NCBI RefSeq assembly: GCF_000420345.1
Contig: NZ_ATUT01000017.1
Location: 1 to 41,138, forward strand
Source: Faecalicoccus pleomorphus DSM 20574
GTDB lineage: Bacteria > Bacillota_I > Bacilli_A > Erysipelotrichales > Erysipelotrichaceae
Direction: 5' to 3'
Length of the DNA: 41,138 nucleotides
Of this stretch, positions 1-41,138 are shown in pieces; position 1 is the stretch's first letter, and each line of letters opens with the position of its first letter. The position numbers were made by a program, and so were the translations under genes. The notes under the pieces were generated by a model. That model worked only from the letters and a program-made list of their open reading frames with translations. It had not been told where the DNA came from and did no database searches.

Positions 1-3
1 TTT

Positions 4-393
4 CTATCCACGAGGTCGTTTTGGCGGACGACATCCATTGTGTGGAATTGGGGTCACATCATTGATCATCGTGATGCTCAGTCCGGCTACCTGCAAGGCT
101 CTGACAGCTGCTTCACGTCCCGGCCCCGGTCCTTTCACTTCCACGCTGACCGTCTTCATTCCATGATCCATTGCAGCCTTACCCGCTGCTTCTCCGGCTA
201 GCTGTGCCGCATACGGTGTGCTCTTTCGGCTTCCCTTGAACCCTAAGGCCCCCGCACTGCTCCATGCTACCGCGTTTCCACTCTCATCTGTGATCGTTAC
301 GATCGTATTGTTGAAAGTCGAGTGGATATGTGCACATCCGCGTGCTATATTCTTCTTGACGCGGCGTTTTCCTCTTCTCTGTACCTTTGCCAT
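4..393 (-). CDS. rpsK: 30S ribosomal protein S11
   Basis: Complete 129-residue S11, the usual family length, ending with the characteristic basic C-terminus ([12 protein letters not shown]). It binds 16S rRNA in the platform of the small subunit near the mRNA exit. The family hallmarks [15 protein letters not shown] and the glycine-rich [13 protein letters not shown] stretch are visible. It lies 16 bases after rpsM in the order infA-rpmJ-rpsM-rpsK; rpoA and rplQ would be expected just beyond the left edge. The stop codon is TAG, which matters for the in-frame TAGs seen elsewhere in this window. Confidence 0.98.
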
Positions 394-409
394 ACTCTAC
401 TCTTCCTTC

Positions 410-775
410 CTACTTCTTCTTGTTGGCTACCGTCTTCGCTTTCCCTTTGCGTGTTCTCGCATTGGTCTTCGTTCTCTGTCCTCTGACCGGCAGTCCCTTT
501 CTGTGTCGGATCCCTCTGTAGCATCCGATCTCCATCAGTCGCTTGATGTTCAACTGTACTTCTCTTCGCAGATCCCCTTCGACCTTGATCTTGTCGATGG
601 CCTTTCGGATCGCGTTCATCTGTTCTTCACTTAGATCCTTTACACGGATGTTCTCATCGATTTTTGTCTCTTCCAATACTTTCTCGGACGTGCTCTTCCC
701 GATCCCATAGATATAGGTTAAGGCGATCACCACACGCTTGTCGTTTGGAATATCTACTCCTGCAATTCGTGCCAT
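410..775 (-). CDS. rpsM: 30S ribosomal protein S13
   Basis: Complete 121-residue S13. It starts [26 protein letters not shown] and has the [28 protein letters not shown] block and a lysine-rich tail, all typical of the family. S13 sits in the head of the 30S subunit and contacts the P-site tRNA and the B1 bridges. It is part of the infA-rpmJ-rpsM-rpsK transcription unit, with an AGGAGG ribosome binding site just upstream (about 780-785). It ends with TAG. Confidence 0.98.
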
Positions 776-788
776 TGTTTCCTCCTAC

Positions 789-905
789 TTAGTTTCCTTG
801 TCTTTGTTTGTGTTTTGGGTTTTCACAAATTACCATGACGCGACCCTTGCGTCGTATTACTCGGCATTTGTCGCACATCGGTTTTACGGATGGTCTTACT
901 TTCAT
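789..905 (-). CDS. rpmJ: 50S ribosomal protein L36
   Basis: Found by translating the gap between rpsM and infA. The minus strand encodes a 38-residue protein beginning [21 protein letters not shown] and ending KHKQRQGN. This is the zinc-ribbon form of L36: Cys11, Cys14, Cys27 and His32 are all present, the C+ type associated with zinc sufficiency. The position between infA and rpsM is its standard place in Firmicute genomes. The stop codon is TAA. Confidence 0.97.
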
Positions 906-919
906 TTGTCTAATCCCTC

Positions 920-1138
920 CTACTTTCTTCTAAATGTTATACGCCCACGTGTTAAATCATAGGGTGAAATTTCTACAGTTACACGATCACCTGGTAAAAT
1001 GCGAATGTGGTGCATACGGATTTTACCAGAAACGTGAGCCATGATTTCGTGTCCGTTTTCCAATTTCACCTTAAAAGCAGCATTAGGTAATGTGTCAACA
1101 ACGATCCCATCGATCTCGATCATATCCTGCTTCGACAT
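920..1138 (-). CDS. infA: Translation initiation factor IF-1
   Basis: Complete 72-residue IF-1, a single OB-fold ([20 protein letters not shown]... [26 protein letters not shown]). It occupies the ribosomal A site during initiation and assists IF-2 and IF-3. The start is supported by an AAGGAGG sequence about ten bases upstream. It appears to open a transcript here, because a terminator and a promoter lie directly upstream and the upstream gene is not a usual alpha-operon member (map, adk or secY). It ends with TAG. Confidence 0.98.
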
Positions 1139-1198
1139 GAATTCTACAACGCCTCCTTACTGAATAATGAAATGACTTGGCATAAATAGCCATCTATC

Positions 1199-1228
1199 AT
1201 TCTACCAAACAAAAGCAAAAAAAGCCAA
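1199..1228 (-). promoter_or_regulatory. Predicted SigA promoter for infA-rpmJ-rpsM-rpsK
   Basis: On the minus strand TTGGCT (1228-1223) and TAGAAT (1204-1199) are separated by 18 bases, about 60 bases upstream of the infA start. The -35 box lies in the 3' arm of the terminator of the upstream gene. Confidence 0.5.
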
Positions 1229-1251
1229 GAAAACATGCACTTTTTCCTGAC
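1215..1251 (-). terminator. Rho-independent terminator after the MmcQ/YjbR-like gene
   Basis: On the minus strand a stem of about ten pairs (GTCAGGAAAA with TTTTCTTGGC, including G-T pairs) closes a short loop and is followed by a run of seven T. It begins directly after the TAA of the gene ending at 1256. Confidence 0.7.
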
Positions 1252-1255
1252 TTTT

Positions 1256-2275
1256 TTATTCTTCCAACAATTTAACCAGCGCTTTGGGCACATGGCGAGG
1301 CCCTCGCACCGATTTGATCCCATATTCTTTTAAGCGTTCCAAAGCAAATTCTGAAATATCATAACGCTTTTTCAACTTTAAACGCATAGCTTTCTGCATA
1401 TGAATATTTTCATTCTCAAATACATGATCCAGATTGGCTTCTACGATCTCACATTGATAGAAGATACTGGAATAAGGACTTGATACATATAAGAAAACAA
1501 TATCATTTTCGTACATAGGTACCGACTGTTTCCAAAGCGTGATATCCGTATCATCAAAAATATGGATCATATCATAATAATTGGCATTGGCGGGAATCAA
1601 CCAGTACGGATCCGGACTGTTGATGATATAACTTTGTCGTATAACATCCATAACCACTTCATCACTTACCGTATCATCCAGACAAACTGAAATCCAACTC
1701 TTTTTATTCATATGATAGGCCGGATAAAATCCGGGCTCTACTATCTTTGCAGCACATTGTTCATCCAACTTTACATTAAGTATGTCTATGAAGCCCTGTG
1801 CTTTGTTTTTTAATTTATCGGCTTTGATATGCTGTATGATTCCAAACCATTTCCCATTCTTAGGATGACGAAATACACCACTAAGTGGATCTCTCTTCCA
1901 TAAAAATTCCGGACTAACCTGGTATCCCTCCAGTATCTTTTGCGCAATTCGATTGGCTTGTTTGGATACAAAAGGCGTTTCCTTAAAGCAGTGTACGCGT
2001 ATATCCTTTAACAATGCGATATACGCTTCTCGAATTTCTGAAACAAAAGTTCCATTTTGACTTTCGATTCGATAGTTAACATATTCTTCATCCAAGGCCG
2101 TATCCCATATCGTTCCCTTTACATGACCATCCTTAAACACAAATACAATCATTTTAAAACCAGGAACCTGATTTGTGACATAACGATATCCCTTTTCTTC
2201 TTTGATAAAGCCATAAGATACAAGCAAGTTCCAATCTACGGTGTATTTTCTAAAGATCTCATCTTCCAGCATCAT
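1256..2275 (-). CDS. MmcQ/YjbR-family protein with a C-terminal EVE-like domain
   Basis: About 339 residues from the chosen start (MMLEDEIFRKYTVDW). A longer frame reaches back to 2335 but lies inside the upstream actin-like gene. Three parts can be seen. The N-terminal segment holds GFIKEEKGYRYVTNQVPGF. The middle is a YjbR/MmcQ fold with the marker PGFYPAYHMNKKSWISVCLD, where the family has GYHMNKRHWNTV. The C-terminal third reads like an EVE/PUA-type domain (YWLIPANANYYDM, DIVFLYVSSPYSSIFYQCEI, VRGPRHVPKALV). YjbR proteins are called DNA-binding on structural grounds, and EVE domains often recognise modified bases, but the function here is unknown. The start overlaps the stop of the preceding gene, suggesting translational coupling. 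Confidence 0.7.
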   Translation of the reverse strand: MMLEDEIFRKYTVDWNLLVSYGFIKEEKGYRYVTNQVPGFKMIVFVFKDGHVKGTIWDTALDEEYVNYRIESQNGTFVSEIREAYIALLKDIRVHCFKETPFVSKQANRIAQKILEGYQVSPEFLWKRDPLSGVFRHPKNGKWFGIIQHIKADKLKNKAQGFIDILNVKLDEQCAAKIVEPGFYPAYHMNKKSWISVCLDDTVSDEVVMDVIRQSYIINSPDPYWLIPANANYYDMIHIFDDTDITLWKQSVPMYENDIVFLYVSSPYSSIFYQCEIVEANLDHVFENENIHMQKAMRLKLKKRYDISEFALERLKEYGIKSVRGPRHVPKALVKLLEE

Positions 2276-3251
2276 TTTCACCCATACGTTCCAATAGGAT
2301 TTCCAGACCTTGTGACACTGTGCTTTGTGGATCATCCGTCACATAGAACGGGCAGTTGACTAAACTCTGCAGGTTTTCTTTCAATCCCTTTAACAACATG
2401 GTCCCGCCGCAACAAATGATTCCTCGCATGCGTACATCTTCCTGTTGTTCAGGACTTAGGTCTGCCAAAAACTGATAGATCCATTTAGCCTATTGTTCAC
2501 ACAAAGGATACAACACTGGAACCAGCATATTTTCATCCAACTGAAGCGACATCAACTTCTGGCTCTGTATATTCACACCCTGTATCAACATAGTTTTTGG
2601 CTGTTTTTGTATTTGTGTTTGTCCAATATTGATCTTGATCTTTTCCGCTGTAGAATCACTGATCTGCATATGACAACTTTGACGCAGCCATTTTTGGATA
2701 AGCAAATTAACATGCCTTCCCGCCACTTTATACTGACTGCTTCTTTGCATCTGCCCGTTACTGAATACAGCAATATCACAATTAGAAGAACCCAGGTTTA
2801 ATACACAGCTGGCAACAGGAATAAACAGATTTAACTGCGCACCGATGGCTGCTACCCAGATTTCCTGTTCAAAATAGACACGATAAGCACCAAACTCTAA
2901 TAAGTGCTGCTTCAATTCTTCCCTTTGTTGACGATTTAACGCCATCGGATAACTAAACAGTAGAACCGTTTTCTTAAACATTCGAAAAACTTTATAATCA
3001 TAGATCAGCTGTTCCAACAAAGCATGTAAGGCATCAAAGTCAATCTTGTTTTGTGATAAAGGCGAAATGACACGGATTTTTTGATCTAAAGATTCTTTCA
3101 TTTCCTTTGCCTCATCACCGATGGCAAGTACGTTGCCTTTTTGATCTAATGCGACCATGCAGGCTTCATCAAAGAGCAAGCCTTCGTTTTCCGTAACCAG
3201 TCGAATTTTATCGGCTCCTAAATCAATACCTACTCGGATCATAATCTTCAT
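2259..3251 (-). pseudogene. Divergent MreB-like actin homologue interrupted by an in-frame TAG
   Basis: One reading frame of about 330 codons, the length of MreB, is broken by a TAG at 2490-2492 (codons CAA TAG GCT). Past it the same frame continues for 76 residues to TGA, including the adenosine-binding-like RGIICCGGTMLLKGL. MreB-family proteins polymerise under the membrane and guide wall synthesis. The phosphate motifs are degenerate: GIDLGADKIRL replaces GIDLGTANT, and VLNLGSSNCDIAVFS replaces the acidic DIGGGTTDIAV loop. Even without the stop, ATP hydrolysis looks doubtful. The start is unsettled (ATG at 3251 or 3242). It may be a pseudogene, or the TAG may be read through; the downstream gene is intact and coupled to it. 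Confidence 0.7.
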
Positions 3252-3348
3252 CACTTTCTCTATATAATATTCTGTATATAATATAAGTATAGCATAGTTA
3301 AAAGCCAGACTCTATGTTATACTATAAGTGCGCATTCATGTATAGATC

Positions 3349-3846
3349 ATGAAAATAGAAATCATTTCTTCAGAGAATAAAAAATTGGAGATTCCAACCG
3401 ACTTTACACTTTTGACGATCATAGAGCATTTGGAAACGGAAAAAGGAAAACAATATCTGGATTATTGGCTGGATTGGGAAGAATTGTTTACCCAAATTCA
3501 TCTGCCCATATGGATTCTAACGCAAGATGAAAGCACAACCATACAGAATTTTTTGGATACGTATGCCACAAGTCTTCAAGTAGGAAGATGTACAAATGAA
3601 GATTTATTTGATCAACTTGGCTGTATTCGTCAAAAATTTGTTTTTGGAAAAACTTATACGATCTTAGATCCGGCGATTTATCTTTTTTATCAGGATACGC
3701 TTGTTTATAAGTCGATTCGTACCCACAATAAAGCTATCGGAGAGGCCTATTTAAAGGGATTGGATATCCAATATAAAAAAATTGTGGAAAATTTCAGAAA
3801 AAAATTGACATCCAAAAAAGAATTTGATAGTATAAGAAAGCGCTAA
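3349..3846 (+). CDS. Hypothetical protein, 165 residues
   Basis: I do not recognise this protein. It is soluble, rich in charged and aromatic residues, with no signal peptide or membrane segment (MKIEIISSENKKLEIPTD... EFDSIRKR). The middle contains DYWLDWEELFTQIHLPIWIL and the C-terminal third is lysine-rich. No strong ribosome binding site precedes the ATG. It is divergent from the actin-like gene and ends six bases before the first tRNA gene. The codons near its end also contain a consensus promoter for the tRNA array, so the 3' end has a second constraint. Confidence 0.6.
   Translation: MKIEIISSENKKLEIPTDFTLLTIIEHLETEKGKQYLDYWLDWEELFTQIHLPIWILTQDESTTIQNFLDTYATSLQVGRCTNEDLFDQLGCIRQKFVFGKTYTILDPAIYLFYQDTLVYKSIRTHNKAIGEAYLKGLDIQYKKIVENFRKKLTSKKEFDSIRKR
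3805..3833 (+). promoter_or_regulatory. SigA promoter of the tRNA array, inside the upstream gene
   Basis: TTGACA (3805-3810), a 17-base spacer and TAGTAT (3828-3833) lie in the last codons of the hypothetical gene ending at 3846. The predicted transcription start is about ten bases before the first tRNA. Confidence 0.75.
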
Positions 3847-3852
3847 ATGAAT

Positions 3853-3928
3853 GGAGGCTTAGCTCAGTTGGGAGAGCATCTGCCTTACAAGCAGAGGGTC
3901 AGCGGTTCGAGCCCGTTAGCCTCCACCA
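3853..3928 (+). tRNA. tRNA-Val(UAC), copy 1
   Basis: Full cloverleaf. The acceptor GGAGGCT pairs with AGCCTCC, the anticodon loop CTTACAA carries TAC, the T-loop is GGTTCGAG-type and CCA is encoded (3926-3928). It is identical to the copy at 4253-4328. Confidence 0.97.
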
Positions 3929-3953
3929 TTTTTTAGCCCCAACAATTTAACAT

Positions 3954-4037
3954 GGAGGAGTAGCGAAGTGGCTAAACGCGGCAGACTGTAAATCTGTTCC
4001 TTCGGGTTCGGCAGTTCGAATCTGTCCTCCTCCACCA
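3954..4037 (+). tRNA. tRNA-Tyr(GUA)
   Basis: Acceptor GGAGGAG pairs with CTCCTCC; the anticodon loop CTGTAAA contains GTA. A long variable arm (class II, as in bacterial tRNA-Tyr) and an encoded CCA are present. Confidence 0.96.
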
Positions 4038-4042
4038 TTTCT

Positions 4043-4118
4043 TGGGGTATAGCCAAGCGGTAAGGCACAGGACTTTGACTCCTGCATTTCACTGGTTCGA
4101 ATCCAGTTACCCCAGCCA
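4043..4118 (+). tRNA. tRNA-Gln(UUG)
   Basis: Acceptor TGGGGTA pairs with TACCCCA. The anticodon stem CAGGA/TCCTG closes the loop CTTTGAC with anticodon TTG. CCA is encoded. The weak U1-A72 pair is typical of tRNA-Gln. Confidence 0.96.
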
Positions 4119-4124
4119 CTAAAT

Positions 4125-4198
4125 GCAGGTGTAGTTCAATGGTAGAACAACAGCTTGCCATGCTGTATACGGGAGTTCGATTCTCCTCACCTGCTCCA
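4125..4198 (+). tRNA. tRNA-Gly(GCC)
   Basis: Acceptor GCAGGTG pairs with CACCTGC; the anticodon loop TTGCCAT carries GCC; CCA is encoded. It is closely similar to the tRNA-Gly(UCC) that ends the second half of the array. Confidence 0.96.
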
Positions 4199-4211
4199 GT
4201 GTATTTTATGC

Positions 4212-4240
4212 TTGACTGCCCTAAAAACATCTGCTATTAT
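4212..4240 (+). promoter_or_regulatory. Internal SigA promoter within the tRNA array
   Basis: TTGACT (4212-4217), a 17-base spacer and TATTAT (4235-4240) lie 12 bases before the second tRNA-Val, giving the second half of the array its own transcription start. Confidence 0.75.
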
Positions 4241-4252
4241 TGTATGGCAATT

Positions 4253-4328
4253 GGAGGCTTAGCTCAGTTGGGAGAGCATCTGCCTTACAAGCAGAGGGTC
4301 AGCGGTTCGAGCCCGTTAGCCTCCACCA
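4253..4328 (+). tRNA. tRNA-Val(UAC), copy 2
   Basis: Base-for-base repeat of the tRNA at 3853-3928, with anticodon TAC and encoded CCA. It directly follows the internal promoter. Confidence 0.97.
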
Positions 4329-4340
4329 TTATTATTTTGT

Positions 4341-4416
<76 letters not shown>

Positions 4417-4424
4417 TTATTTTT

Positions 4425-4500
4425 GACCCGTTAGCTCAGCTGGTAGAGCATTTGACTTTTAATCAAAGGGTCGGGCGTTCGAATCGCCCACGGGTCACCA
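4425..4500 (+). tRNA. tRNA-Lys(UUU)
   Basis: Acceptor GACCCGT pairs with ACGGGTC; the anticodon loop CTTTTAA carries TTT; CCA is encoded. Confidence 0.96.
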
Positions 4501-4504
4501 CTTT

Positions 4505-4578
4505 GCAGGTGTAGTTCAATGGTAGAACTTCAGCCTTCCAAGCTGACTACGTGAGTTCGATTCTCATCACCTGCTCCA
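4505..4578 (+). tRNA. tRNA-Gly(UCC)
   Basis: Acceptor GCAGGTG pairs with CACCTGC; the anticodon loop CTTCCAA carries TCC; CCA is encoded. It is the last tRNA of the array. Confidence 0.96.
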
Positions 4579-4587
4579 TTGTACACG

Positions 4588-4613
4588 AAGCCTTTGTTTA
4601 AAGGCTTTTTTAT
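4588..4613 (+). terminator. Rho-independent terminator of the tRNA array
   Basis: AAGCCTTT pairs with AAAGGCTT across a four-base loop, followed by TTTTTA, ten bases after the last tRNA. Confidence 0.88.
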
Positions 4614-4653
4614 TTGTCTACCAACACCAATCCCTTTCCATATAGACCAAAGC

Positions 4654-4708
4654 AGCTGTAACGAATAGATGATTTGCACAGATCATCTATTCGTTACAGC
4701 TCTTTTTC
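4654..4708 (+). repeat. Perfect 20-bp inverted repeat followed by a T-run
   Basis: The arm at 4654-4673 is exactly complementary to 4682-4701 across an eight-base loop; CTCTTTTT follows. It may be a second strong terminator or a relic hairpin. No gene lies between it and the tRNA terminator. Confidence 0.75.
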
Positions 4709-4736
4709 AAGAGTATTTAAATACAACTAATTATAC

Positions 4737-4790
4737 AAAAAAGACCAGGATATTTAACTTGTTGAAATCAAATATTTTGGTCTTTTTTTA
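4737..4790. terminator. Bidirectional terminator between convergent units
   Basis: AAAAAAGACCA and ATATTT pair with AAATAT and TGGTCTTTTTTT, with two G-T pairs in the middle and a loop of about 14 bases. An A-run before and a T-run after let it serve both the tRNA side and the thioredoxin-like gene. Confidence 0.75.
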
Positions 4791-4833
4791 GAACTTTGGC
4801 TGTATATGACTTGTTACAGTCCATTTGTTGTTA

Positions 4834-5421
4834 TCATTCAAAAAATTCTTCGTAGATCTTTTTAAGTTCCTGTGTTTCTTCTTCTGTCATTTCTCTTTCA
4901 TTAGGATCATAGCTATCTACTGTTCCAATATGAGTGTTCTTTACTTTCCCATCTTTCATCTCTACAACCATCGGTACATACAAAGTGAGTTGACCATCTT
5001 CATTCGTTTCCATATATTCACCCAAATAATTGATGATTCTTTCCTTTTGTTCATCATCATACAAAAGATTATGATCTTCATCTCTGGTCCTAATATAGTA
5101 AACCTTCTTCTGATGTTCTTGTGCCACTTCTTTTAAAACCGGTGCAGCATCCTGGCACCATGGACAATCTTCATAGCCAAAATAATATACGCCATCTTCC
5201 TGATTCTCTAGTTTTTGTAACGCATCTTCCATCGTTAACCCTATAAACCAATCGTCTTTTTGATTATCCGCTTCATCAATGCTGCAGGCAGACTGCTCCT
5301 CACATCCTTTAGGAATCTCACTCTTTGTTTCCTGTTGCTTATTGATCAAGATCCATAGAACAACACCACATATCATAATTCCTGTACATAGAGTAAATAA
5401 GGCAATTTTTCTTTGGTTCAT
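4834..5421 (-). CDS. Membrane-anchored thioredoxin-like protein (CPWC)
   Basis: 195 residues. The N-terminus (MNQRKIALFTLCTGIMICGVVLWILI) is an uncleaved signal anchor with no lipobox, placing the rest outside the membrane. An acidic linker leads to a thioredoxin-like domain around residues 60-190, with EDALQKLENQEDGVYYFGYEDCPWCQDAAPVLKEVA. CPWC is the redox-active pair. The domain resembles the thioredoxin-like accessory proteins of Gram-positive bacteria. A thiol-disulfide role outside the cell is inferred; the partner is unknown. It stands alone, with its own upstream spacer. Confidence 0.72.
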   Translation of the reverse strand: MNQRKIALFTLCTGIMICGVVLWILINKQQETKSEIPKGCEEQSACSIDEADNQKDDWFIGLTMEDALQKLENQEDGVYYFGYEDCPWCQDAAPVLKEVAQEHQKKVYYIRTRDEDHNLLYDDEQKERIINYLGEYMETNEDGQLTLYVPMVVEMKDGKVKNTHIGTVDSYDPNEREMTEEETQELKKIYEEFFE

Positions 5422-5496
5422 TAAAACTCTCCTTGTTGTTGATTTTTATCTATTGTACACGAATACGCCTATAAAAACTATATATTAACTCTAATT

Positions 5497-5838
5497 TTAT
5501 TGATCTAGGTTTTGTTTCTCCTTGATAGCACATTCAATTTTGGAGAACATTTCTTTCATTTGATAAAAAATCATTGTTTGTTTCTTTATAGAATAGTAAT
5601 TCTTTGTTCCTTCTTTTCAAATTTGAAGAAGCCCGGCATTCTTTAAGATTTGTAAATGATGCGATACAGCCGGTCTTGACAGATAGGTATGTTGTGCAAT
5701 CTCATTAACACGAAATTCCTTTGGCTCTTGTTCCAACAATGTTAAAAGGATGAGTTGTCTAGTTTCATCTCCCAAAGCTAAAAATACTATACGCAAGCTT
5801 AAAAAATCTTGCGAAGATCTTCGATCCTTTTTTGACAC
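5497..5838 (-). pseudogene. ArsR-family regulator interrupted by an in-frame TGA
   Basis: From a GTG at 5838, 73 residues form a winged-helix ArsR core (FLALGDETRQLILLTLLEQEPKEFRVNEIAQHTYLSRPAVSHHLQILKNAGLLQI). The frame then meets TGA at 5617-5619 and continues for 39 sensible residues (KEGTKNYYSIKK...QMKEMFSKIE) to TAA. The family expects an arginine or another polar residue before the (R/K)EGT(K)NYY wing, so CGA to TGA is a likely origin. The wing and dimer helix follow the stop, so the short product would probably not dimerise normally. It starts 15 bases after the nitroreductase gene and was presumably its regulator. Confidence 0.75.
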
Positions 5839-5853
5839 ACTTCATTCAACGAA

Positions 5854-6621
5854 TTATCGACTTTGGACATGAAGCGCCTCTCTTTGTACACCACGTGCAT
5901 ACTTTATAGAAGGATAGCCAATCACAAGCGTTGTCTGCACTCTTTTACCTTTAGGAATTTTCAACATCCGCCTCAACTTTATAGAAGTATGAGCCGCCAG
6001 TGTGAAAAAGCCACTGTATAAAATACCAAGACCATATGCTTTGGCCATAAGCGCCATGGCCGAGGCCGCCAATACCGCATTCGTTTTATCCTTACCGACA
6101 ACAACGACCACCAAAGGTGCTTTTTTGAAAAAGAAGTGATCATCAATTAGAAAATCTCTATATCTTTTACTAAACAAATTCAGCCCTTTTAAAAGTCTTC
6201 GAAACAAGTGTACGGCAATCTCTTCTGCCTGCTCCTGCTCTTTCTGCAACAAGATCAGCTCTACATCTCGCATATTTCTGGCTGTAGGCATATAACGAGC
6301 TGCTTCCAGGAGATCTTGTATCACATTATTTGGAATCTCTTTTTTCTGAAATTGACGTATAGAACGATTTGTTTGAATGGTATATAAAAATTCTTTGGGA
6401 TCCATTTCTTTTTGATCACATTTAATGGGTTCTTGATCAAAGCCTGTCATTGATACCGCATTTTGTGGACAAATTGCCACGCAATGACCACATTTCATAC
6501 AGTCCTGCGATTGAATTTGTGCTTTGTTTTGTATCAGTCTGATATTTTGTTCCGGACAATCTTTGATGCATTGTCCGCATCCTATACATTTTTGCACTTC
6601 AATCTTTATTTCATGTTTCAT
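5854..6621 (-). CDS. Ferredoxin-nitroreductase fusion
   Basis: 255 residues from the ATG at 6621 (MKHEIKIEVQ), which has GGAGG nine bases upstream. The open frame extends further upstream only because it runs into a decayed DJ-1 gene. Residues 1-60 form a 2[4Fe-4S] ferredoxin with CIGCGQCIKDCP and CMKCGHCVAICP. The rest is an FMN-binding nitroreductase (RSIRQFQKKEIPNNVIQDLLEAARYMPTARNMRD, then LVVVVVGKDK and LGILYSGFF). Such fusions pass electrons from the clusters to the flavin to reduce quinones, nitro compounds or unknown substrates. It lies between the ArsR and DJ-1 relics. Confidence 0.85.
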   Translation of the reverse strand: MKHEIKIEVQKCIGCGQCIKDCPEQNIRLIQNKAQIQSQDCMKCGHCVAICPQNAVSMTGFDQEPIKCDQKEMDPKEFLYTIQTNRSIRQFQKKEIPNNVIQDLLEAARYMPTARNMRDVELILLQKEQEQAEEIAVHLFRRLLKGLNLFSKRYRDFLIDDHFFFKKAPLVVVVVGKDKTNAVLAASAMALMAKAYGLGILYSGFFTLAAHTSIKLRRMLKIPKGKRVQTTLVIGYPSIKYARGVQREALHVQSR

Positions 6622-6884
6622 ACTACTTCCTCCAGTTCCGGTAATCAGTCTTTGATCTTCAATTACATAGCTTGTAAAAAATCTTTTCTTTGAATAAAAT
6701 GCTTCCTTTTCTTTAAAAGCATCTTCCGTAGAAAAAGGGACCAGTTTTCTTTTCCGACTTAACAACTCTTTTGTATTATCATTTCATCATAAAAATGAAT
6801 AAGTTCTCCCAACCATAAACCGGTCGTTTTTTCAATTGCTCCATATGTGCTTACATTGATTTCCACAATCAGTATCTTTTTCAT
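6622..6884 (-). pseudogene. DJ-1/PfpI-family protein, internally deleted remnant
   Basis: The ATG at 6884 opens a typical N-terminus of the Hsp31-like DJ-1/PfpI group (MKKILIVEINVSTYGAIEKTTGLWLGELIHFYDE) and stops at 6759. Directly after it, in another frame, comes the usual C-terminus of the same family (LVPFSTEDAFKEKEAFYSKKRFFTSYVIEDQRLITG). The middle of about 130-150 residues, including the nucleophilic cysteine, is missing. The second piece has lost its own end and reads straight into the nitroreductase gene. The intact protein would act in glyoxal or oxidative stress; this remnant cannot. Confidence 0.75.
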
Positions 6885-6973
6885 CGCTACATTCCTTTCG
6901 TTGATTCGTTTAAACCACTATACCATAAACCGATTACTTCTGAATGATTGGTAAAGAAGGTCTTTCCCATTAC

Positions 6974-7013
6974 AATAAAAAAGAACAACTCCTGTTAATT
7001 AGGAATTGCTCTT
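6974..7013 (-). terminator. Rho-independent terminator after the P-type ATPase
   Basis: A 13-pair stem with two G-T pairs (AAGAGCAATTCCT with AGGAGTTGTTCTT) is followed on the minus strand by TTTTTTATT. It overlaps the stop codon. Confidence 0.8.
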
Positions 7014-9299
7014 TGTCTTAACTTTTGCCAAAAGTAAAATTATGACAAGATAAAGGATCATCATACCGATGACAAACCAGCCAGTAAAAGCCAGATGGAA
7101 TAAATTTTTGAAAATCAATACACCGAAGGTGAATCCAATCACCATAGTAGAAGACACAAACAAACGCAAAGGATTCATCGGAATACACGATTTCACAACC
7201 GCCAGCATACTGATATAAACAATGCCATAATACATGATGGTCTGTGTATTTATCGTTTCTTCGGTAAAGAAATGAATACCGCAAATATAGACTAAGATCA
7301 TCAGGGCAAACGGAAGTGCCTTTTTCAAAACCACCGGTAAAAAATCCTTAGGAACCGGATGATGATTTGGCTCCATCATCGTTACAAACGAAGGCCAGGC
7401 TTCAATAGCCGCATCAATCAATGTGATCTGAATCGGTATAAACGGAAAGCCAAAGCTAAAGTCTGCTCCACCAAAAATAGAAAGCACACAAATCACCGAC
7501 AACAATACTGAATAAATCGTTTTAATAAAGAATACACCCGCTACACGAGTAATATTGTTGACGACGCGTCTTCCTTCAAAAAGAACATCCGATAAGTTTT
7601 TAAAAGAAGAATCCAACAATACAATTTCCGAAATCTGTTTGACCGCATCGTTTCCCTGGGCAATCGCAATACTACAGTCTGCTTCTCTTAAAGCCAAAAT
7701 ATCATTGACACCATCCCCTGTCATCGCAACCTGATGGTTTCTTGACTGTAAGCCTTTGACCAGCCATTTTTTCTGTTGTGGAGAAACACGCCCAAAGACC
7801 ACATTTTCCTCTGCCAGTTTTCCATAATCCGCCGTATCATCATATTGCGAAAGATCGACCACTTTATGTGCATCAATCACCCCTGCCTGCTTGGCCAGGG
7901 CACTGACCGCATCCACATGATCTCCGGAAATGATTTTGATCTGTACTCCTTCTTTATGAAAACGCTGAATGGTATCCTGACAATTTTCACGCAGCACATC
8001 TTGAATCACAACCAGATATAAGGCATCGATCTTTGGAAGATTTTGATCAACGCTTACTTTCGCTGTTGTCTTTCCGATCACAATGACACGATTTCCTTTT
8101 TTCATTTCCTGTTGGGCCTGATCCGGAACACGTTGACATAAACGCTCCGGCGCCCCTACAACATATGTTACACCATCAAAGCTGATCGCACTCCATTTTC
8201 TCTCTGAAGAAAACGGAATCTTTTTAGTTGGCGTATAGATATCCTCTGCTTTAAAATATTGAGCCATTGCCTCAAAGGTCGCATTGGAATCTGTACTGTG
8301 ATGTAAATACGATGCGATATGATCCGCATCCTCTTTAGACACTGTATTCAACTCTACAACATGATCCACTTTCATTTTTCCTGTTGTCAGCGTACCGGTT
8401 TTATCCAAACAAAGCACATCTACATGAGATAACGTTTCCAAGGCATACAAACGTTGCACCAGGATTTTCTTTTTTCCCAAACGAACGATACCGGCAGCCA
8501 AAGAAATACTCATCAAAAGCACCAATCCCTTAGGAAGCATCCCCAATAAAGCCGCAGAGCTGCTGACAACACTTTGATATAAGCCCTCATCTCGCATTAA
8601 AAATGCTTCAATGAATAGTAGAATTCCTAACGGAATGATCAAAAAACAAGTAAAACGTGTGACCTTCTTCATTGAATTCAGCAACTGTGAATTTACCGGT
8701 TTCCACGTACTTGCCTGATCAGCCAGCTTGTTGGCATAGTTGTCTTTTCCAACATGATTGACCTTTACATAGGCTTGTCCGGCTACGACATAGCTTCCGG
8801 AAAGCACTTCATCACCAATTTCTTTTTGAATCGCGTCGCTTTCACCAGTCAAAAGACTTTCATTGACTTCCAGACTCCCTTCAACCAAACTGGCATCACA
8901 AGATATCTGCTGTCCTTGTTTTAAGACCATAATGTCATCTAAAACGATCTCATCCGCAATGATTTCCTGAACCCTTCCATCTCTTAATACCATTGCCTTT
9001 GGTGTAACCAAAATCGATAAATCATCCACCATCTTTTTTGCCTTTAATTCTTGAATAATACCGATCAGCACATTCATGATAATGATGGCCATAAACAAAA
9101 GATTGCTCCAGGCATGCACAAATGCCAGCGCAATGGCAATCAAAAGATTCAATAAGTTAAATAAAGTAAATATATTTTCAATTAAGATATCCTTGGTCGT
9201 TCGACTCGCAGATTTTTCCTGTGTATTGACCAATCCCTTTTCTACCCTGTCTTTTACTTCCTTGGAAGTAAGACCCTGCAGATTGTTTTCTTTTCCCAT
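6999..9299 (-). CDS. CtpE-like cation-transporting P-type ATPase
   Basis: 766 residues. Landmarks in order: actuator-domain TGES at 151-154; M4 with PKGLVLLMSISLAAGIVRLG near 256-275; phosphorylation motif DKTGT at 299-303; hinge TGDGVND at 527-533; then about six C-terminal membrane segments. M4 lacks the CPC/CPx of metal pumps and has no heavy-metal N-domain. The PKGL motif with KKKILVQRLYALETLSHVDV resembles mycobacterial CtpE, reported as a calcium uptake pump. Calcium is therefore the best guess, but the substrate is inferred. It is monocistronic, with its own promoter and terminator. Confidence 0.9.
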   Translation of the reverse strand: MGKENNLQGLTSKEVKDRVEKGLVNTQEKSASRTTKDILIENIFTLFNLLNLLIAIALAFVHAWSNLLFMAIIIMNVLIGIIQELKAKKMVDDLSILVTPKAMVLRDGRVQEIIADEIVLDDIMVLKQGQQISCDASLVEGSLEVNESLLTGESDAIQKEIGDEVLSGSYVVAGQAYVKVNHVGKDNYANKLADQASTWKPVNSQLLNSMKKVTRFTCFLIIPLGILLFIEAFLMRDEGLYQSVVSSSAALLGMLPKGLVLLMSISLAAGIVRLGKKKILVQRLYALETLSHVDVLCLDKTGTLTTGKMKVDHVVELNTVSKEDADHIASYLHHSTDSNATFEAMAQYFKAEDIYTPTKKIPFSSERKWSAISFDGVTYVVGAPERLCQRVPDQAQQEMKKGNRVIVIGKTTAKVSVDQNLPKIDALYLVVIQDVLRENCQDTIQRFHKEGVQIKIISGDHVDAVSALAKQAGVIDAHKVVDLSQYDDTADYGKLAEENVVFGRVSPQQKKWLVKGLQSRNHQVAMTGDGVNDILALREADCSIAIAQGNDAVKQISEIVLLDSSFKNLSDVLFEGRRVVNNITRVAGVFFIKTIYSVLLSVICVLSIFGGADFSFGFPFIPIQITLIDAAIEAWPSFVTMMEPNHHPVPKDFLPVVLKKALPFALMILVYICGIHFFTEETINTQTIMYYGIVYISMLAVVKSCIPMNPLRLFVSSTMVIGFTFGVLIFKNLFHLAFTGWFVIGMMILYLVIILLLAKVKTKSNS

Positions 9300-9326
9300 G
9301 ATACTCCTCCAGACGTCTTAAGATTA

Positions 9327-9355
9327 ATTGTATATGGAATATTTTGAATAATCAA
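9327..9355 (-). promoter_or_regulatory. SigA promoter of the P-type ATPase gene
   Basis: On the minus strand TTGATT (9355-9350), 17 bases, TACAAT (9332-9327), about 28 bases before the ATG at 9299, with GGAGGAG between. Confidence 0.7.
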
Positions 9356-9371
9356 CATTTCGATATATTGC

Positions 9372-9400
9372 TTGTACTAAAAAGTACTCTTGTTTATAAT
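9372..9400 (+). promoter_or_regulatory. SigA promoter of the small membrane protein gene
   Basis: TTGTAC (9372-9377), a 17-base spacer and a perfect TATAAT (9395-9400). GTACT and AGTAC form a small inverted repeat at the -35 edge and in the spacer. Confidence 0.75.
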
Positions 9401-9424
9401 GGGTAAAAAGAAACGGAGGTCTGT

Positions 9425-9577
9425 ATGAATAAGAATATCATTGCGATGCTTCTCTATTTTTTAGCCGCTCTATTATTCCTACTTTATGTATTTATTAAGA
9501 CACCGACTGTCCTGGCAGGATTTATTGTATTGATCATCGCGGTTATTTACTCTCGGATAAATAAAAAATCTTCTTAA
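9425..9577 (+). CDS. Small two-helix membrane protein, 50 residues
   Basis: Translation from 9425 gives a 50-residue protein (MNKNIIAMLLYFLAALLFLL... IYSRINKKSS) with two hydrophobic helices at about 5-24 and 27-43 and a basic C-terminus. A consensus promoter and a good ribosome binding site (CGGAGG at 9414-9419) show it is very likely expressed. I do not recognise a family. It lies divergently beside the P-type ATPase. A role as a small modulator of that pump is possible but purely positional. Confidence 0.7.
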   Translation: MNKNIIAMLLYFLAALLFLLYVFIKTPTVLAGFIVLIIAVIYSRINKKSS

Positions 9578-9610
9578 AAAAAATGACAATTCCCTTTCAG
9601 GAATTGTCAT
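9576..9610 (-). terminator. Rho-independent terminator after the 71-residue gene
   Basis: A perfect 11-bp stem (ATGACAATTCC with GGAATTGTCAT), followed on the minus strand by eight T. Confidence 0.85.
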
Positions 9611-9632
9611 CGTTCTCGAATTCAATAAAATT

Positions 9633-9848
9633 TTATAAGTTTTGTGTCACTTCAACTTTTACTTTGTTTTCTGTTTCCAGATCATATGTGATTTTTGCGA
9701 CTTCATCCAAATGATGTTTTAAGATACCTTGTACCGTATCAAACACCTCGTCTTCCTTTTCCTGGGATGGACAGTCATACTCAATACTGGTCACAACATG
9801 TTTTTTCGTAGAAATAGATTTCAATTCATCAATTGCACTCATATTCAT
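9633..9848 (-). CDS. Hypothetical protein, 71 residues
   Basis: A small soluble acidic protein (MNMSAIDELKSISTKKHVVTSIEYDCPSQEKEDEV... NKVKVEVTQNL). It has an alternating strand-helix-strand look but no motif I can name. A strong terminator follows it, and the ABC operon ends 40 bases upstream, so it could be the last gene of that transcript or stand alone. No function is assigned. Confidence 0.6.
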   Translation of the reverse strand: MNMSAIDELKSISTKKHVVTSIEYDCPSQEKEDEVFDTVQGILKHHLDEVAKITYDLETENKVKVEVTQNL

Positions 9849-9888
9849 ATACCTCGTGCTTTTAGTCTAATCTGTTTTTTGCCGTTTG

Positions 9889-10641
9889 TCAAACCGCATA
9901 GTAATTTAGAATATCTGCCGGCTTTAACTTACTTTTTTGGGCAAAATCCATATCCTGAATCAATTTCCCTTCATTTAAGATAAACAGACGATTTCCATTA
10001 TCCAAAGCATCCTGAATATTATGCGTGATCATTAACGCAGTCATATGCTCTTTTTGAATCAGTTCATTGGTAATTTCCAGAATCTTCTGTGCACTTTTAG
10101 GATCCAGAGCCGCTGTATGCTCATCCAACAATAAGATCTTTGGTGGATTTAACACAGCCATCATCAAGGCAACCGCCTGTCTTTGCCCACCGGATAAAAG
10201 TCCGATTGGTGTCTTTAAACGATCTTCCAAACCCATGTCCAAAGTTTTCAGCTTTTCCTGAAAATAGGCACGATCCTGTTTATGCACCGCCAGAGAAAAC
10301 TTTCCATATTTCCCGGAAGAATACGCCAAAGCAAGATTTTCTTCCACAGTTAGATGTGGTGCTGTTCCATGTTCCGGGTTTTGAAACAAGCGGCCGATAT
10401 AGCGAGCCCGTACATGCTCCTTCTGTCGTGTAATATCTTCCGAATCCAGAAAAATCTTTCCTTTAGCCGGTTTTAACGCACCTGTAATCACATTAAACAA
10501 TGTACTCTTACCAGCCCCATTACTGCCAAGCATCGTGATAAAATCACCATCCTGAATCGTAGAGCTGAAATCCTCCAATGCGACTTTTTCTAAAGAAGTG
10601 CCTTTATTGAAAATGACCGATATATTTTCTAATTTAAGCAT
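9889..10641 (-). CDS. ABC transporter ATPase (ABC_sub_bind-type amino-acid uptake system 1)
   Basis: 250 residues with Walker A GSNGAGKST (39-47), signature LSGGQRQ (149-155) and Walker B LLLDEHTAALDP. The DEHTAALDP form is typical of ATPases paired with ABC_sub_bind-type systems (the TrpZ-like group). It energises import through the adjoining permease. Its start overlaps the permease stop by eight bases, so the three transporter genes form one operon with gene order substrate-binding protein, permease, ATPase. The Trp T-box in front of the operon points to tryptophan or a precursor. Confidence 0.9.
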   Translation of the reverse strand: MLKLENISVIFNKGTSLEKVALEDFSSTIQDGDFITMLGSNGAGKSTLFNVITGALKPAKGKIFLDSEDITRQKEHVRARYIGRLFQNPEHGTAPHLTVEENLALAYSSGKYGKFSLAVHKQDRAYFQEKLKTLDMGLEDRLKTPIGLLSGGQRQAVALMMAVLNPPKILLLDEHTAALDPKSAQKILEITNELIQKEHMTALMITHNIQDALDNGNRLFILNEGKLIQDMDFAQKSKLKPADILNYYAV

Positions 10642-11497
10642 TTTCTTTTTCCCTCACTTTCTTTAGATACGGAATGGAAATAGTCAAGGCAACCAGAATG
10701 GCAGACATCATATTCATATCGGTTGCCGGAATTCCAAACTGCAAGGCAATCGTATAAAGCACTCTATAAATACAGGCCCCTACAATGGCACTGGCCAATC
10801 CAAAACCAATCGTCTTTTTACGCAGAATCGCTTCTCCGATAATGATACCAGCCAACCCTAATACCATCATCCCGGTTCCTCCGGTCACATCGGCAAAATT
10901 TTGATATTGGGCCAATAAAGAACCAGATAAGGCAACAAGCCCATTGGATAGAGACATACCTAAAAATTTCATGGTATCTACATTGATACTACTGGATTTG
11001 ACCATCGTTTCATTATCGCCGGTCGCTCGCAACATCAAACCGGTATTGGTCTTAAAGAACACAAACAAGAGCAGCCCTACACAAACACTGATTACCACCA
11101 GAACCAACAAGGTAAACGGAATCATAGTAAACACAGAATCCGTATTCAACAAGGCAATATTGGGAGAGCCGGACATGATTCTTAAGTTGATGGAATAAAG
11201 TGCAGTCATGGTCAAGATTCCGGCCAATAACGCATGAATTTTCATTTTTGTCTGTAAAAAAGCTGTGATTAAGCCGCACACACAGCCGGCCAGAAATCCC
11301 AACAAAAGTCCCAGTATCGGATGTCCCTGTACCGTACATACCGCACATGTGGCCGCGCCGGTTGTAAAGCTTCCATCCACTGTCAGATCGGGAATATTTA
11401 AAATTCGAAACGAAATATATACGCCTAGAGAAAGGATGGAAAAAATCAATCCTAACTCTAACGCTCTTTCAAGTATTGCCAAGGACACAAAGCTCAC
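10634..11497 (-). CDS. ABC transporter permease (system 1)
   Basis: 287 residues with about eight membrane helices, in the branched-chain-type permease fold (BPD_transp_2). Markers are RILNIPDLTVDGSFTTGAATCAV near the N-terminus and the conserved cytoplasmic loop LRATGDNETMVKSSSIN, which contacts the ATPase. The same TVDGSF and ATGNNE motifs occur in the paralogue at 15354-16268. The gap to the substrate-binding gene is only seven bases. Confidence 0.9.
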   Translation of the reverse strand: MSFVSLAILERALELGLIFSILSLGVYISFRILNIPDLTVDGSFTTGAATCAVCTVQGHPILGLLLGFLAGCVCGLITAFLQTKMKIHALLAGILTMTALYSINLRIMSGSPNIALLNTDSVFTMIPFTLLVLVVISVCVGLLLFVFFKTNTGLMLRATGDNETMVKSSSINVDTMKFLGMSLSNGLVALSGSLLAQYQNFADVTGGTGMMVLGLAGIIIGEAILRKKTIGFGLASAIVGACIYRVLYTIALQFGIPATDMNMMSAILVALTISIPYLKKVREKENA

Positions 11498-11504
11498 TCC
11501 TATC

Positions 11505-12476
11505 TTACATCATCACTAAATGTTCGTTATTTTGAATATCTTCCGGTAAGGTAATTCCTAAGGTATCTAATACCTTTTGATTCACATAAATATTCAAATC
11601 ATCTTTAAAGACCTTTACCGGGATATCGGCAGGACTTTTACCTTTTAAAATTTCATCCACCATATTGGCTGTTTCTTTACCTAAATTTTCATAATCAATA
11701 CCTACCGTCGCAAAACCGCCGTCCTGCACCATGGAATCAGCACCAGTATAGAATGGAACACCGGCATCGAGTGCAATCTGTGATAAAGCTGCCATACCAC
11801 TGGCAACCGTATTGTCATTTGGTGCTAATAAGATATCCACTTGTTCACATAGAACACTGGCAGCACTCTGCAGCTCGGTTAAGTTAGAGCCGGTACCTTC
11901 CTGTAAGGTCAATCCGTTTTCTTCACAGTATTTCTTTGCTTTTTCTAAATTTGCCTTTGAATTGGCTTCACTGGCATTGTACAAGAATCCAACTGTCTTA
12001 ACGTCGGGATTGATTTCTTTAGCCAGGTCTAAGATCTGATCAATCTGTACTTCATCGCTAGTTCCTGTAATATTGCCGGATGGTTTATCCATATCTTTGA
12101 CTAATCCTGCCCCAACCGGATCACTGACGGCACTGAATACGACCGGAATCTCATCAGATACATTAGCCGCTGCCTGCGCTGTCGGTGTGGCAATGGCAAC
12201 GATCACATCAACCTTTTCATCCTGATATTGTGACATGATCGAAGTCAAGTTACTTGTCTGTCCGGAAGCATCGGTAAAATCATATTTTATCGTCTCTCCG
12301 TCTTTATACCCCAGCGTTTCCATCTGTTCTACAAACGCATCGCGAATCGTGTTTAGTGAAGTATGGCTCACTAACTGAGAAACACCTACTGTCGGAATAT
12401 CCGAACCGGATGAGGAACATCCAAACAATACGCTGCAAGTCAATGCGGCAGCTGCCAATTTTGATAAAGTTTTCAT
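11505..12476 (-). CDS. ABC_sub_bind family lipoprotein (system 1), probable tryptophan binder
   Basis: 323 residues with a lipoprotein signal (MKTLSKLAAAALTCSVLFGC, lipid cysteine at 20), so it is anchored outside the membrane. The mature part is a two-lobed periplasmic-binding fold of the ABC_sub_bind family (GVSQLVSHTSLNTIRDAF, VDVIVAIATPTAQAA, IPVVFSAVSDPVGAGLV, TVGFLYNASEANS, DILLAPNDNTVASG). Streptococcal homologues are known as TrpX. A T-box with a UGG specifier immediately upstream supports tryptophan or a related indole compound as the ligand. The start is fixed by AGGAGA seven bases before the ATG. Confidence 0.88.
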   Translation of the reverse strand: MKTLSKLAAAALTCSVLFGCSSSGSDIPTVGVSQLVSHTSLNTIRDAFVEQMETLGYKDGETIKYDFTDASGQTSNLTSIMSQYQDEKVDVIVAIATPTAQAAANVSDEIPVVFSAVSDPVGAGLVKDMDKPSGNITGTSDEVQIDQILDLAKEINPDVKTVGFLYNASEANSKANLEKAKKYCEENGLTLQEGTGSNLTELQSAASVLCEQVDILLAPNDNTVASGMAALSQIALDAGVPFYTGADSMVQDGGFATVGIDYENLGKETANMVDEILKGKSPADIPVKVFKDDLNIYVNQKVLDTLGITLPEDIQNNEHLVMM

Positions 12477-12530
12477 TTTGTCTTCTCCTTTTCTTTATCA
12501 TTGTTTGGATAGCAATTCGCGGGTATAAAA

Positions 12531-12797
12531 GAAAAAAGTCCCATGTCAAAATACTTTGACACAGGACAAATCGTTTCTTGATCTGCGGTACCACCTGTAT
12601 TGGTAAAAATACCCACTCATATAAAATGCTATCACATTTCTCTTGTTGTAACGTACAAGTCACGTCTTGGCTACTCACTCGTTTTCACCTTGCCCTTGGA
12701 AGTCCATTTGCAGAACCGTTACGATCAGGCTTTCACCACCCCTGACTCGCTTGGCGCACATCTTTCTGTTTGATCTCTTCCGCCTTGGTTTATTATA
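12531..12797 (-). promoter_or_regulatory. T-box riboswitch, tRNA-Trp specifier UGG
   Basis: The minus-strand leader carries all T-box parts. In stem I, GGAAG/CTTCC and CAGAA/TTCTG enclose an internal loop containing GCAAA-UGG-A, with the specifier at 12706-12704. The antiterminator T-box AGGTGGTACCGCAG lies at 12596-12583. A competing terminator (GTCCTGTGTCAAA with TTTGACATGGGAC) at 12568-12538 ends in six T. Uncharged tRNA-Trp should stabilise the antiterminator and switch on the transporter operon starting at 12476. Amino-acid identity is read from the loop sequence and agrees with the transporter family. Confidence 0.92.
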
Positions 12798-12825
12798 GGA
12801 TACTCCATAAATGAAAATAACGCAA
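12792..12825 (-). promoter_or_regulatory. Likely promoter of the T-box operon
   Basis: On the minus strand TTGCGT (12825-12820) lies 17 bases from TATCCT and overlaps a further TATAAT (12797-12792). Which -10 is used is unclear. Confidence 0.4.
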
Positions 12826-12850
12826 CATTTTTATGAAAGAAATTTTCAAT

Positions 12851-13435
12851 TTATTCTTTTTCCATTCCCTCACTGTATTCCAGGCGATCTTCTTGTGTAA
12901 TTAAACGTTGCACTCTACACGGGTTGCCAAAAGCAATGACACCGTTTGGAATATCTTTAGTCACGATGCTTCCTGCACCGATGATAGAATCCTTTCCAAT
13001 CGTCACGCCAGGGCAAATGACACAATTGGCTCCAATCCACACATTTTCACCAATGGTAATGGGTTTGGAAGTATTCATGCCTTCTTTTCGCTGTGCTGGA
13101 AACACTCCATGCCCGGCACAAGTTATTGTGACATTCGGCCCAATAAAAACGCCATTTCCAATACGTACCGGTGATGTATCTAATATCACACAATTATAAT
13201 TGATAACACAAAATCCATCAAAATGAATATTAAAACCATAATCGCAATGAAATCCCGGTGCTATATTGACATAATCGTTACAAGTGCCAAACAAAGCCTG
13301 TAAGATGTTTTTATTGTCTGGATCTTGATTATGTTGCTGACAAAGATTTCTTGTCTTTTCCTGTAAGGTAAAAGGTGTTTTCGTAAAATGAGCGACATAA
13401 CCGTCTTTGCTTTGAATCCTCTTTTTTAAATCCAT
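12851..13435 (-). CDS. Maa-type sugar O-acetyltransferase, left-handed beta-helix
   Basis: 194 residues of the maltose/galactoside acetyltransferase group, which transfers acetyl from acetyl-CoA to sugar hydroxyls. The N-terminal helical region (Mac domain) is followed by hexapeptide repeats, including PVRIGNGVFIGPNVTITCAGHGV with the catalytic histidine, KPITIGENVWIGANCVICPGVTIG and GAGSIVTKDIPNGVIAFGNPCRV. The substrate cannot be told from sequence. A terminator separates it from ilvE upstream. It differs clearly from the second acetyltransferase at 19176. Confidence 0.88.
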   Translation of the reverse strand: MDLKKRIQSKDGYVAHFTKTPFTLQEKTRNLCQQHNQDPDNKNILQALFGTCNDYVNIAPGFHCDYGFNIHFDGFCVINYNCVILDTSPVRIGNGVFIGPNVTITCAGHGVFPAQRKEGMNTSKPITIGENVWIGANCVICPGVTIGKDSIIGAGSIVTKDIPNGVIAFGNPCRVQRLITQEDRLEYSEGMEKE

Positions 13436-13448
13436 ACATTCTCCCGTA

Positions 13449-13477
13449 GAAAAAAGTTCCGTGCCTGCACAGAACTT
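13449..13477 (-). terminator. Rho-independent terminator after ilvE
   Basis: AAGTTCTGTG pairs with CACGGAACTT across a four-base loop, followed on the minus strand by seven T. It begins just after the ilvE stop. Confidence 0.82.
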
Positions 13478-13484
13478 CTTCTTT

Positions 13485-14546
13485 CTATTTTACTTCATGT
13501 GTCCAACCGTAGGTATCTTCCAGATCACCCCACTGAATACCAGTTAATGTATCATAAATCTTTTGTGTCAAAGCACCAGTCCTAAAGTCGTTGATCTGCA
13601 CGACATCACCTTTATAATACAATTCACCAATCGGACTGATGACAGCAGCTGTTCCGGTTCCCCAGGCTTCCTGTAATGTACCATCATGTCCTGCTTTCAT
13701 CAGATCGTCGATGGCCAAATGTCTTTCTTCTACTTTGTAACCCCAGTCACGCAAGATGTGTAAGATGGAATCACGTGTAACGCCTGGTAAAACCGTTCCT
13801 TCGGTCGGTGCTGTAATGATCGTATCGTTGATTTCAAACATTACGTTCATAGAACCTACTTCTTCCACATATTTACGTTCTACACCATCTAACCATAATA
13901 CCTGTGTATAGCCTAAAGCTTCGGCTTTGACCTGTGCCGCTAAAGAACCGGCATAGTTTCCACCACATTTTGTAAACCCGGTTCCCCCTACCGTCGCACG
14001 AACGAATTCGTCTTCTACATAAATCTTGACCGGATTGACACCTTCCGGATAATACGCACCTACCGGTGAACAAATAATGATAAACTTGTAAGAATGCGAA
14101 GGATGTACGCCGATAGCCTTTTCCGTCGCAAACATATATGGACGGATATACAGAGATTCGCCTTCTCCTGTTGGAATCCAATCTTTTTCCACACGAACGA
14201 TTTCTTCTACAGCCTGTACAAAATCATCTTCTTCAATGATCGGCATGCTTAAACGTTTATTGGAATTGATAAAGCGTCGTGCATTCATTTCCGGGCGAAA
14301 CAACAGAATACGCCCATCTTTGGCTTTGTACGCTTTCATTCCTTCAAAAGTTTCCTGCGCATAATGTAAGACCATACTGGCCGGATCAAATTCAATCGGT
14401 CCATAAGGTACGATACGCGCATCATGCCAACCTTGTCCTTCTTCATAATCCATGACAAACATATAGTCGGTCTGATACTTGCCAAATCCCAGATTTCCGG
14501 TTGGTTTCTCTTTTAGATCTTTTCTTTCTTCAAAACGAATTTTCAT
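13485..14546 (-). CDS. ilvE: Branched-chain amino-acid aminotransferase
   Basis: 353 residues, the length of the BCAT-II group. It exchanges the amino group between leucine, isoleucine or valine and 2-oxoglutarate, with PLP on the lysine of FTKCGGNYAG (about Lys193). Other markers are HYAQETFEGMKAY, YIRPYMFATE and KYVEEVGSMNVMFEI. It begins 11 bases after the second ABC ATPase, with AGGAGG inside the gap, and a terminator follows, so it is the last gene of that transporter operon. This links the transporter to branched-chain or related amino and keto acids. It ends with TAG. Confidence 0.95.
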   Translation of the reverse strand: MKIRFEERKDLKEKPTGNLGFGKYQTDYMFVMDYEEGQGWHDARIVPYGPIEFDPASMVLHYAQETFEGMKAYKAKDGRILLFRPEMNARRFINSNKRLSMPIIEEDDFVQAVEEIVRVEKDWIPTGEGESLYIRPYMFATEKAIGVHPSHSYKFIIICSPVGAYYPEGVNPVKIYVEDEFVRATVGGTGFTKCGGNYAGSLAAQVKAEALGYTQVLWLDGVERKYVEEVGSMNVMFEINDTIITAPTEGTVLPGVTRDSILHILRDWGYKVEERHLAIDDLMKAGHDGTLQEAWGTGTAAVISPIGELYYKGDVVQINDFRTGALTQKIYDTLTGIQWGDLEDTYGWTHEVK

Positions 14547-14557
14547 TTCGATTCCTC

Positions 14558-15352
14558 CTATCCTAACATCATACGGTCATTGGCAAATTCTTCGCCACTG
14601 GCTTCTTCAAATTTTCTTAAAAGATCCGAAACTTTTAATTTCTTCTTTTCTTCTCCTCTAACATCATAAATGATCTGCCCTTCATGCATCATAATCAAAC
14701 GATTACCAATATGAATCGCATCCTGCATGTTATGCGTAACCATCAAAGTTGTCAGGTTTTGTTCACTGACGATTTCCTGTGTCAAATCCAATACTTTTTT
14801 CGCCGTCCTTGGATCCAGTGCTGCTGTGTGCTCATCCAACAATAACAGCTTTGGTTTGATCAATGTAGCCATCAATAACGTTAAAGCCTGTCTTTGTCCA
14901 CCGGACAACAACCCCACCTTTGATGTCATACGATCTTCCAAACCTAATCCTAAGCGCTTTAGCTGTTCATGGAAATTTTCCTTTTCCTTAGGTGTGATAC
15001 CCCAGCGTAGGCCTCTTTTCTTGCCTCGACGATTCGCCATTGCCAGATTTTCCTGAATGGCCATATCGGCAGCTGTTCCCAACATAGGGTCTTGAAAAAC
15101 ACGTCCGATCATTTGCGCTCTCTGGTATTCTGCCAAAAGCGAAATATTTTTTCCATCCAAATAAATAGTTCCACAATCGATTGGGTACACACCGGCAACC
15201 ATATTCATCATCGTACTTTTTCCAGCGCCGTTTCCACCGATGATCGTAATAAAATCACCTTCATTTACCACTAAATCAATCGCATTCAAAGCCTTCTTTT
15301 CATTGACGGTTCCCGGATTGAACGTCTTCGATACCTTATTGATCTTCAGCAT
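14558..15352 (-). CDS. ABC transporter ATPase (system 2)
   Basis: 264 residues. Walker A GGNGAGKST, LSGGQRQ and DEHTAALDP sit at nearly the same positions as in the system-1 ATPase, showing paralogy. It lies in the order substrate-binding protein, permease, ATPase, ilvE, with one- or two-base gaps from the permease. The C-terminal tail is about 14 residues longer than the paralogue (ASGEEFANDRMMLG). It ends with TAG. Confidence 0.9.
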   Translation of the reverse strand: MLKINKVSKTFNPGTVNEKKALNAIDLVVNEGDFITIIGGNGAGKSTMMNMVAGVYPIDCGTIYLDGKNISLLAEYQRAQMIGRVFQDPMLGTAADMAIQENLAMANRRGKKRGLRWGITPKEKENFHEQLKRLGLGLEDRMTSKVGLLSGGQRQALTLLMATLIKPKLLLLDEHTAALDPRTAKKVLDLTQEIVSEQNLTTLMVTHNMQDAIHIGNRLIMMHEGQIIYDVRGEEKKKLKVSDLLRKFEEASGEEFANDRMMLG

Positions 15353-15353
15353 G

Positions 15354-16268
15354 TTAACGCTCCTTTCCGGTCAGCTTCTTATACATAGAAAGCTGTTTGT
15401 GTTTATTCATAACGATTGGAACAGTCAGGGCTATTGCGACTAAAATTGCCGTCAAAAGCTTTAAATCATCCGTATTTAATCCTAACTGTAAAACAACCGC
15501 TACAATGATACGATAGATTACAGAACCGACAACGATAGAAGTTAGACGCGTTCCAAATGCACCCTTATGACCAAAAATTACTTCACCGATTACGATAGAA
15601 GCCAGCCCGATAACAATAGCACCGATTCCCATACGAACATCCGCATAGCCTTGTTGTTGTGTGACCAAAGCACCGGATAAGGCAATCAAACCATTGGAGA
15701 TCATCAAGCCCAAAGTTTTAGTAACATTGGTATTAACACCTAAGGCACGTACCATCTGTTCATTATTTCCGGTCGCACGAATGCTGGAGCCAATCTCTGT
15801 TCCAAAATACCAATATAAAATCAAAATAACCAACACGGTAACGATCAAGCCGATGATCAAAACGATCCAGTTATTAGAAAGACCCGTCAGATTTTCCAAT
15901 CCTTCAAAAATATTATCATACTGCAATAAAGGTGTATTGGAACGGCCCATGATTCGCAAGTTGATGGAATATAAACCAATTTGTGTCAGAATTCCGGCCA
16001 AGATAGCCGGAATCTGACATTTCGTATGCAATAAGCCAGTCACAAAACCGGCAATAAATCCGGCAATCGTACTTAAAATTAAAGCCAGTACCGGATTTAC
16101 ACCATTCACCAAGCAGACAGCACAGACAGCTCCCCCAGTCGCAAAAGAACCATCTACTGTCAAATCAGCGATATCTAATAAGCGAAATGTGATATAGACG
16201 CCTAAAGCCATCAATCCCCATAGGATTCCCTGACTTAAAGCACCCTGCATTGCTAAAACGATTCCCAT
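15354..16268 (-). CDS. ABC transporter permease (system 2)
   Basis: 304 residues with about eight membrane helices of the same branched-chain-type permease fold as system 1. Shared signatures are RLLDIADLTVDGSFATGGAVCAVC and the coupling loop IRATGNNEQMVRALGVN. Gene spacing of one base on each side indicates tight co-expression. No substrate-determining residue can be named from sequence alone. Confidence 0.9.
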   Translation of the reverse strand: MGIVLAMQGALSQGILWGLMALGVYITFRLLDIADLTVDGSFATGGAVCAVCLVNGVNPVLALILSTIAGFIAGFVTGLLHTKCQIPAILAGILTQIGLYSINLRIMGRSNTPLLQYDNIFEGLENLTGLSNNWIVLIIGLIVTVLVILILYWYFGTEIGSSIRATGNNEQMVRALGVNTNVTKTLGLMISNGLIALSGALVTQQQGYADVRMGIGAIVIGLASIVIGEVIFGHKGAFGTRLTSIVVGSVIYRIIVAVVLQLGLNTDDLKLLTAILVAIALTVPIVMNKHKQLSMYKKLTGKER

Positions 16269-16269
16269 A

Positions 16270-17256
16270 TTAAGAAGCCGTTTCTACCATTTCCGCATCT
16301 TTTGCCAGATCTTCCGGAATTTCGATGCCTAATTCATCCGCAACGCTCTTATTGATCGTTAATACACAATCTTCGGCTGCCAAATACGCAACTGGTGTTT
16401 CCGCTGCTGTTGTATCTCCATTTAAGATATCCACAGCCTGTTTAGCGGCCAATTTACCTAATTCATAATAATCGATACCATAGGTAGCCAAACCTCCGTT
16501 TTCTACCATACCGCTTTCCCCTACGATGCATGGGATTCCATTGGCATTCGAAACCTGGGCTACAGCAGACATACCCTCGGCTAACAAGTTATCTGTTGGA
16601 ATATAAATGGCATCCACATTGCCGATCAAGGACTCTGTAACCTGCTGAATAGAACTAGAATCGGCTACCGTAGCTTCCTGCCATTCCAAGCCGGCAGCAT
16701 CCAAAGCCTCTTCAGCCATTTCCGCCTGAATCTTGGAGTTATCCTCACTGCTGCAATACATCACCGCTACTTTTTTGGCATCCGGTAATAGTTGCTGCAA
16801 AAGATCGATTTGTTCTTCAACCGGTGTCAAATCACTGGCTCCGGTTACATTCCCGCCCGGTTTTTCATTATCTTCCAATAATCCGGAAGCAGCAGGATCA
16901 GTAACCGCACTGACAATGACTGGAATTTCCGTTGTCTGATTGGCTACACTTTGTGCTGCCGGTGTCGCAATCGCATAAATCAAATCATCGCCATCATTGA
17001 CAAGCTTTTGCGCAATTGTATCACAGTTGGATAAATCATTGGATGCGTTTTGATAATCAAATGTCGTATTCTCTTCTGTATATCCGGCTTCCTTTAAACC
17101 ATCCATAAAGCCTTCATAGGCCTGGTCCAAAGCCGGATGCTCGGCCAGCTGAATGATTCCAATTTTCGTTGTGTCTTCGGATTGGGATCCACCTGAACAA
17201 GCTGCCAAAGAGAAAGCCGCCGCCAGCGCAAGACCACACTTTAATAAGTTTTTCAT
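16270..17256 (-). CDS. ABC_sub_bind family lipoprotein (system 2)
   Basis: 328 residues with a lipoprotein signal ending LAAC (cysteine near 20). The mature part is an ABC_sub_bind two-lobed fold (IGIIQLAEHPALDQAYEGF, LIYAIATPAAQSVANQ, IPVIVSAVTDPAASGLL, VAVMYCSSEDNSKIQ, AIYIPTDNLLAEG). It is paralogous to the T-box-controlled protein at 11505 but clearly diverged. No T-box precedes it; instead the promoter is overlapped by an inverted repeat. The ligand is unknown. The downstream ilvE suggests a branched-chain or similar amino or keto acid. Confidence 0.88.
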   Translation of the reverse strand: MKNLLKCGLALAAAFSLAACSGGSQSEDTTKIGIIQLAEHPALDQAYEGFMDGLKEAGYTEENTTFDYQNASNDLSNCDTIAQKLVNDGDDLIYAIATPAAQSVANQTTEIPVIVSAVTDPAASGLLEDNEKPGGNVTGASDLTPVEEQIDLLQQLLPDAKKVAVMYCSSEDNSKIQAEMAEEALDAAGLEWQEATVADSSSIQQVTESLIGNVDAIYIPTDNLLAEGMSAVAQVSNANGIPCIVGESGMVENGGLATYGIDYYELGKLAAKQAVDILNGDTTAAETPVAYLAAEDCVLTINKSVADELGIEIPEDLAKDAEMVETAS

Positions 17257-17285
17257 AATCTCATCCTCCGCGTTTATAAGTTATG

Positions 17286-17325
17286 GTTACATTGTATTCT
17301 TTCAAAAGATGTAAGTCAATGTAAC
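17286..17325. promoter_or_regulatory. Promoter with overlapping inverted-repeat operator, ABC system 2
   Basis: On the minus strand TTGACT (17319-17314), a 17-base spacer and TACAAT (17296-17291) form a strong promoter for the second ABC operon. GTTACATTG (17286-17294) and CAATGTAAC (17317-17325) are perfect inverted copies 31 bases apart centre to centre, about three helical turns. Each overlaps one promoter box, the expected geometry for a repressor site. asnA is divergent from the same gap. Confidence 0.6.
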
Positions 17326-17394
17326 ACGATGAAACTTTTCATATATTTTTACATTTGATATGATATAATAGTTCATATTTTAAGGAGAAAGACT

Positions 17395-18402
17395 ATGAAA
17401 TTAACAATTCCAGAGCATTACAATCCTGTTCTATCCGTTCGTCAGACACAGGAAGCCATTAAATATATCCGCGATACTTTTCAGCACGAATTTGGAAAAG
17501 AGATGAATCTGCTTCGTATTTCCGCCCCGTTATTCGTTGAAAAACGTTCCGGATTAAACGATGATCTTAACGGAATCGAAGAACCAGTTCATTTTACGAT
17601 GAAGGATATTGGTGACGAACGTATAGAAGTCGTACATTCTTTAGCCAAATGGAAACGTATGGCTTTAAAGAAATATGGCTTTCAGCTGCATGAAGGCTTA
17701 TATACCAACATGAATGCGATTCGTAAGGATGAAGAATTAGACAACCTGCATTCTGCCTATGTAGATCAATGGGACTGGGAAAAAATACTGACAAAGGAAG
17801 AAAGAACAGAAAATGTTCTAAAACAGCATGTTCGCACGATTTTTAAAGTCATCAAACATATGGAGCATGAAGTCTGGTATAAGTATCCGGAAGCTGTTAA
17901 CCATTTACCGGATAAGATTCACTTCATCACAACGCAGGAGCTTTTAGATAAATATCCGACCTATACGGCCAAAGAACGCGAAAATGCCATCACCAAAGAA
18001 CTTGGCTGTGTCTTTATCATGAAGATCGGCGACAAGTTATCTAATGGTGAAAAGCACGATGGACGCGCACCGGACTATGATGACTGGCAGTTAAACGGAG
18101 ATATCTTATTCTGGTACGAACCTTTACAGTGTGCTTTAGAAATCTCCAGTATGGGAATTCGTGTCGATGAAAACAGTCTGGTGGAACAACTTCGTAAAGA
18201 AGGAAAAGAAGAACGACTGCAGCTTCCTTTCCATAGAGCCATCTTAGAACAAAGATTGCCTTATACGATCGGTGGCGGGATTGGCCAATCTCGATTGTGC
18301 ATGTTATTGTTGAAGAAAGCTCATATCGGTGAAGTACAGGCAAGTATCTGGCCGGAAGATATGATCGAAGAATGTTACAAAAACAATATTCAAATACTTT
18401 AG
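17395..18402 (+). CDS. asnA: Aspartate-ammonia ligase
   Basis: 335 residues of ammonia-dependent asparagine synthetase, which makes asparagine from aspartate, ammonia and ATP. It is related to the catalytic core of class II aspartyl-tRNA synthetases. Family landmarks are visible: [63 protein letters not shown] and [25 protein letters not shown] precedes the ATG and a TATAAT lies at 17364-17369. It is divergent from ABC system 2. It stops with TAG inside its own terminator. Confidence 0.97.
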
Positions 18403-18423
18403 GATCTTCGCGATCCTTTTTTT
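18401..18423 (+). terminator. Terminator of asnA
   Basis: AGGATC pairs with GATCCT across a five-base loop, followed by seven T. It includes part of the asnA stop codon. Confidence 0.75.
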
Positions 18424-18426
18424 CAT

Positions 18427-18450
18427 GAAAAAAAGCGCCCTTAAGACGCT
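18427..18450 (-). terminator. Terminator of the HAD gene
   Basis: On the minus strand AGCGTC pairs with GGCGCT, followed by seven T. It overlaps the stop of the HAD gene and stands back to back with the asnA terminator. Confidence 0.7.
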
Positions 18451-19142
18451 ATAAACTGTAGAAAATCTTCCATGCTCCCTTTTTTATACGCATGTAAATC
18501 TTTATTTTTAGAATTGATCAGACAATCCGTAATCAAATACGTATCCATTCCCAGTTCCATGGTAATCATATCTTCCTGTACATCATTGCCTACCATTAAA
18601 CATTTCTTAGGATCCAGATTCCTCTGCTCCAGGATTTCCCGGTAATAATATGGATTCGGCTTACAGAAACGAGAGTTCTCATACGTTGTGATGTATTCAA
18701 AATCATCCGGTTCTAACCCTGCCCAGCGAATTCTTGAATGTGTAGCCACCTGTGGAAAGATAGGATTGGTTGCCAGTACCACTCTTCCCTTTTCCTTACA
18801 GGCATCCACGATCTTTTTCGATAATGGATTAAACCCACAGACTTGTTTGGCCGCTTGAAATTCATGAGCATAAAAAGAGTCAAATACCTCTTTATCCTTC
18901 ATTTTTTCTTCCCCGTAAATCGAAACAAACACTTCCCAGAAACGGTCGTAATTCATACACGAACCATCGTTTTGAATCATCGCATAGGTCCCCTTCCAAA
19001 TCGAATCGATCAATTGTTTGGCATCATACCCTAAAGGGGCGACCTTTTGAACCAATAATCCAAAATATGTTTTCACAAATTGTTCCTGGTCCATTGGAAG
19101 CAATGTTCCGTCTAAATCAAATAATACTGCCTGATACTCCAT
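18441..19142 (-). CDS. HAD-family hydrolase (YjjG-like phosphatase)
   Basis: 233 residues from the ATG at 19142 (MEYQAVLFDLDGTLLP), which has GAGG nine bases upstream; the frame is open slightly further. Motif I DLDGT holds the nucleophile (Asp9) and general acid (Asp11). The helical cap follows, motif II is VVLATNP, motif III uses the lysine of CKPNPYYY and motif IV is MVGNDVQEDMI. Such enzymes remove phosphate from nucleotides or small metabolites. The substrate is unknown. Confidence 0.88.
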   Translation of the reverse strand: MEYQAVLFDLDGTLLPMDQEQFVKTYFGLLVQKVAPLGYDAKQLIDSIWKGTYAMIQNDGSCMNYDRFWEVFVSIYGEEKMKDKEVFDSFYAHEFQAAKQVCGFNPLSKKIVDACKEKGRVVLATNPIFPQVATHSRIRWAGLEPDDFEYITTYENSRFCKPNPYYYREILEQRNLDPKKCLMVGNDVQEDMITMELGMDTYLITDCLINSKNKDLHAYKKGSMEDFLQFIAS

Positions 19143-19175
19143 ACAATTCCTCACTTTTTTAAAAAGTATAACATA

Positions 19176-19706
19176 CTAAAACCGATTTGAATCTAGTTTT
19201 TTGATGGGTTTGGCCGGGTTTCCTACAACGATCGTATTGGCTTCCACATCCTTAGTCACAACACTTCCGGCACCGACAATGGCATTTTCTCCAATCGTCA
19301 CGCCCGGCAAAATCGTGGCACCGGCTCCGATCCAGGCATTTTTACCAATCCGAACAGCTTCCACTGTTAAGATATCTCGATCGTAAAAATCATGATTGTT
19401 GGTGATTACCTTTACATCCAGGGCAATGCGAACATCATCTTCCATATAGACCTGCCCTGCACTCATGCATTTAAAATATGGCATGATCGTTACATTCTTT
19501 CCAATATGGATGTTTTTAGCTAAATTACAGTAAAAAGGCGTATGTACCTTAGAACCTTCCCCAAAATCACCAAACAGTTCCTTTGCAATCTCTTGATATC
19601 TTGTTGAGGATGGATCACATTGATTCCATTCAAACAACAACGATTTTGTCCTTTTTCCTTCCGCCTTTCGGTTTTCATCTTCTATACGCAAATCTACAGT
19701 TTTCAT
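19176..19706 (-). CDS. Hexapeptide-repeat O-acetyltransferase
   Basis: 176 residues of the Maa/LacA-like left-handed beta-helix family. The repeats run from [24 protein letters not shown] through [15 protein letters not shown], with the active histidine in NNHDF, to [18 protein letters not shown] and [25 protein letters not shown]. It transfers acetyl to a sugar or similar acceptor. Its ATG overlaps the stop of the MATE gene (ATGA), so the two are translationally coupled. Why an exporter and an acetyltransferase are paired is not evident. It ends with TAG. Confidence 0.88.
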
Positions 19707-21058
19707 TTTGTCTTCCTTTCAATCGTTCTTCGAATATAAATATAACAAACAATATCTACGGCAATCGTCAATATCCAGGAAATCGGATAGGATATGTATA
19801 ACGTTGACAATTCTCGATGTGCCTGAAAGATGGTAAATATCCAAAAGATACGAAATACACAGACCCCCATCATAGATACGAGCATAGGCAAAATCGAATA
19901 CCCCATTCCTCGTAAACTTCCCACAAATACGTCCATGATACCGCACAAAAAATACGTGGTACAAATAAATGACAATCGAATCAGACCGATCCGGATGACC
20001 TCAGGGTCGGCTGAATAAATATGCAGTAAAAAATCACCGCCTAAATAAGCACACCAGCCTAGAATCAGGCCCACACAAACCACAATTCCCAAACATTCCA
20101 GAAGAATTTTATCGATTCTTTTAAATTGTTTGGCTCCCATATTTTGCGAGGTAAAACTTAAATTGGTTTGATAGATCGCATTCATCGAAATATACACAAA
20201 GTTTTCTATGTTCAAACTGGCGGTATTTCCTGCCATGACGATTGCGCCAAAGCTGTTGACACTGGATTGAATCAATACATTCGATATACTAAATAACATC
20301 CCTTGTACACCGGCTGGAACACCGATCTTGACCATCTTGATTCCTTTATCCAAAGAAAAATGAAGACTTTTTCTCTGCAATCGAATAGGCCCTTCATGGG
20401 CATGCAGACAAAGCAGTACTAAAATAGCACTAATAGTTTCGGCAACGATCGTTGCGGTAGCTACACCGGCTACACCCCAGTCAAACACAATGACAAAGAT
20501 CAAATTTAAGACGACATTGACCATACCTGAGATCATTAAAAAATAGAGCGGCCTTTTCGTGTCACCGACGGCTCTTAATAAGGCAGCCCCAAAGTCATAA
20601 ACAAGCAAGGAAGGCAAACCGATAAAATAGATCTGCATATAAATTGTTGATAAGGGCAATACATCTTCTGGCGTCGCCATCCAGCTCAGTAAAGTCCCAG
20701 CCGCAAAAAAGCCAAACACACCCATAAACAATCCGCCAAACAAGGCAAATAAAATGCCGGTATGAACAGCTTTTTGCGCATTCTCTTCATCTCTGGCACC
20801 GATATATTGTCCAACCAATACATTGGCTCCAATAGAAATTCCTAAAAACAGATTGATCAGTAAATTGATCAAACTGGATGTCGAGCCAACCGCTGCCAAA
20901 GCCTTGCTGCCGGTAAATCGTCCTACCACAATGACATCAGCCGCATTAAATAAAAGCTGTAAGACACCGGACAGTATAACTGGTATAGAAAAGACGATCA
21001 ATTTGGAAAAGATCGGCCCTTGTATCATATCCATTTGTCTTGCGTGCTTCATAAACAT
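19703..21058 (-). CDS. MATE-family efflux transporter
   Basis: 451 residues with 12 predicted membrane helices in two related halves. MATE markers include [47 protein letters not shown] at the N-terminus and [39 protein letters not shown] in the second half. MATE pumps export organic cations or metabolites using a Na+ or H+ gradient. It has its own promoter at 21077-21104 and drives the overlapping acetyltransferase gene. Confidence 0.92.
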
Positions 21059-21076
21059 CCTTCTTTCACAGGCCGT

Positions 21077-21104
21077 ATTATACTCGTTTTTTCAAAATTG
21101 TATA
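21077..21104 (-). promoter_or_regulatory. Probable promoter of the MATE operon
   Basis: On the minus strand TATACA (21104-21099) is 16 bases from a perfect TATAAT (21082-21077), about 20 bases before the ATG. Confidence 0.5.
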
Positions 21105-21130
21105 GAAAAAAAGCCGCCGAAACGACTTTT
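21105..21130 (-). terminator. Terminator after the DHHW-protein gene
   Basis: AAAAGTCG pairs with CGGCTTTT (one G-T) across a six-base loop and is followed by T residues on the minus strand, directly after the stop codon. Confidence 0.75.
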
Positions 21131-22281
21131 TATTCCTCTGCAGAAACATTTAGACAATCCGCAATGGATGTATCCTGCATCAATGTATTTGAATTATATA
21201 GAAACAAGATATCGGTAATCAATTGAGAGTCCAACAGCTTTGATACATCTTCAAAGTAGTAACGAGGATCGATGACATCAATCGTTCTAAAATGCGGGAT
21301 TAAAAATTGAATCATAGAATTGGCATACGAATCCTTGATCAACAACAGATGCCGATCACTATCATTATCCATTTCCAGGGAAATTCTTCCGGTGTTCCCT
21401 GACAAAAAGACCGTATATTGATCTTTGGTATGCAAAGCATCCATAGAATAAATGGAACGTGAGGAGTCCCCGCTTGTTTCATCGGTCATGATATATTCAC
21501 TGTTTTCTTTTGGCACATAAATATCAATTTGATCTTCCATAAAGGCGCTTCCGACCTTACCGGATAAAGTCCCTTTAAAATCAGTGGAAACAGGATATAC
21601 ATCATAATCAGAGCTTTCTGTTTGTCCCAGATCCATACTGGAAGCTAAAACCTGATAGGCATAAAAACTTCCTAAAGAAGTCCAGTGATGATCGGTCTTA
21701 TAATAGAGATATTCGTTTTTATGCTCTTTAAAGGATTCACGAACATCCACCTTTTGAATTGATGCATCTAATTTGGATAGATAATCGTCGATCTGTGCAT
21801 TCTGATCCAATGGTGTCGCAAAAGAAGGCAGCTTATCCGATTGTACACTAACCGCATTAGGTGCTAACAGAAAATACGATGCTTTACCGGAGCTTGTGCA
21901 AAACTGATTGATCGCCTGAATATTTCTTTCCTTTTGTTCTTCGTTGACAGCGCTGGTATCTTCAATCAATGCGCCTTTGCCCAAATATACATCATCGATC
22001 TTTTTAACACCTGTCATCTTACTGATCAGATACTTTAACTGAATCCATTGATCTCGTCCTACAAACTGATCCGAATACCAGTTATTGACATCTTTAAAAA
22101 ATTGACCGTCATTGATAGAAGACAAGCTGATGGCCGGAAACTGCTGCAGCGACCGGTTCTCCATCGAAGATGTCTTGGCATCAGGCCACAACAAATTCAA
22201 TACGCATACGATCACGACACAAACCGCAAGAATCGGACTCATTTTTTTCGATAATTTTGTCATTTTATCTTTCATATTCAT
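21130..22281 (-). CDS. DHHW-family surface protein (AlgX/AlgJ-like acetylation partner)
   Basis: 383 residues with an N-terminal signal anchor (MSPILAVCVVIVCVLNLLW) and an extracellular SGNH-like domain. The name-giving motif DHHW is at 197-200 (YYKTDHHWTSLGSFYAYQ). KDSYANSMIQFLIPHFRTIDVIDPRYY near the C-terminus matches the family pattern. Such proteins work with an MBOAT acyltransferase to place acetyl groups on an exported polysaccharide. It is the last gene of a three-gene operon, 12 bases after the MBOAT gene, and a terminator follows. Confidence 0.85.
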   Translation of the reverse strand: MNMKDKMTKLSKKMSPILAVCVVIVCVLNLLWPDAKTSSMENRSLQQFPAISLSSINDGQFFKDVNNWYSDQFVGRDQWIQLKYLISKMTGVKKIDDVYLGKGALIEDTSAVNEEQKERNIQAINQFCTSSGKASYFLLAPNAVSVQSDKLPSFATPLDQNAQIDDYLSKLDASIQKVDVRESFKEHKNEYLYYKTDHHWTSLGSFYAYQVLASSMDLGQTESSDYDVYPVSTDFKGTLSGKVGSAFMEDQIDIYVPKENSEYIMTDETSGDSSRSIYSMDALHTKDQYTVFLSGNTGRISLEMDNDSDRHLLLIKDSYANSMIQFLIPHFRTIDVIDPRYYFEDVSKLLDSQLITDILFLYNSNTLMQDTSIADCLNVSAEE

Positions 22282-22293
22282 CCCATCCCCTAT

Positions 22294-23655
22294 TTAGAAC
22301 GCAAAATACAAGAAGCTCTGATATGTACTGCCTACTACAAAAGCGATACTGATACCAAAGAAAACCAGATATAAAACCGTAAAGGCTAACACCATTCGAT
22401 TTCCTTTGACCTGCATCAATCTTTCTTCGATACGATCAAACAGTGTACCTGAAAGCAGGATACCGATTATAAATAAGACTAAATGCCCGGTCAGCACAAA
22501 TAAGGCTTCCGTGTTGACTAACTCTGCGAAGTGGAACATGCGACCGATCGTTCCAAACGCATCCATAATACTTGGGCTGCAGAAAAATACCCAACCGATC
22601 AATACGACAACCAAGGTATAAAGATGACCTACAATGCGCGGCAGCTTCTCCAAAATAGGACGAAGCACAAATTTCTCCAACAAGAGAAAGGCACCGTAAT
22701 AAAGTCCCCATAATATAAATGTCCAATTAGCACCATGCCATAAACCGGTCAAAAACCATACGATCAATATATTTCGCACATAATCATGACGATTGCCGCC
22801 TAAAGGTATATAGACATAATCACGAAACCATCTTGATAAGCTGATATGCCATCTTCGCCAGAAATCCTGTACGCTGACTGCCACATACGGATGATCAAAG
22901 TTTGGTTTTAGATCAAATCCAAACATACGTGAAATCCCAATGGCCATATCACTATAACCACTAAAATCGAAATAGATTTCCAACATATAGCTAAGGGCAT
23001 AAAGCCAGGCTCCCAACATACTTGTGTTTTGTGACAGGCTGGAGAATACAAGAGCAAACTGATCTGCCAGAAGCGCTTTTTTGATCAAGCCTTTGACAAA
23101 TAACAGGATGCCGGAATAAAACATCTCTTTTTGGAAAGGATGGTAGGAAAACTGATGTTCCATATCATGATAAAAGGCGATAGGACCACTGGTGATCTTT
23201 CCAAAAAAGGCAATATACAATCCTAAATACAATGGATTTTTCTGTGCCGGGCTGGTACCTTTATATACATCAGCCAGATAAGACAAAGCACTAAAAGTAA
23301 AGAAGGAGAGCCCTACCGGCAATGTGATATCAAAGCCTTCCAGCCCTACTATGCCCAATAAAAAATTCGTATATTTAAAAGCACCCAAAATCAAAAGATT
23401 AACGGCAACGGATAACCAAAAGTTTATCTTTCTTTGCCGCTCATCTTCTTCCTGCATCAACTGCAGACCACTGATATAATTCCATGCGATGCTCAAAAGC
23501 AACAATAAAACATAATACGGCTCATTCCATGCATAGAACAACAAGCTAAGCACAAACAATACAATATTTTTTAAAAACTGTGACGGCAAGAAGCGATAAA
23601 GAAGCACGGATATCGGTAAGAAACAAAATATAAAAATCAAAGAATTAAATACCAT
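22294..23655 (-). CDS. MBOAT-family O-acyltransferase (AlgI/PatA-like)
   Basis: About 453 residues from the ATG at 23655 (MVFNSLIFIFCFLPISVLLY), chosen because AGGGGG precedes it; the frame is open upstream inside the DUF4358 gene. It is a polytopic membrane protein with the MBOAT core: YSDMAIGISRMFGFDLKPNFDHPYVAVSVQDFWRRWHISLSRWFRDYVYIPLGG and then LTGLWHGANWTFILWG with the catalytic histidine. AlgI-type proteins carry acetyl groups across the membrane for polysaccharide modification. It is grouped with the DHHW and DUF4358 genes, the usual Gram-positive set. Confidence 0.93.
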   Translation of the reverse strand: MVFNSLIFIFCFLPISVLLYRFLPSQFLKNIVLFVLSLLFYAWNEPYYVLLLLLSIAWNYISGLQLMQEEDERQRKINFWLSVAVNLLILGAFKYTNFLLGIVGLEGFDITLPVGLSFFTFSALSYLADVYKGTSPAQKNPLYLGLYIAFFGKITSGPIAFYHDMEHQFSYHPFQKEMFYSGILLFVKGLIKKALLADQFALVFSSLSQNTSMLGAWLYALSYMLEIYFDFSGYSDMAIGISRMFGFDLKPNFDHPYVAVSVQDFWRRWHISLSRWFRDYVYIPLGGNRHDYVRNILIVWFLTGLWHGANWTFILWGLYYGAFLLLEKFVLRPILEKLPRIVGHLYTLVVVLIGWVFFCSPSIMDAFGTIGRMFHFAELVNTEALFVLTGHLVLFIIGILLSGTLFDRIEERLMQVKGNRMVLAFTVLYLVFFGISIAFVVGSTYQSFLYFAF

Positions 23656-23668
23656 ACACGCACCCCCC

Positions 23669-24142
23669 TTATAAGCTTTCCAAGAATTGTTCATCCATTG
23701 TTTTGGCATTCGTATCGACCACATACAATGCATAATTCGCCTGTATATCCACAACAGCCTGCTTTAATAACTGCACCTGATCCGGCGCATAGCCGTCATA
23801 TAAGTTTGTCTGCTCGGCAATACGACTTTCAATGGCTTGTTGAAACGCATTTTTTTGATCCGGATCCTTAAACTGCACCAATACATATTCATTGGCCTGC
23901 ATGACATCATCGATCTTAAAATATGCGATTCGTTCATATGCTTCCGGATCTAATCCCAAATTTTTTCGTATTGCCTGATTATCCTGCTGTAACAGAGCGC
24001 TTAAATCTAAATTCTCCTGTACTTTGGATAACACAACACCAAAATCCTCTTTACTCATCTTTGGACCGCTAAAGACATTCAATATGAGTATGATCAATAA
24101 AAGAAACACAACACCTTTGGCGGCCCATAAACCATACTTCAT
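23669..24142 (-). CDS. DUF4358-family protein
   Basis: 157 residues with one N-terminal membrane helix (KYGLWAAKGVVFLLLIILILNVFSG) and an extracellular domain (DFGVVLSKVQENLDLSALLQ... YERIAYFKIDDVMQANEYVLVQF... QVQLLKQAVVDIQANYALYVVDTNAK). This pattern fits DUF4358, commonly found beside MBOAT and DHHW genes. The function is unknown; a regulatory or scaffolding part in polymer acetylation is inferred from context. The ATG at 24142 overlaps the stop of a tiny upstream frame. Confidence 0.72.
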   Translation of the reverse strand: MKYGLWAAKGVVFLLLIILILNVFSGPKMSKEDFGVVLSKVQENLDLSALLQQDNQAIRKNLGLDPEAYERIAYFKIDDVMQANEYVLVQFKDPDQKNAFQQAIESRIAEQTNLYDGYAPDQVQLLKQAVVDIQANYALYVVDTNAKTMDEQFLESL

Positions 24143-24204
24143 CAAAATTCCCCCTTAATTCTTATGACATGATCTATGTATTTTTCACTGTTTCTTCTCT
24201 TCAT
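24142..24204 (-). CDS. Possible 20-residue leader peptide before the DUF4358 gene
   Basis: On the minus strand a GAGGAAATAGGTT ribosome binding site precedes an ATG that opens a 20-codon basic frame (MKRRNSEKYIDHVIRIKGEF). Its TGA shares one base with the DUF4358 ATG, and the GGGGGA used by that gene lies in its last codons. It may couple translation. It is too short to be sure it is a gene. Confidence 0.35.
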   Translation of the reverse strand: MKRRNSEKYIDHVIRIKGEF

Positions 24205-24318
24205 AACCTATTTCCTCTTTTGTCATTTATTTTAGCACAAGTACGACATACAGAGAGAAAAGATTTATGACTTTTTACAAGATAAACTTATTCATTCTTT
24301 GATGAATGAAAAGAAAGG

Positions 24319-24343
24319 AAAAAAGCCTCCTGTCGGAAGCTTT
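24319..24343 (-). terminator. Possible terminator after the esterase gene
   Basis: AAAGCTTCC pairs with GGAGGCTTT across four bases, with one mismatch, and is followed by T residues on the minus strand. It lies 60 bases past the esterase stop. Confidence 0.5.
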
Positions 24344-24402
24344 CCAACCTTTATTGATCAATTGAATATCAAATTAAAATTTGTTCGTTCTTTTGAGATG
24401 TT

Positions 24403-25161
24403 TTAGGAGCGCCACAAATAATCAAAGACAGCTTTATTTTGTTGGCCCCATGTTGTTTCATTATGTTGACCGTTTTCGATCAGACGAAAAATAGCAGATG
24501 CATTACGCGCTGTAAATTCATTGACAAGCATCTTCATATCATTGATTCTTTGATCTTGAAATACACTTTTTGCTAGTTCCTTTGTTCCCCAGCTTAAATA
24601 TACTCTTGTATCCGGTGAAAGACTGGTTTTCTGAAATTCAGAAAGGATCTTTTCTTTACAGCCAAACACAGCACTGGAAAGACAAGCGGCTTTTGAGAAA
24701 ATCGAATTGTAATGAAGAATTCCGTACAAAGCCATAAGACCTCCCATACTGCTTCCACCAATGCCGGTACATTCACGTAAAGGCATCGTACGATACCGAG
24801 AGTCAATATAAGGCTTTAGTTCATTGACCATCCAATCCATCAGCTGATCGCCTTTACCGTAAACATGGCCTAAATACGGTGTTGAAAACGTATAAGGACT
24901 AAATTCCGACAATCGTTGGTTTCCCTCGTGATTACATTCCAATCCTACAATGATAAACGGTTTGTCATAAGAATTTAAAAATGTTTCCAGGCTCCAAGAA
25001 GTTCCATAGGTCGCATCTGCATCATTAAATAGGTTATGCCCGTCAAACATATACATGACAGGATATCGTTCTGTACTGTTTTTGTAGTCTTGCGGAAGAT
25101 GAATGTGCAAAGTTCGATAAGTTGAAAAAGGTGTTATAAAAACTTGTTCTTTTTGAATCAT
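24403..25161 (-). CDS. Esterase, alpha/beta-hydrolase (esterase D / Fes-like)
   Basis: 252 residues from the ATG at 25161 (MIQKEQVFITPF), which has GGGAGG upstream; the extra codons in the longer frame start from a GTG in that site. The fold is an alpha/beta hydrolase: RYPVMYMFDGHNLF, the nucleophile elbow GGSSMGGLMALYG with the serine of GSSMG, an acid near DTRVYLSWGTKE and the terminal histidine in ENGQHNETTW. Members cleave acyl esters, acetylated sugars or siderophore esters. There is no signal peptide, so it acts in the cytoplasm. It is monocistronic. Confidence 0.85.
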   Translation of the reverse strand: MIQKEQVFITPFSTYRTLHIHLPQDYKNSTERYPVMYMFDGHNLFNDADATYGTSWSLETFLNSYDKPFIIVGLECNHEGNQRLSEFSPYTFSTPYLGHVYGKGDQLMDWMVNELKPYIDSRYRTMPLRECTGIGGSSMGGLMALYGILHYNSIFSKAACLSSAVFGCKEKILSEFQKTSLSPDTRVYLSWGTKELAKSVFQDQRINDMKMLVNEFTARNASAIFRLIENGQHNETTWGQQNKAVFDYLWRS

Positions 25162-25295
25162 GAAGAACACCTCCCTGCTGTTAATATTGTAACATGAAAA
25201 GGGTTACGTATAAACATACAGAACTTGGATAAGATAATACTTTCCTGCTCATTCTTTTGTGTCAGAAATATTACTCTCTATATTTATTATTTTTA

Positions 25296-25324
25296 TTGAA
25301 ATCATATATTTTTCCTTTTATTAT
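25296..25324 (+). promoter_or_regulatory. SigA promoter of the Na/Pi cotransporter gene
   Basis: TTGAAA (25296-25301), a 17-base spacer and TATTAT (25319-25324). AAGGAGAAAA follows before the ATG at 25355. Confidence 0.7.
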
Positions 25325-25354
25325 GTAGAAGTATAACTTGTTAAGGAGAAAACT

Positions 25355-27013
25355 ATGGATCTTTCTTTAATTTTGAAGCTACTTGGGGGTCTAGCCCTGT
25401 TTTTGTATGGGATGCAGATGATGTCCGATGGTCTGGAAAAAGCAGCCGGTGACCGGTTGAAGACTATCCTGGAAAAGCTGACATCCAATCGTATTCTTGG
25501 TGTTATCGTAGGAGCCTTAATTACGGCAGCTATTCAGTCCAGCAGTGCTACAACCGTTATGGTCATCGGATTTGTCAACGCCCGTTTAATGAGCCTGCAG
25601 CAGGCTGTTTAGATCATCATGGGTGCCAATATCGGTACGACCATCACCGGGCAGCTGGTGGCCCTGAATGTCAGTGAGATTGCACCGCTGATTGCCTTTG
25701 CCGGTGTCGTATTGATTGTTTTTTTGAAGAATCCAAAGCTTCATTATTTTGGGTCGATCATTGCCGGTCTGGGTATTTTGTTTATTGGTATGGATATGAT
25801 GTCTTCGTCCATGAGTCCGCTTAGAGAATCCGAAGCGTTCATTTCATTGTTAACAAACTTCTCCAATCCTGCCATTGGTATCCTGGTAGGCGCTTTATTC
25901 ACAGCTCTCATTCAAAGCTCTTCGGCTTCCTTGGGTATCTTGCAGGCACTGGCCCGGAGTGGTTTGATTGGTTTGGATGGAGCCGTATTCGTATTGTTTG
26001 GTCAAAACATTGGTACGTGTATTACGGCCATTTTGGCATCCTTTGGAACAAGTCGAGAAGCCAAGCAGACAACGATTATTCACTTGAGTTTTAATATCAT
26101 CGGTACGATCATCTTTACTACGGTATGTTTATTGACACCTCTCACTTCGGTTGTGGCCGGATGGTCACCGGATAATGCAGCTCAACAGATTGCCAATATG
26201 CATACGTTGTTTAATGTGGTCACCACCCTGTTATTGTTGCCGTTTGGAACTTATTTAGCAGCTTTTGCCCAGCACGTTCTTCCAAGTGAAAAATTATCGG
26301 TAGATTCAGAAGGATTAATGTATTTGCAGCCTCTACCTAAGAGTAATAAAATCATCGGTTTATCCGCTATCAATATACAACAGGTCAATGATGAAGTCAT
26401 GCGCATGATGAAACTTGCCTATACCAATGTATCGGATGCCTTTGACCAACTGATCAACTACAAGGAAGATCGTTCCAAATCCATTCAGAAGCGGGAAGCA
26501 GCTGTTAACTTCTTAAACAGTGCTATTTCTAAATACATTACCGATGCCTTTGCTTATGGTAACTTAAATCAGGAAACAACCAAAGCTTTAACCGCTTATT
26601 ATACGATGTTGGTGGATATTGAGCGTATCAGTGATTATGCGATCAATATGGACCGGCAAGCTTTGATTATCGCAAAAGAAACGACCAATGAGGCAGAGAA
26701 AACAATTTTGCGAAAGATGAAGAAAAGAACTTTCAAAATGCACGATTTTATCTTCGATCTTAACAAAGCAAACAGCTACAACAATCAGATTGATGAGAAC
26801 ACACAAGAATGGAGAACAGCTCAGATCCAGGGCTTAAAAGACAAGAGCATTTCCAGTGAACTGGGAATTGCCTTCTCCAGAATCTTAACGGATTATGATC
26901 GAATCAATGATCATGCGGTTAATCTGGCTGAAGAAATCGATAAAATTGACAAAGGTTTACTTGAAACAATGATAGAAGAACATGCACTGATTCCAGAAGG
27001 TTCTGTTTCATAA
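25355..27013 (+). pseudogene. Na/Pi cotransporter (NptA/YjbB-like) interrupted by an in-frame TAG
   Basis: A single frame of 553 codons. The N-terminal part has LGGLALFLYGMQMMSDGLEKAAGDRL and the first QSSSATT repeat. After 85 residues comes TAG at 25610-25612. The frame then continues at once with IIMGANIGTTITGQLVAL, the second inverted repeat (QSSSASLGIL, GQNIGTCITAIL) and a C-terminal PhoU-like helical domain. This is the complete architecture and length of the family, which imports phosphate with sodium or exports it. From memory of relatives, the lost residue before IIMGANIGTT is often Trp or Gly, so TGG to TAG is a simple origin. Either the gene is dead or the amber codon is read through; the rest shows no decay, and the promoter is good. 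Confidence 0.85.
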
Positions 27014-27242
27014 TAAACCGTATATTTATTTCATTTCCCTATGCTATATCGATGTCATAAAAAAATAAATTCCTACTTTATGTGATCTACGTGAAAAGGA
27101 ACAATAACAAACAGAAGTACATCAACTGCTTAAAAATATAATGAAGTACGATGATAGTATCCGAGATTAAATTTTAGATTTTTTTAGACTTATTAACGTA
27201 TTTGGCCATAAAGATAAACATACTTTGAGGAGGAAAGAGCTT

Positions 27243-27659
27243 ATGAAACAAAGTATCATTTCAAGAGTTTTAAAAATTGGTAGTTTAGTGTTATGTGGAC
27301 TCGGTATAGTTGGATCTATTCCATTATCAAACGAAATGCAGTACATTTCTGCAAAATACTCGTTTTCAGATGCAATATATGAAGCTGTTTTCTCACCTGA
27401 AAAATTTTGCACATACGCTTTTAGTGTCATCTTAATTTGTTCATTGATTTACGCTTTCGGTGAATTAATTGAGCATACTTATAACAATTCACAATATCTA
27501 CTGAAACTTATTAATTTAAAAGAAAAGGAATTGGAACCTAAATTGCCTGCAACTCCAAAAAAGAAAGAAAGTGATATCCATGAAAATCGGAGTAAGGAAG
27601 CCAAGTCTGAAAAGATCATTGAAAGCCAGGACAACAGCGAAAGCAAAAAGGCAGATTAA
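27243..27659 (+). CDS. Small membrane protein with a charged tail, 138 residues
   Basis: From the ATG at 27243, with GAGGAGGAAAG directly upstream; an earlier in-frame TTG is inside that site. There are two membrane helices (about 8-25 and 51-70), followed by a highly charged C-terminal tail (KEKELEPKLPATPKKKESDIHENRSKEAKSEKIIES) that is probably disordered and cytoplasmic. I do not recognise a family. The base composition is more AT-rich than the preceding genes. It is the first gene of the relic island beside ssrA, and its end overlaps the next gene by 80 bases in another frame. Confidence 0.6.
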   Translation: MKQSIISRVLKIGSLVLCGLGIVGSIPLSNEMQYISAKYSFSDAIYEAVFSPEKFCTYAFSVILICSLIYAFGELIEHTYNNSQYLLKLINLKEKELEPKLPATPKKKESDIHENRSKEAKSEKIIESQDNSESKKAD

Positions 27660-27780
27660 ACGAGCTTTGATTCCCGGATACGGGAAGAAAGGTATGGGAT
27701 GGATAAAGAATCCTAAAAAAGCAATGTATAACAAGGTTTATAAAAAGACAACGTTTAGTATCTTTGATTTGTTTAAATAA
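27580..27780 (+). CDS. Small basic protein, 66 residues
   Basis: From the ATG at 27580 (MKIGVRKPSLKRSLKARTTAKAKRQIKRALIPGYGKKGMGWIKNPKKAMYNKVYKKTTFSIFDLF in outline). It is strongly basic and has the KARTT...K...PxYGKKGMGWIxNPKKAxYNKxYxKTTF pattern. I recall this pattern as a recurrent short module of Firmicute accessory regions with no assigned function. A GTG at 27571 is an alternative start; the ribosome binding site is weak, and the overlap with the upstream gene suggests coupling. Nucleic-acid or membrane-surface binding is possible given the charge. Confidence 0.6.
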   Translation: MKIGVRKPSLKRSLKARTTAKAKRQIKRALIPGYGKKGMGWIKNPKKAMYNKVYKKTTFSIFDLFK

Positions 27781-27782
27781 AA

Positions 27783-27837
27783 ATCCTTTCAGCGCCAACT
27801 GAGAGGATGTCAGAAAAGCGGATATGCCAATATCTGC
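27783..27837 (+). repeat. Two adjacent hairpins between small island genes
   Basis: ATCCTTTCAG (27783-27792) pairs with CTGAGAGGAT (27799-27808), and GCGGATAT (27818-27825) pairs with ATATCTGC (27830-27837), each with one G-T pair. No T-run follows, so these are not classical terminators. Confidence 0.5.
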
Positions 27838-27942
27838 ATTACATAAAAAACTTCCGTAACAAACTTTTCCTCATCAGGTAGACGTACTCTGCGAAATAAA
27901 ATAAGTTTATTTTGATAGATGTTCATAGAAAGGGATTAATAG

Positions 27943-28302
27943 ATGTTAGTAAAGGTTGGAGAAATTAGTCTAAGGTTAATTCAGCTGTTGGGATTAACGT
28001 GTGCTCCAGGCACGCCAATATTTATGGGACCAAGCAATATAGAACATATGAAGAACAAACATCCTGATGACTTTAATACCTATCATGATCAGATTCCCTC
28101 AATACTAAGTAGTCCGGACTATGTAAGAAAATCATCTGACGGAAGCATTGAATATGTTAAAGAGTTTAGATACAACTCCGAATACGTAAAAGTAGCTGTT
28201 CGCATGTCTGGTGGCTATACGTGGTACCTACGCACCATGTATGTACTTAATACAAATAGAGTCAATAACTATATCCAAAAGGGAACTCTGCTGAAATATT
28301 GA
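27943..28302 (+). CDS. PBECR2-like nuclease-fold protein, 119 residues
   Basis: The core from about residue 24 reads PIFMGPSNIEHMKNKHPDDFNTYHDQIPSILSSPDYV...DGSIEYVKEF...VKVAVRMSGGYTWYLRTMYVLNTNRVNNYIQKGTLLKY. This matches, from memory, the phage-Barnase-EndoU-ColicinE5/D-RelE-like nuclease 2 (PBECR2) pattern: an HxxxKHPxDF helix, xIPxIxxxPDY and a terminal TxYVL...N.I.KG. PBECR domains occur at the ends of phage and polymorphic toxin proteins; here one stands nearly alone. RNase activity is inferred from the fold only. AAAGGG lies ten bases before the ATG. No clear protein antitoxin is adjacent. Confidence 0.65.
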   Translation: MLVKVGEISLRLIQLLGLTCAPGTPIFMGPSNIEHMKNKHPDDFNTYHDQIPSILSSPDYVRKSSDGSIEYVKEFRYNSEYVKVAVRMSGGYTWYLRTMYVLNTNRVNNYIQKGTLLKY

Positions 28303-28327
28303 ATTTTCTTCAATTAAATGTTAATAT
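28299..28327 (+). promoter_or_regulatory. Promoter of a probable small RNA
   Basis: TTGAAT (28299-28304), a 17-base spacer and TAATAT (28322-28327) begin right at the end of the PBECR2-like gene. The predicted start is about 28334. No coding sequence follows within 200 bases. Confidence 0.6.
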
Positions 28328-28333
28328 ACTACT

Positions 28334-28467
28334 GCAACAAGGTTAATACAAGAATGCTGAGGGCGGAACAGGCAGCCGCCACCCATTGTTAGGAGATGTA
28401 GGAATCGTCACCCTACCTCATTCTTGTTTCAACAAAGCACTAGTTCAGAAATGGGTTAGTGCTTTTT
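28334..28467 (+). ncRNA. Probable free-standing structured RNA, about 134 nt
   Basis: ACAAGAATG (28348-28356) is perfectly complementary to CATTCTTGT (28419-28427), closing a multibranch domain. Inside it are a GC-rich hairpin, GGCGG (28362-28366) with CCGCC (28376-28380), and a second hairpin, GTAGG with CCTAC (28398-28402 and 28412-28416). A terminator follows. Local GC content is far above the flanking sequence. I cannot match it to SRP RNA, 6S RNA, RNase P, tmRNA or a known riboswitch. It lies between the PBECR2-like gene and the integrase relic; regulation of either is speculation. Confidence 0.6.
28434..28467 (+). terminator. Terminator of the small RNA
   Basis: AAAGCACTA (28434-28442) pairs perfectly with TAGTGCTTT (28457-28465) across a 14-base loop and runs into TTTTT. 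Confidence 0.8.
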
Positions 28468-28534
28468 GCTTTATTAAAGGAGTAAACAAAAAAAACACTA
28501 ACTAAGGTGTTCTTCACAATAGAAGGTACATACC

Positions 28535-29674
28535 TTGTTGTCAGTGTTCAAAGATGGAAATTCATGGGCTTATAAAGGAAAGATTGCTGTTCCTTTTGAA
28601 CCTGGAAAATATAAAAGTTATTACAAAAAGGGATTTTCTAAAAAGAAAGATGCTCAAAGAGCAGAACAATTGTTTAGAGATAACTTTTCTACACACCAAA
28701 AAGATATCACCTTCGATGAATTAGTAAATCTATATCGTGCCAACTATCGGACACAGAATGTAAAAGAATCAACTTTAATTGGTGATAAAAGCCATTATAG
28801 ATTGCATATTCAGCCAGTATTAGGCAAATATCCATTATAAGTCAAGTTACTTCGCAAGCGATTGATTTATGGAAATCCTATATGATCAAAAAGCCTAAAA
28901 CAGAAAGAAAAAAGAATAAAAATGAATATTATTCTGCCACTACAATAAATCATGCTAAAAGCGTAATTAGTAAATACTTATCATATGCGGTAAGGCTCGG
29001 TTACATATCTTATAACCCTTGTCATAATGTACCAAGTTATCAAAATAGAGAAGAACTTAAAGAAAGACAAGAAATAAAATTCTGGGAAGTCAACGAGTTT
29101 AAAACATTTATAGCATCTGTACATGAAAAACGCTGGAACGATATTTTTACATTTCTATTCTTTACAGGATTACGTGAATCAGAAATGTTTGCTTTGTCAT
29201 GGAGAGATATCGATTTTCAAAAATGCACTTTGAGAATCAATAAGTCTATTGCGTATAAGACAAAAGTATCTCCCTGGAAAATAACGACACCTAAGAATGA
29301 AAACTCCATTAGGATTATTGATTTTGCAGAATACTTTATTAGATCGATTTAAAAATCGTTTAGAAAAAGAAAAACATAAAGACGGATTCACGCTTGATTA
29401 TTTTATATTTGGAGATATCAAACCCGTGTCTCGATCTGACTTGGCGCGTAAAATGGATTATTTCATACGGTTATCAGGGGTTTCACGAATCACACCCCAC
29501 GGTCTTCGTCATAGTCACGCTTCCTTTTTGATCAAAAGCAAAATTGACGATTCTTTGATTGCTGAAAGATTAGAACATACAGTGCAAAGCTAAGAGAAAC
29601 ATATGCACATATATATATGATTCTATGAGACAAGACATGAAAAAATATTAGATGAAACATGTAAAATTGAATAA
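28535..29674 (+). pseudogene. Tyrosine-recombinase integrase, multiply frameshifted
   Basis: Fragments of one integrase lie in successive frames. 28535-28840 is the AP2-like arm-binding part (SWAYKGKIAVPFEPGKYKSYYKKGFSKKKDAQRAEQLF) and the start of the SAM-like domain. The shifted frame at about 28842 continues SQVTSQAIDLWKSY. 28882-29352 has the catalytic-domain start with the first arginine (FTGLRESEMFALSWRDIDF). 29297-29593 has HGLRHSHASFLI (His-x-x-Arg), and a last shift restores RETYAHIY with the nucleophile tyrosine. At least three frameshifts make it inactive. It reads toward the 3' end of ssrA, the classic attachment site of such integrases. A matching second att copy was not seen. 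Confidence 0.85.
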
Positions 29675-29718
29675 AATTCACAAATTTCGCAATTTTTTCG
29701 CAGTTTTTGATGAAATAT

Positions 29719-29745
29719 AAAAAAACTCCTTTATGTAAAGGAGTT
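29719..29745 (-). terminator. Terminator of ssrA
   Basis: AACTCCTTT pairs with AAAGGAGTT across four bases; on the minus strand a run of seven T follows, ten bases past the tmRNA 3' end. Confidence 0.85.
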
Positions 29746-29754
29746 ATCAGCTAT

Positions 29755-30144
29755 TGGTGGAGATGAGGAGAGTCGAACTCCTGTCTAAGCAAAGTCCCAC
29801 GATACAACGTTTACAGCTTTTCTTATCAAAATAATCCTAAGCTTTGGATAAGAACAAAGATCTTAAGATGTGATCCTAAAATTTTCGTATGAAGTATCGG
29901 ACCGCTACTTCATCTTATCTTCTTTATGTGTCCTGCAATAGCTAATAAGAAAGCGAACCTAGACTATTGGGGCTGCAAGCCAAACGTAGGCAATTAAATT
30001 AGGCAGCGAAAGCCATGCTCTGGTTTACACCAAAAACATTAGCAAGTTTAGTTTTAGCAATTAATTTTAAGTGGTTTTTACACGTGTCCTTCGTGGCTGT
30101 GGTCCTATCCAGACATTTACTCATCGAATACCATAAACATCCCC
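29755..30144 (-). ncRNA. ssrA: tmRNA
   Basis: 390-nt transfer-messenger RNA that rescues stalled ribosomes together with SmpB. The 5' end GGGGATG pairs with CATCTCC near the 3' end, which carries the T-arm GGAGTTCGACTCTCC and an encoded CCA (29755-29757). The tag frame runs from GCT (30058-30056) to TAA at 29999, giving AKTKLANVFGVNQSMAFAA. At 19 residues this is longer than the 15-residue B. subtilis tag but keeps a hydrophobic-Ala-Ala end for proteolysis. smpB lies directly upstream on the same strand. The 3' end abuts an integrase relic. Confidence 0.96.
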
Positions 30145-30164
30145 AGGAAAGCCATTATAGCGTA

Positions 30165-30617
30165 CTAATAATCGTTCTTCAAGGCCTTCTGTATTTCTTT
30201 TTGCGCATCCTTTTTCTTCTGTGCTTCTCGTTTATCATGCAGATTTTTACCCTTAGCCAGAGCAATCTCTAATTTCGCCAAGCCTTTACTTAAATAGAGT
30301 CGTGTAGGTACTACTGTATAACCTTTTATACGTGCCGACTGCTCCAACTTTAAAATCTCTTTTTTGTGCAATAAAAGTTTTCTATCCCTGGTTTCCTCAT
30401 GGTTAAATATATTTCCATGCTCATACGGTGCAATATGCATTCCCTTGATATAAGCCTCGTTACCATAAAAACTAATATAAGAGTCTTTTAACTGTACCTT
30501 TCCTTTTCGAATACTTTTGATTTCCGTTCCCTTTAAACAAAGACCAGCTTCAAATCGATCATACAACTCATACTCATGACGTGCTTTACGATTTTCCGCA
30601 ACTAATTTCTGGTTCAT
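30165..30617 (-). CDS. smpB: SsrA-binding protein
   Basis: 150 residues of the SmpB OB-fold (NQKLVAENRKARHEYELYDRFEAGLCLKGTEIKSIRKGKVQLKDSYISFYGNEAYIKGMHIAPYE) with a basic, helical C-terminal tail (KGKNLHDKREAQKKKDAQKEIQKALKNDY) that mimics an mRNA and anticodon stem in the ribosome. It binds tmRNA, whose gene follows 20 bases downstream. Its ATG overlaps the TAA of the upstream CapA-like gene (TAATG). It ends with TAG. Confidence 0.97.
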   Translation of the reverse strand: MNQKLVAENRKARHEYELYDRFEAGLCLKGTEIKSIRKGKVQLKDSYISFYGNEAYIKGMHIAPYEHGNIFNHEETRDRKLLLHKKEILKLEQSARIKGYTVVPTRLYLSKGLAKLEIALAKGKNLHDKREAQKKKDAQKEIQKALKNDY

Positions 30618-31819
30618 TATTCAACTACCACCTCGATTCCTTCCGGTGATCCCATGATTTCTTTTACATAATTTTGAATCCAAGCCTTAGACATATCATA
30701 GCCTAAAGAAGCCACATAATGTGTTGGAATATAATCATCGTTGTAATCATGGATCATCATCACTTTAAAAGTAGTGAAAGCAGGATCATAATACATCACC
30801 GTTGGTGTAAATTTCACATCGTTAAATGATGTTTCCTGTGTATCAAAATCATACTGTAAGGTAAAGCTGGCCATACCGCCAACCATACCTTCGTTGGTAT
30901 CTTGCGCACTTAAAAAGTTTCCTAAAGAATAATAACACAAAGTATCCTGTTTTTCGCCTTGGATGATTTCTGCCGGTTTGATGACATGCGGATGTGTTCC
31001 AATGATAACTTCAACACCCCACTCATTCATCTTTTGCGCCAAGGCTTGTTGATCGGCTTCGATTTCTGTATGATATTCCGTTCCCCAATGCATAGAGACG
31101 ATCTGCACATCGCTGATTTTCGATAATGCTTCCATGTCTTTTTGAATTTGATCTTCGTTGATTAATTCCACCAGCCATGGCATATCTTCCGGCAGCGGTA
31201 TTCCATTCAAACCATATGTGTATCCTAAAAGACCCACTTTGATACCGTTTACTTCACGAACGATATATTGATTGGATTCTTCTTCACTGCGATAAGCTCC
31301 TGTCACCGAAATATCCGGATAGTTTTCATGAAGATAGTTTAATTCCGCCAGTAAGGCATCGCTGCCTTTATCTAAACTGTGATTACTGCTGGCAGCTAAC
31401 CAGTCAAATCCTGTATTGGCAACCGCATCCAAGATTTGTGTTGGGCCGTTAAACTGCGGATAATGACTTAATCCAAACTCTTCACCGGCACAAATGGTTT
31501 CCTGATTGATAAAAGAAAGATCGGCTGGTTCAATATAAGGCTTCATCAAGGCATAGTCTTCCTTAAAATCATAATCGGTGACACCCATTTCATATTGCGA
31601 GAAAATCGCCTGATGAATCAAATTATCGCCTACACCTGCAAAGGTAAAAGATGAACTGCCTTTTTCTTCTTTCGGTTCAATCTTTGTTTCGGTTTCCTGC
31701 TTCACAGTCTCTTGTTTAGGGCGCATAAAATACACAGCACCGGAAACAATGCTTGATTCCACTGACAGCACAACTAAGATAGCTAATAAATATAAATATA
31801 CACGTTTTTTTCGATTCAT
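30617..31819 (-). CDS. CapA-family protein (poly-gamma-glutamate system-like)
   Basis: 400 residues with an N-terminal signal anchor (RVYLYLLAILVVLSVESSIVSGAVYF) and an extracellular metallophosphatase-like fold of the PGA_cap family: FAGVGDNLIHQAIF, LSFINQETICAG, DWLAASSNHSLDKG, IVSMHWGTEYHTE, VIIGTHPHVIKP and CYYSLGNFLSAQ. In Bacillus, CapA is needed for export or retention of the poly-glutamate capsule. No capB or capC is nearby, so the role here is uncertain; many gut Firmicutes carry solitary copies. It is translationally coupled to smpB. Confidence 0.88.
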   Translation of the reverse strand: MNRKKRVYLYLLAILVVLSVESSIVSGAVYFMRPKQETVKQETETKIEPKEEKGSSSFTFAGVGDNLIHQAIFSQYEMGVTDYDFKEDYALMKPYIEPADLSFINQETICAGEEFGLSHYPQFNGPTQILDAVANTGFDWLAASSNHSLDKGSDALLAELNYLHENYPDISVTGAYRSEEESNQYIVREVNGIKVGLLGYTYGLNGIPLPEDMPWLVELINEDQIQKDMEALSKISDVQIVSMHWGTEYHTEIEADQQALAQKMNEWGVEVIIGTHPHVIKPAEIIQGEKQDTLCYYSLGNFLSAQDTNEGMVGGMASFTLQYDFDTQETSFNDVKFTPTVMYYDPAFTTFKVMMIHDYNDDYIPTHYVASLGYDMSKAWIQNYVKEIMGSPEGIEVVVE

Positions 31820-31846
31820 ATCTTAATCATACCAAAAATAAAATCG

Positions 31847-31871
31847 AAAAAGAACATCTTTTCGGATGTCC
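31847..31871 (-). terminator. Terminator after the sugar isomerase gene
   Basis: GGACATC pairs with GATGTTC (one G-T) across a short loop, then TTTTT on the minus strand, a few bases past the stop. Confidence 0.65.
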
Positions 31872-31876
31872 CCTTT

Positions 31877-32746
31877 TTAGGATTGAATAAGTTGTCTCAT
31901 GCTTTGAATGGTTTGTGTAAAATCAACTTCCGGTTCCAAAGAAAGAAAACAATCACATTTGTCTTGTATTTTCTTTAATAAACTATCATAAGCAATATCC
32001 CCATTCAATAGTGGAACGTGCACAAAAGGTTTTACAAGACCGGAAACATAATGATAGTTTTTCAAATGAATATGACCTATATAAGGATGTAGATGCATGA
32101 ATTCTTCTTCCAAGTTCCAATCCATATACGTTTCCGGTACATTTTCGCGAATGGCACGATAAGAATTTGCCGGATCCCATAAAAGCTTTAAATAAGGATC
32201 ATTTATTTCTTGTATAACCTGGTATGTCATTTTCCCTTTTGGTAAATGCGAATATGGACAATTCTCCAACATTAATGTCACATGATGCTTTTTTGAAATA
32301 TGTAAAGCCTTTTTAATATTTTCGATGATCTTCTCAAAATCATGTTTTGTTCCATAGGGGCCTTTTCGATTGTCCGGCCAGCGAAAGGGAAAAATGCGAA
32401 TCTTTGGGCACTCTAATGCATTGGCAATCCAACAAGCATTTTCCAATACTTTTAAATGATATTCCAAGTTTCCTTCTATAGAATAAAAATTTGGATTAAA
32501 TAAAGATACCTCATCCTCTGGATACAATGGGCATAAAAAGAATATGGTACTTGCGATATTGGATACTTTTACAGAATATCGTTTCAACAATCGTTGAATC
32601 TCGTCTACTTCTTCTCGGGTACATGTTTCAATAGAATGGCCAAATACATTATGCAATTCCACATATTCATAGCCTTCTTTTACGATAATATTTAAAGCTT
32701 CTTCTAAATCTTGGCTCACCTGATCACTGATGATGGAATTTTTCAT
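31877..32746 (-). CDS. Sugar phosphate isomerase/epimerase, TIM barrel
   Basis: 289 residues of the xylose-isomerase-like (AP endonuclease 2) family. Metal-binding residues are spread over the barrel strands as expected: Glu in HHVTLMLENCPYS, Asp in LLWDPANSY, His in GHIHLKNYHY and Glu in CFLSLEPEVDF. Members interconvert ketoses and aldoses or epimerise keto sugars and hydroxypyruvate-like compounds. It follows the transketolase pair with a terminator and about 70 bases between, so it may have its own promoter (TATAAT near 32774-32779). The substrate is unknown, presumably an intermediate of the adjacent PTS pathway. Confidence 0.82.
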   Translation of the reverse strand: MKNSIISDQVSQDLEEALNIIVKEGYEYVELHNVFGHSIETCTREEVDEIQRLLKRYSVKVSNIASTIFFLCPLYPEDEVSLFNPNFYSIEGNLEYHLKVLENACWIANALECPKIRIFPFRWPDNRKGPYGTKHDFEKIIENIKKALHISKKHHVTLMLENCPYSHLPKGKMTYQVIQEINDPYLKLLWDPANSYRAIRENVPETYMDWNLEEEFMHLHPYIGHIHLKNYHYVSGLVKPFVHVPLLNGDIAYDSLLKKIQDKCDCFLSLEPEVDFTQTIQSMRQLIQS

Positions 32747-32792
32747 GATATCACCTCATGATTATCATAACATTATAATGTTTATTCCCTAA

Positions 32793-32820
32793 TAAAAAGA
32801 TTGGATTTTTGATCCAATCT
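32793..32820 (-). terminator. Terminator after the transketolase C-terminal subunit
   Basis: AGATTGGAT pairs with ATCCAATCT across five bases, followed by TTTTTATT on the minus strand, next to the stop codon. Confidence 0.75.
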
Positions 32821-33779
32821 TACTTTAACAATGTTTTGATGGTTTCTTCTAAATCTTGTGCCGTCAGCTTGAACTCTTTTTGAAGAAACTCTGGAGTTCC
32901 CACCTGACCAAATCTTTCGTTGACACCATGGCGTTTAAAAGGTACCGAAATATTATTTTCGGCAAGTACCTCGGCCACAGCACTTCCCAACCCACCTGTA
33001 ATGGAATGATTTTCAAAAGTCACGACTGCTTTTTTGCCTTTTGCTTCTTTGATGATCAAATCAACATCCAATGGCTTTATACAAAACATATCGATTACAG
33101 AAACCGAAAGATTTTGTTTTTCCAGGTTTTGTGCACAGTCTAAAGCATCACTGACAAGCTGACCCGCTGTTATGATCAATACATCCGATCCCTCTTTCAA
33201 AAGAATTCCTTTTCCCAATTCAAATGTAGAACCCTCTTGATAGACATTACGGCAAGCTTTACGATTCGCTCGAATATAGTGCACACCTTCTCTTTTCGCA
33301 AACTCTTCAATGATCCAGGCCAGCTGCACTGCATCGGCCGCATCACAAACGATGGCATTCGGAATAGCGCGCATCAAGGCCACATCTTCCCATGTCGTAT
33401 GGGTGCCTCCATTGGGACCTGCACAAAAGCCCGGATCAGAGCCATAAATATTGATCGTATTTCCGGCATAAGCTCCAGATAAATAAATCTGATCATATAC
33501 GCGTCTTGTCGCAAAAGGTCCAAATGTATGCATAAATGGTTTAAAGCCAACCGTTGACATTCCGGCACTGACTCCCACCATATTGGCTTCACTGATACCG
33601 CATTGAATAAAACGATCTGAATAGGTTTTAGCAATCTCGGTGAACTTACTGGCACCGCCGAGATCCCCATCCAAAGCCACTATATTTTCATCCGTTGCCA
33701 TCAGTTTAAGCAAAGTATCGACAAAAACCGTACGTAATTCTTTTCCTTTTTTAGTACGATCTTCGGTTAATTTATACAT
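32820..33779 (-). CDS. Transketolase, C-terminal subunit
   Basis: 319 residues covering the pyrimidine-binding and C-terminal domains of transketolase as a separate chain. The cofactor-activating glutamate is in QCGISEANMVGVSAGMS; the start has VALDGDLGGASKFTEIA and the end VVTFENHSITGGLGSAVAEVL. Together with the N-terminal subunit it moves two-carbon ketol units between sugar phosphates using thiamine diphosphate. Its ATG overlaps the stop of the N-terminal subunit by eight bases. Split transketolases are common in PTS-linked pentose and branched-sugar pathways. Confidence 0.93.
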   Translation of the reverse strand: MYKLTEDRTKKGKELRTVFVDTLLKLMATDENIVALDGDLGGASKFTEIAKTYSDRFIQCGISEANMVGVSAGMSTVGFKPFMHTFGPFATRRVYDQIYLSGAYAGNTINIYGSDPGFCAGPNGGTHTTWEDVALMRAIPNAIVCDAADAVQLAWIIEEFAKREGVHYIRANRKACRNVYQEGSTFELGKGILLKEGSDVLIITAGQLVSDALDCAQNLEKQNLSVSVIDMFCIKPLDVDLIIKEAKGKKAVVTFENHSITGGLGSAVAEVLAENNISVPFKRHGVNERFGQVGTPEFLQKEFKLTAQDLEETIKTLLK

Positions 33780-34635
33780 GAGAAGTTGCCTCCTTTTGAA
33801 TATATGCTTCTAACGCCTGAATAGCTTGATCGGTAGCTGCATTGATTTCATCGGTATTAAATTTAACCGAGTGATTTGCCATCATATTTTCAAAGTAAGG
33901 CACGCCAGCTCCCTTGATGGAATCTAAGACAATACATACAGCCTGATCTTGCACTTGTTTGACTTTTTCGATGGCTTCATCAATTGCTTCAACGCTATTT
34001 CCTTTTGCGGTTTCTACGTGGAAGCCAAACGCTTTCATCTTTTCCGCAATATCAAATGGATTCATAATATCTTTGGTATAACCATCCAATTGTTTTTTAT
34101 TGTCATCAATGATCACGATACAATGATTCATGCGATAATGCGCCAGATATTGAAAGGTTTCCCAACACTGTCCTTCATTGAGTTCCCCATCACCGACAAT
34201 ACAATATACATACGCTTTCGAACCTTTTAACTTTAATCCTGTTGCGATTCCGGCAGCCGAACTGGTTCCTTGTCCCAGTGATCCGGTTGTCATATCGACT
34301 CCAGGCGTTTTCAAACGATCCGGATGGCTGGGCAGCCTGGTTCCACCTTCATTTAGCGTATAGAGCCAAGATGGATCAAAATATCCTTTTTCTGCCAATA
34401 CACTGTACCATCCAGGACCGGCATGTCCCTTGGATAAGACCACTCGATCACGATCTGGCATTTGGGGGTTTTTAGGGTCGATATGAAGCTGCTTACCATA
34501 TAAAACACTCATCAACTCTACAATAGAAAGAGACCCTCCCAGATGTCCATATCCTCTATGCTGAAGCATTTTAAGCACGTCCAATCGTATCTTGGCAGCT
34601 AACAATTCTAGATCATGTTTTTGCTCTTGATTCAT
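33772..34635 (-). CDS. Transketolase, N-terminal subunit
   Basis: 287 residues, the thiamine-diphosphate-binding half. RGYGHLGGSLSIVELMSVLYG and VVLSKGHAGPGWYSVLAEKGYF supply phosphate- and pyrophosphate-contacting histidines. GDGELNEGQCWETFQYLAHYRMNHCIVIIDDNKKQLDG is the GDG...N metal-binding motif. The order with PTS EIIA, EIIC and EIIB upstream places it in a sugar-degrading operon rather than as the housekeeping enzyme, which is normally one chain. Confidence 0.93.
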   Translation of the reverse strand: MNQEQKHDLELLAAKIRLDVLKMLQHRGYGHLGGSLSIVELMSVLYGKQLHIDPKNPQMPDRDRVVLSKGHAGPGWYSVLAEKGYFDPSWLYTLNEGGTRLPSHPDRLKTPGVDMTTGSLGQGTSSAAGIATGLKLKGSKAYVYCIVGDGELNEGQCWETFQYLAHYRMNHCIVIIDDNKKQLDGYTKDIMNPFDIAEKMKAFGFHVETAKGNSVEAIDEAIEKVKQVQDQAVCIVLDSIKGAGVPYFENMMANHSVKFNTDEINAATDQAIQALEAYIQKEATSHV

Positions 34636-34688
34636 ATGTCATCCTCCGCAGTTAGAATAAGGGAGGAGCTTTCAGCCCCTCCGATTGA

Positions 34689-34967
34689 TTAAAGACCAAA
34701 TTTTTCTCTGAGCTTTGTTTCCATTTCGTTAAGATCCATCAGCTGGTCTAAAATGATTTTATTTTTTAAATGTGTAACCTGTGGCTCCAAATCTTTACCG
34801 ACTACAAACAAATCAGCGCTTCCTTCTGTGATTTCCCCAATGGCAGTATGTTCCACACTTACTCCTTTGATTCCTAATTTTTGAAGAACTTTTTCAACAT
34901 TCATTCCAACAATCATACTGCTTCCCAGTCCTTGTCCGCAGCAGCACATAATTTTTCTGATTTCCAT
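34689..34967 (-). CDS. PTS EIIB subunit, ascorbate/lactose-type
   Basis: 92 residues with the P-loop MCCCGQGLGSSMIVGMNVEKVL; by alignment with UlaB-type CGNGQGSS, Cys10 is the phosphorylated residue. It accepts phosphate from EIIA and passes it to the sugar carried by EIIC. It is placed after the EIIC gene with a 20-base gap. The three neighbouring cysteines (8-10) are unusual. Confidence 0.9.
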   Translation of the reverse strand: MEIRKIMCCCGQGLGSSMIVGMNVEKVLQKLGIKGVSVEHTAIGEITEGSADLFVVGKDLEPQVTHLKNKIILDQLMDLNEMETKLREKFGL

Positions 34968-34987
34968 AAATTCAATCCTTCTTTCTT

Positions 34988-36415
34988 TTATTCAGCTGCC
35001 GTAGCCTCTTTCTTTTTTGGTGCTACATAGTTATAGATAATTGGCAGCAGATATACAACGATACATACGATCAACAAAGCAGATCCCTGCACGTACTGTG
35101 CAATGTTTCCAAATACGATTCCCATCCATGAGAAGTCAGCATCGGAGAATGTACAGTTGGCAAAGTTCAGTGCCCCCATAACCGGCATACAAATAGCCGG
35201 CAAGAAAGTAATCAACAATCCATGCATGAATGATCCGAATACACATCCCTTTAATCCACCTTCGGCATTGCCAAATACGCCAGCTGTGGCTCCACAGAAG
35301 AAGTGTGGAATAACTCCCGGTAAAATCAATGCTACCGGAACAAAGGCGCTATTGATAAATACCAGAATGAACAATCCAACGATTCCACCTAAGAAAGATA
35401 CCAGGAATCCAATTAAAACGGCATTGGCTGCATAAGGGAATACAACCGGACAGTCAATAGCCGGAATAGCTCCCGGAACCAGTTTTTCCGCAATACCACG
35501 GAAAGCAGGAACGATTTCACCGACGATTAAACGCACACCACTTAAGATGATATAAACACCACCGGCAAAGCTTAAACCAGATGTGATGGCCCATACAGCC
35601 CAATGTGTCTGTGTTTCAGCTCCCACATTCAACAATCCGCCTAAGTTTGTATAAGTTGCCAATAAGGTTTCTGGATCTTCAGCCAAGATTCCTTTACCTA
35701 CCGCAATACCGGTAACGATCAAAAAGAATACGACCATGGTCAGACCAATGGCTACAGTTGTATCGCGCAAGAATGTCAAACGCTGTGGGAAGTTGATATC
35801 TTCACTGGATTTGCTGCCTTTAAACAATTTTCCACACTGTGCCGCAAACCAATAACCGGCTCCACCAAAGTGTCCAAAACCTAAACCATCGACTTTGACG
35901 ATCTTTTTCATGGTAGGCTGACAGATTGCCGGAGAGAAAGCCATGATAAATCCCAGAAGCAGACCGCCACCGATCCACAACTGAACACCTGTTAAACCAC
36001 CGACATTCAGAATAACCGCTAACATACATGCCATATACAATGTGTGGTGACCTGTTAAGAAGATGTAATACCATCTAGAGAATCGGGCGATCACGATATT
36101 AGGGATCATACCGATACACATGATATACGCTGTATCTGTTGCGAAATCCTGCAATCCTAATGAAACGATAGCTTCATTGTTTGGCACAACGCCCTGCATA
36201 TTGAACGCATAGTTGAAAATATCACCAAATGCATTCAATGAACCTGTCTGCAGGAAGCTGGAACCTGCACTCAGTACTAAAAACCCAACGATCGTTTTTA
36301 CTGTTCCCTTAACGATATCTTCAATGGGTTTTCTCTGAAGCGCCAACCCCAATAATGATAATAGACCTACTAAAATGGCCGGGGTTGACAATATGTTAAT
36401 GACAAAATCTAACAT
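34988..36415 (-). CDS. PTS EIIC permease, ascorbate (UlaA/SgaT) family
   Basis: 475 residues, about 11 membrane helices. Features of the UlaA family are visible: FLVLSAGSSFLQTG, the GHHTLYMACM segment, GGFGHFGGAGYW-like (GLGFGHFGGAGYWFAAQCGKLF) and VIPHFFCGATAGVFGNAEGG near the end. UlaA imports L-ascorbate with concurrent phosphorylation. However, no ulaG lactonase or ulaD/E/F genes are here, and the partners are transketolase and an isomerase. A different pentose-like or branched sugar is therefore likely. Confidence 0.9.
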   Translation of the reverse strand: MLDFVINILSTPAILVGLLSLLGLALQRKPIEDIVKGTVKTIVGFLVLSAGSSFLQTGSLNAFGDIFNYAFNMQGVVPNNEAIVSLGLQDFATDTAYIMCIGMIPNIVIARFSRWYYIFLTGHHTLYMACMLAVILNVGGLTGVQLWIGGGLLLGFIMAFSPAICQPTMKKIVKVDGLGFGHFGGAGYWFAAQCGKLFKGSKSSEDINFPQRLTFLRDTTVAIGLTMVVFFLIVTGIAVGKGILAEDPETLLATYTNLGGLLNVGAETQTHWAVWAITSGLSFAGGVYIILSGVRLIVGEIVPAFRGIAEKLVPGAIPAIDCPVVFPYAANAVLIGFLVSFLGGIVGLFILVFINSAFVPVALILPGVIPHFFCGATAGVFGNAEGGLKGCVFGSFMHGLLITFLPAICMPVMGALNFANCTFSDADFSWMGIVFGNIAQYVQGSALLIVCIVVYLLPIIYNYVAPKKKEATAAE

Positions 36416-36447
36416 ATATCTCTTTTTTCCTCCTCTTTACTCAACGC

Positions 36448-36903
36448 TTATTTATTTTCGCAAGTACTGGAGATAAACAGGTCATATATCTCTTTAGTAC
36501 TTGGTGCGTCCAAAATTTTTTGAACCTTTTCAGGATCTGAAAATATATTGCTTACGGATTGAATTCCTTCCATATGGCTCACTCTGTCTTTGGCAACCAA
36601 AGTCACAAGCACTCTGACATCATAACCATCCGGCGAAAATTTTACCGGCTTCTTTAATACGGTCACCGCCATCTGTGTCTCGTTGACACCGGCTGCCAGA
36701 CTGGCATGAATCAGCGCCAGATTTTCACACAGCACATAATATGGACCAAATTTTTCTGTACTCTCAAACACGGCTTTTTCATATTCTTCGGTACAGAATC
36801 CCTGCTCGATCATCGGCCGGCAGGCAACTTTGACAGCTTCTTTCCAATCGGAAACGCTATCGATCATGAAACAGTTTTTTTCTTGAATCAAATCTGTGAT
36901 CAT
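36448..36903 (-). CDS. PTS EIIA subunit (fructose/mannitol-type fold)
   Basis: 151 residues, single EIIA domain with the phosphorylated histidine in YYVLCENLALIHASLAAGV (His66). It relays phosphate from HPr to EIIB. It opens the minus-strand operon EIIA-EIIC-EIIB-tktN-tktC. The same domain is found at the C-terminus of the divergently encoded regulator (39.5-39.9 kb), including AVKVACRP/ALRISCKP and VTVLKKPVKF/LCTFKKPVRF, indicating common descent and a matched regulatory pair. Confidence 0.9.
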   Translation of the reverse strand: MITDLIQEKNCFMIDSVSDWKEAVKVACRPMIEQGFCTEEYEKAVFESTEKFGPYYVLCENLALIHASLAAGVNETQMAVTVLKKPVKFSPDGYDVRVLVTLVAKDRVSHMEGIQSVSNIFSDPEKVQKILDAPSTKEIYDLFISSTCENK

Positions 36904-37175
36904 TCTTTTCTCTCCTACCTTTGTCGTTGTTTTCTACCCAAATTATCAATGTCGATTCTTGCGAAAACAAGACCAAACTTTTTCCCAAACTTGTGCAACG
37001 CATTAGTTGCAAATATCTACAAAATAAAACGCTTTTCTTATATATGCACCTTGTTTCTGCAAACATTTTCGTATTTTGATTGCACAAAAAATCTAGGAAA
37101 TGCGAAAAAATCTGTACTCGTTTTCCCTTTTTGGAGTTGGTAATATTAAACATGTTAAAAGGAGTGTAAATTTCT

Positions 37176-37745
37176 ATGACAACCATGCAAGCGGCTGTTT
37201 TCGTGACCCTGCTATTTATTGCACTGGCCATTCCCTTTATCGTGCGAAGTATTGTCTGGTCACGTTTTATCAATCAGATGAAAAAAGGAGATGCACAAAA
37301 AGCCCTTTCCATTTTACGGTCTAAAAGCTATAAGCTTCTTTTCAGTGAATATGATCAAAACTGGAATATTCTTCGTGTGTATATCTCGCTTGGAGATTAT
37401 AAGAAAATCGCCGCACAAGTAGAGTTGATGTTTCAAAAGCCACTTTCCGAAAGACAAACTTATCAGATTGCAAGTCAGACATACTTTTATTTTCTGGATG
37501 CGCAAAATAAAGAATGGTCTAAACTTCTTTTGGAAAAGATCAAAGATTCCAACCACCCCGAAGAATATGAATACGACTGTATGTTATATCGGATTATGAT
37601 CGAAAAAGATAGTAAAGATATAGAAACGATCGAAAAAATGCTTGCCAATAAGGAAAAGGATGTTGTAAAAAAGAGTGACCAGGAAGATCATGCATTCAAT
37701 ATCGGCTTGCTCCAATATTTACTGGCTCTGCAATATGGATATTAG
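37176..37745 (+). CDS. Membrane-anchored TPR-like protein, C-terminus cut by TAG
   Basis: 189 residues with one N-terminal membrane helix (AAVFVTLLFIALAIPFIVRSIVW) and a cytoplasmic helical-repeat region (ALSILRSKSYKLLFSEYDQNWNILRVYISLGDYKKIAAQVELMF). I do not recognise a named family. The frame stops with TAG at 37743-37745 but continues in phase for 33 residues to TAA at 37845-37847 with a plausible last repeat helix (SKKESYARKARNNLKNTPYYRKAKQLI). LQYGY-x-GN spans the stop. The native gene probably ended at 37847. AAGGAG lies upstream. It is divergent from the PTS operon and ahead of its regulator. Confidence 0.7.
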   Translation: MTTMQAAVFVTLLFIALAIPFIVRSIVWSRFINQMKKGDAQKALSILRSKSYKLLFSEYDQNWNILRVYISLGDYKKIAAQVELMFQKPLSERQTYQIASQTYFYFLDAQNKEWSKLLLEKIKDSNHPEEYEYDCMLYRIMIEKDSKDIETIEKMLANKEKDVVKKSDQEDHAFNIGLLQYLLALQYGY

Positions 37746-37864
37746 GGAAATACATCAAAAAAAGAAAGTTACGCCAGAAAAGCCAGAAATAATTTGAAAA
37801 ACACGCCCTATTACCGAAAGGCAAAACAACTTATCGCACACGGTTAAAGAGAAAGGAAGATTCT

Positions 37865-39886
37865 ATGTCGATTATCTATACATTGGATAAAAGATGTCAG
37901 GAAATATTGAAGATTCTCATGTATGCCAAAGGATATGTCAAAGCACAGGATCTGGCGGATGAGCTTCATATTTCCAAAAGAAGTATTTATTACGACTTGA
38001 CAAAAATCAATGAATGGTTGACGGACAACGATCTTCCATTACTGATTCAGGAAAGAGGAAAAGGGGTACTGGTTCCTTCAGATGCCATCTCCTTGATTCA
38101 GAAAAAAATGGATGCGCAGGATCTGGGCAATCTTCCCGTTTTCACACCGGAAGACCGACAATATATTGAAATCTGCACGATGATCTGTAAAAACCGAAAA
38201 TTGTATATCGAAGATTTTATCGACTTATGTCAGGTCAGCCGTAATACCATCATTAATGATTTAAAAGCTGTGATCCGCTTTTTGAAACAATACAATATAG
38301 AACTGCATTATGATATTAAATCCGGTTATGAAATTATAAGAGAGGCTGTCAAAAAAAGAGCCATCTTTTTCATGTTGTTTCCGCAAATATTAAATCATTA
38401 TCAAAATAGAAAAATACTCACTGAATATGAAGATGAAGTCATTTCCATTCTTTCAAAGCTTCGACACATTGAAGAAGAACTGGATACCGAATACGTCAGC
38501 GGAATTTTACCAACTTTAGCTTTATTTATGGCTACCCTGCCTAATCAACACGATACTTTAAATTTTGCAGATATGGATGAAGAAGAAATCGTTCAAACCA
38601 AAGAATACAATCTAGTACAAAAATATTTTTCTAATTTAGAGACAAGTGAAAAAATTTATGTAACCCTTCATCTTTTAGGTTCTCGATTACAGACGATTCC
38701 GGTGAACGTTTCCAAAGAACAAGGAGAAACCTATGAGATGTCTAAATTATTAGTTTCTGAATTTGAAAGACTTTCATATGCTTATTTTAAACAAGAAGAT
38801 GAACTGATCAATGCGATCAACGCCCATTTAAAAACATCGCTGTATCGTTATCGATATGGTATTCAATTGGGAAATCCTTTATTGAACAATATAAAAACAG
38901 AATATGAAGAATTGTTTGAACTGACAAAAAGAGCCTGCCATGTCTTAGAAAAGAAAATAGGTACGATGATCAGTGATGCCGAAGTTGCTTATTTAACACT
39001 TCATTTCGGTGCTTTTTTGACCATCAATCAAGATGATAAAAAAGAATTTCGAATCTTGATTATTTGCCCCAATGGCATTGGAACCGGAAATATGCTGCGT
39101 AATGAAATTACTGCTTTGATTCCTCAGGCCACAGAAATCTGTAATTTACCTTTGAGTTTATACAACGAAAACCATGGATATGATATTGTCATATCCACAG
39201 TTATTCTTCCCAATGAGAAAAAGCTAGTTGTCGTACATCCTATTTTGACCGATCAAGATCGAGTAACAATTCTAAGAAATTGTATGTACACCGATCCGCA
39301 TGCGAAAATGCAGATTGATGAAATCACAAAGATTGCCAGCAGCTATATGAATTCCACAAACCTAATTAAATTCCAAAAGAGTTTACAAGAATATTATTCA
39401 AGCATACAGATTCCTAAAGTTCCTCACCGAAATTTTGGTCAGACTTTATCCTATTATCTGTCTGCCAAACATATTCAGGTTTGTTCCAAAGAAGTCGATT
39501 GGGAAGAAGCCTTACGTATTTCCTGTAAACCTCTATTAGAAGATCGATCCATTTCAGAAAGCTATGTCAATGCCATCATCAACGATCAGAAATACAAAGG
39601 ACTCTATATGTTTTTAGCGGATGATCTGGTACTGGCTCATTCTGCCATTGAAAACGGTGTTCATCATGTGGACGTCAGTCTATGTACCTTTAAAAAACCG
39701 GTTCGTTTTCTGAATGGAAAATATGCTAGAATTATATTAGTATTAGCGGCTGAAGATCAAACAAAACACATCCGGATCTTGAATGATGTACTCGATATTT
39801 TCTCCAAGAAAAAAAGTATCGATCAAATCGTCGATCTAGATTCACCATTGGAAATCAGCCATTATATTGCCACACACATTGATTAA
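37865..39886 (+). CDS. PRD-containing transcriptional regulator with EIIB and EIIA domains (BglG/MtlR/LicR type)
   Basis: 673 residues. In order: an N-terminal HTH (GYVKAQDLADELHISKRSIYYDLTKINEWL), a second helical HTH-like part, two PRDs (about 185-390, with HLLGSRLQ and LTLHFGAF histidines), an EIIB-like domain with Cys401 in LIICPNGIGTGNMLR, and an EIIA domain with His592 in LVLAHSAIENGV. Phosphorylation of PRD histidines and of the EII domains tunes DNA binding to PTS flux. It is very probably the activator of the divergent PTS-transketolase operon. Confidence 0.93.
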   Translation: MSIIYTLDKRCQEILKILMYAKGYVKAQDLADELHISKRSIYYDLTKINEWLTDNDLPLLIQERGKGVLVPSDAISLIQKKMDAQDLGNLPVFTPEDRQYIEICTMICKNRKLYIEDFIDLCQVSRNTIINDLKAVIRFLKQYNIELHYDIKSGYEIIREAVKKRAIFFMLFPQILNHYQNRKILTEYEDEVISILSKLRHIEEELDTEYVSGILPTLALFMATLPNQHDTLNFADMDEEEIVQTKEYNLVQKYFSNLETSEKIYVTLHLLGSRLQTIPVNVSKEQGETYEMSKLLVSEFERLSYAYFKQEDELINAINAHLKTSLYRYRYGIQLGNPLLNNIKTEYEELFELTKRACHVLEKKIGTMISDAEVAYLTLHFGAFLTINQDDKKEFRILIICPNGIGTGNMLRNEITALIPQATEICNLPLSLYNENHGYDIVISTVILPNEKKLVVVHPILTDQDRVTILRNCMYTDPHAKMQIDEITKIASSYMNSTNLIKFQKSLQEYYSSIQIPKVPHRNFGQTLSYYLSAKHIQVCSKEVDWEEALRISCKPLLEDRSISESYVNAIINDQKYKGLYMFLADDLVLAHSAIENGVHHVDVSLCTFKKPVRFLNGKYARIILVLAAEDQTKHIRILNDVLDIFSKKKSIDQIVDLDSPLEISHYIATHID

Positions 39887-39896
39887 GGGAGGATTT

Positions 39897-40562
39897 ATGT
39901 ACACAAAATCAGAAATCGCAAAAAAATTCGATCACACTTTCTTAAAGGCATTTGGAACGAAAGACACAATTGACACATTATGTCAGGAAGCTAAAGACCT
40001 TCATACATACAGTGTATGTGTGAATGCGTGTTGGGTGTCTACATGTAAGGAAGATTTAAAAGATACTGATGTAAAAGTATGCTCGGTCATTGGTTTTCCA
40101 TTAGGACAATGCGGATTGGAAACAAAGATGTTTGAATGTAACTATGCACTTGAACAAGGCGCCGATGAAATCGATTATGTGATTGATGTAGGGCAGGCCA
40201 AAATGCATAACTGGGCATACCTTCAGGAAGAAATGAATCAATTAACTCAGCTTTGTCATGAGCATGAGGCAAAAATCAAAGTCATCTTTGAAAACTGTTA
40301 TTTAGAGAAAGAAGAAATCAAAAAACTCAGCGAGATTGCCAAAGAAGTAAAGCCTGATTTTATCAAAACAAGCACTGGATTTGGTACTGGAGGTGCTACC
40401 GTAGAAGATGTCAGACTGATGAAAGAAACTGTAGGTGATCTGGTAGAAGTAAAAGCGGCCGGTGGTATTCGTGACTGGAATACGTGCAAAGCCATGTTGG
40501 AAGCCGGCGCTACACGCATCGGAATCAGTGCTTCAAAAGCTGTACTCGATGAAATTCAATAA
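39897..40562 (+). CDS. deoC: Deoxyribose-phosphate aldolase
   Basis: 221 residues from the ATG at 39897 (MYTKSEIAKKFDHTFLKAF), set by AGGGAGGATTT just upstream; the frame is open earlier but overlaps the regulator. Class I aldolase TIM barrel: Schiff-base lysine in KPDFIKTSTGFGTGGATVEDV, with VCSVIGFPLGQ, EIDYVIDVGQ and VEVKAAGGIRDW as other family marks. DeoC cleaves 2-deoxyribose 5-phosphate to acetaldehyde and glyceraldehyde 3-phosphate. Placement 11 bases after the regulator suggests it may act on a related phospho-sugar of the PTS pathway. Confidence 0.93.
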   Translation: MYTKSEIAKKFDHTFLKAFGTKDTIDTLCQEAKDLHTYSVCVNACWVSTCKEDLKDTDVKVCSVIGFPLGQCGLETKMFECNYALEQGADEIDYVIDVGQAKMHNWAYLQEEMNQLTQLCHEHEAKIKVIFENCYLEKEEIKKLSEIAKEVKPDFIKTSTGFGTGGATVEDVRLMKETVGDLVEVKAAGGIRDWNTCKAMLEAGATRIGISASKAVLDEIQ

Positions 40563-40566
40563 TTTT

Positions 40567-40591
40567 CCCGTGAAAGTCTCACGGGTTTTCT
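40567..40591 (+). terminator. Terminator of the regulator-deoC unit
   Basis: CCCGTGA pairs with TCACGGG across five bases and is followed by TTTTC, just after the deoC stop. Confidence 0.75.
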
Positions 40592-40604
40592 TTATACTAA
40601 AACT

Positions 40605-41051
40605 ATGAAGATTACACAAATCCACGCTCTGTATTGGAGTGCAACCGGACATACTCGAAGAATTGTGCATCACATTTGCCAATTTCTTTCACATTCATTC
40701 ATGGTTCCTGTCATCGATACAGACTTGACTTCTTTCAACAAGCGACAAAATGATTTTGAAATTTCTTCAACTTCGTTTCTTGTTTTTGGCATGCCTACTT
40801 ATGCCGGGAAACTTCCAAATAAAATCATGCCTTTTATTAGAGAGCATGTACATGGCAGTCAAACTAATGTGCTTGCCATCGTGACCTTCGGAAATCGAAA
40901 CTTTGATCATGCATTGGCTGAACTTTGTTTTCTCTTGTCCGAAAATCATTTTTGTATCAAAGGAGCAGCTGCCCTTGTCTGCGAACATGCGTTCAGTCAA
41001 AAAATCGCCACCGGACATCCCGATACAAAAGATTTTAAACAAATCGCTTAA
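40605..41051 (+). CDS. Flavodoxin-like protein
   Basis: 148 residues. It begins MKITQIHALYWSATGHTRRIVHHICQFL, where SATGHT is the FMN phosphate loop of flavodoxins. FLVFGMPTYAGKLPNKIMPFI and VTFGNRNFDHALAELCFLL match the 60s and 90s flavin-contact loops. This resembles the flavodoxin half of EFR1-type flavodoxin-ferredoxin proteins, but no Fe-S motif follows. It is probably a stand-alone electron carrier. It starts after the deoC terminator with no clear promoter of its own; TATACT lies near 40593. Nothing else is seen in the last 87 bases. Confidence 0.8.
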   Translation: MKITQIHALYWSATGHTRRIVHHICQFLSHSFMVPVIDTDLTSFNKRQNDFEISSTSFLVFGMPTYAGKLPNKIMPFIREHVHGSQTNVLAIVTFGNRNFDHALAELCFLLSENHFCIKGAAALVCEHAFSQKIATGHPDTKDFKQIA

Positions 41052-41138
41052 CCTCCAATTTGTTGATATAGCCTTTTAAGTAATCGCAAATTTAAAAAGA
41101 TCTTCTTTTCGTATTTGACGAATAAAAAAGTAACTAGC

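Follow-up and report, generated by a model that had tools for sequence, protein, structure and literature searches.

A nuclease gene and a small RNA beside a broken integrase

The window analysed here is a 41,138-nucleotide contig of Faecalicoccus pleomorphus DSM 20574, in which a 119-aa gene (27943..28302, + strand) encoding a solo PBECR3/PBECR2 nuclease of the BECR fold, a candidate toxin, is followed after 48 nt by the Rfam-matched core of a small structured RNA. The original prediction for this locus described an RNA of about 134 nt at 28299-28467 and made no mention of the gene just upstream, which proves to be the informative part. Downstream of the RNA lies an integrase gene broken into three ORFs (28535..29593, + strand), with Phage_int_SAM_3 and Phage_integrase domains in successive ORFs, which is a remnant of the carrier element. 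This remnant is faced by the 3' end of the tmRNA gene ssrA (29755..30144, - strand), which was found by Infernal (RF00023, 78.7 bits) and missed by ARAGORN, and which is adjoined in turn by smpB (30165-30617, - strand). The 3' end of ssrA is the likely attachment site of the carrier element, and a search of the window for a second att copy or a duplication of the site found none. As the nuclease-RNA module precedes a broken integrase facing the ssrA 3' end, it resembles the margin of a prophage or island of which the rest has decayed.

Two further features lie upstream. Immediately before the nuclease gene, a very basic 66-aa ORF (27580-27780, + strand; MKIGVRKPSLKRSLKARTTAKAKRQ...) resembles a small phage protein and is possibly another prophage remnant, while a Na/Pi cotransporter gene with a PhoU domain (25355-27013, + strand) is split into two ORFs, 25355-25612 and 25619-27013, and is probably either broken or affected by a sequencing error.

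The RNA is a member of the skipping-rope family

Positions 28351-28424 (+ strand) match the Rfam skipping-rope family, RF02924, from end to end (model positions 1-80 of 80) with a score of 56.2 bits against a gathering cut-off of 36.7 bits, and with an E value of 6e-11 in a search of the whole window; it is the only skipping-rope copy in the F. pleomorphus genome. The original prediction was right to propose a discrete structured small RNA with its own terminator, for which homology and covariation now provide backing, but its statement that the RNA matches no class known to its author fails against current databases, the claim of novelty being refuted by a hit to a known family, an outcome that it had itself named as decisive. 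Judged by sequence homology, the structured RNA is real and is a copy of a known family.

The RNA domain (28348..28427, + strand) consists of a closing helix, two hairpins with kissing loops and a conserved GAGATG motif. The closing helix is a perfect 9 bp, formed by ACAAGAATG (28348-28356) and CATTCTTGT (28419-28427), coordinates that were checked on the sequence. Hairpin 1 (28362..28380, + strand) and hairpin 3 (28398..28416, + strand) each have 5 bp and a 9-nt loop, AACAGGCAG and AATCGTCAC, respectively, and GGC in the loop of the former can pair with GTC in that of the latter. A Rho-independent terminator with a 9-bp outer stem, AAAGCACTA/TAGTGCTTT, follows at 28434..28465 (+ strand), where an independent terminator scan agrees. 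Closing helix, inner hairpins and terminator are thus all present as first described. The proposed promoter fares less well: a -35/-10 pair does exist with the expected spacing (TTGAAT-17-TAATAT, 28299..28327, + strand), but this weak sigma-A-like element matches at only 8 of 12 positions, a score reached by 59% of shuffled upstream regions, and it is absent from the list returned by a promoter scan at a 9/12 threshold.

The window copy has the helices and the loop-loop pseudoknot of RF02924, with no departure from the family, for which the pseudoknot has already been shown in Rfam 14 (PMC7779021). Single-sequence folding is unremarkable (z -1.67 for 151 nt and -0.95 for the 80-nt core), so that folding energy alone is a weak argument, and it is homology, covariation and the promoters and terminators found across the family that place the window RNA beyond chance. 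Covariation, for which the original prediction had proposed to search, is strong. In a MAFFT alignment of 31 relatives the structure pairs in 79.7% of cells and gives a covariation score of 0.395, compared with 0.229 in shuffles, none of 500 of which reach the observed value, and with at most 0.226 for slid structures. A purely chance structure is excluded by the Rfam score and this covariation. In the same alignment the loop-loop pseudoknot itself is paired in 92% of cells, two of its three pairs have changed on both sides, and the loop combinations include GGC x GUC (the window), GGU x GCC, GAU x AUC, GUG x CAC and CUAUC x GAUAG. A permutation of loop pairing across the seven loop classes is borderline (0.06), and shuffles on 62 loop pairs carry little information, as the DNA patterns by which most of these were gathered already prescribe GG in loop 1.

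Like many other structured RNAs, skipping-rope has been catalogued with no function assigned to it, and a recurrent protein partner makes it the subject of a concrete hypothesis that is cheap to test. The papers covered by our literature search gave neither a function nor a protein partner for the family and no link with PBECR, although the founding paper (gkx699) may contain an earlier remark.

The neighbouring gene encodes a predicted BECR-fold ribonuclease

The product of the upstream gene is recognized by two Pfam families, PF18812 (86.4 bits, cut-off 30) and PF18810 (42.1 bits, cut-off 27.1). It belongs to the same domain family as the PBECR2/PBECR3 proteins described by Iyer et al. in 2017 (PMC5512222), who reported solo forms in phages and mobile elements and predicted RNase activity for them; in the passages of that paper that we covered, the term 'RNA antitoxin' is absent and no RNA partner is described. 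NCBIfam and PADLOC leave the protein unnamed, PHROGs assigns it only to a family of unknown function, the nuclease profile had no match among PDB sequences and viral scans from single proteins recovered few relatives.

The AlphaFold2 model, built from an alignment of 70 homologues from which proteins in plasmid records were left out, has a mean pLDDT of 96.8, and its best Foldseek match is the ribonuclease toxin BrnT (probability 0.99, E 0.027). VIA-align likewise placed BrnT at the top together with 7vd7 (both Z 6.7), aligned the tRNase domain of colicin D over 83 residues (Z 6.7, rmsd 2.8, model residues 2-117), and gave contact-dependent inhibition toxins and then the RelE, HigB and YoeB toxins in further rows. 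Although each of these Z values is modest, the top rows all fall in one fold class, which is the class predicted for PBECR in the covered part of Iyer et al. (PMC5512222), and the model thus indicates that the nuclease has the fold of the BECR RNases. The conserved His and Ser/Thr residues expected with this fold are present as well. Of 81 RNA-linked proteins, 75 have H35 and 58 have H40, either of which may be the catalytic histidine, and 64 have R97, followed by T/S.

The RNA and the nuclease recur as a pair

To count the pairing from the RNA side, we assembled 183 distinct skipping-rope copies from viral contigs and named genomes, using DNA patterns for the RNA alone together with genome hits and no information from the protein, and verified pattern-found copies by a covariance model built from 31 copies. 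The nuclease gene is adjacent in 85 of the 183, a fraction that applies mainly to the one loop class favoured by the patterns; 76 copies lack it although 600 nt or more of flank is available, and a further 22 lie too near an end. No other single partner of the RNA comes close to it in frequency, integrases and repressors being next. In the linked loci the RNA usually lies 3' of the nuclease gene and in the same orientation (71 of 85, with a median of 49 nt from the stop codon), the remainder being 10 convergent arrangements and four with the RNA 5'. Sigma-A-like promoters scoring at least 10/12 precede 55% of RNA copies compared with 4.5% of shuffles. A terminator is present after 75 of 91 copies linked to the nuclease and after 52 of 95 that are unlinked, compared with 2.4% of shuffles. 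Distances between RNAs and between proteins are correlated (Mantel r 0.65, permutation maximum 0.28), also for pairs below 50% protein identity (r 0.52), a correlated divergence of which joint transfer alone could explain some or all.

The pairing is also apparent when counted from the protein. A PF18810 search over 97 relatives gave matches in four genomes, and in all four places the gene lies within a few hundred bases of an independently found skipping-rope copy. Of the seven short PBECR3 genes in 392 genomes, five adjoin the RNA (in G000, G013, G035, G326 and G330; Fisher p 2e-7 by genome), while PBECR3 domains embedded in three giant proteins are without an adjacent RNA, so that such large polyvalent proteins differ in this respect from the solo nuclease of the window. 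Searches of plasmids with tblastn returned records from Bacillus subtilis (pTA1060), B. velezensis, Planococcus, Fusobacterium, Priestia and Brevibacillus, and all nine plasmid loci that were fetched carry RF02924 beside the nuclease gene. In Streptococcus suis prophages the nuclease, annotated as 'spbA protein', comes last, behind the lysin gene, and its stop codon is separated from the RNA by about 19 nt; every Streptococcus prophage locus counted, namely those with enough flank, carries the RNA.

An HMM of the linked proteins gives RNA-linked cases 48-150 bits, whereas of the three short proteins without the RNA, G227 scores 42.6, G367 scores 25.8 and G069 falls below the listing limit, a split which argues that the RNA goes with one nuclease subfamily. 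The high-scoring intact solo nucleases that were reached with enough flank all have the RNA. At several loci the RNA is intact and the nuclease gene next to it broken, which speaks for the pair proposed below; against this, several of the fragments may stem from faulty assembly and not from genuine disruption. An uncharacterized gene of about 300 codons immediately precedes PBECR2, in the same orientation, both on pTA1060 (L142 2996-3913) and on the Planococcus plasmid (L144 5497-6399), and has no NCBIfam or PADLOC family above cut-off.

A candidate toxin-antitoxin-like module

The skipping-rope RNA has a defined family and fold, it recurs, on plasmids, in prophages and on chromosomes, beside one nuclease subfamily with which its divergence is correlated, and the nuclease has the fold of an RNase. 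We propose, with a probability of about 0.6, that the two form a toxin-antitoxin-like pair of mobile elements, with the BECR RNase bound and held in check by the RNA. The module would comprise a small BECR-fold endoribonuclease, as candidate toxin, and a skipping-rope RNA with its own promoter and terminator. The several gene orders, the promoters belonging to the RNA and the lack of antisense complementarity at the start region of the nuclease mRNA all point to a trans-acting RNA aimed at the protein, and, by analogy with known RNA antitoxins, the RNA with its two kissing hairpins would most likely bind the nuclease directly and hold it inactive. We infer toxicity, a trigger and a target along the same lines: loss of the element or takeover by a phage would cause the RNA to fall and so free the nuclease, which would then cut cellular RNA, perhaps tRNA, and stop growth. 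tRNA is a reasonable guess given the colicin D-like structure and the phage copies of the RNA that lie within tRNA arrays.

Several known systems offer a guide to how such a pair might operate. The type III systems ToxIN, CptIN and TenpIN (PMC5086642) likewise combine a predicted endoribonuclease with a pseudoknotted RNA and a Rho-independent terminator on mobile elements. They differ in their nuclease family, that of the window having the BECR fold, and in their RNA, which is made of short tandem repeats, whereas here there is one 80-nt domain, with two or three copies at a few loci and no tandem repeats in 27900-28560 of the window. In addition, the type III RNA lies upstream of the toxin with the terminator between them, whereas here it lies downstream in the window and in the 71 loci described above, and the family has promoters of its own; the RNA-first order usual in type III is rare, which counts against the proposed pair. 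By analogy, then, the pair may work like type III while standing outside these three families. A prophage-borne toxin is also countered by a non-coding RNA in AbiF-RCd22 (PMC12373285), where the RNA bears another conserved Rfam motif and neutralizes the toxin by direct binding. There, however, the toxin is an Abi_2 protein and the RNA carries the RF03085 motif, lies upstream and is co-transcribed, whereas the neighbour in the window is a PBECR protein and no RF03085 match was found in the window.

A small RNA beside a toxin-like gene also recalls type I systems, in which the RNA would base-pair with the nuclease mRNA, and the ten convergent arrangements could overlap at their 3' ends. We consider such antisense control very improbable, since each RNA pairs no better with the start region of its own nuclease mRNA than with those of other loci (over 89 pairs the fractional rank averages 0.48, and it is 0.72 for the window), and the usual order, downstream on the same strand, leaves no antisense overlap; the cognate advantage expected of type I and any signal of antisense control are both missing at the start region examined. 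Control of integration, lysogeny or a similar element function by the RNA, with the nuclease as only a frequent neighbour in the cargo region, would account for the integrase remnant beside the RNA in the window and for the integrases and repressors that are commonest beside nuclease-less copies. It seems improbable all the same, as the pairing recurs on small plasmids that show no integrase in the parts examined, apart from a recombinase gene on one Fusobacterium plasmid, is maintained within tens of nucleotides in several gene orders, and phages exist that have the RNA and no integrase nearby.

A further possibility, which we rate as unlikely though less so than either of these, is that the RNA is a general counter-measure of mobile elements that inhibits RNases of the host or of rivals or acts as a decoy for them, used for self-protection by elements that bear the nuclease and carried alone by phages to survive hosts that bear it. 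Roughly half of all RNA copies are without the nuclease, among them those of Lactococcus 949-group and Brevibacillus Jenst-type phages, which carry the RNA alone in or beside tRNA genes, and two copies sit behind PemK/MazF-like genes; set against this is the standing of the nuclease as the commonest single partner. Such a role overlaps with the proposed toxin-antitoxin-like pair and may be its other half. We tentatively suggest, at somewhat less than even odds, that skipping-rope is the antitoxin of an unrecognized RNA-protein toxin-antitoxin family centred on a BECR-fold RNase and that the orphan copies of phages and other elements are stolen antidotes which disarm the nuclease during infection. 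If true, toxin systems with an RNA antidote would extend to the fold common to RelE, colicin D and the contact-dependent inhibition toxins, and for phages with the bare RNA it would serve as an anti-defence RNA.

RNA copies without the nuclease

The main uncertainty concerns the 76 nuclease-less copies, which may be antidotes without a toxin or may reflect an RNA that serves several RNases; two of them (L225 and L202) follow PemK/MazF-like genes, and the group weighs against the proposed pair in that the RNA may have other partners. A single replacement partner was sought by neighbour clustering and by Pfam and PADLOC tallies, which yielded integrases, repressors and scattered proteins and, beyond the two PemK-like genes and one Abi_2 locus, no one family common to these copies. 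In the large Lactococcus and Brevibacillus phages, where no nuclease accompanies the RNA in the stretches read, bare copies lie within or beside tRNA arrays at L141 3996-4074 and L361 2994-3071.

Some loci hold more than one RNA. At L230, L205, L228, L126, L284, L303, L309 and L269, a stretch of about 1.2 kb holds two or three skipping-rope copies, often spaced by about 100 nt, and such clusters recall the repeats that make up the RNA antitoxins of type III systems. At L168 (G326:C4, 8099-12977), four copies of two loop classes occur within 5 kb, in the company of a broken PBECR gene, an uncharacterized 208-aa protein that looks MazF-like by eye and a RelBE-like pair. Finally, the copy behind the PemK-like gene at L202 is preceded, about 1 kb upstream, by two copies of another orphan small-RNA family, drum (RF02958; 5703-5981 and 6313-6915), and orphan small RNAs may cluster in islands of this kind.
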